Below, piece by piece: positions 1-64,000 of a DNA stretch of 64,000 bases. The notes below the pieces were generated by a model that saw nothing but the letters and a program-made list of their open reading frames with translations, was not told where the DNA came from and searched no databases. A program made the translations under genes and the position numbers. The stretch's first letter is position 1. Each line of letters starts with the position of its first letter. This DNA comes from Paenibacillus sp. UNC451MF (GTDB taxonomy: Bacteria; Bacillota; Bacilli; Paenibacillales; NBRC-103111): contig NZ_JMLS01000001.1 of the NCBI RefSeq assembly GCF_000686845.1, positions 62,001-126,000 on the forward strand, read 5' to 3'.

Positions 1-29
1 TATTTCCAGGGTATCTTTTTGTATAAGGG

Positions 30-58
30 TTGACGAAGGAAGTTTTATCTTTTATACT
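30..58 (+). promoter_or_regulatory. Sigma-A type promoter of the pirin gene
   Basis: TTGACG at 30-35 and TATACT at 53-58 are separated by exactly 17 bases, a near-consensus vegetative promoter. Transcription would start near 65, leaving an untranslated leader of about 85 bases before the gene at 152. Confidence 0.7.
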
Positions 59-151
59 ATTATTAGTAACTATAAAATAGTAAGTTGTTTACAACGCGTG
101 TTGCTGCAATGACATTTTATTTTATATACAAGTGAGAAGGAGGTCATACAA

Positions 152-928
152 ATGAAACTGACCATTTATCCGCCGGTTAAGCAAGCCAAAGGTGCATTTG
201 ACGGAGGCAAAATTACCGAACTAAAGCCAATTGGATTTCCAGGAGAAGGATCGGTTGTGAAGAGGATTGGGCCTTTATTTTACTGGGCATGGGCGCTGAC
301 ACCTGAGGAAGGATATATACCGATGCACCCTCACCAAGCCTTTGAAATTATAACGTATATGGTTCATGGTCATGCCGATCATTCAGACTCTTTGGGAACC
401 CAAAGCCGTGTTGCAGCTGGAGGCGCTCAAGTGATGCAGACCGGTTCAGGAGTTTCACATAGCGAGCGTTTCATTGGTCCCAACTCGGAAGGGTTTCAGA
501 TATGGTTCGAGCCTCATATACGTGAAGCTTTAACGCGTACTCCAACATACAATCAATATGACCACGAGCATTTTCCCATAGCGGTCTCAGAAGGAGTAAC
601 CGTTAAGACGGTAATAGGAGAGGCTTCTCCTGTTCAATTGGTTGCGGACGTGCGGATGTGGGATATAGAGCTTGCAGCAGGTGCGGAGTACTCGCGTTCT
701 CTATCTGCCGGTCGTACATTAGCAGCGCTGGCAATTCGCGGCGAAGGGAATTGGGCGGAGACGTTGGGAGAGGAAGCTACAGCACCTACGAATTTCAACC
801 ACCGGGATTTCTCCGTTCTGGAAGCTGATTCAGAGCAAGAAGTTAAGCTGAACTCGGCTCAGGGATTGCGAATGCTATTGATAGAGGTGCCCACCACAGT
901 AGATTACCCTTTATATCAAAAACGATAA
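152..928 (+). CDS. Pirin family protein (bicupin)
   Basis: This 258-residue protein belongs to the pirin family of cytosolic bicupins. Members hold one metal ion; some act as quercetin 2,3-dioxygenases and others as redox-sensitive regulators. The metal ligands are visible as HPH (His59, His61) and HSE (His103, Glu105), the usual spacing of the N-terminal cupin. A weaker second cupin fills the C-terminal half. The ATG at 152 has a strong site, GAAGGAGG, about 8 bases upstream. It is monocistronic, with its own promoter and terminator. The physiological substrate cannot be told from sequence. Confidence 0.9.
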   Translation: MKLTIYPPVKQAKGAFDGGKITELKPIGFPGEGSVVKRIGPLFYWAWALTPEEGYIPMHPHQAFEIITYMVHGHADHSDSLGTQSRVAAGGAQVMQTGSGVSHSERFIGPNSEGFQIWFEPHIREALTRTPTYNQYDHEHFPIAVSEGVTVKTVIGEASPVQLVADVRMWDIELAAGAEYSRSLSAGRTLAALAIRGEGNWAETLGEEATAPTNFNHRDFSVLEADSEQEVKLNSAQGLRMLLIEVPTTVDYPLYQKR

Positions 929-968
929 GGTTAATGATTATTATCGATATAAGTCTATAACATAAAAG

Positions 969-1002
969 GACGGCCCGACATTAATGTCAGGCCGTCTTAT
1001 TT
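969..1002 (+). terminator. Intrinsic terminator, pirin / SLH gene
   Basis: The arms GACGGCC (969-975) and GGCCGTC (990-996) extend inward as an almost perfect 13-bp stem, followed by a short T-rich stretch. It lies between convergent genes and may act on both strands. Confidence 0.75.
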
Positions 1003-1043
1003 AATAGAGAAGAAATGGAGAGTAGAGAATAACCTAGCAAGTC

Positions 1044-2636
1044 TTAGTTAATGAAATTGGATTTTGTCAACAAACGTTTAAGCATTGCAGCAGATTGAGC
1101 GCGAGTAGCTTGTTTCGTAGGAGCAATTGTAGTGTCGGTCATGCCGTCTACAATGCCTGCTTCGATAGCTTCAGCCAATTCTTGCTTAGCCCAAACGATT
1201 TGGTTGGCGTCATTGAATTTAGCCAACAGCTCTGCTTGACGATCGGAAGATACATCTGGTTTTGCACCTGCATAAGACAGAGCGCGTACTACCATAGCAG
1301 CTAGCTCTTCGCGGTTGATAGGCTGGTTCGGTCTGAAAGTGTTGTCTTCATAGCCGTCAATGATCTTAGCATTCACTGCTGTTGCAACTACACTAGAGAA
1401 CCAATCTGTCGAAGATACGTCTTTGAAGGAGCTTGCTCCTGTATTTTGGTCAAGACCCAATGCGCGAACGACCAATGCTGCGAATTCTGCGCGGGTGATG
1501 TTGCGTTCAGGCTCGAATGTAGTGTCAGTAACACCGTCAATGACGAGCTTGTTAGACAGTAAATCGATGTAGGATTGTGCCCAATGTCCTTTGCTGTCAG
1601 CAAAGCTTTTGTTCAATTCGATTACTGCATAAATGCTGTTGCTGTTACGCTTAATTACAGCTTCGCTGCTGCTGTCCGAAGAAGAGAACAATGCTGGCAC
1701 AAAGCTAAGTTTTTTGCTGGATGGATCAAATACTACAGCAGTTGCTTTGGAAGAATCAACTGCTTTTGCAAATGGAATCGTACGGCTGATGTAGTTATTA
1801 CCCAGGTCGATAGCTTGCGTTTTGTCGGCATCACTGCCCAATGCAACCAGTGTGAAGTCAACAGAATCGCTAGCTACTGTAGCGCCTAACGCTTCAGCTG
1901 CTGCTTTAATGTCGCTTACGTTGGTGTCGCTTGCTGCGCTAATTCCAACTTTGATGAACATGTCGTCCGTGTTGATGGAAAGCTTAGTTGCAAGATCGCT
2001 AAGATTCAGTACATACAGAGGAAGAGTATAAGTTCCTTTGCTGTTGGTGATTTTCAGCGCTTTGTTTTTGTCGCCTACAAAGTCAACCAATGCTTTAGCA
2101 GGAATCAGTGCGATATCGCCGCTTAATGCCAATTCAACAACGTCGTTGTTCGTCAATGCTGTTTTAAGCGTGTTAGCATCGATAGAACCATCGGAAGGAA
2201 CCGTAATGCTCGGTCCGGATGGAATGTATCCGCCGCCACCGCCGCCACCGTGGCTACCACCGCTACCGCCACTGCCACCGCTGTTACTGTTGTACACCGT
2301 GGCGTAAACGGAATCCGTTACTTTTTCCAATAGGTTCAAATAAGAATGATTGCTTGGAACGTTGGATGCAGAAAAATTGTAAGTGTACAAGCCGTCCGCA
2401 TAAGTACTATATGTAGCGGAGGTTGCTGTACCTAAATAATTTCCGTTCGGGTCATACAAATACACTTGCGCGTTTACGGTGTAAACATCGGAATAAACCG
2501 AACCGGAAACGGTGCCATTGCGGTAAGTAAGGTCTTTAAAACCGGTTGCCGCAAAAGCTAGTACGGGAAGCAAGGCCGAGATGAGCATCATCAGTACGGT
2601 AACTTGCGCCGTCTTTTTAAAGACAGCTGGCTTCAT
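1044..2636 (-). CDS. SLH-domain surface protein
   Basis: This is a secreted, wall-anchored protein of 530 residues. Residues 1-29 form a signal peptide ending LAFA. Residues 30-116 resemble a small beta domain. A Gly/Ser-rich linker covers 117-136. The middle has no recognised fold. Three S-layer homology repeats fill about 345-530 (motifs GHWAQSYI, DWFSSVV, VWAKQELAE, each followed by an I-DG and TRAE/NREE pattern). SLH repeats bind pyruvylated secondary wall polymer. I chose the ATG at 2636 because it directly precedes the signal peptide and has AGGAGTG 7 bases upstream. A stronger site, GGAGGTGA, lies before an in-frame TTG-ATG at 2699-2694, which would add about 20 residues. What the exposed part does is unknown. 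Confidence 0.85.
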   Translation of the reverse strand: MKPAVFKKTAQVTVLMMLISALLPVLAFAATGFKDLTYRNGTVSGSVYSDVYTVNAQVYLYDPNGNYLGTATSATYSTYADGLYTYNFSASNVPSNHSYLNLLEKVTDSVYATVYNSNSGGSGGSGGSHGGGGGGGYIPSGPSITVPSDGSIDANTLKTALTNNDVVELALSGDIALIPAKALVDFVGDKNKALKITNSKGTYTLPLYVLNLSDLATKLSINTDDMFIKVGISAASDTNVSDIKAAAEALGATVASDSVDFTLVALGSDADKTQAIDLGNNYISRTIPFAKAVDSSKATAVVFDPSSKKLSFVPALFSSSDSSSEAVIKRNSNSIYAVIELNKSFADSKGHWAQSYIDLLSNKLVIDGVTDTTFEPERNITRAEFAALVVRALGLDQNTGASSFKDVSSTDWFSSVVATAVNAKIIDGYEDNTFRPNQPINREELAAMVVRALSYAGAKPDVSSDRQAELLAKFNDANQIVWAKQELAEAIEAGIVDGMTDTTIAPTKQATRAQSAAMLKRLLTKSNFIN

Positions 2637-2918
2637 GAATCGTTCACTCCTATCTTTACCTGAAAAATGTTTTGAATCGCTAGTAGGCCCCTTCATCAAA
2701 TACTTGTCACCTCCTCCTCGCGAATTCTCAATTACAATTATTCGAATACATTTCAACTTTTGGGGGCGTATGCCTGTGGAAAATTTAGGGACTTGTTTTT
2801 GGGCACCTAAAAGCGAAATGCGATTTCGACATAACAATGCTTTACCCGTTACAAATTGTATTGAAACATAAAACAAAAAACCGTCCGAAATGGACGGTTT
2901 GCTTGCCAGGGTATTTAC
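2637..2918 (-). other. Intergenic leader of the SLH gene
   Basis: This stretch holds the 5' leader of the SLH gene, including a second translation start site near 2705-2699. A short inverted repeat at 2879-2900 (AACCGTCC / GGACGGTT) ends the upstream minus-strand microprotein gene. No convincing sigma-A promoter or riboswitch was recognised. Confidence 0.5.
2877..2900 (-). terminator. Terminator of the YjcZ-type microprotein gene
   Basis: AACCGTCC and GGACGGTT form an 8-bp stem around a 5-base loop. On the minus strand it is followed by TTTTTTG. It lies just past the stop codon of the small gene at 2919-3020. Confidence 0.7.
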
Positions 2919-3020
2919 TTAGATAAAGCAGCCTCTCAGTACGATAACTAACAGAATGAACAACACCAAGATTACGCCTGTCGAAGTCCAGATGCCTCCA
3001 ACTTCACCGATACCTCCCAT
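2919..3020 (-). CDS. YjcZ-family sporulation microprotein
   Basis: A 33-residue reading frame encodes a Gly-rich N-terminus (MGGIGEVGGIW) and one hydrophobic helix (VILVLFILLVIVL) ending RGCFI. This is the typical build of the YjcZ/YqfX-like microproteins of spore formers, which are small membrane proteins made in sporulating cells with no established biochemical role. GGGGAGGTGG sits 5 bases before the ATG at 3020. It has its own terminator and a SigK-like promoter. It is easily missed by gene callers because of its length. Confidence 0.8.
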   Translation of the reverse strand: MGGIGEVGGIWTSTGVILVLFILLVIVLRGCFI

Positions 3021-3066
3021 GGATTCCACCTCCCCGCTTGCTCCAAAGTAGTCTGCTGACATGATT

Positions 3067-3093
3067 TATAGTATGTAGGAGCTATGGAACGGT
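3067..3093 (-). promoter_or_regulatory. Candidate SigK (mother-cell) promoter
   Basis: Read on the minus strand, AC (3093-3092), 16 bases, then CATACTATA (3075-3067) matches the SigK pattern AC-N16-CATANNNTA. It lies about 45 bases before the start codon of the YjcZ-type gene, which fits a late sporulation gene. Confidence 0.55.
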
Positions 3094-3165
3094 CTGTGCG
3101 TTGACCTATACGCTTCAAATTATGTAGGTAAGTATTCTGGGATATCCGTTCTGATGGTGAGTTTA

Positions 3166-4338
3166 TCAGGCTTGGACGGTTTTGAATGTTTTGAGCGGAA
3201 GCAGGCTAAGGGCCAGCATGAGACAGAAAAAGGCCATAAAAAAAGGAGAAGTATGACTTCTTAAATGTCCGGCAACAATGGGTCCTATAAAAGCTCCGAT
3301 AGAGTAAGAGATCGATAAAAATGAAAAAATGCGACCATACCGCTTAGCGCTGGATATACTGGCCAACAATGAAGCGATTGAAGGGTAAATGACCCCTTTG
3401 GCCATCCCGATCAGGAACAAGGACACGTGAAGGGGAATAGGCCAGTTCACCGACATTCCGAAAAAAATTAGCGCCAACGCAAGGCTGCCCATGCTTGTTC
3501 GTAAAAAGGCGGAGATGCGGTTGATAAACAGCATGCTCAAGGTTACCAAGGCCCCGAGACTGACAAGAGAGAACAAAATGCCTGACGTAAGAATCGATCC
3601 GCTGGCTTCCTTCATTAAAGGGAGTTCGAAAAAGAGAATGCCTTGTGAACAGGAGAGAGCGAGTGGAATGCCGAAAAATAGCCAAGGGATTCCCCGATTA
3701 ACTTCGTCTTGTTCAGACATGTTATTATCTTCAGGGGCTGACGGAGCACCGTGCGCGTGCGGGAACAATGCTGCCGCAGATTCGGTGTACTGCTTTTCCT
3801 TTACTCCAAATATTGCAAGAACACCCGTTACAATAAGAATCCAGCCAAGAAGGGTAAACGATTGAGCAAAACCGAGCTTGGCTACCAAATAAGCACCGGC
3901 CGCCGGACTTAGAACAGATGCCATGGTATGGACAAAACCGTTTCCCGCCATCAGCTTGCTCTGCTGTACTTTATCCTTGGCGATTTTAGCCAGCATGGAT
4001 AAACAGGCGGGGGATAAGAACGCCAACACAAATCCACTGATGGAACGAATGTAGAGCAGCTGCCAAGGATCAGTAACACGGGATTGAACTAATAGTACGA
4101 TACCTGCTACAATCAGGCTAAACACAATAAACCGTTTGCTTCCGTACTTATCGACGCCGTATCCGGCTATCAGATTCCCAGGAAGATGAGTGATGGAGTA
4201 CACACCTAATATAAGCCCTATAAAAGATGGGGCGGCACCAAGAGAAATGGCAAACGGCGATAAAATAGGGTACTGTGCGTGGAGATCGAAAAAGGCTACA
4301 AACATAAATAAATATAGCCATATTGCGGTTTTCAACAT
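3166..4338 (-). CDS. Major facilitator superfamily transporter
   Basis: A 12-helix membrane carrier of the MFS drug-efflux type, about 390 residues. The loop 2-3 signature GYGVDKYGSKR, the proline/glycine-rich helices and a central hydrophilic loop (about residues 190-215, HAHGAPSAPEDNN) mark the two six-helix halves. It probably exports a small molecule by proton antiport; the substrate is unknown. Start choice is uncertain. The ATG at 4338 and the adjacent TTG at 4335 follow GAGGTGA closely. An upstream in-frame ATG at 4374 has a weaker site. It stands alone on the minus strand, divergent from the 4502 gene. Confidence 0.85.
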   Translation of the reverse strand: MLKTAIWLYLFMFVAFFDLHAQYPILSPFAISLGAAPSFIGLILGVYSITHLPGNLIAGYGVDKYGSKRFIVFSLIVAGIVLLVQSRVTDPWQLLYIRSISGFVLAFLSPACLSMLAKIAKDKVQQSKLMAGNGFVHTMASVLSPAAGAYLVAKLGFAQSFTLLGWILIVTGVLAIFGVKEKQYTESAAALFPHAHGAPSAPEDNNMSEQDEVNRGIPWLFFGIPLALSCSQGILFFELPLMKEASGSILTSGILFSLVSLGALVTLSMLFINRISAFLRTSMGSLALALIFFGMSVNWPIPLHVSLFLIGMAKGVIYPSIASLLASISSAKRYGRIFSFLSISYSIGAFIGPIVAGHLRSHTSPFFMAFFCLMLALSLLPLKTFKTVQA

Positions 4339-4501
4339 CTTCACCTCGTATCTCATGTTTGTGTATCGGTTCATTGGATTGCCTTATCATTACTTTTACG
4401 TGACAAGCAGTAGGGTTAGTACCATTATTTTGCAACTCTTTATGACCCAATGCGTACAAATCAATGATAGGCACGCTGATGAGCAAGAAAGGCGGCTTAT
4501 A

Positions 4502-4660
4502 GTGGATCCGTTTATACTCATGATGGTAGTCATTATCGTTCTTTTTGCCTTGTTACGGTTAAGATCTACGTTTCGCAAAGCAAGACGGGAAGACAAGTCG
4601 GAGCAAATTCAAAGAAAGCTTGAGGAGCTCAGGCGCCGTAGAGAAGAAGATAATCAGTAA
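4502..4660 (+). CDS. Small single-pass membrane protein with charged tail
   Basis: This 52-residue protein starts with GTG at 4502, preceded by AAGGCGG. Residues 4-19 form one membrane helix (FILMMVVIIVLFALL). The rest is a highly charged, probably helical tail rich in Arg, Lys and Glu (RKLEELRRRREEDNQ). I recognise no family. It is the first of three closely spaced plus-strand genes (next starts at 4708 and 5176) that all encode membrane proteins, so it may be a small partner of the transglutaminase-like protein. Confidence 0.65.
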   Translation: MDPFILMMVVIIVLFALLRLRSTFRKARREDKSEQIQRKLEELRRRREEDNQ

Positions 4661-4707
4661 GAGTACGGCTACAGGAAATCAGGTTAAGATTAGGGGAGAG
4701 ATGGAAG

Positions 4708-5130
4708 TTGGATTTTTTGGTATCGTTTTTACAAGAGCGTTGGTTTATTATTGTTGCGGCGATTGTCGTCTTGTTTCTGGTTATTAAAATTGTAAAGACC
4801 GTTGTGAAATGGATTATCGTGTTGGCTGTTATTGCGGGGCTCTTCTACTATGGTGCCAACTATAAGGACCAATTGCTGGATGTCGGCACTGCCGTGACGA
4901 CGGAGGCCAAGAATCAAGCCATCAAAGCGATTTCCGGGGAAATGAAGGATGCCGAGTATAAGCAAAATCCGGACGGTACGTTTACTGTAACGACGAAAAG
5001 CTTGAAGCTGGAAGGAAACCCCGGGTCCAATGAGGTCAAGGTTACCTTTATGAATCAAACCTTTACGATGAAAATGGACGAAGTAGTTAACGCGCTCATA
5101 GAACAAGCGAAAAAAAATACTAAGATATAA
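4708..5130 (+). CDS. Hypothetical two-helix membrane protein
   Basis: A 140-residue protein starting with TTG at 4708, with GGGGAGAG about 8 bases upstream. Two membrane helices (about residues 12-31 and 35-50) are followed by an outward or cytosolic domain of about 90 residues with alternating beta-like segments (GTFTVTTKSLKLEG, EVKVTFMNQTFTM). I recognise no family. It sits 47 bases after the small membrane protein and 45 bases before the transglutaminase-like gene, with no terminator between them. Confidence 0.75.
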   Translation: MDFLVSFLQERWFIIVAAIVVLFLVIKIVKTVVKWIIVLAVIAGLFYYGANYKDQLLDVGTAVTTEAKNQAIKAISGEMKDAEYKQNPDGTFTVTTKSLKLEGNPGSNEVKVTFMNQTFTMKMDEVVNALIEQAKKNTKI

Positions 5131-5175
5131 GCTGGACACTAATACGTTCAATGATGAGTTAAATGGGGTGAGAAG

Positions 5176-6333
5176 GTGACGGATTGGATCGGCGTTATCG
5201 GAACGACAAACTGGATTACTTTACTTTTGGCGGTAACGCTGGGGGCATCCGTCATTCAAGGAATGCTTCGCGGAGCCTCTTCCTCTGCACGTCATTTGAT
5301 GCTTATGCTAGCGGAAGCCGTAGCCATTGTGGTTAGTGTGCTGATTGCCTGGCGGCTGGCATCTTGGTTGTCCCCGCAGGTTCAGACTTGGCTGACCTCG
5401 CTTCAACTAGCTGTTCCTGCAAAGGAGATCGGATTTTTCGAGCAGCTGTATTATACGTTTATGACGAGTATGAGAGATTTTACACTGCTTCGTTATGGTG
5501 TGTTATTCGTCCTCGGCTATGTATTGATGAAGCAGGTGCTGTACCGAATCATCGATCCCGTAATGGATGGCTGGGTTGCGGAAACATTGAGGCATGAGGC
5601 AAAACGGCGCGGAGGCGCCCCAACGATAATCAGTAGTATTCTGGGCGGAATCATCGGCTGTGTAATGGGAGCCGGACGCTCTTTACTTATCATTGCCGTC
5701 TTGTTTATCGCCGCCTCCTTATTCCCGCAAACACCGGCCGCCAATTACATTCAGGCTTCGAATTTGTACCAAAAAGGTGCTAATGAGATCATCCGGCCGG
5801 TAACCGGAGATTTTCTCACTAACAGGCTTCCGGTATTCACCAGAGCGGTTGAGCAAGAGTTCGATAACATACTGCAGCGCAAGTATGAAGTGCTGGATGC
5901 CAAGATTCCGAACGACATTGCGGAGGCCGCCAAAGAAGTAACGGCCAAGGGCAGCAGTGACGAGGAGAAAGCTCAGCTGCTGTACAAATGGGTGGGTACG
6001 CGGATACAGTACGATTGGGATAAAGTTAACTTGTATGAGCAGAGACGGATTTGGAAGGAGCAAACTCCGGAAGAGACGTTCGCTACCAAGCAGGGCGTCT
6101 GTATCGATTTCTCACGCTTGTATGCCGTTATGGCTCGATCCGCAGGGCTTGATGTGAAGGTAGTAACGGGACTTGGTTACGACGGACGTGGTGGTTACGG
6201 TCCTCATGCTTGGAATGAGGTGTACTTGTCGGAGAGTAAGAAATGGGTTCCATTGGACTCGACCTGGGTTGCCAGCGGAGGGAACTGGTTTAACCCACCT
6301 AATTTTAATGAAACGCATATTCGCGAAGCTTAA
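5176..6333 (+). CDS. Membrane transglutaminase-like protein with CvpA-like N-terminus
   Basis: A 385-residue protein. Residues 12-185 contain about four membrane helices resembling the CvpA fold (GASVIQGMLRG near 22-33). Residues 255-385 form a transglutaminase-like cysteine protease domain with a complete triad: Cys309 (QGVCIDFSR), His344 (GPHAWNEVY) and Asp361 (VPLDSTW). Such domains cleave or cross-link peptides. Placed at the membrane, it could act on cell-wall peptides or surface proteins; that is inference. The GTG at 5176 follows GGGGTGAG. It is the last gene of the three-gene module and is closed by a terminator. Confidence 0.8.
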   Translation: MTDWIGVIGTTNWITLLLAVTLGASVIQGMLRGASSSARHLMLMLAEAVAIVVSVLIAWRLASWLSPQVQTWLTSLQLAVPAKEIGFFEQLYYTFMTSMRDFTLLRYGVLFVLGYVLMKQVLYRIIDPVMDGWVAETLRHEAKRRGGAPTIISSILGGIIGCVMGAGRSLLIIAVLFIAASLFPQTPAANYIQASNLYQKGANEIIRPVTGDFLTNRLPVFTRAVEQEFDNILQRKYEVLDAKIPNDIAEAAKEVTAKGSSDEEKAQLLYKWVGTRIQYDWDKVNLYEQRRIWKEQTPEETFATKQGVCIDFSRLYAVMARSAGLDVKVVTGLGYDGRGGYGPHAWNEVYLSESKKWVPLDSTWVASGGNWFNPPNFNETHIREA

Positions 6334-6343
6334 ATATGGGAAG

Positions 6344-6385
6344 GCCGGTCATCCTCGTTTATGTTCAGAGGATGCCGGCTTTTTC
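6344..6385 (+). terminator. Intrinsic terminator after transglutaminase gene
   Basis: GCCGGTCATCCTC pairs with GAGGATGCCGGC (one bulged base), followed by TTTTTCTCTTT. Confidence 0.85.
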
Positions 6386-6502
6386 TCTTTCGGGTAAATT
6401 GTGATAAACTACTGTATAGCCGCGATTTAAGCGGGATGATGTCGAATGTTGGATGTTTTATGGCTATTTTTAGGCGAAATACGGCAAAAGGAGTATTGAT
6501 TG

Positions 6503-7216
6503 ATGTTACCAAAACCTATAGAAGCGTATAAAGCGGTCTTTTTTGACGTGGGAGATACGCTGATGACTATACCAGCTTCAAGAATTATTATGCAGCAATA
6601 TTTGGCAAGCCACTCCCTTCACCGAGGCGAAGAGCAGGTGGGGGATTTGTTCACTGAAGCGTTCCGATTGTTTTATTACGGAAAGCAGTTAGACCCTTTT
6701 GAAGTGTGTACGCCTGAATCGGATCGCGCTTTTTGGATGAAGCTGTACAACTACATATTGGAGAAGCTGGGGGTTCACGAGGAAGAGTGGACAGAGGATC
6801 AAATTCATGAGTGCAGTCACGGACTGTATGATTTGTTCACGGGCCCTGAGCCATACCAATTGTTTGATGACGTCCAAGAGAGCATTATTGCGCTTAAGGA
6901 GCGTGGCTTTCAGCTCGGGATTATTTCCAATTTTGCCGCTACATTGCCGACTATTCTGGAGAATAAAGGCATTCTGCATCACTTTGAGCCTGTTATTGTA
7001 TCTACGCTGGTCGGTTTGGAGAAGCCGGACCCGGCCATTTTTCATTTGGCATTGGAACGTTCCGGATTGGCGGCAGCCGATGTACTGTACGTCGGGGACC
7101 ATGATAGAAACGACATATGGGCTCCGAATCAAGCGGGCATCGATGCTGTCAAAATCAAACGTTACGATTACCACTCGGGCACTGGCATTCATTCTTTACG
7201 TGAGCTGCTCGCGTAA
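6503..7216 (+). CDS. HAD-superfamily hydrolase
   Basis: A 237-residue soluble phosphatase of the haloacid dehalogenase superfamily, subfamily I with an alpha-helical cap. Motif I is DVGDT (nucleophile Asp near residue 15). Motif II is the serine-containing IISNF, motif III the lysine of GLEKPDPAIF, and motif IV VGDHDRND. The substrate is unknown; relatives act on phosphorylated sugars or nucleotides. AAAGGAG lies 9 bases before the ATG at 6503. A TTG directly upstream is a possible start too. The penicillin-binding protein gene follows after 21 bases, so the two may be co-transcribed. Confidence 0.85.
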   Translation: MLPKPIEAYKAVFFDVGDTLMTIPASRIIMQQYLASHSLHRGEEQVGDLFTEAFRLFYYGKQLDPFEVCTPESDRAFWMKLYNYILEKLGVHEEEWTEDQIHECSHGLYDLFTGPEPYQLFDDVQESIIALKERGFQLGIISNFAATLPTILENKGILHHFEPVIVSTLVGLEKPDPAIFHLALERSGLAAADVLYVGDHDRNDIWAPNQAGIDAVKIKRYDYHSGTGIHSLRELLA

Positions 7217-7237
7217 TTTTAAAGGAGCTGTCACATC

Positions 7238-9280
7238 ATGAGAAAGTCCATGTCGACGGATGATCCGCAAAAGCACGAATCGAACAAGCGGCGTCATTTT
7301 ACCGTTCGGATTAATTTATTGTTCTTTTGTACGTTCTTTTTATTTTCAGTTCTCATCGTTCGGCTGGCTATTCTGCAATTTGTGGAAGGCAAGCAGCTGA
7401 AGGCGGAGGAAGCCCAGACGACTAAACGGGATACGCCAATCGCTCCGATACGCGGCAATATTTTCGATAGCAACGGTTACCCTCTCGCTTATACGAACTC
7501 AACTCAATCACTGTATTTCCGTATGGAGTCCGACCAGAAGAAGGATGAAGTTATCGTTTTAGCGCAAAAGCTGGAGAGCTTGTTCAAGCAGTTTGGCGAC
7601 CCTGCCAAAACTCCGCTGACAGCTGCGGACATTATTAAGTCGATGGACGTTGGTTACGATCTGGACAAAAAGTCCACCACATCTCCGAGCTATTCCTTCG
7701 TACCGCGGCGGATTAAATCCGGTTTGACGGATAAAGAGATTGCGTATTTGCTCGAGCATCGTGATGAGCTGAAATGGCTGGAGGTTATGGAGGAAAGCAT
7801 CCGGAATTATGATCCGGGGCAAATCGCCGTTCAACTGGTAGGTTATATGCGGCCGTTTTCTCAAGCGAGGGAGCCTAAGAACGGGCTTGATTTTTATAAA
7901 AATAAAAACAATACCGACGGCTATCTGGATACCGAGGATGTCGGGTACGACGGTATTGAGCTGATGTATCAGGAAGATTTGCGCGGGAAAAACGGGATGA
8001 AGACCTACCCTGTCAACGCTTCTCAGAAAATCATCGGTAAGGTTTCCATTGAAGCTCCTAAGAAGGGGAATAACCTTACTTTAACCATCAATAAAGACAT
8101 TCAGCAGGTTGCCGAACAAGCGATTATGGATCAACTGGCTTATGCCAAGACTTCAACTGCCCGCGCCTCGCATTATGGTTATGCGCCAAACGCCAAAGCC
8201 GGCTATGCCGTCGCCATGGAGGTCGATACAGGACGCGTTGTGACTATGGCCAGTATGCCGGATTATTACCCGGGCGTATGGAGCGGGGGATTGACCGGAG
8301 ATGAATACCGCCGTATCCAGCCATTTATTAACAACGGTACGATAACGACAGCTTACCCTGACTACTCGGAAAGTGAGCTGAAGAATCATCCGACGTCCAT
8401 CGTGTATGTCGGGTCGATCATCAAGCCACTGTCCGTACTCATAGGGCTTAACGAAGGATTGTTCGGGGTCGGCACGACTTACAACGATACGGGGGAGTTC
8501 AGCTATGGTAAAGACAATAACGCCAAGCTGACGAACTCGGACCGGGCAGCTTATGGCCCGATTAATGCTGCAGATGCAATCTGGCATTCCTCGAATACGT
8601 TCATGTCAGCAATGATTGGTAACCCGCTCTATATGCGCAGCGGACAAAAGGCTGTTGATATATGGGAGTCCTACTTAAACAAGTTCGGACTTGGCGTATT
8701 GACGGGCAGCGGATTGCCACGAGAATCTTCCGGTATCAGCGAATTCAAGACGAATACGAAGGAGACGCTGCAGTCCCGGATGGTATATGCTTCCTGGGGC
8801 CAGAACGAGAAATATACGACCATGCAAATGGCGCAGTATGCGGCGACGTTAGCTAATCGCGGTAAGAAAATGAAGCCGCTCCTGGTCGACAAGATTGAAA
8901 CGTATGACTTCCAGCCGGTTAAGGAAATCAAGCCGGAGGTGTTGGAGGAAACTACGTTCCCTAACGCTTACTGGGATTCGATTACAAAAGGGATGCTGAA
9001 GGTTAACGTACAAGGCTTTGATGGGTTCCCGTACTCGGTTGCCCGCAAGACGGGAACGTCGACCCAATCGGTCGGTGGCAAAATGATCGATAATGCGGTC
9101 TTCATCGCCTATGCGCCTGCCGAGAAGCCGAAGCTCGCTATAGCGGTAGTCGTTCCGGAGGGTGGCTTCGGAGCGTGGAACGCAGCTCCAATTGCTCGTA
9201 AAATTTTCGATGCTTACGACCAAGCCTATGGCCTGGACGGTGTGCCTAAAGGAAATAAAACGGATGCGCCAAAACCTTAA
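7238..9280 (+). CDS. Class B penicillin-binding protein (transpeptidase)
   Basis: A 680-residue peptidoglycan DD-transpeptidase that cross-links stem peptides outside the membrane. A short cytosolic tail precedes one membrane anchor (about 25-47). The PBP dimerisation domain begins at the RGNIFD motif (72-77). The catalytic domain carries SIIK (Ser393, Lys396), SSN (451-453) and KTG (604-606). There is no transglycosylase domain and no PASTA repeat, so it resembles the PbpA/PBP2 type rather than SpoVD or PBP2B. AAAGGAG precedes the ATG. Its individual role (elongation or sporulation) cannot be decided. Confidence 0.9.
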   Translation: MRKSMSTDDPQKHESNKRRHFTVRINLLFFCTFFLFSVLIVRLAILQFVEGKQLKAEEAQTTKRDTPIAPIRGNIFDSNGYPLAYTNSTQSLYFRMESDQKKDEVIVLAQKLESLFKQFGDPAKTPLTAADIIKSMDVGYDLDKKSTTSPSYSFVPRRIKSGLTDKEIAYLLEHRDELKWLEVMEESIRNYDPGQIAVQLVGYMRPFSQAREPKNGLDFYKNKNNTDGYLDTEDVGYDGIELMYQEDLRGKNGMKTYPVNASQKIIGKVSIEAPKKGNNLTLTINKDIQQVAEQAIMDQLAYAKTSTARASHYGYAPNAKAGYAVAMEVDTGRVVTMASMPDYYPGVWSGGLTGDEYRRIQPFINNGTITTAYPDYSESELKNHPTSIVYVGSIIKPLSVLIGLNEGLFGVGTTYNDTGEFSYGKDNNAKLTNSDRAAYGPINAADAIWHSSNTFMSAMIGNPLYMRSGQKAVDIWESYLNKFGLGVLTGSGLPRESSGISEFKTNTKETLQSRMVYASWGQNEKYTTMQMAQYAATLANRGKKMKPLLVDKIETYDFQPVKEIKPEVLEETTFPNAYWDSITKGMLKVNVQGFDGFPYSVARKTGTSTQSVGGKMIDNAVFIAYAPAEKPKLAIAVVVPEGGFGAWNAAPIARKIFDAYDQAYGLDGVPKGNKTDAPKP

Positions 9281-9313
9281 TCTATCGTGAAGATTAAAAA
9301 ATGGGACCAAGCA

Positions 9314-9358
9314 TATGTGATAAGTCGCACATACAACCAAGGGGTAGTGGAGTAATCT
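9314..9358 (+). promoter_or_regulatory. Crp/Fnr-type operator and -10 box of the hemerythrin gene
   Basis: TATGTG (9314-9319) and CACATA (9328-9333) form a perfect palindrome whose core TGTGA-N6-GCACA differs at one base from the Crp/Fnr consensus. A -10-like TAATCT lies at 9353-9358 with no good -35. The site is centred at about -41.5 from the predicted start, the position of a class II activator site. Confidence 0.5.
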
Positions 9359-9399
9359 TTAAGGAATAGATTATTACACATTCCTTGGAGGTGCGATAC

Positions 9400-9939
9400 A
9401 TGAATATGCCCTACAAGCCTCAGGCTGTAGAAGGAACCGCTCATTATACAGAGCTTTCCGAGCTGGTGGAGCGTTTGAAGCAGGAGCATGCCGAATTAAT
9501 GCAGGTACTCCTTGATATGAAGGAACAGTCGATACAGGCTGAACAAGAACACGACAAGGGTAAAGCAAGAGGGATGCTGGTGCATTTGAGGCTTTGGGCA
9601 ATGGCGTTTCAGGAGGAGCTGAACCGTCATTCGGAGTGGGAAGAGCAAGAGCTGTATCCATTTCTTAACGTCTATTTCCACAAGCACAACAGGCCTACGA
9701 TCGTACCTTCGCTATGGATGCTCGAAAAGGATCACGAGCTGGCGATGGATCACTTAAACTCGTTTTTTAGAGCCGTCCATGCGCTGAAGCCGGACTCCGA
9801 TGCGATGCAGATCAAACGCGCGGGAGCGTATTTAACTCATGCGTGTCGTATCCTCATAGATCATTTAGAAAAGGAAGAGCAGTTTGTTTTTCCTTTGACG
9901 GAGCGGGTACTTACCGATATCGATTATTTATTTTCATAA
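9400..9939 (+). CDS. Hemerythrin-like (HHE) domain protein
   Basis: A 179-residue, all-helical cytosolic protein with the hemerythrin HHE cation-binding pattern: QEHAELMQ in helix 1, NRHSEWEEQELYP in helix 2, EKDHELAMDH in helix 3 and DHLEKEEQFVFP in helix 4. These His and Glu residues would hold a di-iron centre that binds oxygen or nitric oxide. GGAGGTG sits 6 bases before the ATG at 9400. An upstream Crp/Fnr-type palindrome suggests control by oxygen or nitrosative signals. The gene is monocistronic with a terminator behind it. Confidence 0.85.
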   Translation: MNMPYKPQAVEGTAHYTELSELVERLKQEHAELMQVLLDMKEQSIQAEQEHDKGKARGMLVHLRLWAMAFQEELNRHSEWEEQELYPFLNVYFHKHNRPTIVPSLWMLEKDHELAMDHLNSFFRAVHALKPDSDAMQIKRAGAYLTHACRILIDHLEKEEQFVFPLTERVLTDIDYLFS

Positions 9940-9942
9940 ACA

Positions 9943-9973
9943 AAAAAAGGGGGCGCATAGCGTCCCCTTTTCA
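9943..9973. terminator. Bidirectional terminator
   Basis: AAAAGGGGGCGC and GCGTCCCCTTTT form a GC-rich stem with A and T tracts on both sides. It separates the convergent hemerythrin and aminopeptidase genes. Confidence 0.85.
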
Positions 9974-9976
9974 CAC

Positions 9977-11209
9977 CTAAAACGCCCAGTTACCATTACG
10001 GAACACTGGCTCTTCCTTGCCATCCGCCGTCACGCCGAAAATATCCATTTCCGCGGAGCCGATCATAAAGTCGACATGGGCCATGCTCGTGTTGAGACCC
10101 CGTTCCTTTAACTCCTCCTGTGACAAGCCTTTACCGCCCTCTAGACAAAATGCATAGGCGCTGCCGATAGCCAAATGGTTCGATGCATTTTCATCGAAAA
10201 GCGTGTTGTAGTACAAAATATTCGATTGCGAAATGGGAGATTGATGAGGCACAAGCGCCACTTCTCCAAGGTAATGGGAGCCTTCGTCCATTTCGACGAG
10301 CCCTTTCAGCGTTTCCAAGCCTTGTTCGGCAGAGACGTCGACAACACGGCCTTGTTCGAACGTTAGGGTGAACCCGTCGATAATATTCCCTCCATAGCTT
10401 AGCGGCTTGGTGCTGGACACCTTGCCGTTAACACCCGTTGCGAGTGGAGCGGTAAAGACCTCCTCGGTAGGCAGGTTGGCGACGAATGCATTCCCTTGCT
10501 CATTAATACTGTCAGCCGCTACCCAGATATGGCCTTCCGGCAGCTCGATGGTTAAATCTGTACCCGGTGCCAAGTAGTGCAGCTTCTTATATTTTTTGGC
10601 GTTCAAATAGTCTGATTTTTCGTTTAAGGTGCGAATATGGGTTTCCCATGCGGCTACAGGATCGGCCTGATCGACGCGTACGGTTTTGAGAATAGCTTCC
10701 CACAGCTTGCTTAGCTGCTCTTCTTCCGAAACGTTCGGGAACACTTTGGCTGCCCAAGCTTTGGACGGAGCTGCAACGACACACCAGCTGAATTTATCGG
10801 ACTGCATGTACTGACGATATTTGGCCATCGCCTTACCATAGGTTTTCTGATGATTCACAATCCGTTCTTGAGGCACGCCTTTAAGCAGATCGGGATCAGA
10901 TGAAATCACACTGATGACCGCGAAACCTTTCTCCGCAAGCTCCAGCATTTCCCCTGCATACCATTTAGGCTCTTCCAGGAATGAAGCGTCTGGCGCCAAA
11001 TCATACCGCAGACGGGCAACTGTATCGTCAGACCAATTCACTTTGACTTGATAAGCGCCGGCTTCATAAGCTTTTTTGACGAGCAAACGGACAAGCTCCG
11101 CCGCATCGATAGCCGCGTTAATGACCAAGATTTGCCCTTTTTGAATATTGACACCGATGTTTACAATGATGTCGGCATATTGATTCAACTGCTGTTCGAA
11201 ATTTGCCAT
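9977..11209 (-). CDS. ampS: M29-family metallo-aminopeptidase (AmpS type)
   Basis: A 410-residue cytosolic aminopeptidase of family M29 (thermophilic aminopeptidase / AmpS), which removes N-terminal residues from short peptides using two metal ions. The C-terminal third carries the family ligand pattern: Glu in VEMDEGSHYLGEVALVP, His in NASNHLAIGSAY, and His/Asp in MAHVDFMIGS. The length is the family standard of about 410. AGGAGG stands 7 bases before the ATG at 11209. The gene is transcribed alone, divergent from mntABCD. Confidence 0.9.
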   Translation of the reverse strand: MANFEQQLNQYADIIVNIGVNIQKGQILVINAAIDAAELVRLLVKKAYEAGAYQVKVNWSDDTVARLRYDLAPDASFLEEPKWYAGEMLELAEKGFAVISVISSDPDLLKGVPQERIVNHQKTYGKAMAKYRQYMQSDKFSWCVVAAPSKAWAAKVFPNVSEEEQLSKLWEAILKTVRVDQADPVAAWETHIRTLNEKSDYLNAKKYKKLHYLAPGTDLTIELPEGHIWVAADSINEQGNAFVANLPTEEVFTAPLATGVNGKVSSTKPLSYGGNIIDGFTLTFEQGRVVDVSAEQGLETLKGLVEMDEGSHYLGEVALVPHQSPISQSNILYYNTLFDENASNHLAIGSAYAFCLEGGKGLSQEELKERGLNTSMAHVDFMIGSAEMDIFGVTADGKEEPVFRNGNWAF

Positions 11210-11329
11210 CAGAGGCCTCCTGTTAAAAAATGTTTTCTTTTTATCTTATCAAAAATAGGGGAAGAACTCCAAGTTCCATGAGAAGGACTTTTGAAAACAG
11301 AAAAAAGTTGAATGATTATGGAATAATTG

Positions 11330-11359
11330 TTGCACTAGAGAAACTTTTTTGTATATAAT
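11330..11359 (+). promoter_or_regulatory. Sigma-A promoter of mntABCD
   Basis: TTGCAC (11330-11335), an 18-base spacer, and a perfect TATAAT (11354-11359). Initiation near 11366 places the first MntR-like box right at the start point. Confidence 0.7.
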
Positions 11360-11367
11360 AAACTAAA

Positions 11368-11420
11368 GTTGCATAAAGGAAACAAAACTTGTACAAGGAA
11401 ACATTTGGGCTTAAGGAAAA
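11368..11420 (+). promoter_or_regulatory. MntR-like operator boxes
   Basis: GTTGCATAAAGGAAAC (11368-11383) and TTGGGCTTAAGGAAAA (11405-11420) each match 13 of 16 bases of the Bacillus MntR box TTTGCCTTAAGGAAAC. Between them lies a half match, AAGGAAAC (11395-11402). All lie downstream of the -10 box, where a manganese-loaded MntR would block transcription. Confidence 0.65.
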
Positions 11421-11467
11421 CATTTTAGCGTTAAATAAACATTAATTGATCTGGGGGAGTGAAGTAC

Positions 11468-12433
11468 GTGAGGAGCAGAGCCATATCGTCATCGTTCAAG
11501 AGGTTCATTATGACACTGATGTTTTTATCTGTAGCTGTTGCATTAACTGCATGCGGCAATGAGGGGAAAGGGCAGACCAAGGGCAGTGAAGTGGAAGGCA
11601 AAATCAAAATTACGACGACTATTGGTATGATCTCCGATGTAGTAAAGCAGGTAGGGGGACAGCATGTAGAAGTAACCGGTTTGATGAAATCGGGTGTGGA
11701 TCCGCATCTTTATAAGGCTTCTCAAGGAGATGTAAAGAAGCTGGAGCAAGCGCAAATGATTTTTTATAACGGTCTTCATCTCGAGGGGAAGATGGTGGAA
11801 ATCTTCGAGAAAATGGCGAAGGATAAGCCGACGGTGGCTGTATCCAAAAATATTCCCGAAACGCAGCTGAGAGGCTGGGAGGGTGGAGAGGCGTCTCACG
11901 ACCCTCATATATGGTTCAATGTCAAGCATTGGATCTCGGCTGCTGAAGTCATACGGGATGAACTGAGCAGGTTCGATTCCGCGCATTCTGGGGATTACAC
12001 AATCAATGCGGAAGCTTATATCAGGCAGCTGAAAGAGCTGGACCAGTACGCGATGACACAAATTGGTTCGATTCCTGAAGCGCAGAGAGTGCTGGTAACC
12101 GCTCACGATGCATTCGGTTATTTTGGAGATGCTTACCACATTAAGGTCATGGGGCTTCAAGGAATTAGCACAGCATCCGAATACGGCTCAAAGGATGTCA
12201 GCGATTTACGGGAATTTCTGGTCAGAAATCGGATCAAAGCAGTGTTTGTAGAATCCAGCGTTCCGAAAAAGTCGATTGAAGCGGTCATTGAAGGCGCCAA
12301 AAAACAAGGTCACGAAGTGAAGATCGGCGGAGAATTGTTCTCCGATGCAATGGGCGAGGACGGTACTCCGGAAGGAAGCTACATCGGGATGGTGCGCCAC
12401 AATGTCGATACGATAGTGAAGGCATTGAAGTAA
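11468..12433 (+). CDS. mntA: Manganese/zinc ABC transporter, substrate-binding lipoprotein
   Basis: A TroA/ZnuA-family binding protein of 321 residues. The signal peptide ends in lipobox LTAC (Cys29), so it is tethered outside the membrane. Likely metal ligands are His80 (DPHLY), His147 (DPHIW), His213 (TAHDAF) and Asp293 (FSDAMG). There is no His-rich loop as in dedicated zinc proteins. The third ligand is His rather than the Glu of PsaA, as in TroA, which takes zinc and manganese. The second GTG (11468) fits the GGGGGAG site better than the one at 11459. MntR-like boxes upstream favour manganese. Confidence 0.85.
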
Positions 12434-12465
12434 ATAAGACCAAATTGAACGGGAGTGGTAAAGGT

Positions 12466-13233
12466 ATGAAGCGTGAAGAAGCACCTTTGAGCATTGAAAA
12501 TTTAACGGTAGCCTATCAGAAAAAGCCTGTGCTGCGTGAGATTTCCTTTTCCATTCCGGAAGGGAAATTAATCGGTATCGTCGGCCCGAACGGGGCGGGC
12601 AAATCGACGCTTATTAAAGCGGCGTTGGGTTTAATCCCACGGGTTACCGGAGAGGTATCCATTTATGGTAAACGTTACACAGAGCAGCGTAAGCTGGTGG
12701 GCTACGTACCGCAGCGCGAATCGGTAGACTGGGATTTCCCGACAAGTGCGTTGGATGTGGTAATGATGGGCCGTTACGGGCACTTGGGTTGGTTTAAAAG
12801 ACCAGGTGCCAAAGAGCGGCAAACGGCGATGGACTGCTTGGAGAAGGTCGGCATGGCCGATTTTGCCGGAAGGCAGATCAGCCAGCTGTCCGGGGGGCAG
12901 CAGCAGCGAATATTTCTAGCGCGGGCGCTTGCGCAGGATGCGCGTTTGTACTTCATGGATGAACCGTTTGTCGGCGTCGACGCCGCAACGGAGAAGGCTA
13001 TCATCACCCTGCTTAACGAGCTGAAGAAGCAAGGGAAAACCGTACTGGTCGTACACCACGACCTCGCTACGGTGAGGGAATACTTCGACTGGGTGATGCT
13101 GCTTAATGTGAAATTGATGGGAATCGGACCCACGCAGGACATTTTTACTAAGGATCATTTGCAGGAAACCTACGGCGGCAGATTGGCGCTGTTAGAACGA
13201 GACGATGAATCGCTTATCGTCAGTGCGAGGTGA
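12466..13233 (+). CDS. mntB: Manganese ABC transporter ATP-binding protein
   Basis: The 255-residue cytosolic ATPase of the metal importer. It carries Walker A (GPNGAGKST), the signature LSGGQQQR, Walker B (LYFMDEP) and the H-loop (VHHD). The ATG at 12466 follows GGGAGTGG, 32 bases after mntA. Order and spacing match the Bacillus mntABCD operon (ATPase then two permeases). Confidence 0.9.
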
Positions 13234-13239
13234 GGATAG

Positions 13240-14208
13240 ATGGCAGGGATAAACTGGCTGGAGCTGTTAACGGATCCGAATACACAGTGGATTTTGCTAG
13301 GAAGCATTCTGCTTGGCTTGAGCAGCGGGGTGCTAGGCAGCTTCGCTTATCTGCGTAAGCAAAGCTTGATGGGGGATGCTCTGGCACATGCGGCGCTGCC
13401 GGGAGTCTGTATTGCTTTTATGCTGACCGGCTCCAAATCGATCGTGTTTTTCCTTATTGGAGCGGCTGTTTCCGGCTTGATCGCTACATTTGGTGTCGGC
13501 TTTGTCACAAGAAACTCCCGAATAAAGCAGGATTCTGCGCTGGGGATCGTTCTATCGGTATTTTTCGGTCTCGGTATTGTGCTGTTAACGCAAATTCAGC
13601 ATGGCAGCAGCGGCAATCAAAGCGGTCTGGATAAGTTTTTGTTCGGGCAGGCGGCATCTATGGTACACAAGGATGTTGTTATTATGACGGCAGTCGCCGG
13701 TGTGCTCTTGTTAGTCTGCGCCTTGCTATTTAAGGAATTCAAGCTGCTTAGCTTCGACTCCGGGTTTGCGAAGGGATTGGGTTATCCTGTTACTTTTCTG
13801 GAGCAGTTCATGATGTTTCTGATCGTTGTTGCGGTTGTTGTCGGCATTCAGGCAGTAGGTGTCGTATTGATGTCGGCGCTGCTTATTACACCTGCGGTTA
13901 CGGCAAGGTATTGGACCGAACGTCTCGGCGTGATGGTCGTACTATCCGGTTTCTTCGGTGCCGTCAGCGGTTTTGTAGGCACGTTGGTCAGCACTACGGC
14001 TAACAATATGCCAACGGGTCCTCTTAGCGTTCTGGCAGCGACGGTTTTATTCGTTGTATCGGTGCTCGTGGCGCCTAGAAGAGGGGTGCTCTCCAAAGTG
14101 CTCCAGCGGCTGTCGGTTAGAAGAGCGGTGTTGGAGGAAAAAGCCTTGCTCCAAAGGGGTTTAGAGAGAGCTTCGTTTGAAGCCGGAAAGGAGGGGCGGG
14201 GAGCATGA
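13240..14208 (+). CDS. mntC: Manganese ABC transporter permease MntC
   Basis: A 322-residue ABC-3 family permease with about eight to nine membrane helices. Family marks are GDALAHAALPG (near 46-56), the conserved QAVGVVLMSALLITPA segment and a charged C-terminal tail. It starts 6 bases after mntB and overlaps mntD by 4 bases (ATGA), which implies coupled translation. Two different permeases in one operon are characteristic of mntCD. Confidence 0.9.
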   Translation: MAGINWLELLTDPNTQWILLGSILLGLSSGVLGSFAYLRKQSLMGDALAHAALPGVCIAFMLTGSKSIVFFLIGAAVSGLIATFGVGFVTRNSRIKQDSALGIVLSVFFGLGIVLLTQIQHGSSGNQSGLDKFLFGQAASMVHKDVVIMTAVAGVLLLVCALLFKEFKLLSFDSGFAKGLGYPVTFLEQFMMFLIVVAVVVGIQAVGVVLMSALLITPAVTARYWTERLGVMVVLSGFFGAVSGFVGTLVSTTANNMPTGPLSVLAATVLFVVSVLVAPRRGVLSKVLQRLSVRRAVLEEKALLQRGLERASFEAGKEGRGA

Positions 14209-15089
14209 ACGATTTTTGGATTATCGTTACAGCGGCGCTTGTTGCTTGCTCCTGCAGCTTATTAGGCTGCTTCCTCGTACTGAGGCGCATGGCTATGATA
14301 GGGGATGCAATTAGTCACTCCGTGCTGCCAGGCATTGTCATCGCTTTTCTGATAAGCGGCTCGCGCGACTCGTTCTTTATGCTGTTAGGAGCATCCATAC
14401 TTGGATTGATCACCGTGTTCCTCATCCAACTGTTTCAGCAAAGCGGAGTGCAATCGGATGCCTCGATAGGCGTTGTATTCACGGCACTGTTCTCCATCGG
14501 TGTCGTACTGGTAAGTATGTATACGCGCCAGGTGGACCTTGATTTGGACTGTGTGCTGTACGGTGAAATTATCCGGGTACCTTGGGATACGATAACCTTG
14601 GCAGGGATGGATATCGGCCCGAAGGCCGTCTGGATACTCGGGCTAGTGCTGGTGCTCAGCGGAGCGGTTATCGGATTATTTTATAAGCAGTTTAAAATTT
14701 GCTCCTTCGATCCGGCGATGGCAGCTGCAGTAGGCATCCCAGTCGTTTTGTTTCATTATTTGCTGATGGGACTCGTCTCCGTTACAACGGTTGCTTCTTT
14801 TGAGAGTGTAGGAGCCATTCTAGTCGTAGGCATGCTCGTAGTTCCTGCAGCAACGGCCTACTTGCTAACGGAGCGGCTCGGCATCATGATTGTCTACAGT
14901 ATGATTGTAGGCATCATCAGCGCGGTAGCGGGCTATTATGTATCCATGCTGCTCGACGCGTCGATTGCTGGCTGCATGATTACGGTAGCTGGAGCCATGT
15001 TCGTGCTGGCCTTGCTGTTCTCTCCGTCTCACGGCGTCGTCTGGCGGAAGCTCAGACAACGCCGAAGCATAATGGAAACAACCGCCTAA
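14205..15089 (+). CDS. mntD: Manganese ABC transporter permease MntD
   Basis: The second ABC-3 permease, 294 residues, with the conserved GDAISHSVLPGIV motif near 37-49 and SVGAILVVGMLVVPAATAYLL in the C-terminal half. It would form the heterodimeric channel with MntC. It overlaps mntC by four bases. It ends 12 bases before the convergent LacI-family gene, with no terminator in the gap, so transcripts probably overlap. Confidence 0.9.
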   Translation: MNDFWIIVTAALVACSCSLLGCFLVLRRMAMIGDAISHSVLPGIVIAFLISGSRDSFFMLLGASILGLITVFLIQLFQQSGVQSDASIGVVFTALFSIGVVLVSMYTRQVDLDLDCVLYGEIIRVPWDTITLAGMDIGPKAVWILGLVLVLSGAVIGLFYKQFKICSFDPAMAAAVGIPVVLFHYLLMGLVSVTTVASFESVGAILVVGMLVVPAATAYLLTERLGIMIVYSMIVGIISAVAGYYVSMLLDASIAGCMITVAGAMFVLALLFSPSHGVVWRKLRQRRSIMETTA

Positions 15090-15101
15090 TCTTCAAGGGT
15101 G

Positions 15102-16157
15102 TTAGTCTGGACACTCGTCGTGTGGCCGGGTTGTGCTCCCGACAAACATTTCACATTGAATACGAATATGCTCATAGGGTAATGTCGGATTGGCTATCCG
15201 CCACAGCATTCGGTCTGCGGCGCGGTAGCCAGTTTCGCGTATCGGCAAGAGCGGGCGCGTGAATACAGGAAGCGTGCTGTCTTCGCGCTGCTCGTTCAGA
15301 AAGCCGATTAGGGACACATCTTCAGGCACTCGCAGCCCAAGCTGCGTGCAAAGCCGAATTATCAGCGGCACTTCTCCGTCGATGCCGCAAATGATTGCAC
15401 TGGGTTTATGCCGCTTCAATTGCCCTTCTAGCTCATCAAGCCATTCCGCCTCGGGTCTTCGATGGTGTGTGGAGTGAAGAGCAGGATCAATGGCTCCTCC
15501 ATATTCGTTCATGGCTTGGCAGAAGGCTTGCCAGCGGAGAGCGAACCCCCTTTGCAGTTGGATGTCCCCCACATACATGATGTTGGTATGCCCAATGTTG
15601 CGCAAATAGGCGACCGATTGATAAGTCGCCTCGTAAACGTCCCAAATGACACTATCCACCCTGGTTCCTGGGGGAGGAAAGCTGAGCAGCATACGAGGCA
15701 TGTCAAGCTCGAACAGAGGCTTCTCCCAAGCTTTCGGCAGTATGCTGGGAGCGATAAAGACTCCGTCGGCATAATGGACTTCATGCTCTTCCAGCCATCG
15801 TCCCATAGCTTTTTCGCGGATTTTTTTGGGCAGCAGCAGCGTATTGATCTGATGACCGAAGGAAGCGAAGCGTTCATGCAGCCCTTCAAGCAGCAAGCGA
15901 TTGTAATTGACAGATTCCTGAGTTTGAACGAGTAGGAAGCGCTGTCTTTCTATTGGATAAGGGGCGATATGCTGCAGCCGCAGACTGCGAATCTGTTCCT
16001 TCGTGTAATAACCCGATTTCTCAGCCGTTAGGACAATAAGCTGTCGGGTCGCTTCGGACATTCCAGGCTTGCCTTTCAGCGCTTTGGATACGGTTTGTAT
16101 AGTAAGCCCCAGTTCATTAGCTATTGTTTTCAGCGTTACTTTTTTGCGGACCGGCAT
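15102..16157 (-). CDS. LacI-family transcriptional regulator
   Basis: A 351-residue repressor. Residues 7-28 form the LacI helix-turn-helix (TLKTIANELGLTIQTVSKAL) and the hinge follows. Residues about 65-345 form a periplasmic-binding-protein-like sensor domain, including AIICGIDGEVPLIIRL and SLIGFLNEQ. It is divergent from the FAD oxidoreductase gene at 16319 across a 161-base region with repeats that could be its operators. It probably senses the sugar or derivative handled by the adjacent island; the ligand is unknown. GGAGGAG lies about 10 bases before the ATG. Confidence 0.85.
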   Translation of the reverse strand: MPVRKKVTLKTIANELGLTIQTVSKALKGKPGMSEATRQLIVLTAEKSGYYTKEQIRSLRLQHIAPYPIERQRFLLVQTQESVNYNRLLLEGLHERFASFGHQINTLLLPKKIREKAMGRWLEEHEVHYADGVFIAPSILPKAWEKPLFELDMPRMLLSFPPPGTRVDSVIWDVYEATYQSVAYLRNIGHTNIMYVGDIQLQRGFALRWQAFCQAMNEYGGAIDPALHSTHHRRPEAEWLDELEGQLKRHKPSAIICGIDGEVPLIIRLCTQLGLRVPEDVSLIGFLNEQREDSTLPVFTRPLLPIRETGYRAADRMLWRIANPTLPYEHIRIQCEMFVGSTTRPHDECPD

Positions 16158-16224
16158 GCCTACGACTCCTCCTCGTATTCCCCATCGTTCCTCAAATTAG
16201 CTTCATCGTACCATGTTCTCTTTT

Positions 16225-16251
16225 TTTAGTGAAACTAAAGTTAAACTAGTT
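16225..16251. promoter_or_regulatory. Candidate operator for the LacI-family regulator
   Basis: TTTAGT-GAA-ACTAAA (16225-16239) is a perfect inverted repeat. It is followed by a second AAACTA element ending ACTAGT (16243-16250), so AAACTA recurs 11 bases apart, about one helical turn. It lies just upstream of the -10 box at 16269. The assignment to this regulator is inferred from position. Confidence 0.4.
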
Positions 16252-16268
16252 CCCTCCAACCGGAAATC

Positions 16269-16274
16269 TATAAT
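16269..16274 (+). promoter_or_regulatory. -10 box of the first FAD oxidoreductase gene
   Basis: A perfect TATAAT with no good -35 at the usual distance. The region where a -35 would sit overlaps the repeat elements, which is compatible with a regulated promoter. Confidence 0.45.
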
Positions 16275-16318
16275 GAAGGTAAATAACCCCGCGAGTCGGG
16301 TTAAGGAGGATGTTCAAG

Positions 16319-17728
16319 ATGTTATCGAATCAACAATCGACGGTTACCGTTCCTTCCCAGCAGTTGCCCGTATCGTATACTCCCGATGTGGTAGTTGTAG
16401 GAGGCGGTCCATCAGGCATCGCAGCAGCGATCGCGGCAGCGCGCAATGGAGCCGATACACTGCTTATTGAGCAAAGAGGATATTTGGGGGGCATGGGAAC
16501 AGCAGCATTAGTTCCGGCTTTTTGCCCGTATACAGATGGGGAGAAGCCGGTCATCCGCGGAATCGGCTTGGAGCTGCTGGATAAGATGAAGCAGGCGGCG
16601 GGAGCCGATTTTCTCAGTCGATACAAGGAGCGGCTGGATTGGGTACCGATCGATGTGGAAACGCTCAAACGCGTCTACGACGATGCAGTGCTCGAGAGTG
16701 GAGCGAAGCTGCTCTTCCATACGTTCGCCGATCAGGTTCTTCTTGACGGTGACCGAATTCAAGGGCTTGTCATCAGCAACAAGACAGGCCGCTCCGTCGT
16801 ACAGGCGAAGCTGTACATTGATGCAACGGGCGATGCGGATCTGGCTGCGTTAGCCGGGGTTCCATTTCTGTTGGGAGGAGATCAGGGAGAACTTCAACCG
16901 GGCACGATGTGCTACGTCGTCACAGGGGCCGACAAGAGTCGGTTTAACCAGTTTATCAAGGAAACGGGGCAGGGAGGCCAGCTGGAAAAAACGATAGTGG
17001 AAGCCCAACAAAATGGCGATCTTCCAGACGGACGGAAGCGGGTTTCCGGTATTGCCTGGATTTCGGATTCGGTAGCAGGCTTCAATTTTGGTCATATTTT
17101 CGGAATCGACGGCTCCAAAGCGGAGGATTTGACCCGTGCTGCCGTGGAAGGGCGCAGGCTGATCGACACGCAAATCCGATTTTTGCGCAAGTATGTTCCT
17201 GGCTTTGAGAACGTATTTCTCGTTCATTCGGGGGATCAGATCGGCATTCGAGAGACACGGCGCATAGCAGGAGATTATACGCTTGTGGTGGACGACTTTT
17301 TATCTATGAGAACGTTCGAGGACGATATCGCAAGAAACTCTTATTTTATCGATATTCATCTGGCTAATGCCTCAAGCACGATGACGATCAAGCATTTGCC
17401 GAAAGGACAATCGCACGGTGTGCCTTACCGCTGCATGCTCCCGCTGGGCAAGTCGAATTTGATCGTCGCAGGGCGGTCTGTCTCCTCCGACCGTCCGGTG
17501 CAGGGCTCGCTTAGGGTAATGCCCAATTGCTTTGCCATGGGGCAGGCGGCAGGAACAGCTGCGGCGATGGCCGGTGTGTCTGGAGCAGGCTTCCGCGACG
17601 TCCCGGTGAAAGAGCTGCAGCGTAAGCTAGTTGAGCAGGGAGCTTGGCTTGGTGAGCAGCCGGGACAGGCTGATAATGGTATCACGGTAGCCGCGGGACA
17701 CGTCACCTACGAAGAGGAAAATGCTTAA
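16319..17728 (+). CDS. FAD-dependent oxidoreductase (FAD_oxidored family), copy 1
   Basis: A 469-residue soluble flavoprotein of the family found in carbohydrate-use clusters of Paenibacillus. Residues 22-50 form the dinucleotide-binding fold with GGGPSG, followed by EQRGYLGGMGTAA. A C-terminal GQAAGTAAAMA element closes the FAD site. The electron donor is unknown; an oxidised sugar or polyol is plausible from the neighbours. The ATG at 16319 is 9 bases after AAGGAGG; the ATG at 16310 overlaps that site. A paralogue lies at 25043, on the far side of the transporter. A likely terminator follows. Confidence 0.8.
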   Translation: MLSNQQSTVTVPSQQLPVSYTPDVVVVGGGPSGIAAAIAAARNGADTLLIEQRGYLGGMGTAALVPAFCPYTDGEKPVIRGIGLELLDKMKQAAGADFLSRYKERLDWVPIDVETLKRVYDDAVLESGAKLLFHTFADQVLLDGDRIQGLVISNKTGRSVVQAKLYIDATGDADLAALAGVPFLLGGDQGELQPGTMCYVVTGADKSRFNQFIKETGQGGQLEKTIVEAQQNGDLPDGRKRVSGIAWISDSVAGFNFGHIFGIDGSKAEDLTRAAVEGRRLIDTQIRFLRKYVPGFENVFLVHSGDQIGIRETRRIAGDYTLVVDDFLSMRTFEDDIARNSYFIDIHLANASSTMTIKHLPKGQSHGVPYRCMLPLGKSNLIVAGRSVSSDRPVQGSLRVMPNCFAMGQAAGTAAAMAGVSGAGFRDVPVKELQRKLVEQGAWLGEQPGQADNGITVAAGHVTYEEENA

Positions 17729-17774
17729 ACCGGTCTGTTTGAAATGCTGCTAATGCAGTTCATTATATGGATTC

Positions 17775-17813
17775 AGCCCTCGGAGTTTTTTGTCTCCTGG
17801 GGGCTATTCTCTT
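17775..17813 (+). terminator. Probable terminator after FAD oxidoreductase 1
   Basis: AGCCCTCGGAG pairs imperfectly with CTCCTGGGGGCT across a T-rich loop, followed by ATTCTCTTTT. The stem is good but the T-tract interrupted, so some read-through is likely. Confidence 0.55.
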
Positions 17814-17864
17814 TTGTACTCCTGTAAGATAATGAAATCAAAATCACGAAGGGAGGCCTTCCTC

Positions 17865-19484
17865 ATGTATAAGCTTGTCATAGTGGATGACGAACCGCAC
17901 GTCCGATACGGCCTTCGACACTATTTTCGCTGGAGCGATTTTCATATTGAGGTAGTAGACGAAGCAGACGACGGACATGCAGGCCTGCAGCTGGTCGATA
18001 GCGTTAAACCGGATATCGTGCTGACCGACGTTCGGATGCTGCACATGGATGGGATTCGGATGTCTACAGAAATCCGCGCGAAATACCCGCATATTAAAAT
18101 TGTGTTTGTAAGCGGTCACGACGATGCGGATTACTTGAAATCTGCTCTGCAGGTTAATGCCATTGACTATATATTCAAGCCCGTCAACTTGCAGGAGCTC
18201 GAGACGGTAGTCAAGCGTGTCACCGATGAGCTGGAGGAGGAGCGGAGAGAGCAGAGCCTTATTGCTGATATGCAGGTAAAACTGACCCAGAGCATGCCTT
18301 TGTTGAGGGAGAAGTTTCTTATGTCGATAATTCGAGACGGAGCGGCACAACCGCTGCGGCTGCAAGAACGCCTTGATTTTCTCGGCCTGAGACTTCCTGT
18401 GACAGCGTCGTATTGGGTTATCATCGTGCAGATCGACGATAGTGCCGATGTCGTTGACGTTCGTTCGGCCCGGGATCAGCAGCTGCTCGCCTATGCGGTC
18501 TTGAATGTATGCCAGGAGCTTATTGCGCGCTACATGGAAGGATATGCTTTCGAGAACCGAAGCGGCGAATACGTCGGGATCGTATATGGCCATAACGACC
18601 GTGAGGGAGTGGAGGACCAGTTGTTTTTGCTCGCCGAGGATATTCGGGACAACTTGGCACGCTGGTTAAAACTTAGCGTAACCATAGGTGTGGGGGAGAG
18701 GGTATCTGGATTGAACGCCTTACCCGTCTCGTATATGCGTGCTAGGGAGGCGGCTGATCGAAAATGGTATTTGGGCAAAAACCGTATCATCACAATGGAC
18801 AGCTTGGAAACGGACGAGGACAGCCCTTACCGCTTCGATATGTCGCAGAACGAGCGATTTTCGTCGGCTTTGAAGGCGGGAGACCCGGATCCGCTTCTTC
18901 AGGAGCTGGATATATGGTTTGAGCGTATAGCTCGAAACCGTAAGGACGGGTTTCATTACGGGAGGATTTTTTCACTTGAGCTGATCTTGCTGTCAAATCG
19001 CCTGCTGCTTGAGCTTAATATTAACGACCGTGAGCTGGAGAAGAGGGAGACAGAGCTGTGGAGCCGGATTCATAGGCAGGAAACGATTCGGGATGTGCGT
19101 ATGCTTCTCGAAGAGCATCTTTTAGAGGTTTGCGAACGCATTCAGGATAAACGGAGTGGTAAGGCCCGTAACGTCATCGAACGCATCCGATCGGTGATGG
19201 ATCAGCGGTATGCCGAGAATCTCACTGTAGCCGACATAGCGGCGAGCGTCTATTTAAGCTCTACTTATGTGAGTCTTCTGTTCAAGCAGGAAACCGGAGA
19301 AACGGTATACGAATATTTGACTAAGGTGCGTATCGAACGGGCCAAGGAGCTGCTGGGCGATCCCCAATACAAATTTTATGAGGTATGCGAGGCGGTCGGC
19401 TATTCCGATCCGAGCCACTTTAGCAAAATTTTCAAGAAATATACCGGCGTCACGCCGAGCAGCTTCAGGGATCAGTTGACATAA
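17865..19484 (+). CDS. Two-component response regulator, YesN/AraC type
   Basis: A 539-residue response regulator. The receiver (1-120) has Asp8/Asp9, phospho-acceptor Asp55 (IVLTDVRM) and the lysine of IFKPV. A poorly conserved middle region follows. An AraC-type double helix-turn-helix occupies about 440-536 (LTVADIAASVYLSSTYVSLLF and VCEAVGYSDPSHFSKIFKKY). It would activate the downstream transporter genes when phosphorylated by the partner kinase, which starts 10 bases later. The ATG at 17865 has GGGAGG 8 bases upstream; upstream in-frame codons lack a site. Confidence 0.9.
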   Translation: MYKLVIVDDEPHVRYGLRHYFRWSDFHIEVVDEADDGHAGLQLVDSVKPDIVLTDVRMLHMDGIRMSTEIRAKYPHIKIVFVSGHDDADYLKSALQVNAIDYIFKPVNLQELETVVKRVTDELEEERREQSLIADMQVKLTQSMPLLREKFLMSIIRDGAAQPLRLQERLDFLGLRLPVTASYWVIIVQIDDSADVVDVRSARDQQLLAYAVLNVCQELIARYMEGYAFENRSGEYVGIVYGHNDREGVEDQLFLLAEDIRDNLARWLKLSVTIGVGERVSGLNALPVSYMRAREAADRKWYLGKNRIITMDSLETDEDSPYRFDMSQNERFSSALKAGDPDPLLQELDIWFERIARNRKDGFHYGRIFSLELILLSNRLLLELNINDRELEKRETELWSRIHRQETIRDVRMLLEEHLLEVCERIQDKRSGKARNVIERIRSVMDQRYAENLTVADIAASVYLSSTYVSLLFKQETGETVYEYLTKVRIERAKELLGDPQYKFYEVCEAVGYSDPSHFSKIFKKYTGVTPSSFRDQLT

Positions 19485-19494
19485 AAGGGGATCG

Positions 19495-21357
19495 ATGCGG
19501 ATGATTCGGATGAAAAGGGCCTTCCCTAGATGGCTGTACCACCTGCCAGCGCTGCTTCGCGGCATGATTGAAGCCAGAAACTGGCTGCTGGCTTACGTCC
19601 TGCTCATCTTAGTGCCAGCAGGTTTTCTGCTCTATACCTATTATCAAAAAACTTCCGCCATTCTGGAGCAGGAGGTCACAAGAACGATGCTGCAAACGAT
19701 CAAGCAGGCCGGGATTAACCTGCAGTATCAATTGGATCGTGTGCGCGATACCTCCAACTCTTTGTTTATGAGTCCCAGTCTATATAAATATTTGGTTGAG
19801 TCGGATGAGGCTTTTCCCATTGATGTGATGAAAAACTTGCGATCACTGCTCGAGGTTGCGGAGAACAATGAGAACGTTTTCCGGGTCCGATTGTTCGTCG
19901 ACGACTCCAAGCTGTACGCCGGAGAGAAGGTTAATTTTTTTTCAGTGGAATCACTGAAGGGACGCCCGTGGTATCCCCGAGTTCTTGAAGCGAGCGGCAC
20001 GCTCGTATGGACAGGGGCTTACAACGAGCATTACATCGATAGGGACGACGCCTACGTATTTTCCGCAGCGCGAATGCTGCGAGATCCGACGCGGTACGAC
20101 CGGTTTGCGGGAATCCTAATCGTCGATATGAACGAGCGGACAGTAGGCGATTTGCTTGATAAGGTGGAGCTGTCCAAGCCCAAGTCGCTGTATCTTATGG
20201 ACAAGGACGGTACCCTCATTTGGCATTCGGATAAATCCAGAATCGGCCAGCCGGCCGCAGCTCCAGAGCTCCTGTCAAGAATCGCCTCGGCCCCGGAAGG
20301 AATAGAGAAGATTTCACAAGGCCATGAGGGAAAATATGCTGTCTATACGTCCATAAGCAATACGAATTGGAAGCTGGTAGCGGAAGTGCCGGCAGGTGAA
20401 ATTTCACGTCAAGCAGTGACACTGAACCGTTTTTCGGGGGCAGCCGTTCTATTGGGTGTTTCCGTACTATTTCTGCTGCTTGTCTTCGTGCTGTTAGCCT
20501 TCGTGATCCGCGGAATGAACCGCAGAGTACAGCTCGTCATTCGTGCTATACACCGGGAAGGCATCGAGCGGTTGGATGATTATAACGTTAGGGAAGGGGG
20601 CAGCTTGAATCTATTGGAGAGGAGCGTCGACCATATGATGCTTAAGGTCAAAGGATTGATGGAGGAGACCTATACCGCCAAGGTTCAGGAGAGGGAGGCC
20701 CAGCTTCGGGCGTTACAAGCCCAGATCAACCCGCATTTTTTGTACAATACGCTCGATATGATCAATTGGATTGCGGTAGGTCGCGGGGCAACGGATATCA
20801 GCCAAATGATCGATGCGCTGGCCAAATATTTTCGGCTTAGCTTGAACAAAGGCAAAGACAATGTGAGCGTCGAGGATGAGCTGAATTTGGCAAGAGTCTA
20901 TCTGGAGATTCAGCAGAGCCGATTTCCGCAAAGCTTTGATTTTACTATTGAAGCGGATCCGGGGGTGATGGACTTAATGATGCCCAAGCTGACACTGCAG
21001 CCGATCGTGGAGAACGCGCTTCTCCATGGTATCCGCAAATCCGGTCGGGGAAGAGGCTTCATTCGTATTGAAGGTCGGTGGGAAGGTGAAGCCTTGATGC
21101 TTTCCGTTACGGACGACGGGGCAGGGATGGAAGAGAAGCTTGCAGGGAGACTGTTGGTGGAGCCACCTTCTCAAGCTCGAATCGATGGCACCGGCAGCTC
21201 ATATGGTCTTTTCAATGTGAACGAGCGCATCCGGCTGTTCGCGGGTGATGGATACGGACTATCCATACGATCTAGACCAGGAGAGGGAACTAGGGTCAAA
21301 GTGCTGCTTAAGCCAGTAAGGATCAAACCAACGCATGATAGCGGGTTAGATAAATGA
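19495..21357 (+). CDS. Sensor histidine kinase, YesM type
   Basis: A 620-residue membrane sensor. One helix near 30-48 and another near 315-338 flank an extracellular cache-like sensor domain, followed by a HAMP segment. The kinase core has the His_kinase motif QAQINPHFLYNT with phospho-acceptor His414, and an ATPase domain with the N box (QPIVENALLHG) and GTGSSYGLFNVNERI. It would sense an extracellular sugar or the binding protein at 23413. The ATG at 19495 is close to AAGGGG; the third codon (ATG 19501) is an equal candidate. Confidence 0.9.
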   Translation: MRMIRMKRAFPRWLYHLPALLRGMIEARNWLLAYVLLILVPAGFLLYTYYQKTSAILEQEVTRTMLQTIKQAGINLQYQLDRVRDTSNSLFMSPSLYKYLVESDEAFPIDVMKNLRSLLEVAENNENVFRVRLFVDDSKLYAGEKVNFFSVESLKGRPWYPRVLEASGTLVWTGAYNEHYIDRDDAYVFSAARMLRDPTRYDRFAGILIVDMNERTVGDLLDKVELSKPKSLYLMDKDGTLIWHSDKSRIGQPAAAPELLSRIASAPEGIEKISQGHEGKYAVYTSISNTNWKLVAEVPAGEISRQAVTLNRFSGAAVLLGVSVLFLLLVFVLLAFVIRGMNRRVQLVIRAIHREGIERLDDYNVREGGSLNLLERSVDHMMLKVKGLMEETYTAKVQEREAQLRALQAQINPHFLYNTLDMINWIAVGRGATDISQMIDALAKYFRLSLNKGKDNVSVEDELNLARVYLEIQQSRFPQSFDFTIEADPGVMDLMMPKLTLQPIVENALLHGIRKSGRGRGFIRIEGRWEGEALMLSVTDDGAGMEEKLAGRLLVEPPSQARIDGTGSSYGLFNVNERIRLFAGDGYGLSIRSRPGEGTRVKVLLKPVRIKPTHDSGLDK

Positions 21358-21439
21358 GTTCTTGCAGCTCTTCCGAAACTCCATAGGATTGAACCAGAAA
21401 CCATAGCTTTACCCTCTACAGACGTTTGCTGCCGCCTCC

Positions 21440-21445
21440 TATAAT
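21440..21445 (+). promoter_or_regulatory. -10 box upstream of the ABC permease operon
   Basis: A perfect TATAAT lies 31 bases before the permease start, with no recognisable -35. Such a promoter would need an activator, and the adjacent AraC-type regulator is the obvious candidate. Confidence 0.4.
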
Positions 21446-21476
21446 GAGAATATAAGCATTTGGAGGTGACGCTACC

Positions 21477-22442
21477 ATGAGTAACACAACGGCTGCCGAA
21501 ATCGACAACAAGCAGGCGGCAAGAGTTAACATTAAGCAGGATGGCCGCTGGAAGCTATTCCGAAGCCATCTCGACATGTATATCTTGCTGGTGCCGGGTC
21601 TTATCTTTTTGTTTCTGTTCAAATATGCGCCCATGTACGGCATTGTTATTGCATTTCAGGACTTTAACATTTTCGATGGGATTTCGGGCAGTAAGTGGGT
21701 AGGACTAGAGCAGTTCAGCAAGCTGATAAAGTCGGAAGAATTTATTCAGGTGTTTCTGAACACCTTGCTCATCAGCATGTACAAAATCGTATTGCTGTTC
21801 CCGATCCCGATCGTCGTGGCGCTGCTGTTGAACGAGATTCGGAGAATGTTCTTTAAACGAACGGTTCAGACCATCATTTATTTGCCGCACTTCTTATCCT
21901 GGGTCATTATTTCCGGATTGTTCATCAATATTTTGTCGCCTTCCGGAGGACTCATCAATCAAATGATTGCGTGGTTTGGGATGGAGCCGATCTCCTTTTT
22001 GCTCGATAATGACTTTTTCCGCAGTGTCGTCGTGTTCACGGCAGGCTGGAAGGAAGTCGGCTGGAACGCCATTATTTTTATAGCCGCCATTGCCGGCATC
22101 GAGCAGGAGCAATATGAGGCCGCAGCCATTGATGGAGCAGGACGAATCAAGCAAATGTGGTACATCACGCTGCCAGGCATTTTGCCTACTATTGTCCTTA
22201 TGTTCATTTTGCGGATAGGCCATCTGCTGGAAGCAGGCACAGAACAAATTTTGACGTTGTACAATCCTGTTGTTTATCAAACCGGGGATGTCATCGGAAC
22301 TTTTGTCTACCGTATCGGTCTTGGCAAAATGGATTACAGCTTCAGTACGGCTGTCGGCCTCTTTAACTCGGTGGTGGGCTTCCTGCTTATCGTATTTGGC
22401 AATATGCTCAGCAAAAAACTGCTTCAGCGCAGCATTTGGTAA
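21477..22442 (+). CDS. Carbohydrate ABC transporter permease, LplB type
   Basis: A 321-residue inner-membrane permease with six helices and the cytoplasmic EAA loop (YEAAAIDGAGRIKQMWYITLPGI) that contacts the ATPase. It belongs to the LplB/YteP group, which takes up oligosaccharides or modified sugars. GGAGGTGAC precedes the ATG. No ATPase gene is nearby, so a shared MsmX-type ATPase elsewhere must energise it; that is inferred from known systems of this type. Confidence 0.9.
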   Translation: MSNTTAAEIDNKQAARVNIKQDGRWKLFRSHLDMYILLVPGLIFLFLFKYAPMYGIVIAFQDFNIFDGISGSKWVGLEQFSKLIKSEEFIQVFLNTLLISMYKIVLLFPIPIVVALLLNEIRRMFFKRTVQTIIYLPHFLSWVIISGLFINILSPSGGLINQMIAWFGMEPISFLLDNDFFRSVVVFTAGWKEVGWNAIIFIAAIAGIEQEQYEAAAIDGAGRIKQMWYITLPGILPTIVLMFILRIGHLLEAGTEQILTLYNPVVYQTGDVIGTFVYRIGLGKMDYSFSTAVGLFNSVVGFLLIVFGNMLSKKLLQRSIW

Positions 22443-22456
22443 AGGAGGGACTACCG

Positions 22457-23332
22457 ATGAGCAAAAAAACGATCGGCGACATTAGCCTTGATTTGTTCTC
22501 CTACACGGTTCTCTTGCTGATGGCTGTAGCTACACTGCTGCCCTTTGCCAACGTGCTATCCAAATCGGTAAGCGAGGAATGGGCGGTTGTCTCAGGTAAA
22601 GTAGGTATTTTGCCGGTGGGCTTTCAGCTAAAAACGATGGCCTACGTTGTAACGTCCAGCCAGTTTCTGAATTCGTTTCTCATATCCGTGCTAGTAACGG
22701 TCACAGGCACGTTGCTTTCCATCCTCATTACGGCTGTGACGGCGTATCCGCTGTCCAAGAGGCATCTTCCCTTTATGAATGTCATCATGGTGCTGTTCGT
22801 CTTTACGATGATGTTCAGTGGAGGCATCATACCGAATTACTTGCTAATGAAAAATCTTGGACTCATCAATAGCTTATGGTCCTTGATTCTTCCAGCCACG
22901 ATCAGCGTGTTCAATCTGCTGGTGATCAAAAGCTACTATGAGAGCTTGCCGGAGGCGTTGGAGGATTCTGCGAAAATAGACGGAGCGCGCACCTTCACGA
23001 TTTTGTTTCGCATCATTTTGCCGCTTAGCGGTCCGGTTATCGCGACGATTGCTTTGTTTTACGCCGTGTATTATTGGAATGATTTCTTCAACCCGATGCT
23101 GTACATCAACGACCCTTCGCTCAAGCCGCTCCAGCTGTATCTGCGAGATATCGTCATGGATGCCGACTCCTCTTCTGCCCTCAACAAGAGCGTGGATGAT
23201 TTGATGAATGTTTCCCCCGAAGGAGTGCGCGCAGCTACGGTTGTCGCTTCAACGGTACCCATCTTGCTCGTATATCCGTTTTTGCAAAAATATTTCATTA
23301 AAGGCGTGCTGATCGGTTCCGTCAAAGGGTGA
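22457..23332 (+). CDS. Carbohydrate ABC transporter permease, YtcP type
   Basis: A 291-residue partner permease of the YtcP/LplC group, six membrane helices, with EAA loop LEDSAKIDGARTFTILFRIILPLSGP. It pairs with the 21477 product. The ATG at 22457 follows AAAGGAGGG and starts 14 bases after the first permease gene. Confidence 0.9.
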   Translation: MSKKTIGDISLDLFSYTVLLLMAVATLLPFANVLSKSVSEEWAVVSGKVGILPVGFQLKTMAYVVTSSQFLNSFLISVLVTVTGTLLSILITAVTAYPLSKRHLPFMNVIMVLFVFTMMFSGGIIPNYLLMKNLGLINSLWSLILPATISVFNLLVIKSYYESLPEALEDSAKIDGARTFTILFRIILPLSGPVIATIALFYAVYYWNDFFNPMLYINDPSLKPLQLYLRDIVMDADSSSALNKSVDDLMNVSPEGVRAATVVASTVPILLVYPFLQKYFIKGVLIGSVKG

Positions 23333-23353
23333 ATGAAGGGATAGGTTTCATGG

Positions 23354-23367
23354 GCCGGTGTACCGGC
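23354..23367 (+). other. Intercistronic hairpin before the binding-protein gene
   Basis: GCCGG-TGTA-CCGGC is a tight perfect hairpin without a T-tract, between the second permease and the binding-protein gene. Such structures often protect mRNA ends and raise expression of the binding protein; here that is inference. Confidence 0.45.
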
Positions 23368-23412
23368 TTGAGGAATTGATGCCATAGAGGACAAATCCAA
23401 GGAGGGTTCTAC

Positions 23413-24954
23413 ATGAACAAAAAGAAATGGCTTGTCTTAGCGCTAACGGCTGTAACGCTTATTTCCACCGCATGCTCTTCAACCAAAGGAGGGGGTGGGG
23501 ATACCTCCAAAGCATCTTCCAGCAGTACGGACTCCGGAAGCAAAAACGAAGCGAAGCCGCAGCTCAAATCACTGCAAATATGGCAGAAGGACGATTACAA
23601 TACGTATCCGGTTGCCAAATTGCTTGAAGAAAAAACAGGCTACAAGGTTCAGTACGACATGCTGCCGCAGGACAAACCGCAGGATAAGCTGAACCTGCTC
23701 ATTGCTTCTTCCGAGCCCTATGATGCCGTAACGACAACGGGGGGTAGCGAGTTCAAAGCGATCTATGCCGATTATGCCAAAAAAGGTGCTTTGACCGACC
23801 TTGGCCCATTGATCGATAAATTTGGTCCGAACATTAAAGCGTCGATTTCCCAGGCGACACTGGATGCGGCCAAAGTCGATGGCAAGCTGTATGCGATTCC
23901 AACAACAACACTTTCGTTTGCTAGCACCAGCCTCATGATAAGGCAGGATTGGCTTGACAAGGTAGGAATGAAAGCGCCTACAACATTGGATGAGCTGGTC
24001 GCCGTGTTAAAAGCGTTTAAAGAGAAGGACCCTGGCGGTAACGGGGATAAAAATATTCCGTTAACCATTAAAGGCGACGATCCTATCGTGGCCAATATTG
24101 CGGGCGCCTTCGGACTGCCTAACTTTTACAATGATTTGAACGGCAAGCTGACTCCCCGAGTGCTAGATCCGGGCTATAAAGAGTATGTATCGTTTATGAC
24201 CGATTTGTTCAAGCAGGGCTTGCTGGATAAGGAATTCGGAGTCAATAAGGATGCAACGATGAAGGAGAAGTTTTCAAGCGGAAGAGCGGGTATGATGCCT
24301 CTGAACTGGTCTGATGTACCGACAGTGGCTGATGCGCTGAAGAAAAATCAGCCGGATGCCAAGATGATCTTTATTCCGACTCTAAAAGGGAAAGATGGCA
24401 AAATGGGTCACTCCGCATCGGCCGGGTTTGATCGAATCACCTTTATTCCTAAAGCGTCCAAACATCCCGAGGATGCGATCAAATGGATGAACGCCAAGCT
24501 GGACAAAGACACGTTCAAGCTGATGGCTATTGGCGAAGAAGGTAAGCACTATACGTTCAAGGACGGAGCGTATACTCCGATATTGCCGATCTTTACCGAT
24601 GAGCGTAACCAGGCGAACAACTTCCTCATGGGAGTTGACGAGAAAAATTATCCGACCTATTGGCAGGCGCGCGTACGTAAAGATCCCCGTTTATTCGAGG
24701 CATGGGAGTATTTGAATGTGAAGCAGCCGCCGGAAACCAGAAAAGTGGATATGCTCGGTATATCTCCATTCATGCCTGAATACTCAAAGAACTTTCAACA
24801 GCTCAATACGATGGTAAGTGATTACACCGTGAAGCTGATCTTTGGCGCCGAGCCGCTCAGTGGTTTGGAGGCATTCCAGCAAAAATTTAAAGCAGCCGGC
24901 GGAGATGCGAGCTATAAGGAAGTCAACGACTGGTATGCAACCGTAAAAAAGTAA
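23413..24954 (+). CDS. Extracellular sugar-binding lipoprotein, LplA type
   Basis: A 513-residue solute-binding lipoprotein. The signal peptide ends at ISTAC (Cys21), then a Gly/Ser-rich tether. The rest matches the large LplA/YtcQ-type family 1 binding proteins (about 500-550 residues), with conserved KLLEEKTGYKVQYDM and the late YPTYWQARVRKDPRLFEAWEY region. It delivers its ligand to the two permeases upstream and may inform the sensor kinase. AAGGAGGG lies just before the ATG. The ligand is unknown. Confidence 0.9.
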   Translation: MNKKKWLVLALTAVTLISTACSSTKGGGGDTSKASSSSTDSGSKNEAKPQLKSLQIWQKDDYNTYPVAKLLEEKTGYKVQYDMLPQDKPQDKLNLLIASSEPYDAVTTTGGSEFKAIYADYAKKGALTDLGPLIDKFGPNIKASISQATLDAAKVDGKLYAIPTTTLSFASTSLMIRQDWLDKVGMKAPTTLDELVAVLKAFKEKDPGGNGDKNIPLTIKGDDPIVANIAGAFGLPNFYNDLNGKLTPRVLDPGYKEYVSFMTDLFKQGLLDKEFGVNKDATMKEKFSSGRAGMMPLNWSDVPTVADALKKNQPDAKMIFIPTLKGKDGKMGHSASAGFDRITFIPKASKHPEDAIKWMNAKLDKDTFKLMAIGEEGKHYTFKDGAYTPILPIFTDERNQANNFLMGVDEKNYPTYWQARVRKDPRLFEAWEYLNVKQPPETRKVDMLGISPFMPEYSKNFQQLNTMVSDYTVKLIFGAEPLSGLEAFQQKFKAAGGDASYKEVNDWYATVKK

Positions 24955-24979
24955 TCGACACAGTAAGGGAAAAAAACTT

Positions 24980-25020
24980 CAAGCAGGCTGGCGCACAGGA
25001 AACTTTGTGTCAGCTTGTTT
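24980..25020 (+). terminator. Degenerate hairpin after the binding-protein gene
   Basis: GGCTGGCGCACAG and TTTGTGTCAGCTTGTTT form an imperfect stem with a weak T-rich end. It could be a leaky terminator that lowers expression of the downstream oxidoreductase relative to the binding protein. Confidence 0.35.
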
Positions 25021-25042
25021 AAGCATAAAGGAGCGGAATTCA

Positions 25043-26386
25043 ATGGATAAAAGGATTATCGCTGACGTAGTTGTCTGCGGAGGTGGGCCAGCAGGCGTCA
25101 ATGCCGCGATTGCGGCAGGACGGAGCGGAGCTAGAACCGTTCTGGTGGAAAGATACGGGTTTATCGGAGGCATGTCTACTGCCGCTCTGGTATATCCGTG
25201 GATGACCTTTCACACGACAGAGGGCAAGCAAGTTATTGCAGGTATAGCGCAGGAAATGATCGACCGACTGAAGGAACGAAATGCATCACCGGGCCATGTT
25301 CGCGACACGGTGGGCTTTGTCCACACGATTACTCCATACCATCCGGAGCATTATAAGATTCTTGCGTTAGAAATGCTGAGAGAAGCCGGAGTGAAGGTGC
25401 TGCTGCACAGCTTCGTCGATCAGGTAGACGTGGCGGAAAGCCGAATTCAATCGGTTCAGCTAACGACTAAATCAGGGAAAATCCAGGTTCAGGGGAAAGT
25501 ATTCATCGATGCGACCGGAGACGCGGATATCGCTTATTTGGCAGGAGCACCTTGCTTGCAGGGACGGGATGGGGATCGCTTGACCCAGCCTATGACGATG
25601 AAGTTCCGTATGAGAGGAGTAGATTTGGAACGGGTGAAACAGTATATGCTGGAGCATCCGGACGAGTTTTATAAAAAAACACCGTTCGAAGAGCTGCCGA
25701 CGCTTCCGTTAAGCGGTGTGCTGGGATACTACAAGCATTGGAAGGAAGCGAATTTGCCGATCAACCGCGATCAGGTGCTGTTCTTTACAGGACCGGAAGC
25801 GGATGAAGTGCTGGTGAATACGACTCGCGTTCAGGGGCTGGACGGCACGGACGTCGAGGATTTGACGGAAGCAGAGGAGCTGGGGCGCAAGCAGGTGCTT
25901 ATGGTTGCCGAATTTATGAGGAGCCGTCTACCGGGATTTGAAAAAGCTTCCCTCTCGTCGGTCGGCGCGCAAATTGGCATCCGTGAAACGAGACGGATCG
26001 ACGGTGTATACGCACTTCAGGTTGATGATGTCGTACAAGGTCGCAGGTTTACCGACGTCATAGCTCGCAGCGGTTATCCTATAGATATCCATGACCCGTC
26101 AGGTAAAGGGGTTACCGCAGCCTGGGTGCAAGGAGACGGAGCTTACGATATTCCATATCGATGCCTGCTCCCGCAGAAGCTGTCTAATCTGCTGACCGCT
26201 GGACGCTGTATTTCGACGACTCATGAAGCGCTGGCGACAACCCGGCTTACCCCGAGCTGTATGGCCACAGGGCAAGCGGCGGGATCGGCTGCAGGCCTGG
26301 CTGTGAGAGACGAAATCACTGTTTCCGATGTGGATATTCAAGAGCTTCAATACATCATGGAAGTAGATGGCGCTTTACTTAAATAA
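25043..26386 (+). CDS. FAD-dependent oxidoreductase (FAD_oxidored family), copy 2
   Basis: A 447-residue paralogue of the 16319 product. The nucleotide-binding motif GGGPAGVNAAIAAGRSG is followed by ERYGFIGGMSTAALVYPW. Middle motifs IGIRETRRIDGVY and the late GQAAGSAAGLAV match copy 1. The two differ most in the central substrate-facing part, so they may act on different substrates or successive steps. AAAGGAG stands 9 bases before the ATG at 25043. It is followed 24 bases later by the SGNH hydrolase gene, likely in the same transcript. Confidence 0.8.
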   Translation: MDKRIIADVVVCGGGPAGVNAAIAAGRSGARTVLVERYGFIGGMSTAALVYPWMTFHTTEGKQVIAGIAQEMIDRLKERNASPGHVRDTVGFVHTITPYHPEHYKILALEMLREAGVKVLLHSFVDQVDVAESRIQSVQLTTKSGKIQVQGKVFIDATGDADIAYLAGAPCLQGRDGDRLTQPMTMKFRMRGVDLERVKQYMLEHPDEFYKKTPFEELPTLPLSGVLGYYKHWKEANLPINRDQVLFFTGPEADEVLVNTTRVQGLDGTDVEDLTEAEELGRKQVLMVAEFMRSRLPGFEKASLSSVGAQIGIRETRRIDGVYALQVDDVVQGRRFTDVIARSGYPIDIHDPSGKGVTAAWVQGDGAYDIPYRCLLPQKLSNLLTAGRCISTTHEALATTRLTPSCMATGQAAGSAAGLAVRDEITVSDVDIQELQYIMEVDGALLK

Positions 26387-26410
26387 GGGATTAACTGGAG
26401 GGCAATGTTT

Positions 26411-27031
26411 ATGAATGGATCAAGATGGCAAGGAAAATCGTGGGGAACGCTTGGCGACAGCATCACTGCTGCTTTCGGTTACCAGCCGCTTGTCCAGAAG
26501 GCGGTAGGGTTTCAAGACGTAGTGAATTACGGAGTAAGCGGCTCTCCTATGACGGCGGGTGGAGAAACTGACGATGGCGCCACCGTTCATGTCGGTAAAA
26601 GGATGGATACTTCCCTAGATTGTGTCACTATATTTGCCGGTGTGAATGATTTTCGTTTAAACAAGCCAATCGGAGAACTGGGAACCTTCAATGAAAACTC
26701 ATTTCTTGGGGCATACACCTCCGTGGTGGAGCATATCATCGGGCACAATCCGGATGTAACGCTGTCGTTATGGACTCCTCTTCAGCGGGATAAAGACGGA
26801 TATGATATTCATTATGTCAATGAAGCGGGACATCGCCTGATCGACTACGCGGATGCGGTGAAGCTTATCGGTCGAACGTATTCTCTTCCCGTTCTGGATT
26901 TATACTTCTTGAGCGGATTTACCAAAAATACATTGCCCCAGTACACCTCGGACGGATTGCATCCTAATGAGGCTGGTCATCATCGGATTGCTTTGCTCGT
27001 ATCGGACTTTTTGCAGCAGTTGTCATTGTAA
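26411..27031 (+). CDS. SGNH/GDSL-family hydrolase
   Basis: A 206-residue cytosolic esterase-type protein. Block I is LGDSITA with the catalytic Ser, block II the Gly in NYGVSGSPM, block III the GVND Asn, and block V DGLHPNEAGH with the Asp-His pair. No signal peptide. Within this island it probably removes acetyl or other acyl groups from an imported sugar. GGAGGGC lies before the ATG at 26411; an ATG two codons upstream is less well placed. Confidence 0.85.
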   Translation: MNGSRWQGKSWGTLGDSITAAFGYQPLVQKAVGFQDVVNYGVSGSPMTAGGETDDGATVHVGKRMDTSLDCVTIFAGVNDFRLNKPIGELGTFNENSFLGAYTSVVEHIIGHNPDVTLSLWTPLQRDKDGYDIHYVNEAGHRLIDYADAVKLIGRTYSLPVLDLYFLSGFTKNTLPQYTSDGLHPNEAGHHRIALLVSDFLQQLSL

Positions 27032-27110
27032 GATAGCCGGGAGTCTTCCAAAAGGAAGGCTGGAGTCTATTGAGCGCCCAGTTTTTCAGAAGATGGCTTA
27101 AGGCTGGAGA

Positions 27111-27230
27111 GGTGGGGTATCCCCTGGAGGAGCGAAAGCGTCCGCCTTTGTTATCAGGAAATTACCGCTGTAAAGCGAATAAATTGAAAATTTCCTGATA
27201 ACAACAGCGGCAGGAAGGGGATACCCCACC
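27111..27230. repeat. Long nested inverted repeat
   Basis: Outer arms GGTGGGGTATCCCCT (27111-27125) and AGGGGATACCCCACC (27216-27230) are perfect 15-bp complements. Inner arms TTGTTATCAGGAAATT (27148-27163) and AATTTCCTGATAACAA (27189-27204) are perfect over 16 bp, flanked by CCGC/GCGG. The whole can fold into one 120-base hairpin. Part of it recurs at 54168. Confidence 0.9.
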
Positions 27231-27264
27231 GGAGTACCACGTACGCTTCTGAAGTTCTCGTCAA
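27190..27264 (+). repeat. Dispersed intergenic repeat, copy A
   Basis: The 22-mer at 27190-27211 (ATTTCCTGATAACAACAGCG plus GC) matches 54168-54189 with two differences. GAAGTTCTCGTCAA at 27251-27264 is identical to 54228-54241. The spacing between the two blocks is also the same to within a base. Confidence 0.7.
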
Positions 27265-27268
27265 TTCG

Positions 27269-27296
27269 GAGCCTTCCCAAAGGGAGGCTTTTTCCA
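27269..27296 (+). terminator. Intrinsic terminator
   Basis: AGCCTTCCC and GGGAGGCT form a stem with one bulge around AAA, followed by TTTTTCC. It ends transcripts from the carbohydrate island ahead of asnB. Confidence 0.75.
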
Positions 27297-27387
27297 TTGA
27301 ATCCTATGAGTTTTTTCAACGGTTAAACTCAGATATTACGGCTATTAAAGCGATAAAAAGCAAAAAAAGACGGATTTTAGGTTCCAT

Positions 27388-27417
27388 TTCCTGAACTCGC
27401 TGCGAATATGGTATACT
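27388..27417 (+). promoter_or_regulatory. Promoter of asnB
   Basis: TGGTATACT (27409-27417) is an extended -10 box of sigma-A type. A weak -35-like TTCCTG lies at 27388-27393. The leader is about 50 bases and shows no T-box-like structure. Confidence 0.5.
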
Positions 27418-27475
27418 AGACTATCGAATTATTTCTAACCGTTACTGTACGGACGTTTGAGGAGGAAGCAATACG

Positions 27476-29353
27476 ATGTGCGGGATTACCGGAGCAATGT
27501 ATTTTGAAGATAGAGAACCATCGCAGGCCATGCTGAAAGCGATGACGGATGTTATCGTTCACCGTGGGCCGAATGACGTAGGATTTTGGACTGAGAACCG
27601 GATCGGCTTAGGGTTCAGACGGCTGTCTATCATTGACATTCGGGAAGGGCATCAGCCGATGTCCAATGAAGATGACACGGTATGGATCGTGTTCAACGGA
27701 GAAATTTATAATTACAAGTATTTGCGCCATACCTTGCAGGAGAGAGGGCATCAGTTCAAGACCCACTCGGATACCGAGGTCATCGTACATATGTATGAGG
27801 AGTACGGCGAGGATTGCGTTAAGCAGCTTCGTGGTATGTTCGGCTTCGTCATTTGGGATCGACGCAAAAAGCTGTTGTTCGGGGCGCGCGATCATTTTGG
27901 CATTAAGCCGTTTTACTATTTCAAAAACAGAAAACGTTTCTTATTCGGATCGGAAATCAAAAGCTTGTTGGCGGCAGACGGAATGGATCGCACGATTCAT
28001 ACGGAAAGCTTGCTGAACTATTTGACTTTCCAATATGTTCCTGAGCCGGATACGATGTTCAGAGGCATTCATAAGCTTCCGCCAGGTCATTCCATTACAG
28101 TGACTTATGATGGGGACATGAAAATCCAGCGTTACTGGGACCCTATGTTCGAGCCTGTGGAACGCCCGTTCGAGGAGTATGTCGAGCAGATCCGTGAAGG
28201 CTTGAAGGATTCGGTTATTCATCATATGCAAAGTGACGTGGAACGCGGCTGTTTCTTGTCGAGCGGTATTGATTCAACTGCAATAGCGGCGCACATGCGC
28301 AGCATTGAGCCGATTCGCACCTTCTCCGTAGGCTTTGAAGGGCCTAACAATGAGACGGAAATCGCGCGTCAAACCGCTTCGGCGCTGGATACAGAGCATT
28401 TTGCCAAAATCATAACGCAAAAGGATTTCTTCGATACGCTGCCGAAGGCTGTATGGCATCAGGATGAACCGGTAGCCGATCCATCGGCTATTGCGCTCTA
28501 TCATGTGGCCCAGCTTGCCCGCGAGCAGGTAACCGTGGTTCTCTCAGGCGAAGGCGCTGACGAGCTGTTCGGGGGCTACCGGATCTACCGCGAGCCTCAA
28601 GCGCTGCAGCCAATCGAGCGGCTGCCTCATGCGTTAAAACGGATGATGCATGCCTTGGCACGGCTATTGCCAAATGGGATGTACGGTAGAAACTATGTTC
28701 TCCGCGGAACAACTCCGCTTGAAGAGCGGTTTATCGGTAATGCCAAAATATTCACGGAAGATATGAAAGCCGATATCGTACGGATTGATCGTGAGATGCT
28801 GAGCAGCTATACGAATCCGCTTCAGATCGCGAAGAAGTTCTACGATAAGACTCGCCATTTGGACCCGGTTACACGAATGCAGTACATCGATATGAACCTT
28901 TGGCTGCCTGGAGATATTCTGATGAAGGCGGATAAAATGACAATGGCTCATTCTCTGGAGCTGCGCGTTCCGTTCTTGGACGTAGAGCTTTACGAAGTGG
29001 CCCGTAAAATTCCGGCTCGATACCGGATTGCTGAAGGCACAACGAAATATATATTCCGCAAGGCGATGGAGGGGCTTATTCCCGACAATATTTTGACCCG
29101 TCCGAAGCTAGGCTTCCCTGTACCGATTCGCGATTGGGTGAAGGGCAACCAAGGCAAGGTGATGATGGAGCAAATTGCTGCCAGCGGCATCGAGGATTAC
29201 ATCAATATGGATACGGTTCGTCAAATGCTGGCCAAGCATCAGAACGGTCAAGGGGATTACGCACGCCGTTTATGGACCATTTATATGTTTGCTCTGTGGC
29301 ATGTTACTTATATGGAAGAATTGCCGAGACCAACGCTCGCAGAAGCGTTATAG
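27476..29353 (+). CDS. asnB: Asparagine synthase (glutamine-hydrolysing)
   Basis: A 625-residue two-domain enzyme that makes asparagine, or amidates a related carboxylate, from glutamine and ATP. The N-terminal amidotransferase begins MCGITG with catalytic Cys2. The synthetase domain has the PP-loop SSGIDST (about 262-268) and LSGEGADELFGGY. The length fits the AsnB/AsnO group. GAGGAGGAA lies upstream of the ATG. In some Firmicutes AsnB paralogues amidate meso-diaminopimelate in peptidoglycan, so that role is an alternative. Followed by three genes with short gaps. Confidence 0.92.
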   Translation: MCGITGAMYFEDREPSQAMLKAMTDVIVHRGPNDVGFWTENRIGLGFRRLSIIDIREGHQPMSNEDDTVWIVFNGEIYNYKYLRHTLQERGHQFKTHSDTEVIVHMYEEYGEDCVKQLRGMFGFVIWDRRKKLLFGARDHFGIKPFYYFKNRKRFLFGSEIKSLLAADGMDRTIHTESLLNYLTFQYVPEPDTMFRGIHKLPPGHSITVTYDGDMKIQRYWDPMFEPVERPFEEYVEQIREGLKDSVIHHMQSDVERGCFLSSGIDSTAIAAHMRSIEPIRTFSVGFEGPNNETEIARQTASALDTEHFAKIITQKDFFDTLPKAVWHQDEPVADPSAIALYHVAQLAREQVTVVLSGEGADELFGGYRIYREPQALQPIERLPHALKRMMHALARLLPNGMYGRNYVLRGTTPLEERFIGNAKIFTEDMKADIVRIDREMLSSYTNPLQIAKKFYDKTRHLDPVTRMQYIDMNLWLPGDILMKADKMTMAHSLELRVPFLDVELYEVARKIPARYRIAEGTTKYIFRKAMEGLIPDNILTRPKLGFPVPIRDWVKGNQGKVMMEQIAASGIEDYINMDTVRQMLAKHQNGQGDYARRLWTIYMFALWHVTYMEELPRPTLAEAL

Positions 29354-29367
29354 GGGGAAGTGACTGC

Positions 29368-30105
29368 ATGGGTAATTTTAAGCTGGTAGCCTTGGATATG
29401 GACGGAACCTTCCTAATGGAGGATAAAACCATTTCCGTTGAGAACCGCAAAGCGGTCAAAGCCGCAGCGGAAGCAGGGGTAACGGTGATGTTCGCAACGG
29501 GCCGCGGTATCCCTAATGTCCTGCCGTACGTAGAAGAACTCAATCTGCAATCTCCGATTGTTGCCGTCAACGGCAGCGAGGTATGGTCTGCTCCAGGCAA
29601 GCTGCACAGCCGCAACATGTTCAATCCGGAGCTTATCATCCAAATGCGCGAGCTTGCGCTAAAATACGATACATGGTATTGGGCATACTCCGTTAACGGT
29701 CTTTTTAACAAAGAACGTTGGACCAATAAGGTTTGGGACGAGCAATGGCTCAAATTCGGCTATTACTACGAAGACGAGCCTACCTTGAATGCGATTCGCG
29801 AGAGGATGATCGAGTGGGGGGAAATGGAAGTAACGAATTCCCACCCTTGCAACATTGAGCTCAACCCTAAAGGGATAAGCAAAGCAAGCGGTCTGAGACA
29901 GGTATGCGAATTACTGGGCATCGAGATGTCACAAGTCATAGCAATGGGCGATAGCCTGAATGATGTTACGATGATTCGTGAGGCCGGTCTAGGCGTTGCG
30001 ATGGGGAATGCGCAGGATTCGGTGAAGAGTCTTGCCGATGTCGTAACCGTTACGAATGAGGAGCATGGGGTTGCACGGATTATTGAACAGTATATTTTGT
30101 CCTAA
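29368..30105 (+). CDS. Cof-type HAD-IIB phosphatase
   Basis: A 245-residue cytosolic phosphatase with motif I DMDGTF (Asp10, Asp12), motif II TGRG, and motif IV MGDSLNDVTMI near the C-terminus, framing a type IIB cap. Relatives dephosphorylate sugar phosphates and flavin precursors. The ATG at 29368 follows GGGGGAAG, only 14 bases after asnB; the open frame extends further upstream but without a start signal. Confidence 0.88.
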   Translation: MGNFKLVALDMDGTFLMEDKTISVENRKAVKAAAEAGVTVMFATGRGIPNVLPYVEELNLQSPIVAVNGSEVWSAPGKLHSRNMFNPELIIQMRELALKYDTWYWAYSVNGLFNKERWTNKVWDEQWLKFGYYYEDEPTLNAIRERMIEWGEMEVTNSHPCNIELNPKGISKASGLRQVCELLGIEMSQVIAMGDSLNDVTMIREAGLGVAMGNAQDSVKSLADVVTVTNEEHGVARIIEQYILS

Positions 30106-30140
30106 ACAGAGGGCAATGGAATGAAGCGGGGTGTCTGTCA

Positions 30141-30626
30141 ATGGTCGTAGCAGCCTGGATTATCGTAATTTTATTGTTTGCTGTCGGGATGGCCGGTGCC
30201 GTGTATCCGGTCCTTCCTGGAGCATTAGCTATTTATGCAGCGTTTTTCATCTATGGGTGGATGGTTAGTTTCGAACCGTTCGGCTTTTGGTTCTGGTTTA
30301 TCCAAACGACGATTGTAATTGTGCTGATGGTAGCCGATTATTTGGTAAGTGCGCTGGGGGTCAAAAAGTTCGGCGGTACCAAGGCATCCGTAGTCGGCAG
30401 TACGATCGGGCTGCTGTTAGGTCCATTCGTTATTCCTGTCGCAGGACTTCTGATCGGTCCTTTTCTTGGTGCAGTGATTGGAGAAATGATCGTCGGGACC
30501 GAGTGGAAGCAAGCGTTAAAAGCCGGGGTTGGTGCTTTGGTAGGGTTTTTCTCGGGCTTGGTCGTTAAAGTGATTTTACAGTTATTAATGATTATTTTGT
30601 TCATTATTTGGGTGCTGAAGTTTTAG
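30141..30626 (+). CDS. DUF456 membrane protein
   Basis: A 161-residue membrane protein of the DUF456 family (Bacillus YqgC-like). About five hydrophobic segments contain the Gly-rich repeats KFGGTKASVVGSTIGLLLGPF and GPFLGAVIGEMIVG typical of the family. Function unknown. GGGGTG precedes the ATG. It lies 35 bases after the Cof phosphatase and 33 bases before the flippase gene. Confidence 0.8.
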   Translation: MVVAAWIIVILLFAVGMAGAVYPVLPGALAIYAAFFIYGWMVSFEPFGFWFWFIQTTIVIVLMVADYLVSALGVKKFGGTKASVVGSTIGLLLGPFVIPVAGLLIGPFLGAVIGEMIVGTEWKQALKAGVGALVGFFSGLVVKVILQLLMIILFIIWVLKF

Positions 30627-30659
30627 CAATCCATTCTTTTTCGGGGAAGAGGGAAAGTT

Positions 30660-32336
30660 TTGGCAAAGGATTCACTGGTAAAAGGTACGTTGATCTTAAC
30701 ATTGGCTGCGCTGGTGGCAAGGGCTTTAGGCGTGGTACAGCGGATTCCTCTCATTTTACTGTTAGGCGATATAGGGATGGCGGCATACGGCATCGCGTTC
30801 AACCTATACTCGATGCTGCTTGTTGTAGCTACCGCAGGGATTCCGAGTGCGCTCAGCAAAATGATCTCTGAGCGGACTGCGCTTGGACTCCATGCTGAAG
30901 CGAACCGTGTGTATCGGGCAGCGCTATGGTTTGCCGCCGCGGCTGGTATTGTGATGACGCTGTTCCTGTACGTCATTGCGCCATATTATGCGGAGAGCAT
31001 TATTAATCCGCAGGCGCTGCTTCCTATCCAGGCATTGGCCCCTGCGCTGCTCTTATTCCCGCTGATTGCAATTATGCGGGGATATTTTCAAGGCCGCCGG
31101 ATGATGATGCCAAATGGGCTATCACAAATTATCGAGCAAATTTTTCGAGTTGTCACCTCTGTGGTGCTGGCCTACATTCTGCTTGGACATAGCATGGAGT
31201 GGGCCGTTGCTGGCGCATCGTTCGGCGGTGTGATCGGCAGCGTTGCGGCAGCTGCGGTTATGGTGTATTATGCGATGCGACTGCGCCGCAGTGATGCGTC
31301 CGAACGGACAGCAGTGACTGCCGGCACTGATGCAGCCAGAGAAGGTGTCACGCGCAGCACGCTTTCCTTCAAAACGATTTATAGTCAAATGTTCAAGCTC
31401 TCGATTCCTATCGTTATTTTTTCTATGACGGTTACGCTTATTTACACGATTGATTCGTCCATCGTAACGCTGCTGCTTAAAGATCAGGTAGGAGAAGAGA
31501 ATGCTAGGGAAATTCTCGGAATTCTTGTAGGGCGAGCACAGTCCTTGGCAGGCATTCCGATTATTTTGGCTGTAGCGTTAAGCCAATCGGTCGTACCGAT
31601 CATCTCGTCAGCTTACTCGCAAAAGGACTTGAATCAGGTTTCCGATCAAACCGGCAAAGTGCTCCAGATTTCCATACTGAGCGGCCTGCCTATGGTGCTG
31701 CTTATTTGTCTGGCGGCATCGCCGATCAATGCGTTTATTTTCGGTATTCCGAAGGATTCAGCAATCGTCGAAACGTATGCAGCTCCAATCATTATTGTCC
31801 TTACTATTAGTGCTATTTTCCAAATCGTCATGCAGACGTCCGGTGCGGTGCTCATGGGGATGGGGAAAATGCGTGCACTTATGCTGCATGTAGTTGCTGG
31901 TATTGCAGTGAAGCTGGTTGCCAGCTTTGTATTGGCGCCATCCATCGGCATTTACGGGATTATTGCAGCGACCTGCTTGTGTTTCGTCATTATGACCTGG
32001 CTTAACCTGCGCGTGCTTCGCAAGGAAGTCAAATTCCGTGTCCTTGGAGCACGTCGCTGGACAGGCTTGATGGTTACAACGGTAGTCATGGTCATCGTCG
32101 GCATCGCATTGGATTGGCTGACTCAGAGCTACGTAACCCCATTTGGAAATCTGAGATGGGATGCCTGTATTCAAACGATCATTATTTGTGCCATTGTTGG
32201 AGGAGCCTATCCGCTTCTGCTGTTCCTGACACGAACGATCGGAATATCGGATTTGCAGCATATGCCACGTCCACTTCAGCGCTTAATCGGTCGTGTTGCA
32301 CCGCGACTGCTCCAAAAAGCCAAATCTAATAGCTAG
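30660..32336 (+). CDS. Polysaccharide/lipid II flippase-type protein (MurJ/SpoVB/YtgP family)
   Basis: A 558-residue membrane protein of the MOP superfamily with about 14 helices. The N-terminal ALVARALGVVQRIPL and GIPSALSKMISER motifs are characteristic of the SpoVB/YtgP group, which moves lipid-linked wall precursors across the membrane. The start appears to be TTG at 30660, preceded by GAGGGAAAG. It is the last gene of the asnB cluster and is closed by a terminator. Whether it serves vegetative or spore cortex wall synthesis is not evident. Confidence 0.85.
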   Translation: MAKDSLVKGTLILTLAALVARALGVVQRIPLILLLGDIGMAAYGIAFNLYSMLLVVATAGIPSALSKMISERTALGLHAEANRVYRAALWFAAAAGIVMTLFLYVIAPYYAESIINPQALLPIQALAPALLLFPLIAIMRGYFQGRRMMMPNGLSQIIEQIFRVVTSVVLAYILLGHSMEWAVAGASFGGVIGSVAAAAVMVYYAMRLRRSDASERTAVTAGTDAAREGVTRSTLSFKTIYSQMFKLSIPIVIFSMTVTLIYTIDSSIVTLLLKDQVGEENAREILGILVGRAQSLAGIPIILAVALSQSVVPIISSAYSQKDLNQVSDQTGKVLQISILSGLPMVLLICLAASPINAFIFGIPKDSAIVETYAAPIIIVLTISAIFQIVMQTSGAVLMGMGKMRALMLHVVAGIAVKLVASFVLAPSIGIYGIIAATCLCFVIMTWLNLRVLRKEVKFRVLGARRWTGLMVTTVVMVIVGIALDWLTQSYVTPFGNLRWDACIQTIIICAIVGGAYPLLLFLTRTIGISDLQHMPRPLQRLIGRVAPRLLQKAKSNS

Positions 32337-32371
32337 GCGAGGTACGTTGATAGTATTTCAATAGTTGAGCT

Positions 32372-32418
32372 AACCGTCGGAAAGGGTCAAGAAGACCTGA
32401 AACTGGCGGTTTTTTTTA
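32372..32418 (+). terminator. Intrinsic terminator after flippase gene
   Basis: AACCGTC and GGCGGTT form the outer stem, GGGTC and GACCT an inner one, followed by eight T residues. Confidence 0.8.
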
Positions 32419-32491
32419 TTCAACACGTACGCTGCGTGCTGGAGCTGTGATCTGCCAATTTCGTTAACACACCCGGTTGTATCTCGAATTA

Positions 32492-32500
32492 TGATATAAT
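32492..32500 (+). promoter_or_regulatory. Extended -10 promoter of the hybrid kinase gene
   Basis: TGATATAAT is a perfect extended -10 element about 50 bases before the start codon. No clear -35 is present. Confidence 0.5.
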
Positions 32501-32549
32501 AGTTTAAAATATTAAATCATTCGTATTATTTTTTCTAAGGGGTTAAATT

Positions 32550-35500
32550 ATGCTAAAGAATAGGAAATGGAGCATCAGTTCTAAAATCGCATTAGGTTAT
32601 TTGTTGGTTTTTTTATGTATGGGCCTTTCGATCTTCTTTCTTATGAATCGAATTTATGACCTGCAAAAAGAAGTTCATTTCATTGCTGATCATGATATCG
32701 ACGTGCACAATCTGGCTAACCAGATTGAAAAAAATATTTTGGATATGGAAACCGGTCAGAGAGGTTATATCATCACTGGGGAAAGCAGCTACCTGGAACC
32801 TTATAATGACGGAAAAAAGAATTGGCAGCAGGGCTACCAACAGTTACACGAGAGGCTTACTGATAATCCAGCTCAACAAAAAAAACTGGAAGCTATTAAG
32901 AGCAGCATAGAAACTTGGATGTCTACTTCTGGTGATAAGCTGATTCCGCTGCGTAAAGATAACAAGGCAGAGGAGATTCTCCAATATTACAAGGATGATA
33001 AAGGCAAGCAATATATGGATCAAATGCGATCCCAGTGGGACAATTTCCGGCAGGAAGAGAAACAGCTGACGGCAGCGCGGGTTGCTGACCTGGAGTCCAA
33101 GAACAATGAGCTTCAGACAGAATTGTATTTGCTAATGGTACTGGCGCTCGTACTCTCGGTTATTGGAACAATGACTGTATCCCGTTCCATCGTCCGAACG
33201 ATCCAACAGGTGGTCTCAGCTATTAAGCAAATAGCCTCTTCCGAGAAAAATCTGAACACCCGTATCGATGTGAGGACAAGAGATGAAATTCGCGAACTGG
33301 CGGAGGCGACCAATTCATTGCTGGAAAGCGTTCAGAAGCAGGATTGGTTAAAAACAGGGATTGCTGAGATTGCAGCGATGAACCAGGGTGTGAATAATAT
33401 TGAGGAACTGGCCCGTTTGTTTATTACAAAGCTAGCTTCAACTATGAATGCGTCCTATGGTGCCTTTTATATCCGCAGGGGGCAGGGCGAGCAGCAGCGT
33501 TTTATTAAGATTGCATCTTATGCCGGGGGCGATTCGATAGGCAAGACCAGTGTCCGGTTGGGAGAAGGACTCGTCGGGCAAGCGGCTTTGGAGAACAGAA
33601 TATTGCATTTAAATGATATTCCCGAATCGTATATTCAGATTTCGTCGGGGCTGGGTCAGGCAGTGCCAAAGAGCGTTATTATTACACCTGTATCCTATGA
33701 AGGCCAAGTTGAGGCTGTTTTCGAGCTGGCTTCTTTCGATCGCTTCAACGAGCTTCATCAGGAGCTGCTTGAGCAAATTCGTACTTCTTTCGGTATCGCT
33801 GTAAATAGTGTACAGGGCCGTATGGAGATCGCACGATTGTTAGCCGAGTCTCAAGCGTTTACGGAAGAGCTGCAGACGCAGTCCGAGGAGCTTCAAGCAC
33901 AATCGGAGGAAATGCTCAGTCAGCAGGAGGAAATGAAAGCCTCCAACGATTCTTTAAAGAAATCCGAAGAACGTCTCCAGCGTCAACAGGAAGAACTGGA
34001 GAAGGTCAATACCGAATTGTCCAAACGCTCTTATCAGCTTGAGGCTCAGGTTCGGTTCTCGGAAGAGGTCAATGTGGAGATTGAGCGGCAGAAGGAAGCT
34101 TTACAAAAGCGGACCGAGGAACTTACAACAATGTCCAAGTACAAATCCGAGTTCTTGGCCAATATGTCTCATGAACTACGGACTCCGCTTAACAGCATGC
34201 TCATCCTGTCGCAATTTCTGGCGGAGAATAAGGAAGGCAACCTCAGCAGTAAGCAGGTTGAATTCGCTCATACGATCCATGGTTCCGGAAGTGATTTACT
34301 GCGTCTGATTGACGAAATTCTCGATCTTTCCAAGGTAGAAGCGGGAAAACTCGATTTGAATGTGGATATGACTATCGTTGATGAAATAGCAAGTATGCTT
34401 CGTCGTAATTTCCAACCGGTTGCGACGAAAAAGGGACTGGAGTTCCGCGTCGAGTCAGGGACCGATGTGCCTCCTTACTTCTATACGGACAGTTACAGGC
34501 TGATGCAAATTTTGAAAAACTTTTTATCTAATGCGTTTAAATTTACAGTGCAAGGTCACATTGCACTCCGAATATACAAAACGGAATTTGCGTTTGCTGA
34601 TGTGCCGGGTACAGCCAAACAGGCAGCTATTGCATTTGCGGTAACAGACACCGGAATCGGAATTCCGGAGGACAAGCAGGATATGATCTTTGAGGCGTTT
34701 CAACAGGTAGACGGCACAACAAGCCGTAAATACGGTGGAACCGGCTTGGGACTGACTATAAGCCGCGAGCTCGCACAATTGCTAGGTGGAGAAATAAGCT
34801 TGGAAAGTCACAATGGACAAGGTAGCACCTTTACGCTCTTTTTGCCTGCGGTCACCGATCAGGATGAACAGGTACTGTTACCTATAACAACCAACGAAGT
34901 CGCCGCGGGGGCTGAGTCCGTTTCCGTGGAAACAGCAAGCACCAATAATGTTCCACATATTAGCGATATTGTGATACCACAAGTCGTATTGTCCGATCCT
35001 AAGCTGCTTGCACCAGGTGAGGTTGAGGACGATAGAGAGCATATTGAGGCTGGCGATAGAGTCATGCTGATCGTGGAGGATGATGCGCCTTTCGCGAGCT
35101 TTATTCTCGATATGGCCCGTTCCCGCGGGTTCAAGGGCTTAGTCGCAACACAGGGAGACAAGGGGTTAGCTCTGGCCTACACCTACAAACCTCATATGAT
35201 CATGCTGGATATCCATCTGCCGGTGATGGACGGGTGGACCGTATTGGATTTGCTTAAGCAAAATCCAGAAACTCGCCACATCCCGGTTCATGTACTGTCT
35301 GTTGTAGATGAGCCTCAGCAAAGTCTTGTATCAGGAGCCATGGCTTATTTGAAAAAGCCGGTCAGCAAGGAGATGCTGGAACAGGCATTCAATAGTATAG
35401 AGGATTTACTCAATCGGATTCCTAAGCGTTTGCTTATTGTTGAGGACAATATGCCGCTACGTGACAGCTTAGTAGAACTTATTGCTCATGACGATGTTGC

Positions 35501-36227
35501 CATAACTGCGGTAGGATATGGAGAAGAAGCGCTTCAAGAGCTGAGTGGCGGACATTTTGACTGCATGGTGCTTGATTTGGAGCTGGCGGACATGTCGGGA
35601 TTCGAACTGTTGGACCGGATTCGCAATATAGAAAGACTACGTACACTACCGATAATTATTTTTACCGGTAAGGATTTGGATATGAAGCAGGAGCGAGAGC
35701 TGCGTAAATATGCGGAGAGCATTATCGTGAAAAATGTAAAATCACAGGAACGGCTCTATGCTGAAACGGCATTGTATCTTCACCGGGTTGAATCTCAGCT
35801 GCCGGAGGAACGTCGCAAGCTTCTTCACAAGCTGAACAATGCGGAGGATGTATTCGAAGGCAAGCACATCATGCTAGTCGAGGATGATATCCGCAACGTA
35901 TTTGCGCTTACTAACGTGCTTGAAGAGTATAAATTAAAAGTAACCTATGCCGAAAACGGCCGGGAAGCATTAAATGTGCTGCAGTTGAACCCGGATATCG
36001 ATTTGGTGCTGATGGATATTATGATGCCGGAAATGGATGGCTACGAAGCGATGAAGCAAATTCGCAGCAATCCGATGCACGAGCAGCTGCCAATTATCGC
36101 GCTCACCGCGAAAGCGATGAAAGAAGATAGGCAAAAATGCATCGATGCCGGTGCTTCCGATTACATCAGTAAACCTATTAATACGGACAAGCTGCTTTCC
36201 ATGTTAAAGGTATGGTTATATAAGTAG
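32550..36227 (+). CDS. Hybrid sensor histidine kinase with three receiver domains
   Basis: A 1225-residue membrane sensor. Helix 1 (13-32) and helix 2 (about 190-210) flank a CHASE3-type extracellular domain (METGQRGYIITGE). Then come HAMP (211-262), GAF (about 275-420), a long Gln/Glu-rich coiled coil (425-530), HisKA with His541 (MSHELRTPLN), and an ATPase domain (NFLSNAFKF, GTGLGL). Three receivers follow with phospho-acceptors Asp887, Asp1009 and Asp1156. The middle receiver has an unusual GYGEEALQELSG/IVKN end and may be degenerate. AAGGGG precedes the ATG. The CheR gene starts 15 bases downstream, so the pair probably works together. Confidence 0.9.
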   Translation: MLKNRKWSISSKIALGYLLVFLCMGLSIFFLMNRIYDLQKEVHFIADHDIDVHNLANQIEKNILDMETGQRGYIITGESSYLEPYNDGKKNWQQGYQQLHERLTDNPAQQKKLEAIKSSIETWMSTSGDKLIPLRKDNKAEEILQYYKDDKGKQYMDQMRSQWDNFRQEEKQLTAARVADLESKNNELQTELYLLMVLALVLSVIGTMTVSRSIVRTIQQVVSAIKQIASSEKNLNTRIDVRTRDEIRELAEATNSLLESVQKQDWLKTGIAEIAAMNQGVNNIEELARLFITKLASTMNASYGAFYIRRGQGEQQRFIKIASYAGGDSIGKTSVRLGEGLVGQAALENRILHLNDIPESYIQISSGLGQAVPKSVIITPVSYEGQVEAVFELASFDRFNELHQELLEQIRTSFGIAVNSVQGRMEIARLLAESQAFTEELQTQSEELQAQSEEMLSQQEEMKASNDSLKKSEERLQRQQEELEKVNTELSKRSYQLEAQVRFSEEVNVEIERQKEALQKRTEELTTMSKYKSEFLANMSHELRTPLNSMLILSQFLAENKEGNLSSKQVEFAHTIHGSGSDLLRLIDEILDLSKVEAGKLDLNVDMTIVDEIASMLRRNFQPVATKKGLEFRVESGTDVPPYFYTDSYRLMQILKNFLSNAFKFTVQGHIALRIYKTEFAFADVPGTAKQAAIAFAVTDTGIGIPEDKQDMIFEAFQQVDGTTSRKYGGTGLGLTISRELAQLLGGEISLESHNGQGSTFTLFLPAVTDQDEQVLLPITTNEVAAGAESVSVETASTNNVPHISDIVIPQVVLSDPKLLAPGEVEDDREHIEAGDRVMLIVEDDAPFASFILDMARSRGFKGLVATQGDKGLALAYTYKPHMIMLDIHLPVMDGWTVLDLLKQNPETRHIPVHVLSVVDEPQQSLVSGAMAYLKKPVSKEMLEQAFNSIEDLLNRIPKRLLIVEDNMPLRDSLVELIAHDDVAITAVGYGEEALQELSGGHFDCMVLDLELADMSGFELLDRIRNIERLRTLPIIIFTGKDLDMKQERELRKYAESIIVKNVKSQERLYAETALYLHRVESQLPEERRKLLHKLNNAEDVFEGKHIMLVEDDIRNVFALTNVLEEYKLKVTYAENGREALNVLQLNPDIDLVLMDIMMPEMDGYEAMKQIRSNPMHEQLPIIALTAKAMKEDRQKCIDAGASDYISKPINTDKLLSMLKVWLYK

Positions 36228-36242
36228 TCAGGGGGGAAAAGG

Positions 36243-37109
36243 TTGTCCGATAACTCAGGCCAACTGCCGCATTCTGAAGAACTAATTGATGATGAGAGGC
36301 AAAAGATCGAAATCGAGCTTCTGCTTGAAGGCATTTACCGGATGTATGGCAACGATTTTCGAGATTATGCCTATGATTCGATTAGCCGACGTATTACACA
36401 CACGGTCAGACAGCTAGGGCTGACCTCGATTACCGCCCTGCTTGAACGTGTGCTGCACGATTCGAATGCGATGGAGCAGCTGCTGCGCAGCTTGACCATC
36501 AATGTGACCGAAATGTTTCGTACACCCTCTTTGTTTTTGACTTTTAGGAGTAAGATAGTACCGTTTCTGAATACGTACCCGTCGATCCGGATATGGCATG
36601 CCGGCTGCTCAACAGGCGAAGAGGTACTGTCCATGGCCATTCTGCTCCAGGAGGAAGGACTGTACGAAAAGACGCGCATCTATGCAACCGATATTGACCA
36701 GGAAGTGTTGGAGCAAGCGCAGTCGGGTAGAGTAATGCTAGGCAATATGCAGCAGTATACGCAAAATTATATATTGTCCGGAGGAAAAGGTTCCTTCTCG
36801 GATTACTATGCTGTCGATCAGGGTGATAAAGTGACCTTTAATAGTTCGCTCTTAAAGCACGTTATTTTTGCCAAGCATAATTTGGTGACCGATCAATCAT
36901 TCAATGAGTTCCATGTTATTTTTTGCAGGAATGTCATGATTTACTTCAACCGGAATTTGCAGAGGCGGGTTCACAGCTTATTCCACGAGAGCCTCCCCCG
37001 GTTTGGCGTGCTTGTTCTTGGAGAACGCGAGACGATGCGGTTCAGCGGGTTCGAGACCTATTACGAGCCGTTGAACGAAGCAGAGAAAATATACCAAAAA
37101 ATTAAATAA
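36243..37109 (+). CDS. CheR-type protein-glutamate methyltransferase
   Basis: A 288-residue CheR homologue. The N-terminal helical domain (25-90) contains YGNDFRDYAYDSISRRI. The SAM-binding domain has HAGCSTGEEVLS and the late CRNVMIYF motif. CheR methylates glutamates of chemoreceptors; stand-alone copies next to hybrid kinases act in other signalling circuits. Start is TTG at 36243 behind GGGGGGAA. No cheB or receptor gene lies nearby. Co-transcribed with the hybrid kinase and followed by a terminator. Confidence 0.88.
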   Translation: MSDNSGQLPHSEELIDDERQKIEIELLLEGIYRMYGNDFRDYAYDSISRRITHTVRQLGLTSITALLERVLHDSNAMEQLLRSLTINVTEMFRTPSLFLTFRSKIVPFLNTYPSIRIWHAGCSTGEEVLSMAILLQEEGLYEKTRIYATDIDQEVLEQAQSGRVMLGNMQQYTQNYILSGGKGSFSDYYAVDQGDKVTFNSSLLKHVIFAKHNLVTDQSFNEFHVIFCRNVMIYFNRNLQRRVHSLFHESLPRFGVLVLGERETMRFSGFETYYEPLNEAEKIYQKIK

Positions 37110-37114
37110 GCGGA

Positions 37115-37162
37115 AACCTTCAAGCCCTTCAACTTCTTAGCGGCTTGGAGGTTTTTTTTTGT
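37115..37162 (+). terminator. Intrinsic terminator after cheR
   Basis: AACCTTCAAGCC pairs with GGCTTGGAGGTT (one mismatch), followed by nine T residues. Confidence 0.9.
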
Positions 37163-37240
37163 TGCAGTTGGCTTCTGTTTAGCGAAATTCCATGCGGGTT
37201 AATGAGAGTTAGAACTTATACCCTGGATGGAGGCTGACCT

Positions 37241-38989
37241 ATGCTGTTAGAGTGCTTTTATCACGTGGCCCAAAGTAATTGGGCTTATGCTTACGATAAC
37301 GAGACGATTCATTTGAGAATGAGAACCAAACGGGACGATGTGGAGGAAGCTGTGGCGGAGACCGGCGATAAATATGATTGGGACAAGACCTATGCCGAAT
37401 ATAAGATGGTGAAGACGGCAGCGGACGGGAGATTCGATTATTGGGAAACCAACATCCAACCTCCATTTCGACGGGTCAGCTACTGCTTTCGTTTGAGAGC
37501 GGGTTCAGAGACCGTGTGGATGACGGAGAATGATATCCGACATGAACGGCCGACGCCAACCGGGGATTACTATGATTTTCCGTATATTCATCCGATTGAT
37601 ACTAATTCCGTCCCGGAGTGGGCTAAATCAGCTGTATTTTATCAAATATTTCCCGACCGGTTTGCTAATGGAGATCCATCCAACGATCCGGAAGGCGTGT
37701 CCCCTTGGGGAGAGGAGCCAACCTCAGATAACCGATTCGGAGGAGATCTGCAAGGCATCATCGACAAGCTGGATTATTTGACCGATCTGGGCATCAATGC
37801 GATTTACTTAACGCCTGTGTTTGAAGCGCCCTCCAATCACAAATACGATACGGTAGATTATAAAAAGGTCGACCCGTGGTTCGGTGATAATGAGATGCTG
37901 CGTAAGCTGGTGGATGCTTGTCATAGCAAAAATATCCGTGTCATGCTGGACGCAGTGTTTAATCATTGCAGCGAGAAGTTCCCTCCGTTTCAAGATGTGC
38001 TGGAAAAAGGGGAAGAATCGAAATATGCTGATTGGTTTCACGTTAACAGCTTTCCATTAGAGTTTAAAGATGGAGTCCCGACATACGATACGTTCGGTTT
38101 TTTTGGTAATATGCCCAAGCTGAATACGGCTAATTCGAAAGTGAAGCATTATTTGCTCGATGTGGCCGAATATTGGATCAAAGATATTGGCATCGACGGC
38201 TGGAGGTTAGATGTGGCTAACGAGATCGATCACCACTTTTGGCGGGATTTCCGTAAAGTAGTTAAGGCCGCCAATCCGGAGGCATACATAGTAGGAGAGG
38301 TATGGAGTGACTCATTAAAATGGCTGATGGGTGACCAATTCGATTCGGTTATGAATTATCCGTTTTCGAATAAAGTACTGGAATTTTTCTCGTCATCGGA
38401 TATGGATGGCTTTACGTTTGCCAATAGCATGGGGGGCTTGCTGATGCGCTACCCTAAACAGACGAATGAGGTTGTGTTTAATTTGCTATGCAGCCATGAT
38501 ACACCGAGAGTCATTACTAGAGTCGGAGAAAACAAAAGGCGCTTAAAGCTTTGTATTGTTTTCTTGCTGACGTACATGGGAACACCTTGCATCTTTTACG
38601 GTGATGAGATTGGCCTCACGGGTAACGATGATCCGGATTGTCGCAAGTGTATGGAATGGGATACGGATAAACAAGATCGGGAACTGTATGATTTCTACAA
38701 GCTTTTGATTGGACTTCGTCGTGAGCATGAGGTGTTAGTCAAGGGGAACTTCCGTTTTTTGAAGGCGGACCGGGGAGACCAGAAGGTTATTTACGAGCGG
38801 CTTGGCGATCGCGAGCATTTTACGATATGGATGAACAATACGGAGGAAGCGACGGTGCTTTCACATGCGATGGATACTGACGATTGGTGCGATGCATTAA
38901 CAGGAGATGAGGTTCATCCGGCAGATGGAGTGATGAACATTGAACTAGAGCCGCTGGGATACCGTATATTGCGGCGCAGCTTGAGTTAA
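37241..38989 (+). CDS. Neopullulanase / cyclomaltodextrinase-type glycosidase (GH13)
   Basis: A 582-residue cytosolic alpha-amylase-family enzyme with no signal peptide. An N-terminal beta domain (1-120) of the CBM34 type precedes the barrel. The catalytic residues are Asp324 (GWRLDVANE), Glu353 (VGEVW) and Asp420 (CSHDTPR), close to the numbering in known neopullulanases. Region I reads DAVFNHC. It would hydrolyse cyclodextrins, pullulan or maltodextrins taken into the cell. GGAGGCTG precedes the ATG. Monocistronic. Confidence 0.9.
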   Translation: MLLECFYHVAQSNWAYAYDNETIHLRMRTKRDDVEEAVAETGDKYDWDKTYAEYKMVKTAADGRFDYWETNIQPPFRRVSYCFRLRAGSETVWMTENDIRHERPTPTGDYYDFPYIHPIDTNSVPEWAKSAVFYQIFPDRFANGDPSNDPEGVSPWGEEPTSDNRFGGDLQGIIDKLDYLTDLGINAIYLTPVFEAPSNHKYDTVDYKKVDPWFGDNEMLRKLVDACHSKNIRVMLDAVFNHCSEKFPPFQDVLEKGEESKYADWFHVNSFPLEFKDGVPTYDTFGFFGNMPKLNTANSKVKHYLLDVAEYWIKDIGIDGWRLDVANEIDHHFWRDFRKVVKAANPEAYIVGEVWSDSLKWLMGDQFDSVMNYPFSNKVLEFFSSSDMDGFTFANSMGGLLMRYPKQTNEVVFNLLCSHDTPRVITRVGENKRRLKLCIVFLLTYMGTPCIFYGDEIGLTGNDDPDCRKCMEWDTDKQDRELYDFYKLLIGLRREHEVLVKGNFRFLKADRGDQKVIYERLGDREHFTIWMNNTEEATVLSHAMDTDDWCDALTGDEVHPADGVMNIELEPLGYRILRRSLS

Positions 38990-39077
38990 AACTTTTCGTA
39001 TTTGCAGCGACTGACAACCATGATAAGATTATACAAACGATCATCGAGCTTAGGCAGCAGAGGAGATAAGGATAAAG

Positions 39078-39527
39078 ATGATAGAGAGAAAGATTCGAGT
39101 CGCAGAAGCAAAAGATACGGACCAGCTGATGCAGCTGATGTACCAATACATGGATTTCTATGAAAGGCCTCGTCCCGAGGAGAATGCGCTCAGACACTTT
39201 ATTGGCCGTTTGCAGCAGGAGCCTTGTTCAGGCCTTCAGTTCGTAGCGGAGCAAGGAGGAAGCTTGGTAGGCTTCGCCACGCTTTACTTTACGTTCAGCA
39301 CGCTTCAGCTCAAACGTGCCGCTATCATGAACGATCTGTTTGTTGCTCCTTCTGAACGAGGCTTGAAAGTAGGCGAAGGGCTGTTTCAAGCATGCCTGCA
39401 GCACGTCAGGTCTAACGGTTATGCGTATATGACCTGGGAAACAGCTCAGCATAATACAGCGGCTCAGACGTTTTACGACAAAATGGGCGGCCTCCGTTCT
39501 GATTGGCTGGTCTATGAAATAAGCTAA
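39078..39527 (+). CDS. GNAT-family N-acetyltransferase
   Basis: A 149-residue acetyl-CoA-dependent acetyltransferase. The fold is visible as AGFATLYFTFSTL-like beta strands, the IMNDLFVAPSERGLKVGEGL acetyl-CoA loop (motif A) and WETAQHNTAAQTFYDKMG (motif B). The substrate is unknown. AGGAGATAAGGA lies upstream of the ATG. Monocistronic. Confidence 0.85.
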   Translation: MIERKIRVAEAKDTDQLMQLMYQYMDFYERPRPEENALRHFIGRLQQEPCSGLQFVAEQGGSLVGFATLYFTFSTLQLKRAAIMNDLFVAPSERGLKVGEGLFQACLQHVRSNGYAYMTWETAQHNTAAQTFYDKMGGLRSDWLVYEIS

Positions 39528-39544
39528 TGAATGAAGAGAAGAAT

Positions 39545-39630
39545 AGAGTAACCTCATCTCGCGATTTTCTTATACACCAGAAACAATTAGAAGAAGGTGA
39601 TATGAGCTCGTGTCGGAGGTTACTCTTTTA
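39545..39630 (+). other. Long-loop inverted repeat with a 12-codon reading frame
   Basis: AGAGTAACCTC (39545-39555) and GAGGTTACTCT (39616-39626) are perfect 11-bp complements 60 bases apart, followed by TTTATTATTT, so they could end transcription. A 12-codon frame (ATG at 39602) with GAAGGTGAT before it overlaps the right arm. Whether it is translated is unknown. Confidence 0.4.
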
Positions 39631-39659
39631 TTATTTGTAAAAAAGGGAGTCAATCAAGA

Positions 39660-40109
39660 ATGAACAGAGAGTTGCTGATGCTTTATTGTATCTGCGGTTT
39701 GTTCATTGTGACAATCGCGGCTTGCAGCCAGACGTATCAAGTCACAACAGCTTCCACGAAAGCCCTAAATCAAGAGCTGCGGGAGATGTCCTCTACGATA
39801 ACATTATTTCGCTGTTCTTTTACACGTCCGCAGCTTACATGCAGAGTCGCTTTGTCACGAGAACCGGATGAACAGCTGATAGATTCCCTATTGGTAAAAG
39901 TGAAGGCGTTCTCTACGTTGGACAACCTGGATGAGATTGCCCGCAAGGTTCACTGGAATGATCATATATGGACTATACGGCTGGTTGTCGGGACGGACCG
40001 TGATGTACAAACGACGCAGTATGAATATTCCGCCAGCTATTATCGATATCATATCGACCATAGCATTCAGGAGGTCGATGCGTACCAAACATGGAGCCTC
40101 TCTAAATGA
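39660..40109 (+). CDS. Hypothetical lipoprotein
   Basis: A 149-residue protein with a short lipoprotein signal peptide ending TIAAC (Cys22). The mature part has no recognised domain; it shows two Cys (CSFTRPQLTC) and ends in a beta-rich, Tyr-rich segment. AAAGGGAG stands about 9 bases before the ATG. Its stop codon abuts the stop of the convergent DUF2515 gene with no bases between. Confidence 0.7.
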   Translation: MNRELLMLYCICGLFIVTIAACSQTYQVTTASTKALNQELREMSSTITLFRCSFTRPQLTCRVALSREPDEQLIDSLLVKVKAFSTLDNLDEIARKVHWNDHIWTIRLVVGTDRDVQTTQYEYSASYYRYHIDHSIQEVDAYQTWSLSK

Positions 40110-41372
40110 TTATTGAAGCAAATCCCCAGCCAATACGGCAAGCTCGATCTTGTTCAAACCAAAACAGTATTCGTGAGTCATCTCGAAGGAGAATGGAGGC
40201 TCTACCGAAGTAAGGTAGGCAAGACTTTCTTCTTGCTTAGAAGATTGATACCAGTCTCCGGATTCTGCTGAGTCGAACGCGTGGTCTTTCCATACGTCAG
40301 CCAAGCGTGGACTGTACAGCGGAGCAGCGCCTGAACGGAGACTGCATCCGTCAAGCCATTCCTTAAGCTGTCCTCTAGGAACGGGAGGTGCATGACGAAT
40401 AGGGGCGAATAAATGAGGCCAGTAATCGGCTCGTGAGCCGGTATGGTGAATGTCCGATGCGAATCGAATTGCCCCATCTGCCACGACCGGTATTCCAAAA
40501 AGAATGGCATACAGCTTTTTACCCACCTCGATTCGTTCTTCAAGGCGGCTGAAGTTTTCCAGCACGAGACCTGATAATCTGAGCTTACCCATGTCCAGAT
40601 AAGGCAGAATAACCTGATTCAGTTGAAGTAAGGACTGGGCACTGAAAAAAATCTTATCCAGTACGGTTTCGCGGTACACAGGATGCTGAACAACCCGCGT
40701 TTCGATGTAGTTCTGTTCATTGATAATGAGCGCCATAGTCAGAAGAGCTGAGTCGCGACGCTGCCAGAACTGCTCCCAGACCGGCTGCATGAACGTGGAA
40801 ACATTGAAATGACGCAAGTAGTGGAACAGCGGTCTGCCTGCTTTCAAGCTAGCTTCATAAAGCAGAAGCTGGGGATATGCATCATGAAAAATTAGCGCGT
40901 TAGCTCGCTCAAGGAAGTCAAATACATGCTCACGCTGAGAAGAGCTGAGCAGGTAAGGCAGCAGCTCTCCCTTCAAATCAGTCATGTTCCAGCCGCCATT
41001 GCGGGATACCATATGAGCCAGCAGCGACCAGTGTAGTTGGGGATTCCGACAGTACATATTCAGGTAGGCGTGTGTCCGAGTGACATTGTTTCGATTATGA
41101 TATGCGGTCGCCGAACGGATACGATTAATTAGGGCTGAATCTATTTTTGGGTTCATCATAAGTGCTGGTTCAGTACTTGTCGCCTTTAGCCTGGCACGGA
41201 GCTCTGCAACAGCCTCCTTGGGCAAGCGGATGCCGTCTATGTGGTCAAGCTGAGCGCTCTCGTACATGAACGTTGCCGTCTTTTCCTTAGCCCAATGGGC
41301 AACTTCCTGCGGAACATCCGCTAACTTGGTCAATAAATCCCAACCATTCCATCTGAACTTTCCACGGCTCAT
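40110..41372 (-). CDS. DUF2515 family protein (YppC-like)
   Basis: A 420-residue cytosolic protein that resembles the Bacillus YppC/DUF2515 family through its central NRNNVTRTHAYLNMY and HWSLLAHMVSRNGGWNMTD block (about residues 93-132). The rest is mainly helical. No enzyme motif was recognised and the family has no known function. A GGAAGC site lies 5 bases before the ATG, with GGAGGAAAGG further upstream. A minus-strand terminator-like palindrome lies in its 5' leader at 41421-41441. The family call is from memory of the motif. Confidence 0.65.
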   Translation of the reverse strand: MSRGKFRWNGWDLLTKLADVPQEVAHWAKEKTATFMYESAQLDHIDGIRLPKEAVAELRARLKATSTEPALMMNPKIDSALINRIRSATAYHNRNNVTRTHAYLNMYCRNPQLHWSLLAHMVSRNGGWNMTDLKGELLPYLLSSSQREHVFDFLERANALIFHDAYPQLLLYEASLKAGRPLFHYLRHFNVSTFMQPVWEQFWQRRDSALLTMALIINEQNYIETRVVQHPVYRETVLDKIFFSAQSLLQLNQVILPYLDMGKLRLSGLVLENFSRLEERIEVGKKLYAILFGIPVVADGAIRFASDIHHTGSRADYWPHLFAPIRHAPPVPRGQLKEWLDGCSLRSGAAPLYSPRLADVWKDHAFDSAESGDWYQSSKQEESLAYLTSVEPPFSFEMTHEYCFGLNKIELAVLAGDLLQ

Positions 41373-41420
41373 ACAGCTTCCAGCCTTTCCTCCAGCAGTT
41401 CTTACCTTCGATTACCGTTA

Positions 41421-41441
41421 CAAAAAAGGAATTCAATTCCT
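41421..41441 (-). terminator. Terminator-like palindrome upstream of the DUF2515 gene
   Basis: AGGAATTCAATTCCT is a perfect palindrome followed on the minus strand by six T residues. It precedes the DUF2515 gene by about 50 bases, so it either insulates the gene or attenuates its own transcript. Confidence 0.5.
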
Positions 41442-41549
41442 GTTGTCGAAATAGATATATGTGTGAAAATGAATCATTTTTCCATTTTGTGCGTATATAA
41501 TTATGTTTTGACACACAGCGCACTTATTTTTAATTTATGGAGGTACGGA

Positions 41550-43133
41550 ATGAAAAACAAAAGAATGAGCAGATGGCTGCCAATGCTAATGGTTCTCATG
41601 CTTGTGGTTCTGGCAGGTTGTCAGTCCGTAAGCGGAGTGGACCTGAACAAGGTAATTCAAAATTCAGTAAGCACGAAGTCTTCCCAAGGCACTCAGACGT
41701 TGACTCTGGAGCTGATTCGGAATTCGTCGGCCAAGCTATCTGACGATGAGCAGCGGATGTTGGATTTATTCAGCAACGTGAAGCTGAACATTACCGATAT
41801 GAGGCAACAGGATGCAACGCACGTTTCGATTAAAGGGGCATTTGAATATAACAAGGGAAAAATACCGTTCCTGATGGTGATGTCCGAGCAAGATTATATT
41901 ATTACGGTAGAAGGCGCGAACAAGCCGATAGTTCTACATAACAGTGTGGCTGCCATGGACCAAATTCAAGACCAGCTATCCCAGGAAATGAAAGAGCAAA
42001 TTAAGCAATTGTACAAAAAGTCCGCTGAAATGGCTCCGTCCTTTGCAGCATACTTTGGAGGCAACCTGCCTAATCCGAAAAATATTACGATTTTCGATGC
42101 CAGGGAATATGTTAATAATGAAGGTCTGAACCTGAAGCGGATTCATGCAGAAATTAAAGGTGACGAGCTGGCTGATCTGATTAAAGGATTTTTAACGAAC
42201 CTGTTAAAAGATGAAAAGGGAATGAAGGACATTCTCGGTCAGCTGTACGATTTGGTGCTTCCATTAGTACAACAGGCTATGAAAGAAAGTAAGGCTCAAG
42301 GCGGAAGCCCGATGGATGATATGATTGCTCCTTATTTGAACAACAAAACATTGGCCGTCGAGTTTGCCTTCACCTTCCTTCAAACGAAGCTGAAAGAGCT
42401 TGTAGACAGCTATGATCAATCTCTTCAGGCCGCTTTAAGCTCGTCGAATGGTGGTAAAGGCTTGCAAACGCTGCTTAGCGACAAGCAATATGCGAAATTC
42501 GATCTTTATGTAGATAGTGATTTGATGCCCCGCAAGTCAAGTACGGAAATTATGATCACGGTTCCGGATAGCGCAGATGAAGCGATCAGCGGCATCAAAA
42601 TTACGTCGACTCAAGATATTTGGAACATTAACAAGCCGGTGACTGTAGAGACGATTAATACCAGCGGTGGTCTTCTGGAGATGAACTCGCTCAGCAAGCC
42701 GTCTAAGATTCTCGCGGCGCTTGATCCTAAATCTCAGTTGTATCAGCTGCTCAAATACGATTTGCACATTACGAAAAAACAAATCAACCTGTTCATGGAT
42801 GACTACTCTTATGATGAATCAACGAAACCTTACATCAGTCATGATGTAACTATGGTGCCCGTCCGTTTTGTTGTCGAACAGCTTGAATCGGATGTAGCGT
42901 GGGATGCTGCAACTAAGCAAGTAACCATTACCGATCCGGTTAGCGGTGCGATTATCAAGCTGAACGTTGGCAGCAAGCAAGCTTCGGTTAACGGAACGAT
43001 CAAATCGTTGGAAACGGAAGCTGAGCTTACCAACGGTACAACGTTCGTGCCTGTCCGCTTCATTGCCGAGAGCATGGGAGCCAAGGTTGAATGGAATCAA
43101 GAGCTGAAGATGGTAACTATTACTCGTGATTAG
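41550..43133 (+). CDS. Lipoprotein with copper-amine-oxidase-N-type stalk domain
   Basis: A 527-residue surface lipoprotein. The signal peptide ends LAGC (Cys24). Residues about 30-420 form an unrecognised domain with many short helices. The C-terminal 110 residues hold the copper amine oxidase N-terminal-like repeat, with two copies of the VPVRF motif (TMVPVRFVVEQ, TFVPVRFIAES), each followed by VAWD/VEWN and a VTIT strand. This stalk domain is common in Paenibacillus secreted proteins and is not an oxidase. GGAGGTACG precedes the ATG at 41550. Function unknown; a good terminator follows. Confidence 0.8.
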   Translation: MKNKRMSRWLPMLMVLMLVVLAGCQSVSGVDLNKVIQNSVSTKSSQGTQTLTLELIRNSSAKLSDDEQRMLDLFSNVKLNITDMRQQDATHVSIKGAFEYNKGKIPFLMVMSEQDYIITVEGANKPIVLHNSVAAMDQIQDQLSQEMKEQIKQLYKKSAEMAPSFAAYFGGNLPNPKNITIFDAREYVNNEGLNLKRIHAEIKGDELADLIKGFLTNLLKDEKGMKDILGQLYDLVLPLVQQAMKESKAQGGSPMDDMIAPYLNNKTLAVEFAFTFLQTKLKELVDSYDQSLQAALSSSNGGKGLQTLLSDKQYAKFDLYVDSDLMPRKSSTEIMITVPDSADEAISGIKITSTQDIWNINKPVTVETINTSGGLLEMNSLSKPSKILAALDPKSQLYQLLKYDLHITKKQINLFMDDYSYDESTKPYISHDVTMVPVRFVVEQLESDVAWDAATKQVTITDPVSGAIIKLNVGSKQASVNGTIKSLETEAELTNGTTFVPVRFIAESMGAKVEWNQELKMVTITRD

Positions 43134-43167
43134 TATATCCGTTACTAACTGAATCATGAGTTCTTAG

Positions 43168-43207
43168 AAGAGAAGGCCGCTAAGATAGCGGTCTTCTCTT
43201 TCTTTTT
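43168..43207 (+). terminator. Intrinsic terminator after lipoprotein gene
   Basis: AAGAGAAGGCCGCTA pairs with TAGCGGTCTTCTCTT, followed by TCTTTTT. Confidence 0.9.
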
Positions 43208-43253
43208 ACAGCAATTAGGGATATGCCGCATGAAATGCAGCCTGAAAAGCACA

Positions 43254-43284
43254 AAAAAGCCTGATTCCGCCGGATCAGGCTTTT
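43254..43284 (-). terminator. Terminator of the SPFH/RHH operon
   Basis: AAAAGCCTGAT and ATCAGGCTTTT form a stem extended by CCG/CGG, with A and T tracts on both sides. It ends the minus-strand operon and may act from both directions. Confidence 0.85.
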
Positions 43285-43308
43285 CGTATGGATATGGTGA
43301 CTATGCCC

Positions 43309-43512
43309 TTAATCTTCCTCCTCCGACTCCAATTGTTCAGCCGGGATACCGGGAGGGCGTGGACCCGGGAGCCTTCCTGCACGTGATGCCGCTTCCCGCA
43401 GTAGAAACTCAATATGTCCGTTCACACTGCGAAATTCATCTTCGGCCCATCGTTCAAGTATTTGATACAGCTTCGGGTCCAGCCTTAGGGCGAAGTTTTT
43501 CTTGGGTGCCAT
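43309..43512 (-). CDS. Small ribbon-helix-helix (Arc-like) DNA-binding protein
   Basis: A 67-residue protein. Residues 4-45 fit the ribbon-helix-helix fold: the strand KKNFALRL, then helices DPKLYQILERWAEDE and VNGHIEFLLREAASR. The C-terminal 20 residues are a Pro/Glu-rich tail. Such proteins bind DNA as dimers and often regulate their own operon. It starts 12 bases after the SPFH gene and must be co-transcribed with it; its own ribosome site is weak, suggesting coupled translation. No toxin gene is adjacent. Confidence 0.75.
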   Translation of the reverse strand: MAPKKNFALRLDPKLYQILERWAEDEFRSVNGHIEFLLREAASRAGRLPGPRPPGIPAEQLESEEED

Positions 43513-43524
43513 AGGCGCAAAGCC

Positions 43525-44367
43525 TTAATAGAGACTTCCGGTATTAATGACAGGATTAGCGGAACGGTCGGATACGATAGCCACCAGCAAATTGTTAATC
43601 ATAGCTGCTTTACGTTCCTCGTCAAGTTCAATGACGCCTTCCTTTTGCAGCTGAGCAATGGCTAACTGCACCATACCTACAGCGCCTTCCACGATTTTGG
43701 AGCGTGCGGAGATAATCGCCGTTGCCTGCTGGCGCTGCAGCATGGCACTTGCAATTTCCGTAGAATAGGCTAGGTGAGTCAGACGTGCTTCAAGCACTTC
43801 AACCCCTGCAACAGATAACCGTTCTTGAAGCTCTCTGCTTAGCTCCTCTGCGATTTCCTCCGAATTGCCGCGCAGCGAGTACCCGGTTTCCTCAAACACA
43901 TCATATGGGTACTTGTTAGCTACATGGCGCAGCGCCGTTTCACTTTGAATTTCAACGAATTGTTCGTAGCGATCCACATCGAATGTAGCCTTGGCCGAAT
44001 CCACGACTTTGAATACAACTACCGCAGCAATTTCAATCGGGTTTCCTTCGATGTCATTAACTTTCAGCTTAGCGCTGTTGAAGTTGCGAACCCGTAGCGA
44101 TACTCTCTTACGTGTGGAGAAGGGGATAGTTAACCAGATCCCGCTTTCGCGAATCGTTCCGGCATAGCTTCCGAAGAACGTAACGATATGACCTTGATTC
44201 GGTTGAATCACGGTAATTCCTGAAGCAAGGAAGACACCGATGATGATTAAAGTAACGCCCAGTATGCTGCTATCATTGATCAGCAATACTATGCCTGCTG
44301 CAATAAAGATAACCATTAATAGAACCCCGAGAAATCCGTTGAGGACCCAAGCCTTTTGTTCTTTCAT
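43525..44367 (-). CDS. SPFH/band 7 domain membrane protein
   Basis: A 280-residue protein of the SPFH (stomatin/prohibitin/flotillin/HflK) superfamily. Two N-terminal hydrophobic helices (about 10-30 and 35-52) precede the SPFH domain ([24 protein letters not shown] to about 190) and a helical tail with [23 protein letters not shown]. These proteins build ring scaffolds in membranes. The ATG at 44367 is 8 bases after AAGGAG; a GTG three codons upstream overlaps that site. It is the first gene of a two-gene operon with an RHH regulator. Confidence 0.88.
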
Positions 44368-44398
44368 TTTCAGCACTCCTTTTTAAATTCATATTTGT

Positions 44399-44422
44399 TA
44401 TCAAATGAATATCCTTTTGATA
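44399..44422. promoter_or_regulatory. Candidate operator of the SPFH/RHH operon
   Basis: TATCAAA and TTTGATA are perfect 7-bp inverted arms with a 10-base spacer, lying over the predicted start point of the minus-strand promoter. An additional TGATATCA palindrome covers the -10 box. Confidence 0.5.
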
Positions 44423-44427
44423 TTTTT

Positions 44428-44456
44428 ATGATATCACTTTTGCTAATAATTGTAAA
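44428..44456 (-). promoter_or_regulatory. Promoter of the SPFH/RHH operon
   Basis: Read on the minus strand, TTTACA (44456-44451), a 17-base spacer and TATCAT (44433-44428), preceded by TGA, give a strong sigma-A promoter with an extended -10. Confidence 0.7.
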
Positions 44457-44487
44457 GTTCCGAAATTTACCATCAGTCAGTCTTACG

Positions 44488-44516
44488 TTGACACTTTTCA
44501 TGAGGCATGCTATAAA
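44488..44516 (+). promoter_or_regulatory. Strong sigma-A promoter of the thioredoxin gene
   Basis: A perfect TTGACA (44488-44493), a 17-base spacer and TATAAA (44511-44516) with a TGC just before it. It diverges from the SPFH promoter 32 bases away. Confidence 0.85.
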
Positions 44517-44551
44517 GTGGTTGTAAAGACTTGTTGAAGGCGGTGTATATA

Positions 44552-44896
44552 ATGGAACAAGTGAATTCCGAGCAAGTATTTCAAGAAAAAATAGCGGGTG
44601 CAAAGCCAACTATTGCTGTTTTTAAAACAACCTGGTGCAAAGACTGCCACTTTATCGATCCTTTCATGCCTGATGTGGTGGAGGCCTATAAAGATCGGTT
44701 AGATTTTATCCAGCTTGACCGCGATGAAGTGCCTGATCTGTGCGAGAAGCTGAACATTCTTGGCATTCCTAGCTTTATTGCTTTTCGCGAAGGGCAGGAG
44801 CTGGTTCGCTTCGTAAGCAAACTGCGCAAAACAAGAGACGAGATCGAACAATTCCTTGATCGTGCTTTGGAAGTTTCTGAGGCCTTGAAGAAATAA
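44552..44896 (+). CDS. Thioredoxin-like protein
   Basis: A 114-residue cytosolic thioredoxin-fold protein. The active site WCKDC lies at about 29-33 (TTWCKDCHFIDPF), and the cis-proline is in LGIPSFIAF. The dipeptide KD differs from the GP of classical thioredoxin, which usually means a more specialised redox role. AAGGCGG stands 8 bases before the ATG at 44552. Monocistronic with a strong promoter and terminator. Confidence 0.85.
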   Translation: MEQVNSEQVFQEKIAGAKPTIAVFKTTWCKDCHFIDPFMPDVVEAYKDRLDFIQLDRDEVPDLCEKLNILGIPSFIAFREGQELVRFVSKLRKTRDEIEQFLDRALEVSEALKK

Positions 44897-44911
44897 ATTC
44901 AGCATCGAAAA

Positions 44912-44966
44912 CGCAAAAAAGCTGCTTTTTGTTCGGGATTTTCTGAACAAAGAGCGGCTTTTTTGA
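44912..44966 (+). terminator. Intrinsic terminator after thioredoxin gene
   Basis: AAAAAAGCTGCTTTTTGTTC pairs with GAACAAAGAGCGGCTTTTTT with two mismatches; it ends in a T-tract. Confidence 0.85.
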
Positions 44967-45163
44967 TGGACATGAAACTGTCAATATTGCATACGGCGCG
45001 GCCTGTCTAGGTTTATGGGAATGCTATGAAAACCGGATGGTTTTGTTTCAATGGTTTGTAACAATTCCGCATGGATTTGCTCCAGTTTTATGGCTATAAT
45101 GAAACATGAGCGATTGACTTGACTCATCATGTCGAGACTTAAAAAAGTAGGTGAGTTCATCAC

Positions 45164-46078
45164 ATGAATACGCAGAAATGGTTAAAATGGTTTTCCTTTG
45201 CCAGCATGTATGGAATGCTCTTGATTCTGATCATGGGCGCTCTGGTTACCAAAACAGAGTCGGGTCGCGGCTGTGGAGACGATTGGCCGTTATGCAACGG
45301 GAAATTTGTTCCTGCTTACACCATCGAATCGATCATTGAATACAGTCACCGTTTTGTGACAGGCATTGTAGGCATGATTTTACTTGTTACACTGATTTTG
45401 ATTTTCCGATATAGTCGCAGAAAAGACGCCAAATGGTTTGTAGGCTTGGCAATGTTCTTTACCATTCTTCAAGCGATTCTGGGAGCGATGGCTGTTATGT
45501 GGCCTCAATCCTCGGCAACCCTTGCACTGCATTTCGGTATCTCCTTGGTAGCTTTTGCCTTAACGCTCTTGCTTGCCTTGGTATATACACGATTCGGATC
45601 TATGCTATCGGAGACAAAGAGTTCTTTATCACCAGGTATCAAATGGGCTATATGGATTATTACCATTTATTGTTATGGGGTTGTGTATTTAGGAGCTTTC
45701 GTAAGACATACGAATTCGGCAGGCGGTTGCGTAGGATGGCCGTTGTGTAATGGACAAGTTATTCCTGAGCTTTCGGGAGCTACGCTCATCGTGTTCATTC
45801 ATCGCTTGGGTGCCGTTCTGATGCTGCTGCTCATCCTTTGGTTCTACTTCAATGTAAAGTCGAAGATGGGAACCCGGGACAACGTATATCAAGCGGGCAA
45901 ATGGGCATTGATCTTCGTTGTGCTGCAAATATTCAGCGGCGCATATGTGACTTTGTCTATGGGATATGATTGGTACTTGCTTGCAAGTATGCTTCATACG
46001 ATACTCATCTCCTGTTTATTCGGAATCTTATGCTACTTATGCGTGCTTACCTTACAGGGCAGAAAAGGTATCCGCTAA
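45164..46078 (+). CDS. ctaA: Heme A synthase
   Basis: A 304-residue membrane enzyme with eight helices that oxidises the C8 methyl of heme O to make heme A for cytochrome oxidase. Conserved residues are present: Cys37 and Cys44 in the first loop, Glu59 and His62 (EYSHR), His123 (ALHFG), Cys189 and Cys195, His213 (FIHR) and His278 (MLHT). This matches the Bacillus-type enzyme with internal pseudo-symmetry. Only a lone TATAAT at 45095 hints at a promoter. ctaB and oxidase genes are not in the window. Confidence 0.93.
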   Translation: MNTQKWLKWFSFASMYGMLLILIMGALVTKTESGRGCGDDWPLCNGKFVPAYTIESIIEYSHRFVTGIVGMILLVTLILIFRYSRRKDAKWFVGLAMFFTILQAILGAMAVMWPQSSATLALHFGISLVAFALTLLLALVYTRFGSMLSETKSSLSPGIKWAIWIITIYCYGVVYLGAFVRHTNSAGGCVGWPLCNGQVIPELSGATLIVFIHRLGAVLMLLLILWFYFNVKSKMGTRDNVYQAGKWALIFVVLQIFSGAYVTLSMGYDWYLLASMLHTILISCLFGILCYLCVLTLQGRKGIR

Positions 46079-46203
46079 TGACGGGCTTACGGAGCTTTCT
46101 TATGGGCTGCGTGAGCCTTTATTAATTTGATTCCAAGCTTCGAAACGAAAAAGGACTCTATCCGTTATACATAAAGCTAGGCATAAAAAGGAGAAGGTGA
46201 CAT

Positions 46204-47973
46204 ATGGTATTTACAAATTTACGGGCATTTGTGGAAGCGCTGCGCAAAGAAAAGCAATTGGTTGAAATCAGTGCGCCGGTAGATCCAAACCTGGAGCTGG
46301 CGGAGATTCATCGGAGAGTGATTGATGAGGAAGGTCCTGCACTTTTATTTACTAATGTAAAAGGCAGCTCATTTCCCGTAGTTACGAATCTGTTTGGTAC
46401 AAGCCGAAGAGTCGATCTGGCTTTCGGTCCAAAGCCAGAGCAGTTCATGAAACAAATCATTAACGCAACCGACACGCTTATGCCTCCAACGCCGAAAGCG
46501 TTATGGAACGAGCGTGGTCTTCTTATGGATTTGATGAAGGTTGGGACCAAAACCGTCCCTTCATCGGCTGCGCCAGTAACGCAGCAGCTTCGCAAAGACG
46601 CTCCGCTTGCAGGACTGCCTGTGCTGACCTGCTGGCAGGAGGATGGCGGCCCGTTCTTCACGCTGCCGCTTGTTTATACTGAGCATCCGGCTAACGGCCA
46701 TCATAACCTCGGCATGTACCGCATGCAGGTTTATGATGACCGGACGACAGGGATGCATTGGCAAATCCATAAGGGCGGGGGCTTCCATCACTACGAAGCG
46801 GAGCAGCGAGGAGTTGCGCTGCCTGTTACCGTGTTCCTGGGCGGCCCGCCCGCATTGATTGCTTCGGCGATCGCACCCGTGCCTGAGCATTTGCCCGAGC
46901 TGATGCTCACATCGCTCATTATCGGGCAAAAGCTGCCTATGGTGGAAAATCCAAATGGCGGCCACAAGCTCGTAGCGGAGGCCGAGTTCGCCTTCTGCGG
47001 CTCGGTTCCGCCGCATGTTCGCAGGCCAGAAGGACCGTTCGGTGACCATTTCGGATATTATTCGTTAACCCATGATTTCCCTGTGTTTAATATTGATCAC
47101 GTGTGGCATCGTAAGGATGCCATTTATCCGGCGACGATTGTCGGCAAGCCTAGACAAGAGGACTATTACCTCGGCGAGTTTCTTCAACGGCTGTTGTCTC
47201 CGGCTTTCCCTATGGTTATGCCAGGGGTCAAGGAGCTGTGGACTTACGCCGAGAGCGGCTTTCACTCACTTGCTGCCGCTGTCGTTCGTGAGAGCTACAG
47301 CCGTGAGGCATTGACGACGGGCTTTGCCATTCTGGGTCAAGGGCAGCTGACCTTGACGAAATTTCTAATGCTGACGGATCAGCCGATTTCTCTTGAACGG
47401 TTTACTCCGTTATTGGAGGCAGTTCTGGAGCGCTTTGATCCTTATCGCGATTTATTCATCTTTAATAACACCTCACACGATACGCTCGATTATACCGGAG
47501 GGCGTCTCAATCACGGCAGTAAAGCCATCATGATGGGAGTGGGAGAACCGATTCGCACCCTGCCGGCTGTTTACGAGGGCGGCGAGATTCCCGAGATCGA
47601 CCGTTTATCGGTTTACTGCCGAGGCTGCCTTGTCGTTTCGGGTGCTGGTTATGTTCAGGAGCCTGAACTCGCACAACGTCTTGTGGGGCATTCCGGGGAC
47701 CGTTTGAAGGAATGGCCGCTCGTTATTCTTGTGGATGATGCGAAGCAAGCTACAGCCAACCAGACCGCGTTCTTATGGACGGTGTTCACACGCTTTAATC
47801 CAGCCAGCGATATTTTTGCACGCACGCATGTAAATGGGCATCATCTGGCATACGAGCTCCCTATCGTCATCGATGCGCGAATGAAGCCTGGATATCCGGA
47901 TGAGTTGATTCCACGAGACGATATTGTAAAATTGGTCGACAGCCGATGGAACGAATATTTTAACCGTGTTTAA
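46204..47973 (+). CDS. UbiD-family decarboxylase, probably menaquinone biosynthesis
   Basis: A 589-residue member of the UbiD family, which uses prenylated FMN to decarboxylate aromatic acids. The cofactor-binding segment MYRMQVYDDRTTGMHWQIHKG and the acid patch RPEGPFGDHFGYYS (the Glu/Asp pair of the E-R-E site) are intact. Because MqnE of the futalosine route is encoded at 51654, this may be the late naphthoate decarboxylase (MqnL-like). A role on another aromatic acid cannot be excluded. AAAAGGAGAAGGTG precedes the ATG. Monocistronic, with a terminator. Confidence 0.82.
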   Translation: MVFTNLRAFVEALRKEKQLVEISAPVDPNLELAEIHRRVIDEEGPALLFTNVKGSSFPVVTNLFGTSRRVDLAFGPKPEQFMKQIINATDTLMPPTPKALWNERGLLMDLMKVGTKTVPSSAAPVTQQLRKDAPLAGLPVLTCWQEDGGPFFTLPLVYTEHPANGHHNLGMYRMQVYDDRTTGMHWQIHKGGGFHHYEAEQRGVALPVTVFLGGPPALIASAIAPVPEHLPELMLTSLIIGQKLPMVENPNGGHKLVAEAEFAFCGSVPPHVRRPEGPFGDHFGYYSLTHDFPVFNIDHVWHRKDAIYPATIVGKPRQEDYYLGEFLQRLLSPAFPMVMPGVKELWTYAESGFHSLAAAVVRESYSREALTTGFAILGQGQLTLTKFLMLTDQPISLERFTPLLEAVLERFDPYRDLFIFNNTSHDTLDYTGGRLNHGSKAIMMGVGEPIRTLPAVYEGGEIPEIDRLSVYCRGCLVVSGAGYVQEPELAQRLVGHSGDRLKEWPLVILVDDAKQATANQTAFLWTVFTRFNPASDIFARTHVNGHHLAYELPIVIDARMKPGYPDELIPRDDIVKLVDSRWNEYFNRV

Positions 47974-47997
47974 TGATGTGATATAGATAATTCGTGT

Positions 47998-48038
47998 AAC
48001 CGGTATGCTCAGGCACTTGCTGAAGCATATCGGTTTTT
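47998..48038 (+). terminator. Intrinsic terminator after UbiD-family gene
   Basis: AACCGGTATGCT and AGCATATCGGTT form an imperfect 12-bp stem followed by TTTTT. Confidence 0.75.
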
Positions 48039-48209
48039 CCACTTTGCGAAAATTGCATTCTGGCAATTAGTGGGGAGGACAGCCTAATTAGCAACGCATA
48101 ACTATGGGTATACTTACAATTATTTGCATGCAGCGATGGATATGTTTTGATAAAAGCGCAAAGCGCCTGACTCCGCTGCCCCGCAAATCCCGCAAGGAGG
48201 CTGCACCTA

Positions 48210-48944
48210 ATGCTAAGAATGCTGTTCAATGAACCGCGCCGCAAAGACCAAGGCGAACTGATGAAGGCCAACGAATCGATTCGCAGCTATATTCAGCTAA
48301 TCAACGACATTCCGGAAAAAGAGCGTAATCAGCAGGAGAGACGCTATATGATATGGAGCGGCAGCTTTATAAGATCACTCGATGAACTGGAGCAGAGCCA
48401 ATATGCGGCTGAACGGTATGGCGAGCGTGTAGTGTCAGCATATCTGGATGAGATGAGTGAGGAAGAGCTTGACGACTACCATCGTCACCTTTATTTTTAT
48501 AAAAATGCGATTATTCGTCTTTTCGCGATTTTAGATAAACTAGGTCAGTTTATGAATGAGCGATTCAGGCTCAAGACCGAGGAAATTAAAGCGAGATTTT
48601 CCTATTTTACCGTGCTTCGGAACATGCATACGAACCGGTTGTATGTAGAATTGGAAGAGCAGCTGTACCAGTTGAAAGAGCAATTCAATGATCCTGTCGA
48701 GCGTTTGCGAAGCGAACGTAATCTGGAGATTCATACGATCAATGCGGATTTATTGGATGACCTGTTAAAAGCCGCTGAAGCAAAGAAAGGTACTGAGCAG
48801 CGAATCCACACGGAGAACATCCAAGAGCATCTTCATGACCTCATGTCCGGCTGCGAGATGACCTATCATGCCACACGGATGATATTTACTTATATATCGA
48901 AGATGGCGGTGTCTTCCAGCCGTTATCCTCATGATCTGTCTTAG
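48210..48944 (+). CDS. HEPN-domain protein (Cthe_2314-like)
   Basis: A 244-residue all-helical protein resembling the HEPN domain proteins named after Cthe_2314. The HEPN signature R-x4-H is visible as Arg170 and His175 (RNLEIH). HEPN domains are often RNases, in toxins or in RNA-processing and defence systems, but many family members have no proven activity. AAGGAGG lies 9 bases before the ATG. No antitoxin-like or nucleotidyltransferase partner is next to it, so a two-gene toxin system is not supported. Confidence 0.65.
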   Translation: MLRMLFNEPRRKDQGELMKANESIRSYIQLINDIPEKERNQQERRYMIWSGSFIRSLDELEQSQYAAERYGERVVSAYLDEMSEEELDDYHRHLYFYKNAIIRLFAILDKLGQFMNERFRLKTEEIKARFSYFTVLRNMHTNRLYVELEEQLYQLKEQFNDPVERLRSERNLEIHTINADLLDDLLKAAEAKKGTEQRIHTENIQEHLHDLMSGCEMTYHATRMIFTYISKMAVSSSRYPHDLS

Positions 48945-49058
48945 GCTTGAATGCTGTGCATGGTTCTACTATACTTTGAATAGAATGTACAAAAGGTCCG
49001 TCCAAACCTTTGAATATGAGAATTTCGATAGACTAAAGAACATATGAGGAGGGCGTTT

Positions 49059-49856
49059 ATGGACGAACGGCGAAAAGTTGCATTCATTACGGGGAGCGCC
49101 AAAGGTTTAGGCAAGATGGCGGCGCTTTTGTTAGCCGAGTCCGGCTGCGATATTATTATTAATTACGTTCATAGCGATACAGAGGCCATGGAATTAAGGG
49201 AGCACATTCTGAACAAGGGTGTAAGGTGTTTAGCTCTACAAGGCGACGTAGCGAATCAGAAGCAGATGAAGGAGCTTGTTCATTATGCGATTGATGAGCT
49301 TGGCGGTATCGACATTTTGATCAATAACGCAGGACCGTTTGTTCGCGAACGTCGGTTGTTTGCCGAGTATGAACCTGATGAAATCAATTATTTGATGCAT
49401 GGTAATTTACTAGGTGTTATGCAGCTGGATCATCTTGTGCTCCCCTATATGAGGCGCAGGCGCTGGGGGAGAATTGTTCATTTCGGTTTTGGACATGCAG
49501 CCGAAGCCAGAGGCTGGCCTCATCGTGCAGTCTATGCCGCTGCCAAAGTCGGGCTCGTTTCATTCACGAAAACACTAGCTGTGGAAGAAGCGCCCAACGG
49601 CATTACGGTCAATATGATTTGCCCAGGCGATATCCGTGGAGCCAATAAAGAGAAGAGCATTGCTGAGGTGGAGCACGAGCAGGATGAAGAGTCGCCGCGT
49701 GGTCGTCCCGGTACAGGAGAGGATATTGCCAGAGTCATCGCCTTTTTGTGTGAGGAGCGCTCTGATTTCATTACAGGCAACATTATGGATGTTTCAGGCG
49801 GGTTAGACCCCATTCGAACGATGATCGGTTCTCAGAAGATGTCCGGCTCCAGCTGA
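49059..49856 (+). CDS. Short-chain dehydrogenase/reductase with altered active site
   Basis: A 265-residue Rossmann-fold protein. The cofactor motif TGSAKGLG (11-18), NNAG (89-92) and the catalytic pair Tyr159/Lys163 (YAAAK) are present. The serine normally 13 residues before the tyrosine is replaced by His146, so its catalysis may differ. It resembles the YtkK-like group annotated as 3-oxoacyl-ACP reductase homologues. GAGGAGGGC precedes the ATG at 49059. Monocistronic with a terminator. Confidence 0.8.
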   Translation: MDERRKVAFITGSAKGLGKMAALLLAESGCDIIINYVHSDTEAMELREHILNKGVRCLALQGDVANQKQMKELVHYAIDELGGIDILINNAGPFVRERRLFAEYEPDEINYLMHGNLLGVMQLDHLVLPYMRRRRWGRIVHFGFGHAAEARGWPHRAVYAAAKVGLVSFTKTLAVEEAPNGITVNMICPGDIRGANKEKSIAEVEHEQDEESPRGRPGTGEDIARVIAFLCEERSDFITGNIMDVSGGLDPIRTMIGSQKMSGSS

Positions 49857-49881
49857 AGCCGTGAGAAGGCGGGTAAACGGG

Positions 49882-49936
49882 AAAGACCCCTTGCGATCGA
49901 TTCCGTTAAGGAGACGAACGCAAAGGGTCTTTTTAC
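49882..49936 (+). terminator. Intrinsic terminator after SDR gene
   Basis: AAAGACCCCTTGCG pairs with CGCAAAGGGTCTTT (one mismatch) and is followed by TTTAC. It separates the convergent SDR and Nfu genes. Confidence 0.85.
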
Positions 49937-49960
49937 TTCTTTATCCGCAAGAAGATGGAA

Positions 49961-50206
49961 TTAGAACACTTGAACGACTTCTTGAACGCCTTCCACTTCT
50001 TCAAGCAATGCGCGTTCAATTCCGGCTTTCAGTGTAATGGTCGAGCTTGGGCAGCTGCCGCAAGCACCCATCAACTTCAATTTAACGATGCCGTCTTCAA
50101 CATCAACTAGCTCAACGTCACCGCCGTCACGCTGCAGGAACGGACGAAGCTTATCTAAAACCTCCAGTACTTCATCGTACATGGTGCTTTGTGCATTTTC
50201 ACTCAT
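49961..50206 (-). CDS. NifU C-terminal-type (Nfu) iron-sulfur scaffold protein
   Basis: An 81-residue Nfu domain protein (Bacillus YutI-like), which carries or assembles a 4Fe-4S cluster. The CxxC cluster ligands are Cys49 and Cys52 (GACGSCPSS). AAAGGAG stands 7-8 bases before the ATG at 50206; a GTG three codons upstream overlaps this site. The neighbours yuzB and yutJ repeat a Bacillus arrangement, supporting orthology. Confidence 0.9.
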
Positions 50207-50283
50207 TTGATTCACTCCTTTCTATACTTATTATATTACAATAGTATCAAAAATAAAATGGTTAACAAGGTGGCTGACAAGCA

Positions 50284-50538
50284 ATGAGACCTATTATAGA
50301 ATTTTGTACGAATAATATGCACCACGGCACCGAAGAGCTGATGAAAAAGCTTGAAGCCAATCAGGATTATGATGTTATTGAATATGGTTGTCTAGGAAAT
50401 TGCGGAGAATGCTATTTATTTCCCTATGCCCTCGTCAATGGTGAGATTGTAGCCGCATCGACTGTAGAAGAGCTCGAGACTCAAATAGAAAGCAAAATAA
50501 AAGAGATCGAAGCTATGTTCGATCTCTTGGGTGAATAA
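50284..50538 (+). CDS. yuzB: YuzB family protein (DUF1450)
   Basis: An 84-residue protein with the family pattern CTNNMHHGTEELM at the N-terminus and YGCLGNCGECYLFPYALVNGE in the middle. The clustered cysteines (Cys44, Cys48, Cys51 region) suggest metal or Fe-S binding. Function unknown. It is divergent from the nfu gene and convergent with yutJ. AAGGTGG precedes the ATG. Confidence 0.85.
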   Translation: MRPIIEFCTNNMHHGTEELMKKLEANQDYDVIEYGCLGNCGECYLFPYALVNGEIVAASTVEELETQIESKIKEIEAMFDLLGE

Positions 50539-50547
50539 CTGCTAATA

Positions 50548-51609
50548 TTATCCGAAGTGGCGCTTGGACATCCAAAGCACACCGCTTTTGATAGCACGCG
50601 GCACCATGCCTGTCATAGGACGATTGCCCAATAACGCAAAGCCGGATTTTTTGCCGAGCGATCCCAAAACCCCTTTGAGCTTGATTTTTCCAAGCCGAGG
50701 GGTTTCGTTTTTCCATACAGCTCTCATCACTTCGGCAACTTGACGGCCTTGTCCTTGCGCTGCTTGCGCACTTGGGCTAAATGGCAGGGAAGCGCAGTCT
50801 CCGATAACATACACATCCGGATAATCAGGGATCTGATGATATTGATTGAGGACAACTCTTCCTTGGCTGTCTTTAGGAAGCTGCAGCTGCCGAACAATCG
50901 GACTAGGTTGAATTCCGGCCGTCCAGATGGTTACATCCGTATGGATGAGCTCCTGCTGATTATGCAGGATTCCCCCTTCTAGACGGCTAAGACAGATATG
51001 GGATCTCATTTCGATATCATGCTCCAGCATCCAGTCGCGCACGAAGGTTTGAAGCTTTCCTGGGAAGGCGGACAATACGCTCGCACCCCTGTCCAATACG
51101 CGGATATTCAGATCCGCACGGCTCTCGCGCAGCTCCGCTGCCATTTCTACGCCGCTGAGCCCTCCTCCGACAATGGTAACCTGACCGTAGGGAGCAATAT
51201 CATTGACTTTTTGAAACGTCTTGCGCGTGGCGGATAACGTCTGGATACTTTCAGAGTATTGCTCTGCGCCTTCCAGGTTGTGATACTTGTCGACGCAGCC
51301 TAGGCCGAGAACAAGCCAATCATAGGAGAGTGGCTCATCATTTTCGAACAAGATCAGCTTCCTGTCCAAATCAACGCCCGTTACTTCACCGAATTTAAGA
51401 ATAAGTCTTGGATCTACAGGGAATTGCACACGAATATCGATATCGGCTAACGTGCCTGCAGCAAGAGCATAATATTCGGTTTTTAAGCCTTGGTAAGGCA
51501 TACGGTCAACGAGCACCAGCACGGTATCTTTGGGCAAATCTTTCTCTAGCAGCTCGTTGGCTACGGTCAATCCGCCGTATCCGCCGCCTAATATAACCAT
51601 TTTCTTCAT
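50548..51609 (-). CDS. yutJ: Type II NADH dehydrogenase-like flavoprotein (YutJ type)
   Basis: A 353-residue FAD protein of the NDH-2 family, which passes electrons from NADH to menaquinone without pumping protons. The FAD motif GGGYGG (8-13) and NADH motif VGGGLSGVE (near 148-156) are present, as is the late VYVIGDCASLPFS FAD loop. It is shorter than YumB, and B. subtilis YutJ has no proven activity, so it might be a quinone-linked reductase with a different donor. AAAGGG lies 8 bases before the ATG. Confidence 0.85.
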   Translation of the reverse strand: MKKMVILGGGYGGLTVANELLEKDLPKDTVLVLVDRMPYQGLKTEYYALAAGTLADIDIRVQFPVDPRLILKFGEVTGVDLDRKLILFENDEPLSYDWLVLGLGCVDKYHNLEGAEQYSESIQTLSATRKTFQKVNDIAPYGQVTIVGGGLSGVEMAAELRESRADLNIRVLDRGASVLSAFPGKLQTFVRDWMLEHDIEMRSHICLSRLEGGILHNQQELIHTDVTIWTAGIQPSPIVRQLQLPKDSQGRVVLNQYHQIPDYPDVYVIGDCASLPFSPSAQAAQGQGRQVAEVMRAVWKNETPRLGKIKLKGVLGSLGKKSGFALLGNRPMTGMVPRAIKSGVLWMSKRHFG

Positions 51610-51653
51610 TTAGTTAACCCTTTCTATGAGGAGCATCCGTTCAGCTGTGAGCA

Positions 51654-52754
51654 CTAGTAGACTTTGATTTCGTTATAGAAGGTATCGCGTTCGACTGGAA
51701 TACGGCCTGCCCCTTTGACGAGCCAAACAAGTTCATCACGTGTCAAGCCTTCTGGAGACAATGCGCCGGCAGCATGACTAATTCTTTCCTTCACGATCGT
51801 TCCGTGTACATCTGAAGCACCGAAGGAGAGGGCGATTTGAGCAAGCTGAGTGCCGAGATTAATGAAGTAAGCTTTAATATGTTGAATATTGTCAACCATA
51901 AGACGGCTGATGGCGATAGTTTTCAAATCGTCAAAAGCAGCTACACGGCGTTTAATACCCGCATTGACATTAGCTGGTTGAACGGAATTCGGAATGAAGA
52001 CCATGAAGCCGTTCGTGTCATCCTGCAGCTCGCGCAGTAAGATCATATGCTGGATACGTTCTTCCAACGTTTCGATCGAGCCATACAGCATGGTTGCATG
52101 AGTTTTAAGGCCAAGGGAATGGGCATCCCGCTGTACTTGAAGCCATTGGTCTGTAGTTGCTTTGCCTACGCCCATTTTCTTACGGTACCGTTCAGACAAG
52201 ATTTCCGCTCCGCCGCCCGTCAAAGTAGCAAGACCTGCGTCCATTAGTGTCTGTAGAACTTGTTTATAGCTTAACCCACTGATGCGGGAATAAAACTCAA
52301 TCTCAGCAGCTGTGTGAGCTTTAATTGTTACATCAGGATAACGCTCCTTCAGAGCGCGAATACAATTCACATAGTACTCAAATGGAAGATGCGGATTATG
52401 TCCTTGCGCAATGTGGAATTCACGCATACCCGGTTGAATGTGAGCGTCGATATACTCGAACATTTCCTCAGGGCTTAGTGTATAAGCTCCTTCTTCACCT
52501 TCATCGCGGCGGAAATGGCAAAACGCACAGTGTGCCTCACATACGTTAGTAAAATATAGACTCATATTGTCTATGAAATAGACTTTTTTGCCGTTTTTCC
52601 TTAAGTTAACTTCATTGGCTAATTGGCCAATAGTCAGCAAATCATCGGATTGATACAAAAAAACGCCGTCCTCCAAGGAAAGTCGTTCTCCATGCTTTAC
52701 TTTCTCGGCGATCTCCGCCATCCTTTGATCAGGATTAGTAATTACAATGCTCAT
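51654..52754 (-). CDS. mqnE: Aminofutalosine synthase MqnE
   Basis: A 366-residue radical SAM enzyme of the futalosine pathway for menaquinone. The cluster motif is Cys72, Cys76 and Cys79 (VCEAHCAFC). TGGGAEILSERYRKKM, THATMLYGSIET and the late FGASDVHGTIVKERISHAAGA favour MqnE over the related MqnC. It joins a chorismate-derived enolpyruvyl benzoate to adenosine. GGAGGTGG lies 4 bases before the ATG. It follows yutJ closely on the same strand and probably shares its transcript. No other mqn genes are in view apart from the UbiD-family gene. Confidence 0.85.
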   Translation of the reverse strand: MSIVITNPDQRMAEIAEKVKHGERLSLEDGVFLYQSDDLLTIGQLANEVNLRKNGKKVYFIDNMSLYFTNVCEAHCAFCHFRRDEGEEGAYTLSPEEMFEYIDAHIQPGMREFHIAQGHNPHLPFEYYVNCIRALKERYPDVTIKAHTAAEIEFYSRISGLSYKQVLQTLMDAGLATLTGGGAEILSERYRKKMGVGKATTDQWLQVQRDAHSLGLKTHATMLYGSIETLEERIQHMILLRELQDDTNGFMVFIPNSVQPANVNAGIKRRVAAFDDLKTIAISRLMVDNIQHIKAYFINLGTQLAQIALSFGASDVHGTIVKERISHAAGALSPEGLTRDELVWLVKGAGRIPVERDTFYNEIKVY

Positions 52755-52777
52755 AAAGCCACCTCCAGAATAGTAGT

Positions 52778-52805
52778 GTTATAAATATAAAAGAATACGT
52801 GTCCA
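52778..52805 (-). promoter_or_regulatory. Candidate promoter of mqnE-yutJ
   Basis: Read on the minus strand, TGGACA (52805-52800), 16 bases, then TATAAC (52783-52778), about 25 bases before the mqnE start codon. Confidence 0.5.
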
Positions 52806-53071
52806 GCACGCATGGAACCGGTGATGTAGCATAGCATGCCAGAAAACCGCTCGACCCTCGGATCATCATCTAGCGGTTGGATAACGTGCTTCGGTTGAAG
52901 CTGTGAAACCTTGCACATACATTTCCATGTAATAGAGAATGGAGAGTCTTGCACCAGTAAACAATACATCTTATTATAAACCTCAGAATGGGGACGAGCA
53001 ATACATAGTTCGACAAAAGGACATTGGAGGCCGGGAGGATCAATTTTTAAAGCCCTCTTGGATGGAAGTCC

Positions 53072-53100
53072 TTGAGCAGAATCCTTATAAGGAGTATACT
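53072..53100 (+). promoter_or_regulatory. Promoter of the A-type Fe-S carrier gene
   Basis: TTGAGC (53072-53077), a 17-base spacer and TATACT (53095-53100). The leader is about 75 bases. Confidence 0.65.
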
Positions 53101-53182
53101 GTAGTAGAAGTAGCTTTATGAAAAAACGATGGTTCAAATAAGCTGACTTAAGCTAACTTATAAAAGCAAGGAGGAAATGAAC

Positions 53183-53554
53183 ATGATTAAAATTAGCGAT
53201 ACAGCATGCGATAAAGTTAAAGAGTTATTGGAGAACGAGGGTACGCCGAACTTGTTTTTGCGTCTTGGCGTGAAGGCTGGGGGCTGCAGCGGCTTCTCCT
53301 ACGGAATGGGCTTTGATGATCAGGAGCAGGAAGGCGACAAAAGCTTTGAAATCAACGGCTTGAAAGTCGTTGTTGACGCCGACAGCTCCAAATATTTATA
53401 TGGCGTAGAGATTGACTTCAAGGAATCCGGTATGGGCGGCGGCTTCACCATCGATAACCCTAACGCGGTAGCAAGCTGCGGCTGCGGTTCTTCCTTTAAA
53501 GTGAAGGACGAAGAGGGCGCTCCGGAGAAATGCGACGATAAGGTAGAAGCTTAA
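53183..53554 (+). CDS. A-type iron-sulfur carrier (HesB/IscA/ErpA family)
   Basis: A 123-residue Fe-S carrier that hands clusters to target enzymes. The three ligands are Cys35 (GGCSGF), Cys99 and Cys101 (SCGCGSSF), the standard C-x63-C-x-C spacing. An acidic tail of about 15 residues with one extra Cys is not typical. It resembles Bacillus YutM. AAGGAGG stands 8 bases before the ATG at 53183. With Nfu it forms the window's cluster-delivery set; MqnE is a possible client. Confidence 0.9.
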   Translation: MIKISDTACDKVKELLENEGTPNLFLRLGVKAGGCSGFSYGMGFDDQEQEGDKSFEINGLKVVVDADSSKYLYGVEIDFKESGMGGGFTIDNPNAVASCGCGSSFKVKDEEGAPEKCDDKVEA

Positions 53555-53586
53555 TAGAGTTTTGGTATTTTAAGCTGTTGGATGAC

Positions 53587-53626
53587 AGCCTCCTCTACGG
53601 ATCTGCCGAAGAGGAGGCTTTTTATT
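53587..53626 (+). terminator. Intrinsic terminator after Fe-S carrier gene
   Basis: AGCCTCCTCT and AGAGGAGGCT are perfect 10-bp complements followed by TTTTATTTTT. Confidence 0.92.
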
Positions 53627-53683
53627 TTTCTATCGAATAAACATCGACGGGTGAAAGGGCTGGAAAGGACTTTACGTTAACAT

Positions 53684-53712
53684 TTGCTTTTATACTTGGT
53701 TAACTCTATAAT
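53684..53712 (+). promoter_or_regulatory. Promoter of the YolD-like gene
   Basis: TTGCTT (53684-53689), 17 bases, then a perfect TATAAT (53707-53712). The start point would fall inside the LexA box just downstream. Confidence 0.7.
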
Positions 53713-53715
53713 AAT

Positions 53716-53729
53716 AGAACAAATGTTCT
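53716..53729. promoter_or_regulatory. LexA (SOS) box
   Basis: AGAACAAATGTTCT contains GAAC-AAAT-GTTC, matching the Gram-positive SOS consensus CGAACRNRYGTTCG at all positions except the outermost. It sits 4 bases after the -10 box, ideal for repression. Confidence 0.8.
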
Positions 53730-53746
53730 TATTTAGAGGTGAGGTA

Positions 53747-54088
53747 ATGAAAGCAAACAACCAATTTCTCAAACTCGATGACCCTACATACATAAATAAA
53801 CAGCAGTATAAAAGAAAACGTCCCGAGAAAGATGAACGGGCACTGGAATCGCTCATACGAACTTTAGCGGTAGCTATTTTTACCGAGAGGCAAAATGTAG
53901 TGACTGTCTGGAGTGAATACGAAGACCAGACGTTTCGAGGCAAAATAACCGAGTTGGACAAGGTGCATAGAACGATCCGAATCGAGAATGAGGAAGAGTA
54001 CACCTGGATTCAATTTGACGATGTCATTGATATTGAGATTATTACAAGCGACTTAACGGCTGAAGGAGCATACCCCTTCGGAGTATAA
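53747..54088 (+). CDS. YolD-like family protein
   Basis: A 113-residue protein of the YolD-like family. The diagnostic C-terminal part reads FRGKITELDKVHRTIRIENEEE...IQFDDVIDIEI. The N-terminal 35 residues are basic. In Bacillus such proteins are encoded beside Y-family DNA polymerases (UvrX/YqjW) and are SOS-induced; their role in translesion synthesis is unresolved. Here the polymerase gene is not adjacent. GAGGTGAG precedes the ATG at 53747, and the LexA box predicts damage induction. Confidence 0.8.
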   Translation: MKANNQFLKLDDPTYINKQQYKRKRPEKDERALESLIRTLAVAIFTERQNVVTVWSEYEDQTFRGKITELDKVHRTIRIENEEEYTWIQFDDVIDIEIITSDLTAEGAYPFGV

Positions 54089-54131
54089 TGGCAATATTTC
54101 GAGTTGCTTCATTGGTTTCTCGGCATTCTGT

Positions 54132-54156
54132 GAACCTCATCATGAGGTTCTTTTTC
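54132..54156 (+). terminator. Intrinsic terminator after YolD-like gene
   Basis: GAACCTCAT and ATGAGGTTC are perfect 9-bp complements around one base, followed by TTTTT. Confidence 0.9.
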
Positions 54157-54167
54157 GTAGGATCAAC

Positions 54168-54241
54168 ATTTCCCGATAACAAAAGCGGCTGAAGCCTGCG
54201 TAAGGCGTCGTTTTTTCTCTTTTGTAAGAAGTTCTCGTCAA
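54168..54241 (+). repeat. Dispersed intergenic repeat, copy B
   Basis: ATTTCCCGATAACAAAAGCG and its continuation (54168-54189) plus GAAGTTCTCGTCAA (54228-54241) repeat blocks found at 27190-27264 with the same order and spacing. This copy lacks the long left arm and so cannot form the large hairpin. Confidence 0.7.
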
Positions 54242-54381
54242 GCTTTGGAGCATTCCAGAAAACAATACAAAATTTTTACTTTTTGACTTCAAATTTCGAG
54301 TACCTTTTTACTTCAGATACTTTATAATCCAACGTATCAGCCATAATACGATGAAAATTCATCAGGAATAGGGAGATGCGG

Positions 54382-54672
54382 ATGACCTTTATCAATCACA
54401 TTAATTTAGCCAATACAAATGGGAATGTCTATTGCTGCCTGCGCAATAAGGTTGTGAGATTGAATGAATCTCAAATTACGGACTATTGCAGCGGCTGCAA
54501 GATGAATAGAGGGGCAGAACAAGGAAAGAGCGTTCAATGTTACTGGAACGACGTTCGGGATATCGCTAATCCGCACATTGTTGTTGACCCACAACTGGAG
54601 TTTCTTAGTATGCAAAATAGAAAGCTTAAGATAGAGCTTCCTTGGGGTCATGCCGGAAATGCGCTTGCATAA
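54382..54672 (+). CDS. Hypothetical cysteine-containing protein
   Basis: A 96-residue protein that I do not recognise. Cysteines occur as YCC near residue 18, YCSGCKM near 36-39 and VQCYW near 52, a spacing that could bind zinc. The C-terminus reads LKIELPWGHAGNALA. GGGAG stands 6 bases before the ATG at 54382. A TATAAT at 54323-54328 and a strong terminator behind support a real monocistronic gene. Confidence 0.65.
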   Translation: MTFINHINLANTNGNVYCCLRNKVVRLNESQITDYCSGCKMNRGAEQGKSVQCYWNDVRDIANPHIVVDPQLEFLSMQNRKLKIELPWGHAGNALA

Positions 54673-54689
54673 CAAATATGCAGCAAAAA

Positions 54690-54724
54690 AGGCAGTCTTT
54701 CTGATAAGGAAAGACTGCTTTTTC
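54690..54724 (+). terminator. Intrinsic terminator before the sda region
   Basis: GCAGTCTTTC and GAAAGACTGC are perfect 10-bp complements around TGATAAG, followed by TTTTT. Confidence 0.92.
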
Positions 54725-54758
54725 CATTTTTTGAATTAATTTTTTTTATCAGTGTGAG

Positions 54759-54868
54759 GGTGGATAACCTGTGAATAACCTTGTCCACACTATTCACCCC
54801 ATAATCATACAGGATTTTACACTTATTAACAGTGTACGCACAGGTTATACACAAAAAGCTGTGGATAT
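54759..54868. promoter_or_regulatory. DnaA-box cluster upstream of sda
   Basis: Against TTATNCACA or its complement: TTATACACA (54845-54853) matches fully. GGTGGATAA (54759), TGTGAATAA (54770), TTGTCCACA (54781), TTATTAACA (54823) and TGTGGATAT (54860) each differ at one base. Six boxes in 110 bp, on both strands, is far above chance. Confidence 0.75.
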
Positions 54869-54870
54869 TA

Positions 54871-54882
54871 GAACGCTTGTTC
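54871..54882. promoter_or_regulatory. LexA-like box in the sda promoter
   Basis: GAAC-GCTT-GTTC keeps both conserved half sites of the SOS box with one departure from the RNRY centre. It lies over the position of the -35 of the TATAAT at 54903-54908. Confidence 0.55.
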
Positions 54883-54902
54883 TATTTTTCTGGGCATGAT
54901 AC

Positions 54903-54908
54903 TATAAT
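54903..54908 (+). promoter_or_regulatory. -10 box of sda
   Basis: A perfect TATAAT 29 bases before the sda start codon. The -35 region is poor and overlaps the LexA-like box. Confidence 0.55.
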
Positions 54909-54936
54909 TTTACTTTAACGAAGTTAGGTGATCTAA

Positions 54937-55089
54937 ATGAGATTGATGAGCAATGAGATTTTAATCGATTCGTACTTCAAGGCACTGAACTTGCAGCTAG
55001 AACAGGAGTTTGTCGAATTGTTGTTGGAAGAGATCAGACGTCGTCAGCTTAATTTGGAATACTTTCATAGAGAAGCTCAGGTCAATTGA
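54937..55089 (+). CDS. sda: Sporulation histidine kinase inhibitor Sda
   Basis: A 50-residue protein that matches Sda through MSNEILIDSYFKALNLQLEQ and the second helix EFVELLLEEIRRRQL, an antiparallel helical hairpin. In Bacillus Sda binds the dimerisation domain of KinA and blocks autophosphorylation, delaying sporulation while replication is active or DNA is damaged. AGGTGAT lies 5 bases before the ATG. Six DnaA boxes and a LexA-like box precede it, consistent with replication-linked control. The terminator overlaps the stop codon. Confidence 0.85.
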   Translation: MRLMSNEILIDSYFKALNLQLEQEFVELLLEEIRRRQLNLEYFHREAQVN

Positions 55090-55106
55090 CCTGGCTCTTT
55101 TTTTTG
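55072..55106 (+). terminator. Intrinsic terminator of sda
   Basis: CAGGTCAATTGACCTG is a perfect palindrome, followed by GCTC and eight T residues. It overlaps the last codons of sda. Confidence 0.85.
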
Positions 55107-55126
55107 TCGAGTTAGGGCGATCCATC

Positions 55127-56116
55127 TCACTTCGAATCGGAAGATGAGGTGATATTTCTCAGCTCCTCGAAGGCCTCCCTGTCCAACACCACGTCGCCGG
55201 CTGCGCAGGAGTCGTCAAGCTGGTCAGCGGTTTTACAGCCGGATATCGGGAATACCGGGAAAGGATGAGCAAGCATATACCCAAGAGCTACTTGAGACAT
55301 TGTCAGATGAAGCCGCTCCGCAATGCTCTTAACCGACATCAATTTACGAAGGTTGTCTTCGTTGCACAGCTTCCATACTTTTTTATTCTCCGCGGTTGGC
55401 TCCTGCAGCATTTCAATAGTATAGCGCCCACTGAAAAAGCCGTTTGCCTGAGCATTGTAAGGGATAGCAGGCAATCCTGTACGTTCATGATATGCCAGCT
55501 CCTTATCGTCCATGGTCACCATTGTAGGATCATTACCTGGCCGATAGGAGGCCAAACTCCATTTGGTTTGGCTCGCTGCAAAGCCCTGCAAGCCGTTGGC
55601 CCTGGCATACTGCTGAGCGGCTTCTATTCGTTCCGAGCGCCAATTGGAGCATCCGAAGTACCGGATTTTTCCCTGACGGACATATTCATTCAACACATTG
55701 ATAATTTCATCAACTGGTTGCTGAGGATCATCCCTGTGCAGCCAATACAGATCAATATAATCCGTTTGCAAATTCTGTAAGCTCTGCTCAAGATCGTAAG
55801 CGATATCCTCCTTGAACAAACGAGCGATATGCATGGTATCTAAATCAGGGTGAGCCCCTTTAGTAGCTAGGATGATGCGACTTCGGTTATTTCGCTGTTT
55901 CATCCACTGGCCAATGACTTTCTCGCTTCGGCTTCGCTCTCCGGGCACCCAATCACTATAAACCTTGGCTGTGTCCAGAAAATTGCCTCCATACTCCAAA
56001 AAACGGTCCATAAGCGCATAAGAATCCTGATGATTAATCGTCTCGCCGAAACTGGACGTGCCTAAGCAAATGACAGAAGGCGACAATTCCGTATCGGGAA
56101 TGTTTCTAGTTTTCAT
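55127..56116 (-). CDS. Aldo/keto reductase
   Basis: A 329-residue NADPH-dependent reductase with the (beta/alpha)8 fold. The catalytic tetrad is visible: Asp48 and Tyr53 (LDTAKVYSDW), Lys86 (LATKGA) and His127 (YWLHRDD). It resembles bacterial AKRs encoded beside sugar or inositol dehydrogenases; the substrate is unknown. GGGAGGTT stands 6 bases before the ATG at 56116. It is divergent from the Gfo/Idh/MocA gene and shares a promoter region with paired repeats. Confidence 0.88.
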   Translation of the reverse strand: MKTRNIPDTELSPSVICLGTSSFGETINHQDSYALMDRFLEYGGNFLDTAKVYSDWVPGERSRSEKVIGQWMKQRNNRSRIILATKGAHPDLDTMHIARLFKEDIAYDLEQSLQNLQTDYIDLYWLHRDDPQQPVDEIINVLNEYVRQGKIRYFGCSNWRSERIEAAQQYARANGLQGFAASQTKWSLASYRPGNDPTMVTMDDKELAYHERTGLPAIPYNAQANGFFSGRYTIEMLQEPTAENKKVWKLCNEDNLRKLMSVKSIAERLHLTMSQVALGYMLAHPFPVFPISGCKTADQLDDSCAAGDVVLDREAFEELRNITSSSDSK

Positions 56117-56162
56117 TGATATGAACCTCCCATGCAGCATTTTTTTCTAGTCTATTAAACTG

Positions 56163-56278
56163 TAGGATACTACCCGTAATTATAAGGAAACCTAGTCGCT
56201 ATTGTAAGCAGTTACATTTAGTTGTATTAGTATACATAGAGTAAGGAGCTACTTAACTAAACGAAACTAAGTATCCTA
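56163..56278. promoter_or_regulatory. Paired inverted elements in a divergent promoter region
   Basis: TAGGATACT (56163-56171) and its exact complement AGTATCCTA (56270-56278) flank the space between the AKR and Gfo/Idh/MocA promoters. They could be two sites of one regulator, for which no gene is adjacent. Confidence 0.35.
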
Positions 56279-56289
56279 ATGGTCAGTCA

Positions 56290-56318
56290 TTTTCACCCTG
56301 TGGAATGTGGCTTATAAT
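56290..56318 (+). promoter_or_regulatory. Promoter of the Gfo/Idh/MocA gene
   Basis: TTTTCA (56290-56295), 17 bases, and a perfect TATAAT (56313-56318). Confidence 0.6.
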
Positions 56319-56383
56319 GGGACGAGATATCAAAAATGCAGTATGAATTAGATGCGTTGTCATTTATTGAAGGAGGACATGAT

Positions 56384-57496
56384 ATGAAACCAATCAGATT
56401 AGGGATGGTAGGGAGCGGGGATATTAGCAACCGCTTTTTCGAACAAACGGCTCGGTTGGAACAGGTCTCTTTCGTAGCAACCTGCGCAAAGCATTTAGAC
56501 AATGCCGAGAAAAAAGCCAAGAAGTACGATGTGGCTCGTTGGTATGACGATTATATTCAAATGATGGATAGTGAGGAGCTGGATGCGGTTGTCGTCACGA
56601 CTCCACACTCTATACATGCGGAAGTTGTCTTGGCAGCGCTGGAAAGAGGTCTTCATGTCCTGAATGAGAAGCCGATGGCGACTAGCTTTGAGGATTGCAA
56701 GAAAATGGTCGAGCTGGCCGAGACAAACAATAAAATATTGATGAATTTACCTTATGACCTTAATCCAAGCTTCATTTCGGCCATTCCGTATGTGAGCGAA
56801 GCGGTAATAGGTAAAATTACGGGAGCGGAAGCTCAGCTTAACATACCCGGACCAGGCCGAGATAACTGGTACTATAAGAAAGAGATTTCCCATGGTGGAG
56901 CCATTCTCGATTGCATGGTGTATCCCGTAAGTCGGCTGATCTCCATGCTCGGACCGGCGATAAGCGTCATGGCTGAAGTAAATACGATTATTCCTAACCG
57001 AATAGTTAACGGCGGCAAGCCTATTCAAAGTGATGTAGATGATAACGCTACGGTCATTCTGACGTTCGCCTCGGGCCAACATGCTACTATTCGGACGCTG
57101 TGGGGTACCTCTTTCAAGCAAAATAATACATTGATTTACGGCCGCAAAGGTACGGTAGCGATCAACGATGGCGGATTTCCGCTCGTAATTCACTCTCCCC
57201 AAGCACCGATTGAGGGTGCAGAACCAGTTACATGGCGTGGCTATTCGGACTGCTATGCACCGAAGCTGCTGCCATCGCTTAGCTCGGAACAGGACATTAT
57301 GAGCCATTTTGTTCACAGTCTCCGTACAGGGGAACAGCCAAAGCCTTCAGGGCGACTTCAGCTTCACGTGCATGAAATATTGTTCGCCGCTTATCGCTCG
57401 GCCGAAACAGGACAGCGCTGTTTGCTAACGACCACTTTTGAGCCTTGGAATAAGCTGGATCAGGGTATCTTTGATACCAAGAGTGATTTTATATAA
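56384..57496 (+). CDS. Gfo/Idh/MocA-family oxidoreductase
   Basis: A 370-residue NAD(P)-dependent sugar dehydrogenase family protein. The Rossmann motif GMVGSGDISNRF (about 7-18) and the conserved EKPMA (near 95) that positions the nicotinamide are present. The C-terminal alpha/beta domain follows. Members oxidise inositols, sugars or sugar acids; the substrate is unknown. GAAGGAGG lies 7 bases before the ATG at 56384. A Dabb-type gene follows after 16 bases in the same transcript. Confidence 0.88.
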   Translation: MKPIRLGMVGSGDISNRFFEQTARLEQVSFVATCAKHLDNAEKKAKKYDVARWYDDYIQMMDSEELDAVVVTTPHSIHAEVVLAALERGLHVLNEKPMATSFEDCKKMVELAETNNKILMNLPYDLNPSFISAIPYVSEAVIGKITGAEAQLNIPGPGRDNWYYKKEISHGGAILDCMVYPVSRLISMLGPAISVMAEVNTIIPNRIVNGGKPIQSDVDDNATVILTFASGQHATIRTLWGTSFKQNNTLIYGRKGTVAINDGGFPLVIHSPQAPIEGAEPVTWRGYSDCYAPKLLPSLSSEQDIMSHFVHSLRTGEQPKPSGRLQLHVHEILFAAYRSAETGQRCLLTTTFEPWNKLDQGIFDTKSDFI

Positions 57497-57512
57497 GAGA
57501 GGAATGGACAAT

Positions 57513-57821
57513 ATGAGTGAGCAACGCGTTCGACATATGGTTATATTCTGCCTTCGGCATGATAGTGGATCTCCAGAATCGGAGACATTTCTACACGATG
57601 GTCGAGCGATTCTTACTGCAATCCCGCAGGTGGAATGTTTTGAAGTACTAAGGCAGGTGAGTCCCAAGAATGACTACGATTTTGGCTTCTCTATGGAATT
57701 TGCCAATCAATCGGCCTATGAGGCGTATAACGAGCATCCAGCTCATGGCCGTTTCGTTCGGGAGCGTTGGGAAACGGAAGTGACGAGGTTTCTTGAAATT
57801 GATTTAGAAGTTATGAACTAA
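57513..57821 (+). CDS. Dabb (stress-responsive A/B barrel) domain protein
   Basis: A 102-residue ferredoxin-like barrel protein of the Dabb family, recognised from RHMVIFCLRHD at the start, a FEVLRQVSPKNDYDFGFSMEF middle and YNEHPAHGRFVRER. Dabb proteins are small dimers; a few act in polyketide cyclisation or stress. Start at 57513 fits the AGAGGA site. Downstream of the Gfo/Idh/MocA gene and followed by a bidirectional terminator. Confidence 0.8.
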   Translation: MSEQRVRHMVIFCLRHDSGSPESETFLHDGRAILTAIPQVECFEVLRQVSPKNDYDFGFSMEFANQSAYEAYNEHPAHGRFVRERWETEVTRFLEIDLEVMN

Positions 57822-57837
57822 GACCAATAAGAGATTT

Positions 57838-57888
57838 GTAAAAAGACGCTTCTCGCTGACTAAGTCAACGAAGAAGCGTCTTTTTAAC
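57838..57888. terminator. Bidirectional terminator
   Basis: AAAAAGACGCTTCTCG and CGAAGAAGCGTCTTTTT form a long stem with A and T tracts on both sides, between the convergent Dabb and yumC genes. Confidence 0.92.
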
Positions 57889-57895
57889 GTAAATG

Positions 57896-58882
57896 CTATA
57901 GTTTCATGTTACTACTGTGTCCAGGAGACAATTTCGCATTCGGATCAATGTATACCTTAGCATTGTTGATCGCTGTCGGAGCTTCACCGAAGCCTACGGC
58001 AATAAGCTTCAGCTTGCCAGGGTACGTTGTGATGTCACCGGCAGCGAAAATACCTGGAATGCTGGTTTCCATACGTGAATCAACTATGATAGATCCGTTA
58101 TCGATTTCAAAGCCCCACTCTGCAATTGGACCGAGGGACGAGATGAAGCCGAAGTTAACGATAACCGCATCAACGTCCAGATCGAATGTTTCGCCGGACT
58201 TGCAATCCGCAAGCGTTGATTTTGTGATGGTATCTTCACCATGAAGGGCCGTAATTTCTTTAGGTGTAAGCACTTCAACCTTGGAATTCATCAAATTCTC
58301 AACACTATGCTCATGCGCGCGGAACTTGTCTCTACGATGAATCAAAGTTACTTTCTCAGCAATAGGCTCGAGCATAAGCGCCCAGTCTACAGCGGAGTCA
58401 CCGCCCCCGCTGATGAGAACCTTTTGGCCTGCGAACTTGTTCAAGTCACTGACAAAGTAGTGCAGATTTTTTTTCTCGTATTTAGCTGCTTCAGCTAGCT
58501 CAAGACGTCTTGGCTCAAATGCGCCGACGCCTCCGGTAATAATAACGGCTTTGGATAGATGAACGCCTTTATCCGTCGTAACTTCAAACAATCGTTCGTC
58601 TTTCTTTTCAACCTTTAGCACTTTTTCTTCCAAATGGATATCGATAGGGAAATGCTGCATTTGCCGATCCAAATTGTTGACCAGCTCTTGGGCTGTCACC
58701 TTCGGAAATCCGGCAACATCATAAATATGTTTCTCAGGGTACAAAGCAGCCAACTGACCACCCAGTTGAGGCATGCTTTCGATAATTTTTACGGACGCTT
58801 GACGCATACCGCCGTAAAAAGCGGCGAACATACCGGCCGGACCGCCACCTACAATAATGATATCAACAACTTCGTTTTGCAT
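57896..58882 (-). CDS. yumC: Ferredoxin/flavodoxin-NADP+ reductase, thioredoxin-reductase type (YumC)
   Basis: A 328-residue FAD and NADPH flavoprotein of the YumC type. The FAD motif [14 protein letters not shown] lies at 12-25 and the NADPH motif [15 protein letters not shown] in the middle. The CxxC redox pair of thioredoxin reductase is absent, which separates ferredoxin reductases from TrxB. It supplies reduced ferredoxin or flavodoxin, for example to radical SAM or desaturase enzymes. GGAGGTG is 10 bases before the ATG. Next to yumB as in Bacillus. Confidence 0.92.
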
Positions 58883-58923
58883 AGTTCGTTAACACCTCCG
58901 GGGCATATTAACAATCGAATTAT

Positions 58924-58952
58924 ATTATAAAAATTTATGGAAAGAAAGTGAA
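58924..58952 (-). promoter_or_regulatory. Promoter of yumC
   Basis: Read on the minus strand, TTCACT (58952-58947), 17 bases, then a perfect TATAAT (58929-58924). Confidence 0.6.
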
Positions 58953-59221
58953 ACTGTTCCAGTTGATATGCGTAAAAAAAATAATGATAGTAATAAACCT
59001 TATTTAGCAGGGACTCAAGATGAGAGGGACACGTGCTAATACCTTATGTAGTCTCGGTTTATTCCGTTATTTTTAATCAAATAATACTTGCTATTTGTCA
59101 ATATAAATTATATTATGTCTTGAGAAACTGAATATGGCTTACTGTAAATAAAGAACAAAAATGTGTTTGTTTTCAAGGTTTTCTTTGAAATCAAGGTGTG
59201 GAAATCGAATTTTAGTTTACT

Positions 59222-59239
59222 TTGTGTAATTTTTCACAA
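59222..59239. promoter_or_regulatory. Rex operator upstream of yumB
   Basis: TTGTGTAATTTTTCACAA differs at one base from the Rex consensus core TTGTGAA-N4-TTCACAA. It covers the -35 of the yumB promoter, so Rex binding at low NADH would block transcription. Confidence 0.8.
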
Positions 59240-59262
59240 TCATTTTTGTACTATCATACAAT
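59233..59262 (+). promoter_or_regulatory. Promoter of yumB
   Basis: TTCACA (59233-59238), 18 bases, and TACAAT (59257-59262). The -35 lies inside the Rex palindrome. Confidence 0.65.
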
Positions 59263-59294
59263 ACAGAAAATAACGTGATGGAAGGGATTAAACC

Positions 59295-60485
59295 ATGAGT
59301 CGAATACCAAGAATAGTCATTTTGGGAGCAGGATACGGCGGCATCGTAACGGCTATTCGCTTACAGAAGGAATTAAATTATAACGAAGCTGACGTTACGT
59401 TGGTTAACAAACATGACTACCATTACATTACGACCCATCTGCACATGCCGGCTGCAGGAACGGATAATCCGGAGAACGCACGGGTCAATATTCTTAAGCT
59501 GATCGACGAGTTCAAAATTGATTTTGTCAAATCGACCGTCGTACAGATCCGACCTCATGAAAAGAAAGTAATTCTGGAGGAAGGAACGTTGTCTTACGAT
59601 TATCTGGTTATCGGCTTGGGCGGTGAGCCTGAAACCTTCGGTATTCCAGGATTGAAAGAATATGCGTTAAGCATCCGCAGTATCAACAGCGTTCGTTTTA
59701 TCCGTGAACATATTGAATATCAATTTGCTAAGTTCAAGCGGGAGCCTTCCCGTACGGACTATTTGACTTTTGTAGTGGGCGGCGCAGGGTTCACCGGAAT
59801 CGAATTTGTAGGAGAACTAGCTGACCGTCTTCCGCAGCTTTGCAAGGAATATGACGTAGATCCTTCATTGGTCAAAATTTATAACATTGAAGCGGCACCT
59901 ACGGCACTGCCAGGGTTTGATCCAGAATTGGTGGAGTATGCAATGAAAGTGCTTGAGAATAAGGGCGTTACTTTCAAAATTGCGACAGCCATTAAAGAAT
60001 GCACACCGGAGGGCGTACTGCTAGCTACAGGCGAAGAGATTAAATCGACAACCGTAGTTTGGACCGGTGGTATTCGCGGTAATCATATGCTGGATGAAGC
60101 GGGCTTCGAGACGATGCGCGGACGCATTAAAGTCGATGAGCAGCTTCGTGCTCCGGGCTACGACCATATTTATGTCCTTGGTGACTGTTCTATTGTAATG
60201 AATCCCGAAGGGCGTCCATACCCGCCTACAGCGCAAATTTCCATGCAGCAAGCCGACGTATGTGCTCACAATCTGGTAGCTTCCATACGTGGAGAGCAGC
60301 TTAAAAGCTTTGAATACCAAAGCAAAGGAACCGTTGCATCCTTGGGACGCGGCGAGGCTATAGGTATCGTTGGCTCACGCAAAATTAAAGGTGGAGCAGC
60401 AGCTGTTATGAAAAAGATCGTTGATATGCGTTACTTGTATATTATCGGCGGCATTCCACTAGTATTGAAGAAAGGTCGATTCTAA
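59295..60485 (+). CDS. yumB: Type II NADH:quinone dehydrogenase (YumB type)
   Basis: A 396-residue membrane-associated FAD enzyme that oxidises NADH and reduces menaquinone without proton pumping. FAD motif GAGYGG (11-16) and NADH motif VGGAGFTGIEFVGELADR are present. The late VLGDCSIV and PPTAQISMQQ segments match the family, and the C-terminal YLYIIGGIPLVLKKGRF is the amphipathic membrane anchor. Closest in pattern to Bacillus YumB. A Rex operator covers its promoter, tying expression to the NADH/NAD ratio. The next gene starts 2 bases after its stop. Confidence 0.92.
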   Translation: MSRIPRIVILGAGYGGIVTAIRLQKELNYNEADVTLVNKHDYHYITTHLHMPAAGTDNPENARVNILKLIDEFKIDFVKSTVVQIRPHEKKVILEEGTLSYDYLVIGLGGEPETFGIPGLKEYALSIRSINSVRFIREHIEYQFAKFKREPSRTDYLTFVVGGAGFTGIEFVGELADRLPQLCKEYDVDPSLVKIYNIEAAPTALPGFDPELVEYAMKVLENKGVTFKIATAIKECTPEGVLLATGEEIKSTTVVWTGGIRGNHMLDEAGFETMRGRIKVDEQLRAPGYDHIYVLGDCSIVMNPEGRPYPPTAQISMQQADVCAHNLVASIRGEQLKSFEYQSKGTVASLGRGEAIGIVGSRKIKGGAAAVMKKIVDMRYLYIIGGIPLVLKKGRF

Positions 60486-60487
60486 AC

Positions 60488-60757
60488 ATGAGGCACTGCA
60501 GCGTACAGGTACGCGGATTGCTGACACGGGACGAACTCGATCGCTATAATGCTCTCATGGAAGTGGGGCATTTTCTCGAGACCCAAACCCGTTACGATTT
60601 GGTATATACAGTGCAAAAGGAAATCGATACGCTAATCATCCCTGCTATCGAACGGCTGAAGGAGAAATCCCGTCAGCGCGATCGCGATACGGAAGCATAT
60701 TTGGCTCAAAAAGCCGGGGCTGCCGTTGGGTTCGACGATGATGAAGATGATGACTAA
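60488..60757 (+). CDS. Hypothetical protein co-transcribed with yumB
   Basis: An 89-residue soluble, mostly helical protein. It begins MRHCSVQVRGLLTRDELDRYN, has charged helices through residue 70 and ends in an acidic tail DDDEDDD. I recognise no family. It starts 2 bases after yumB, so it is translated from the same mRNA and may be an accessory of the dehydrogenase. AAAGG lies upstream within yumB. Confidence 0.7.
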   Translation: MRHCSVQVRGLLTRDELDRYNALMEVGHFLETQTRYDLVYTVQKEIDTLIIPAIERLKEKSRQRDRDTEAYLAQKAGAAVGFDDDEDDD

Positions 60758-60770
60758 TATATAAAACAAC

Positions 60771-60818
60771 TCACCCTGAGGCTTAAATCAATACGATTTG
60801 CCAGCAGGGTGTTTTTAT
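60771..60818 (+). terminator. Intrinsic terminator of the yumB operon
   Basis: CACCCTG and CAGGGTG form the outer stem, AAATC and GATTT an inner stem, followed by TTTTTATT. Confidence 0.8.
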
Positions 60819-60879
60819 TAGGGTGGGACCTTGGGAACGCGGCTTGTATGATAGGGTAAGAAGGACCCCATACACTATT

Positions 60880-60924
60880 AAAGAAAGAAAACGAGCCGCC
60901 GGATTCGTAATCCGGTGGCTCGTT
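60880..60924 (-). terminator. Intrinsic terminator of hemQ
   Basis: AACGAGCCGCCGGATT pairs with AATCCGGTGGCTCGTT (one mismatch). On the minus strand it is followed by TTCTTTCTTT. Confidence 0.85.
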
Positions 60925-60946
60925 GTTGTTTAAAAGGCGGGCCTGC

Positions 60947-61693
60947 TTACAGCTTAAGCATAGCTTCCATCTTGGTACGGTCTAGCAAATTGCCGACATA
61001 GAAGTCGCCGAATTCGCCAAAGCGTGCGCTGGTTTCATCAAAACGCATTTCATGAACGATTTTCTTGAATTGCAAGGCGTCGTCTGCAAACAGAGTAACG
61101 CCCCATTCCCAGTCGTCCAAACCGATGGAGCCGGAAATGATTTGTTTGATTTTACCCGCATAGTTGCGGCCGATCATACCGTGGGCACGCATGAAATTGC
61201 GACGCTCTTCCGTGGAGAGCATGTACCAGTTATCGTTGCCTTCACGGCGTTTATCCATCGGATAGAAGCACACATGCTTAGCTTTAGGAAGAATCGGTTT
61301 CAAGCGGGCCAGGATATCTGGATCCTGCATCGGATCAACGCCCGGTTTAGCCATGTAGCCGCCAAGCTCAACGATCGAAACATAGGAGTAAGTTGGAACT
61401 GTCACTTGAGCAAACAAAGTTTTGTTGAAAGCAGTCTCCAGCTCGTTCAGCTCTTCCAGTGTTTCACGCAGATGCATGAACATGAAGTCGGCTTTTTGTC
61501 CTACGATGCTGTAGAAAGCGGTGCTGCCGAGCTTCTGGTCTTCTGTGCTTTGATATTGTGCCAGCAAGCTGTACAATTCGTCCTCGGCACGGTTTCTTTC
61601 CTGGTTCGTCAAGCTTTTCCATGCAGTCCAATCAATGGCACGAAAATCGTGCAGAACGTACCAGCCTTCCAATGTGTTTACCAAATCGCTCAT
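60947..61693 (-). CDS. hemQ: Coproheme decarboxylase HemQ
   Basis: A 248-residue enzyme of the chlorite dismutase-like fold that converts coproheme to heme b, the last step of the Gram-positive heme route. The catalytic tyrosine is Tyr144 (CFYPMDKRR) and the axial heme ligand His171 (MRAHGMIGR). No chlorite dismutase arginine context is seen, so the heme role is preferred. AAAGGAGTG lies 6 bases before the ATG at 61693. It provides heme for cytochromes, linking it to ctaA. Confidence 0.93.
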
Positions 61694-61740
61694 GGGGTAC
61701 ACTCCTTTATATGTAAAATATTTCGTTAACAACTTGTTTC

Positions 61741-61769
61741 ATTGTATCGAAATCAAACCTAAAGGGCAA
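61741..61769 (-). promoter_or_regulatory. Candidate promoter of hemQ
   Basis: Read on the minus strand, TTGCCC (61769-61764), 17 bases and TACAAT (61746-61741). Confidence 0.55.
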
Positions 61770-61907
61770 ATGAATGCAGCGGTTTTGAACAGAAAGCAGA
61801 CTCAAAAGAAGTCTCATGTTCATGAAGCGTTCACTTTACCAGACGACAAATTTTATATAAAATAAACATAACTATATCTAATGTTTTGATTAAAGGAGTT
61901 GGCCGAC

Positions 61908-62192
61908 TTGCTGCAGTTGATCATCGTAACGGTACTGTTGTTCGTGTTATTTTTCGGACTCGGTTTTATATTGAACATGCTGATGAAAACAACGTGGTTC
62001 CCTATTTACGGATACATTGCTCTCGTTATTGGTCTGGTTATTTACTGGGGTTGGGAAACAGGATCGCTGACGACTAATCTTTCTGAATATTCATTCGCGG
62101 ATTATATCCCGGCTATCGGCGGTTTAATTGGTGCCATATTGAGTGGCTCGACGATTAAATCGCTTCGTGAAAAAGGCTTTAGAATGTTTTAA
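61908..62192 (+). CDS. yuiB: YuiB-like small membrane protein
   Basis: A 94-residue membrane protein with about three hydrophobic segments and the conserved end SGSTIKSLREKGFRMF seen in YuiB-like proteins. FVLFFGLGFILNMLMKTTW near the start also fits. Function unknown. I chose TTG at 61908, 9 bases after AAAGGAG; the TTG at 61899 touches that site. Proximity to yumB and yumC repeats the Bacillus neighbourhood. Confidence 0.75.
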   Translation: MLQLIIVTVLLFVLFFGLGFILNMLMKTTWFPIYGYIALVIGLVIYWGWETGSLTTNLSEYSFADYIPAIGGLIGAILSGSTIKSLREKGFRMF

Positions 62193-62219
62193 AAATCACC
62201 ATAGAAAGGTGTGCTGCTA

Positions 62220-62417
62220 ATGAACGGCCAGCTACGCAAAGACGTGATACCAGGCATCAAGGTTCAAATCGTTCAAAAGCAGGATCAACGTACGGGGAAG
62301 CTCACATCGGGCATAGTAAAAGATATTTTGACCAATTCTCCAAGCCATCCGCATGGAATTAAGGTTCGACTTACGGACGGAACCGTCGGCAGGGTCAAAG
62401 AAATCAACGCGGAATAA
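62220..62417 (+). CDS. ywbE: YwbE family protein
   Basis: A 65-residue basic protein of the YwbE family, recognised by MNGQLRKDVIPG, VQKQDQRTGKLTSGIVKDIL and the NSPSHPHGIKVRL motif. It looks like a small beta-barrel that could bind nucleic acid, but no function is known. AAAGGTG is 8-9 bases before the ATG at 62220. It lies 27 bases after yuiB and is closed by a terminator. Confidence 0.85.
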   Translation: MNGQLRKDVIPGIKVQIVQKQDQRTGKLTSGIVKDILTNSPSHPHGIKVRLTDGTVGRVKEINAE

Positions 62418-62426
62418 TTTCGTGAA

Positions 62427-62468
62427 AAACATGGTGGCGGAAGCATCCGTTTACCATGTTTTTTTCTT
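62427..62468 (+). terminator. Intrinsic terminator after ywbE
   Basis: AAACATGGT and ACCATGTTT form the outer stem, CGGA and TCCG the inner one, followed by a run of T. Confidence 0.88.
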
Positions 62469-62545
62469 TTCTACTCATCGCGCAGCTGTCGATTTATGTG
62501 GTAAAATGGAGGTTAATACGTTAGACCAAAGATGGGATTGAGTAA

Positions 62546-64000
62546 ATGCGGATTACGAATTTGCTGCACTTTTCGGAGTATCATCGTTATTATGTTATAC
62601 GTGATTTTTCATTAAGCAGCTTGGATTTGAAGATGTTATCGACCATCTATCAGCCTATGGTCGGCGCGTTCGCGATAAGTCTGTATCATACGCTGTTTCA
62701 GCAGCTGCCTGCCGACAAGGTAGGGTGCTCCTTGATGGAGCAGCAGCGCAAGCTGTTCTTGGCGTTAGAGCTGGAGGGCGGAGAGCGGGGACGCAAGTTT
62801 TTCATCGAACAAACGTCCAAGCTGGAGGCGATAGGGCTGTTGAGAACGAACCGGAGGTTCGTTGAGGCATCGGATGATTATGTGTACGAATACACGCTGT
62901 ATGCTCCACTTTCGCCAAATGAGTTTTTCAAAAACCAGCATCTGACGCTGCTTTTACGCGATAAGGTTGGTAAATATATGGTATTTTCGTTGAAGGATGA
63001 GCTTGTGCTTCCGGATCTGGACGAGCTGAGACAAGCTAACTCGGAAAATTTGTCGGTACCGTTCTATGAGCTGTTCCGCTTGAATACCCAAGTTGTAGAT
63101 TACGAGCTGGAGCAGGCCTTGTTCGAATCGGCTGCCTCTAAGCCTGCGGAGAGACCGGAGGTCGTCATTAAAGGATTCCAGTATTCGGATATTATTATGC
63201 ATTTTCCGAGAGGGTCTGTGAATCGGGCGTATGTGGAGAGGCTCAAGTACGAGCCTGAGCAAATGGCCAAAATTAATTTTGTAGCCAAGAAATACGGTTT
63301 GTATTTAACGGACATGTGCCGGTTGCTGGATGAGGACGGCGTGTTTGACCCGGATGGAGAAGTTGCCCTAGAAGTGCTTCAGCATAAAGCGAACGCCGTG
63401 TTTCGTCAGGATAAGAAGCGCACCGAGGAACGCACACGCTATATGGCTCGTGTTGAGCAGGGACGGGCAGCAGCGTCAGCGGAATCGGCAGTACCGTCTG
63501 AAGAAGCAGGGGACAAGGCGGTCGAGATGGAATTTTATCTGGAGGTACCGGATATATTCCAAGGAGAATGCAACCAGCATCAATATAATTACATTTTGCG
63601 AAATGAGCCTTACACATTTCTTTTGGAAAAGATTTTCTCCAAAGGAACAGTTCCGGACGGCTTGCTGGATACTTTATCCAAGGTGGATCTGAACTACCGG
63701 TTAAGTGAAGAGGTAATCAACGTTCTCATTCATTATTTATATGTAAACAAACGTTCCTGGTCCAAGGCATCCATTGAGTTCAGTGTTACGGATATGCTGG
63801 CGAAGCAGGTTGGCACATACGAACAGGCTGTACAGTATATTCGAGAGCAGAACAAGTATAAGGAAACCAAATCATCGCGTGGAGGAACAAGACCGGCTGC
63901 TGCGTCAGGCAACCAGCGTGGTGGCGTACGTGGAGGCAAGCAGAAGCCGCAGCTTCCAGTTGTGGGAGACAATCCGGTAACGGCGAACCAGCGTACGGCA
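62546..64000 (+). CDS. dnaB: Replication initiation and membrane attachment protein DnaB (partial, 3' end beyond window)
   Basis: The frame is open from ATG 62546 to the last base, 485 codons, with no stop. An in-frame TAA ends just before the ATG, which fixes the start, although the ribosome site is weak. The N-terminus (SLSSLDLKMLSTIYQPMVGAFAISLYHTL) matches the winged-helix domain of Firmicute DnaB, the helicase co-loader that works with DnaD and DnaI. The DnaB_2-type helical domain lies near 365-440 (INVLIHYLYVNKRSWSKASIE). A basic Gly/Arg/Gln-rich tail begins near 455. dnaI is expected downstream. Confidence 0.85.
   Translation, partial: MRITNLLHFSEYHRYYVIRDFSLSSLDLKMLSTIYQPMVGAFAISLYHTLFQQLPADKVGCSLMEQQRKLFLALELEGGERGRKFFIEQTSKLEAIGLLRTNRRFVEASDDYVYEYTLYAPLSPNEFFKNQHLTLLLRDKVGKYMVFSLKDELVLPDLDELRQANSENLSVPFYELFRLNTQVVDYELEQALFESAASKPAERPEVVIKGFQYSDIIMHFPRGSVNRAYVERLKYEPEQMAKINFVAKKYGLYLTDMCRLLDEDGVFDPDGEVALEVLQHKANAVFRQDKKRTEERTRYMARVEQGRAAASAESAVPSEEAGDKAVEMEFYLEVPDIFQGECNQHQYNYILRNEPYTFLLEKIFSKGTVPDGLLDTLSKVDLNYRLSEEVINVLIHYLYVNKRSWSKASIEFSVTDMLAKQVGTYEQAVQYIREQNKYKETKSSRGGTRPAAASGNQRGGVRGGKQKPQLPVVGDNPVTANQRTA

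Follow-up and report, generated by a model that had tools for sequence, protein, structure and literature searches.

An sda checkpoint promoter in Paenibacillus carries the DnaA-box array and LexA-type palindrome found widely across sampled Bacilli

Why should a small sporulation-checkpoint gene of Paenibacillus lie behind a dense row of DnaA boxes that ends in a LexA-like palindrome? The locus lies in the window (the whole 64,000-nucleotide stretch of DNA analysed here), part of a 7.49-Mb draft genome. Our answer, which we consider well founded, is that the locus is the Paenibacillus version of a common Bacilli sda checkpoint promoter, probably activated by DnaA and repressed by LexA. What is observed is the anatomy of the locus, how far it exceeds chance and how it is conserved.

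The gene (sda, 54937-55089, plus strand) encodes, in 50 codons, a phosphorelay checkpoint protein. By profile match it belongs to PF08970 (E 5e-13; 49 bits, above the curated cut-off of 22.6), and phmmer aligns it with the solved Sda 1pv0 (E 3.2e-8). Among the named genomes compared, only Paenibacillus sp. RC67 has an identical Sda. A strong intrinsic terminator of the upstream unit (54687-54723, plus strand, from a terminator scan; the fold of 54685-54730 has -21.4 kcal/mol and z -5.9) separates that unit from the box array, and a second one, supported by scan and fold, overlaps the end of sda (55077-55105, plus strand). Because the preceding unit and sda are each closed by a terminator, sda looks monocistronic, with its own insulated promoter. 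Searching 53000-57000 against Rfam gave no RNA element at the gathering threshold, and NCBIfam had no match for Sda, for a YolD-like protein or for a 98-aa protein encoded upstream. As far as the flanks of the 27 named loci extend (see below), the neighbouring genes are not conserved alongside sda: the YolD-like gene occurs at 2/27, the 98-aa gene at 4/27 and an aldo-keto reductase gene at 2/27. The 98-aa protein (54376-54672) likewise has no Pfam match; relatives of it are found at loci L032, L033, L044 and L045.

We counted as a DnaA box any site within one mismatch of TTATNCACA, the consensus used in PMC4447404 (papers are cited here by PMC accession, from excerpts of their text). Six such boxes fall within the 110 bp from 54759 to 54868. 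A sequence-only reading of the locus had described one as perfect and five as carrying one mismatch; the number stands, but the split is two and four. That reading had also placed a 50-codon Sda gene behind the boxes and GAAC-N4-GTTC over the -35 region, and both placements are borne out by the profile match above and the coordinates below. Numbering by distance to the GAAC of the palindrome, the array begins off the main conserved grid with TTATCCACC (54759-54767, minus strand), the weakest of the six; at L032, L041 and L131 a box lies at, or at most 1 bp from, the equivalent place. The grid proper starts at minus 101 with a perfect box, TTATTCACA (54770-54778, minus), followed by the one-mismatch box TTGTCCACA (54781-54789, plus) at minus 90 and, at minus 81/82, by a degenerate box with two mismatches, CTATTCACC (54790-54798, plus), a position held by a one-mismatch box in some relatives (L022, L033, L044). 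Next come the one-mismatch box TTATTAACA (54823-54831, plus) at minus 48, a second degenerate box, GTACGCACA (54834-54842, plus; two mismatches), at minus 37, where L037 has a perfect box, and the perfect box TTATACACA (54845-54853, plus) at minus 26. The promoter-proximal box, ATATCCACA (54860-54868, minus; one mismatch), sits at minus 11.

Such a dense array exceeds chance. The window holds 46 boxes within one mismatch, and the sda array is the only place with six in 110 bp; when the whole window was dinucleotide-shuffled 200 times, no 110-bp cluster was bigger than four. Local shuffling of the 209-bp region never gave six boxes in 5000 trials (maximum five), which puts the cluster far above a shuffled background. 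We also built a DnaA matrix from 19 of the 21 boxes at the presumed oriC of the host, on both sides of dnaA; the 19 come from two stretches taken as the intergenic parts of oriC. Five of the six sda boxes score above the weakest of these oriC boxes, a level exceeded at 27 places in the whole window, while the box at 54759 scores below it. The proximal box ATATCCACA is the sequence of five of the 19 presumed-oriC boxes. TTATTAACA and TTGTCCACA are absent from the 19, but TTATCAACA and TTGTTCACA are present, with the same mismatch and only the free base different.

Separated by one base from the last DnaA box lies AGAACGCTTGTTCT (54870-54883), a putative LexA-type operator on the evidence of lexA-promoter matrices and conservation. 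Its GAAC-N4-GTTC core (54871-54882) covers elements of the sda promoter: the -35 element TTGTTC (54877-54882, plus strand; placed by an alignment anchored on its TTG) falls within the right half of the palindrome, and an extended -10, TG-N-TACTAT (54897-54905, plus), follows after a 17-bp spacer. A conserved column predicts the transcription start at an A (54912, plus strand), which is the base at that column in 102/113 distinct promoters anchored on the palindrome, and AGGTGA (54926-54931, plus) is a likely ribosome-binding site from its sequence. A generic promoter scan did not call the sda promoter, the TTGTTC/TACTAT pair falling below its limit.

Is this layout peculiar to one genome? We compared 161 upstream regions of Sda-family genes from 119 Bacilli genomes (33 GTDB families, 72 genera), together with 27 named loci, some of them from genomes already in the larger set. 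The 161 comprise 91 of the 102 matches listed (the 11 omitted all belong to other families of the order) and 70 from a longer list; they were picked by hand before their promoters were seen, so that the fractions hold for this set rather than for all Bacilli, and the counts treat loci as independent, uncorrected for sequence relatedness. At least four boxes within 280 bp were found in 99/161 upstream regions, and 84 of these 99 arrays, in 47 genera and 22 families, are combined with an exact GAAC-N4-GTTC. Boxes and palindrome are both conserved in relatives of the window locus, including 17/17 named Paenibacillus loci. In total the palindrome occurs at 93/161 loci, and at 90 of the 93 the last minus-strand box begins 10-12 bp before the palindrome does; the exceptions are three loci of GTDB family f8 that lack an array. 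Relative to GAAC, the shared grid runs at about -101(-), -90(+), -81(+), -48(+), -37(+), -26(+) and -11(-). Two families, f160 and f179 (for example L185, L199 and L201), have the distal box roughly one helical turn further out, at about 114 bp from GAAC where the shared grid has 101. Between the palindrome and the predicted start codon the loci have anything from 56 to 161 bp, implying that the module keeps its place relative to the promoter rather than to the gene.

The same-genus genomes provide an internal control. All 13 that were searched, including that of the window, have two to five Sda-family genes each, 35 loci in all, and array plus palindrome occur at exactly one locus per genome (13/35); none of the other 22/35 has the palindrome or more than three boxes. 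The other Sda-family gene of the host (L157, G000:C18:137907-138029) has no box at all. We also searched 398 genomes of the phylum for the composite TGTGGATA-N0-4-GAACN4GTTC. It was found in 12, once in each, and by coordinates every match lies directly upstream of an sda match; for the backwards control, two genomes had a single match each.

These results bear on the most durable alternative, that the array is mainly a sink for DnaA, a datA-like cluster that tunes initiation and affects sda only secondarily. In B. subtilis, deletion of six DnaA-box clusters outside oriC causes early initiation, strongly only when all six are gone, as a review reports (PMC5295017), and the yqeG-sda region is seventh in the table of the top 20 regions bound by DnaA in vitro (PMC4447404). 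A sink, however, has no need of a spacing locked to the promoter rather than to the start of the gene, nor would it explain why the composite, in its 12/398 genomes, is found only upstream of sda. We therefore regard a primary sink as unlikely; titration of DnaA by the cluster, which the sequence-only reading had raised, may occur as a secondary effect.

A second alternative concerns the palindrome: its right half could be simply the -35, and its left half due to chance or to some other protein, so that no LexA site would exist. Counting the bare palindrome across the genome does not help the case for LexA, and we dropped genome-wide enrichment as support: the 7.5-Mb genome has 125 occurrences of it and 180 of the backwards control, and for the RNNY form the figures are 43 and 42. 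That the bare palindrome is common speaks for the non-LexA explanation; what gives the sda site its weight is where it lies and how it is conserved. So that the palindrome played no part in the selection, we anchored the array promoters on the TTG of the -35 alone. This was possible for 98 of the 99, L116 being dropped because it has no TTG at the expected distance. In the anchored promoters each of the four defined bases of TG-N-TA is found in 94-95/98, and GAAC lies exactly 6 bp upstream in 84/98, any other offset occurring at most once. Of the 14 anchored promoters that have an array but no GAAC arm, 10 still show TTGTTC, implying that the right half is in part a promoter constraint. A -35 needs no left arm, and yet that arm is held at one exact offset; on this count we rejected a plain -35 with a chance partner. 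Three f8 loci that have no more than two boxes (L012, L025, L173) also keep the arm, as GAACACTTGTTC.

The palindrome moreover matches the motif of lexA promoters. The host genome (G000) encodes LexA (PF01726, E 7.9e-29), and its lexA promoter has a motif of the same type as the sda palindrome. We made LexA matrices from lexA-promoter sites within one mismatch, with 81 hand-picked from 93 and then with all 93; by both, the sda palindrome is third among the window's 63,987 places. It scores 13.8 bits with the 81-site matrix, under the 10% quantile of those sites (14.1), and 14.5 bits with the 93-site matrix, below 76% of the 93 sites. On sequence criteria it thus fits the lexA-promoter motif, but as a middling-to-weak match, which tells somewhat against our explanation. 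LexA control of sda is in addition reported for B. subtilis: LexA represses the gene (PMC11925247, which also describes its activation by DnaA; PMC4689574), and epistasis in biofilm formation places sda downstream of lexA (PMC5445613). Taken together, these observations make the non-LexA explanation quite improbable, and a LexA arm remains the reading that we prefer. The top LexA-matrix match of the window lies elsewhere: AGAACAAATGTTCT (53716-53729; 18.3 bits) precedes the YolD-like gene (53747-54088), ends 17 bp before its ATG and is also present at L032 and L033. Judging from that site, this YolD gene, which precedes sda by about 1.1 kb, is likely to be SOS-controlled.

The array and the palindrome can also occur apart. 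It counts against our explanation that the exact palindrome is missing at 15/99 array loci, among them L183, L184, L208 and L215 of family f158 and L103, L115 and L181 of family f184; the -35 is still TTGTTC in five of these seven f158 and f184 loci. LexA is present in 15/15 genomes with such loci, and in 14/15 the 200 bp that precede the lexA match contain a lexA-type site with at most one mismatch; in G532 those 200 bp gave no such site. Loss of LexA, or a changed LexA motif, was considered as the cause of the missing arm and rejected on these counts. Since LexA remains, the arm was lost from sda or was never present there. The existence both of arrays without the palindrome and of palindromes without the array argues that the two arms are functional and independent, and hence that the DnaA and LexA inputs are separable.

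That DnaA represses rather than activates the promoter, as it appears to do at several other B. subtilis genes, is hard to credit, because the nearest box ends before the -35 without covering it and because DnaA reportedly activates sda in B. subtilis, where mutation of either box 1 or box 2 lowers its expression (PMC4447404).

How, then, might the promoter work? By analogy with the B. subtilis literature, DnaA activation, LexA repression and the action of Sda would operate in Paenibacillus as follows. ATP-DnaA would assemble on the row of boxes with its fixed spacing, and DnaA at the box next to the -35 would aid RNA polymerase at the weak TTGTTC/extended -10 promoter, so that Sda would rise with active initiator. 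LexA on the palindrome would lower sda output by covering the -35; DNA damage, through RecA-driven cleavage of LexA, would release it. Sda would then block the sporulation kinases and the phosphorelay, and replicating or damaged cells would thereby stay out of sporulation. DnaA boxes numbered up to 7 are described at the B. subtilis sda promoter, with direct activation by DnaA, and at 55 nM the ATP form of DnaA recovers about 50-fold more sda DNA than the ADP form does (PMC4447404). B. subtilis Sda is reported to inhibit sporulation kinases (PMC5445613, PMC5295017), and the SOS response lowers sporulation via Sda (PMC10578586). Sitting less easily with this scheme, a 2025 review (PMC12448304) describes the DnaA/sda response of B. 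subtilis as RecA-independent and the effect of DnaA on sda as indirect.

Outside the order of the window the promoter has a further companion. TTCGACA lies 121-134 bp before the palindrome at 31/49 loci from other orders, against 1/26 in the family of the window and 0/18 in the other families of its order; allowing one mismatch, the figures are 37/49, 4/26 and 0/18. In L098, L086 and L113, for example, it is about 128-132 bp away. Inspection of the window sda locus found no TTCGACA at the corresponding place. In its extended form, close to TTTTTCGACAAA, the element looks like the Spo0A box TGTCGAA, as given in PMC5295017, read in reverse. We considered whether it belongs to the promoter of a divergent yqeG. 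By tblastn, 17/32 TTCGACA loci have a divergent yqeG and 15/32 have none within the flank examined, which for seven of the 15 reached only about 650-725 bp upstream. A yqeG promoter is thus not favoured, and the presence of the element with and without yqeG points to sda. If TTCGACA is real, Spo0A may feed back on sda in those lineages.

More tentatively, we suggest as one possible picture, rather short of an even chance, that the sda promoter is an ancient and rigid Bacilli device with replaceable inputs. A fixed-phase DnaA array would act on a deliberately weak -35; a LexA arm would have been grafted onto that -35, and lineages could lose it or retain it by itself; and many Bacilli of other orders than that of Paenibacillus would gain Spo0A feedback from the Spo0A-box-like TTTTTCGACAAA, placed at a fixed distance upstream of the array, making the Paenibacillus form two-input and the Bacillus form three-input. 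Independently of this picture, the comparison extends the checkpoint promoter of B. subtilis to Paenibacillus and to 22 GTDB families in our sample, and its presence in so many families argues that the link from sporulation to replication and DNA damage is old and strongly constrained. The fixed grid offers exact positions for probing how DnaA activates transcription, and lineages lacking one input are natural test cases for the worth of each.

What is new here must be set against what is in print. The sequence-only reading was right that sda is under DnaA control in B. subtilis, where direct activation is reported. Its proposal that replication status and DNA damage merge in one sda promoter is supported by the sequence; the LexA site, which it took for an addition peculiar to this locus, is present in the B. 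subtilis type as well. With LexA and DnaA control of B. subtilis sda both published, combined control is already known; the window locus extends a known promoter type, and its novelty is modest. What the comparison appears to add is the fixed geometry across 22 families, the separable inputs and the Spo0A-box-like element upstream in other Bacilli. We found nothing on topic when searching for Paenibacillus literature on sda, sporulation and DnaA or on LexA and DnaA, and no description of sda promoter geometry across families in the literature within our reach, most subscription journals lying beyond it.

Finally, three known systems place the locus. The nearest is the B. subtilis-type locus (G674); its Sda and 1pv0, which we take to be the B. 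subtilis protein, are identical over 39 residues. This locus shares with the window the box grid, the pattern of orientations, the palindrome over the -35 and the extended -10. Its palindrome, AGAACGATTGTTCT, has the core GATT where the window has GCTT, and B. subtilis-type loci carry a divergent yqeG and TTCGACA upstream of the array, neither of which stands at that place in the window. The LexA operators of Bacilli lexA promoters, like the sda site, are GAAC-N4-GTTY palindromes, but sda has only one such site, whose right half also serves as the -35. The presumed oriC of the same genome has boxes of the same type, including ATATCCACA, in both orientations; unlike the sda array with its six, it gathers 19 boxes around dnaA.
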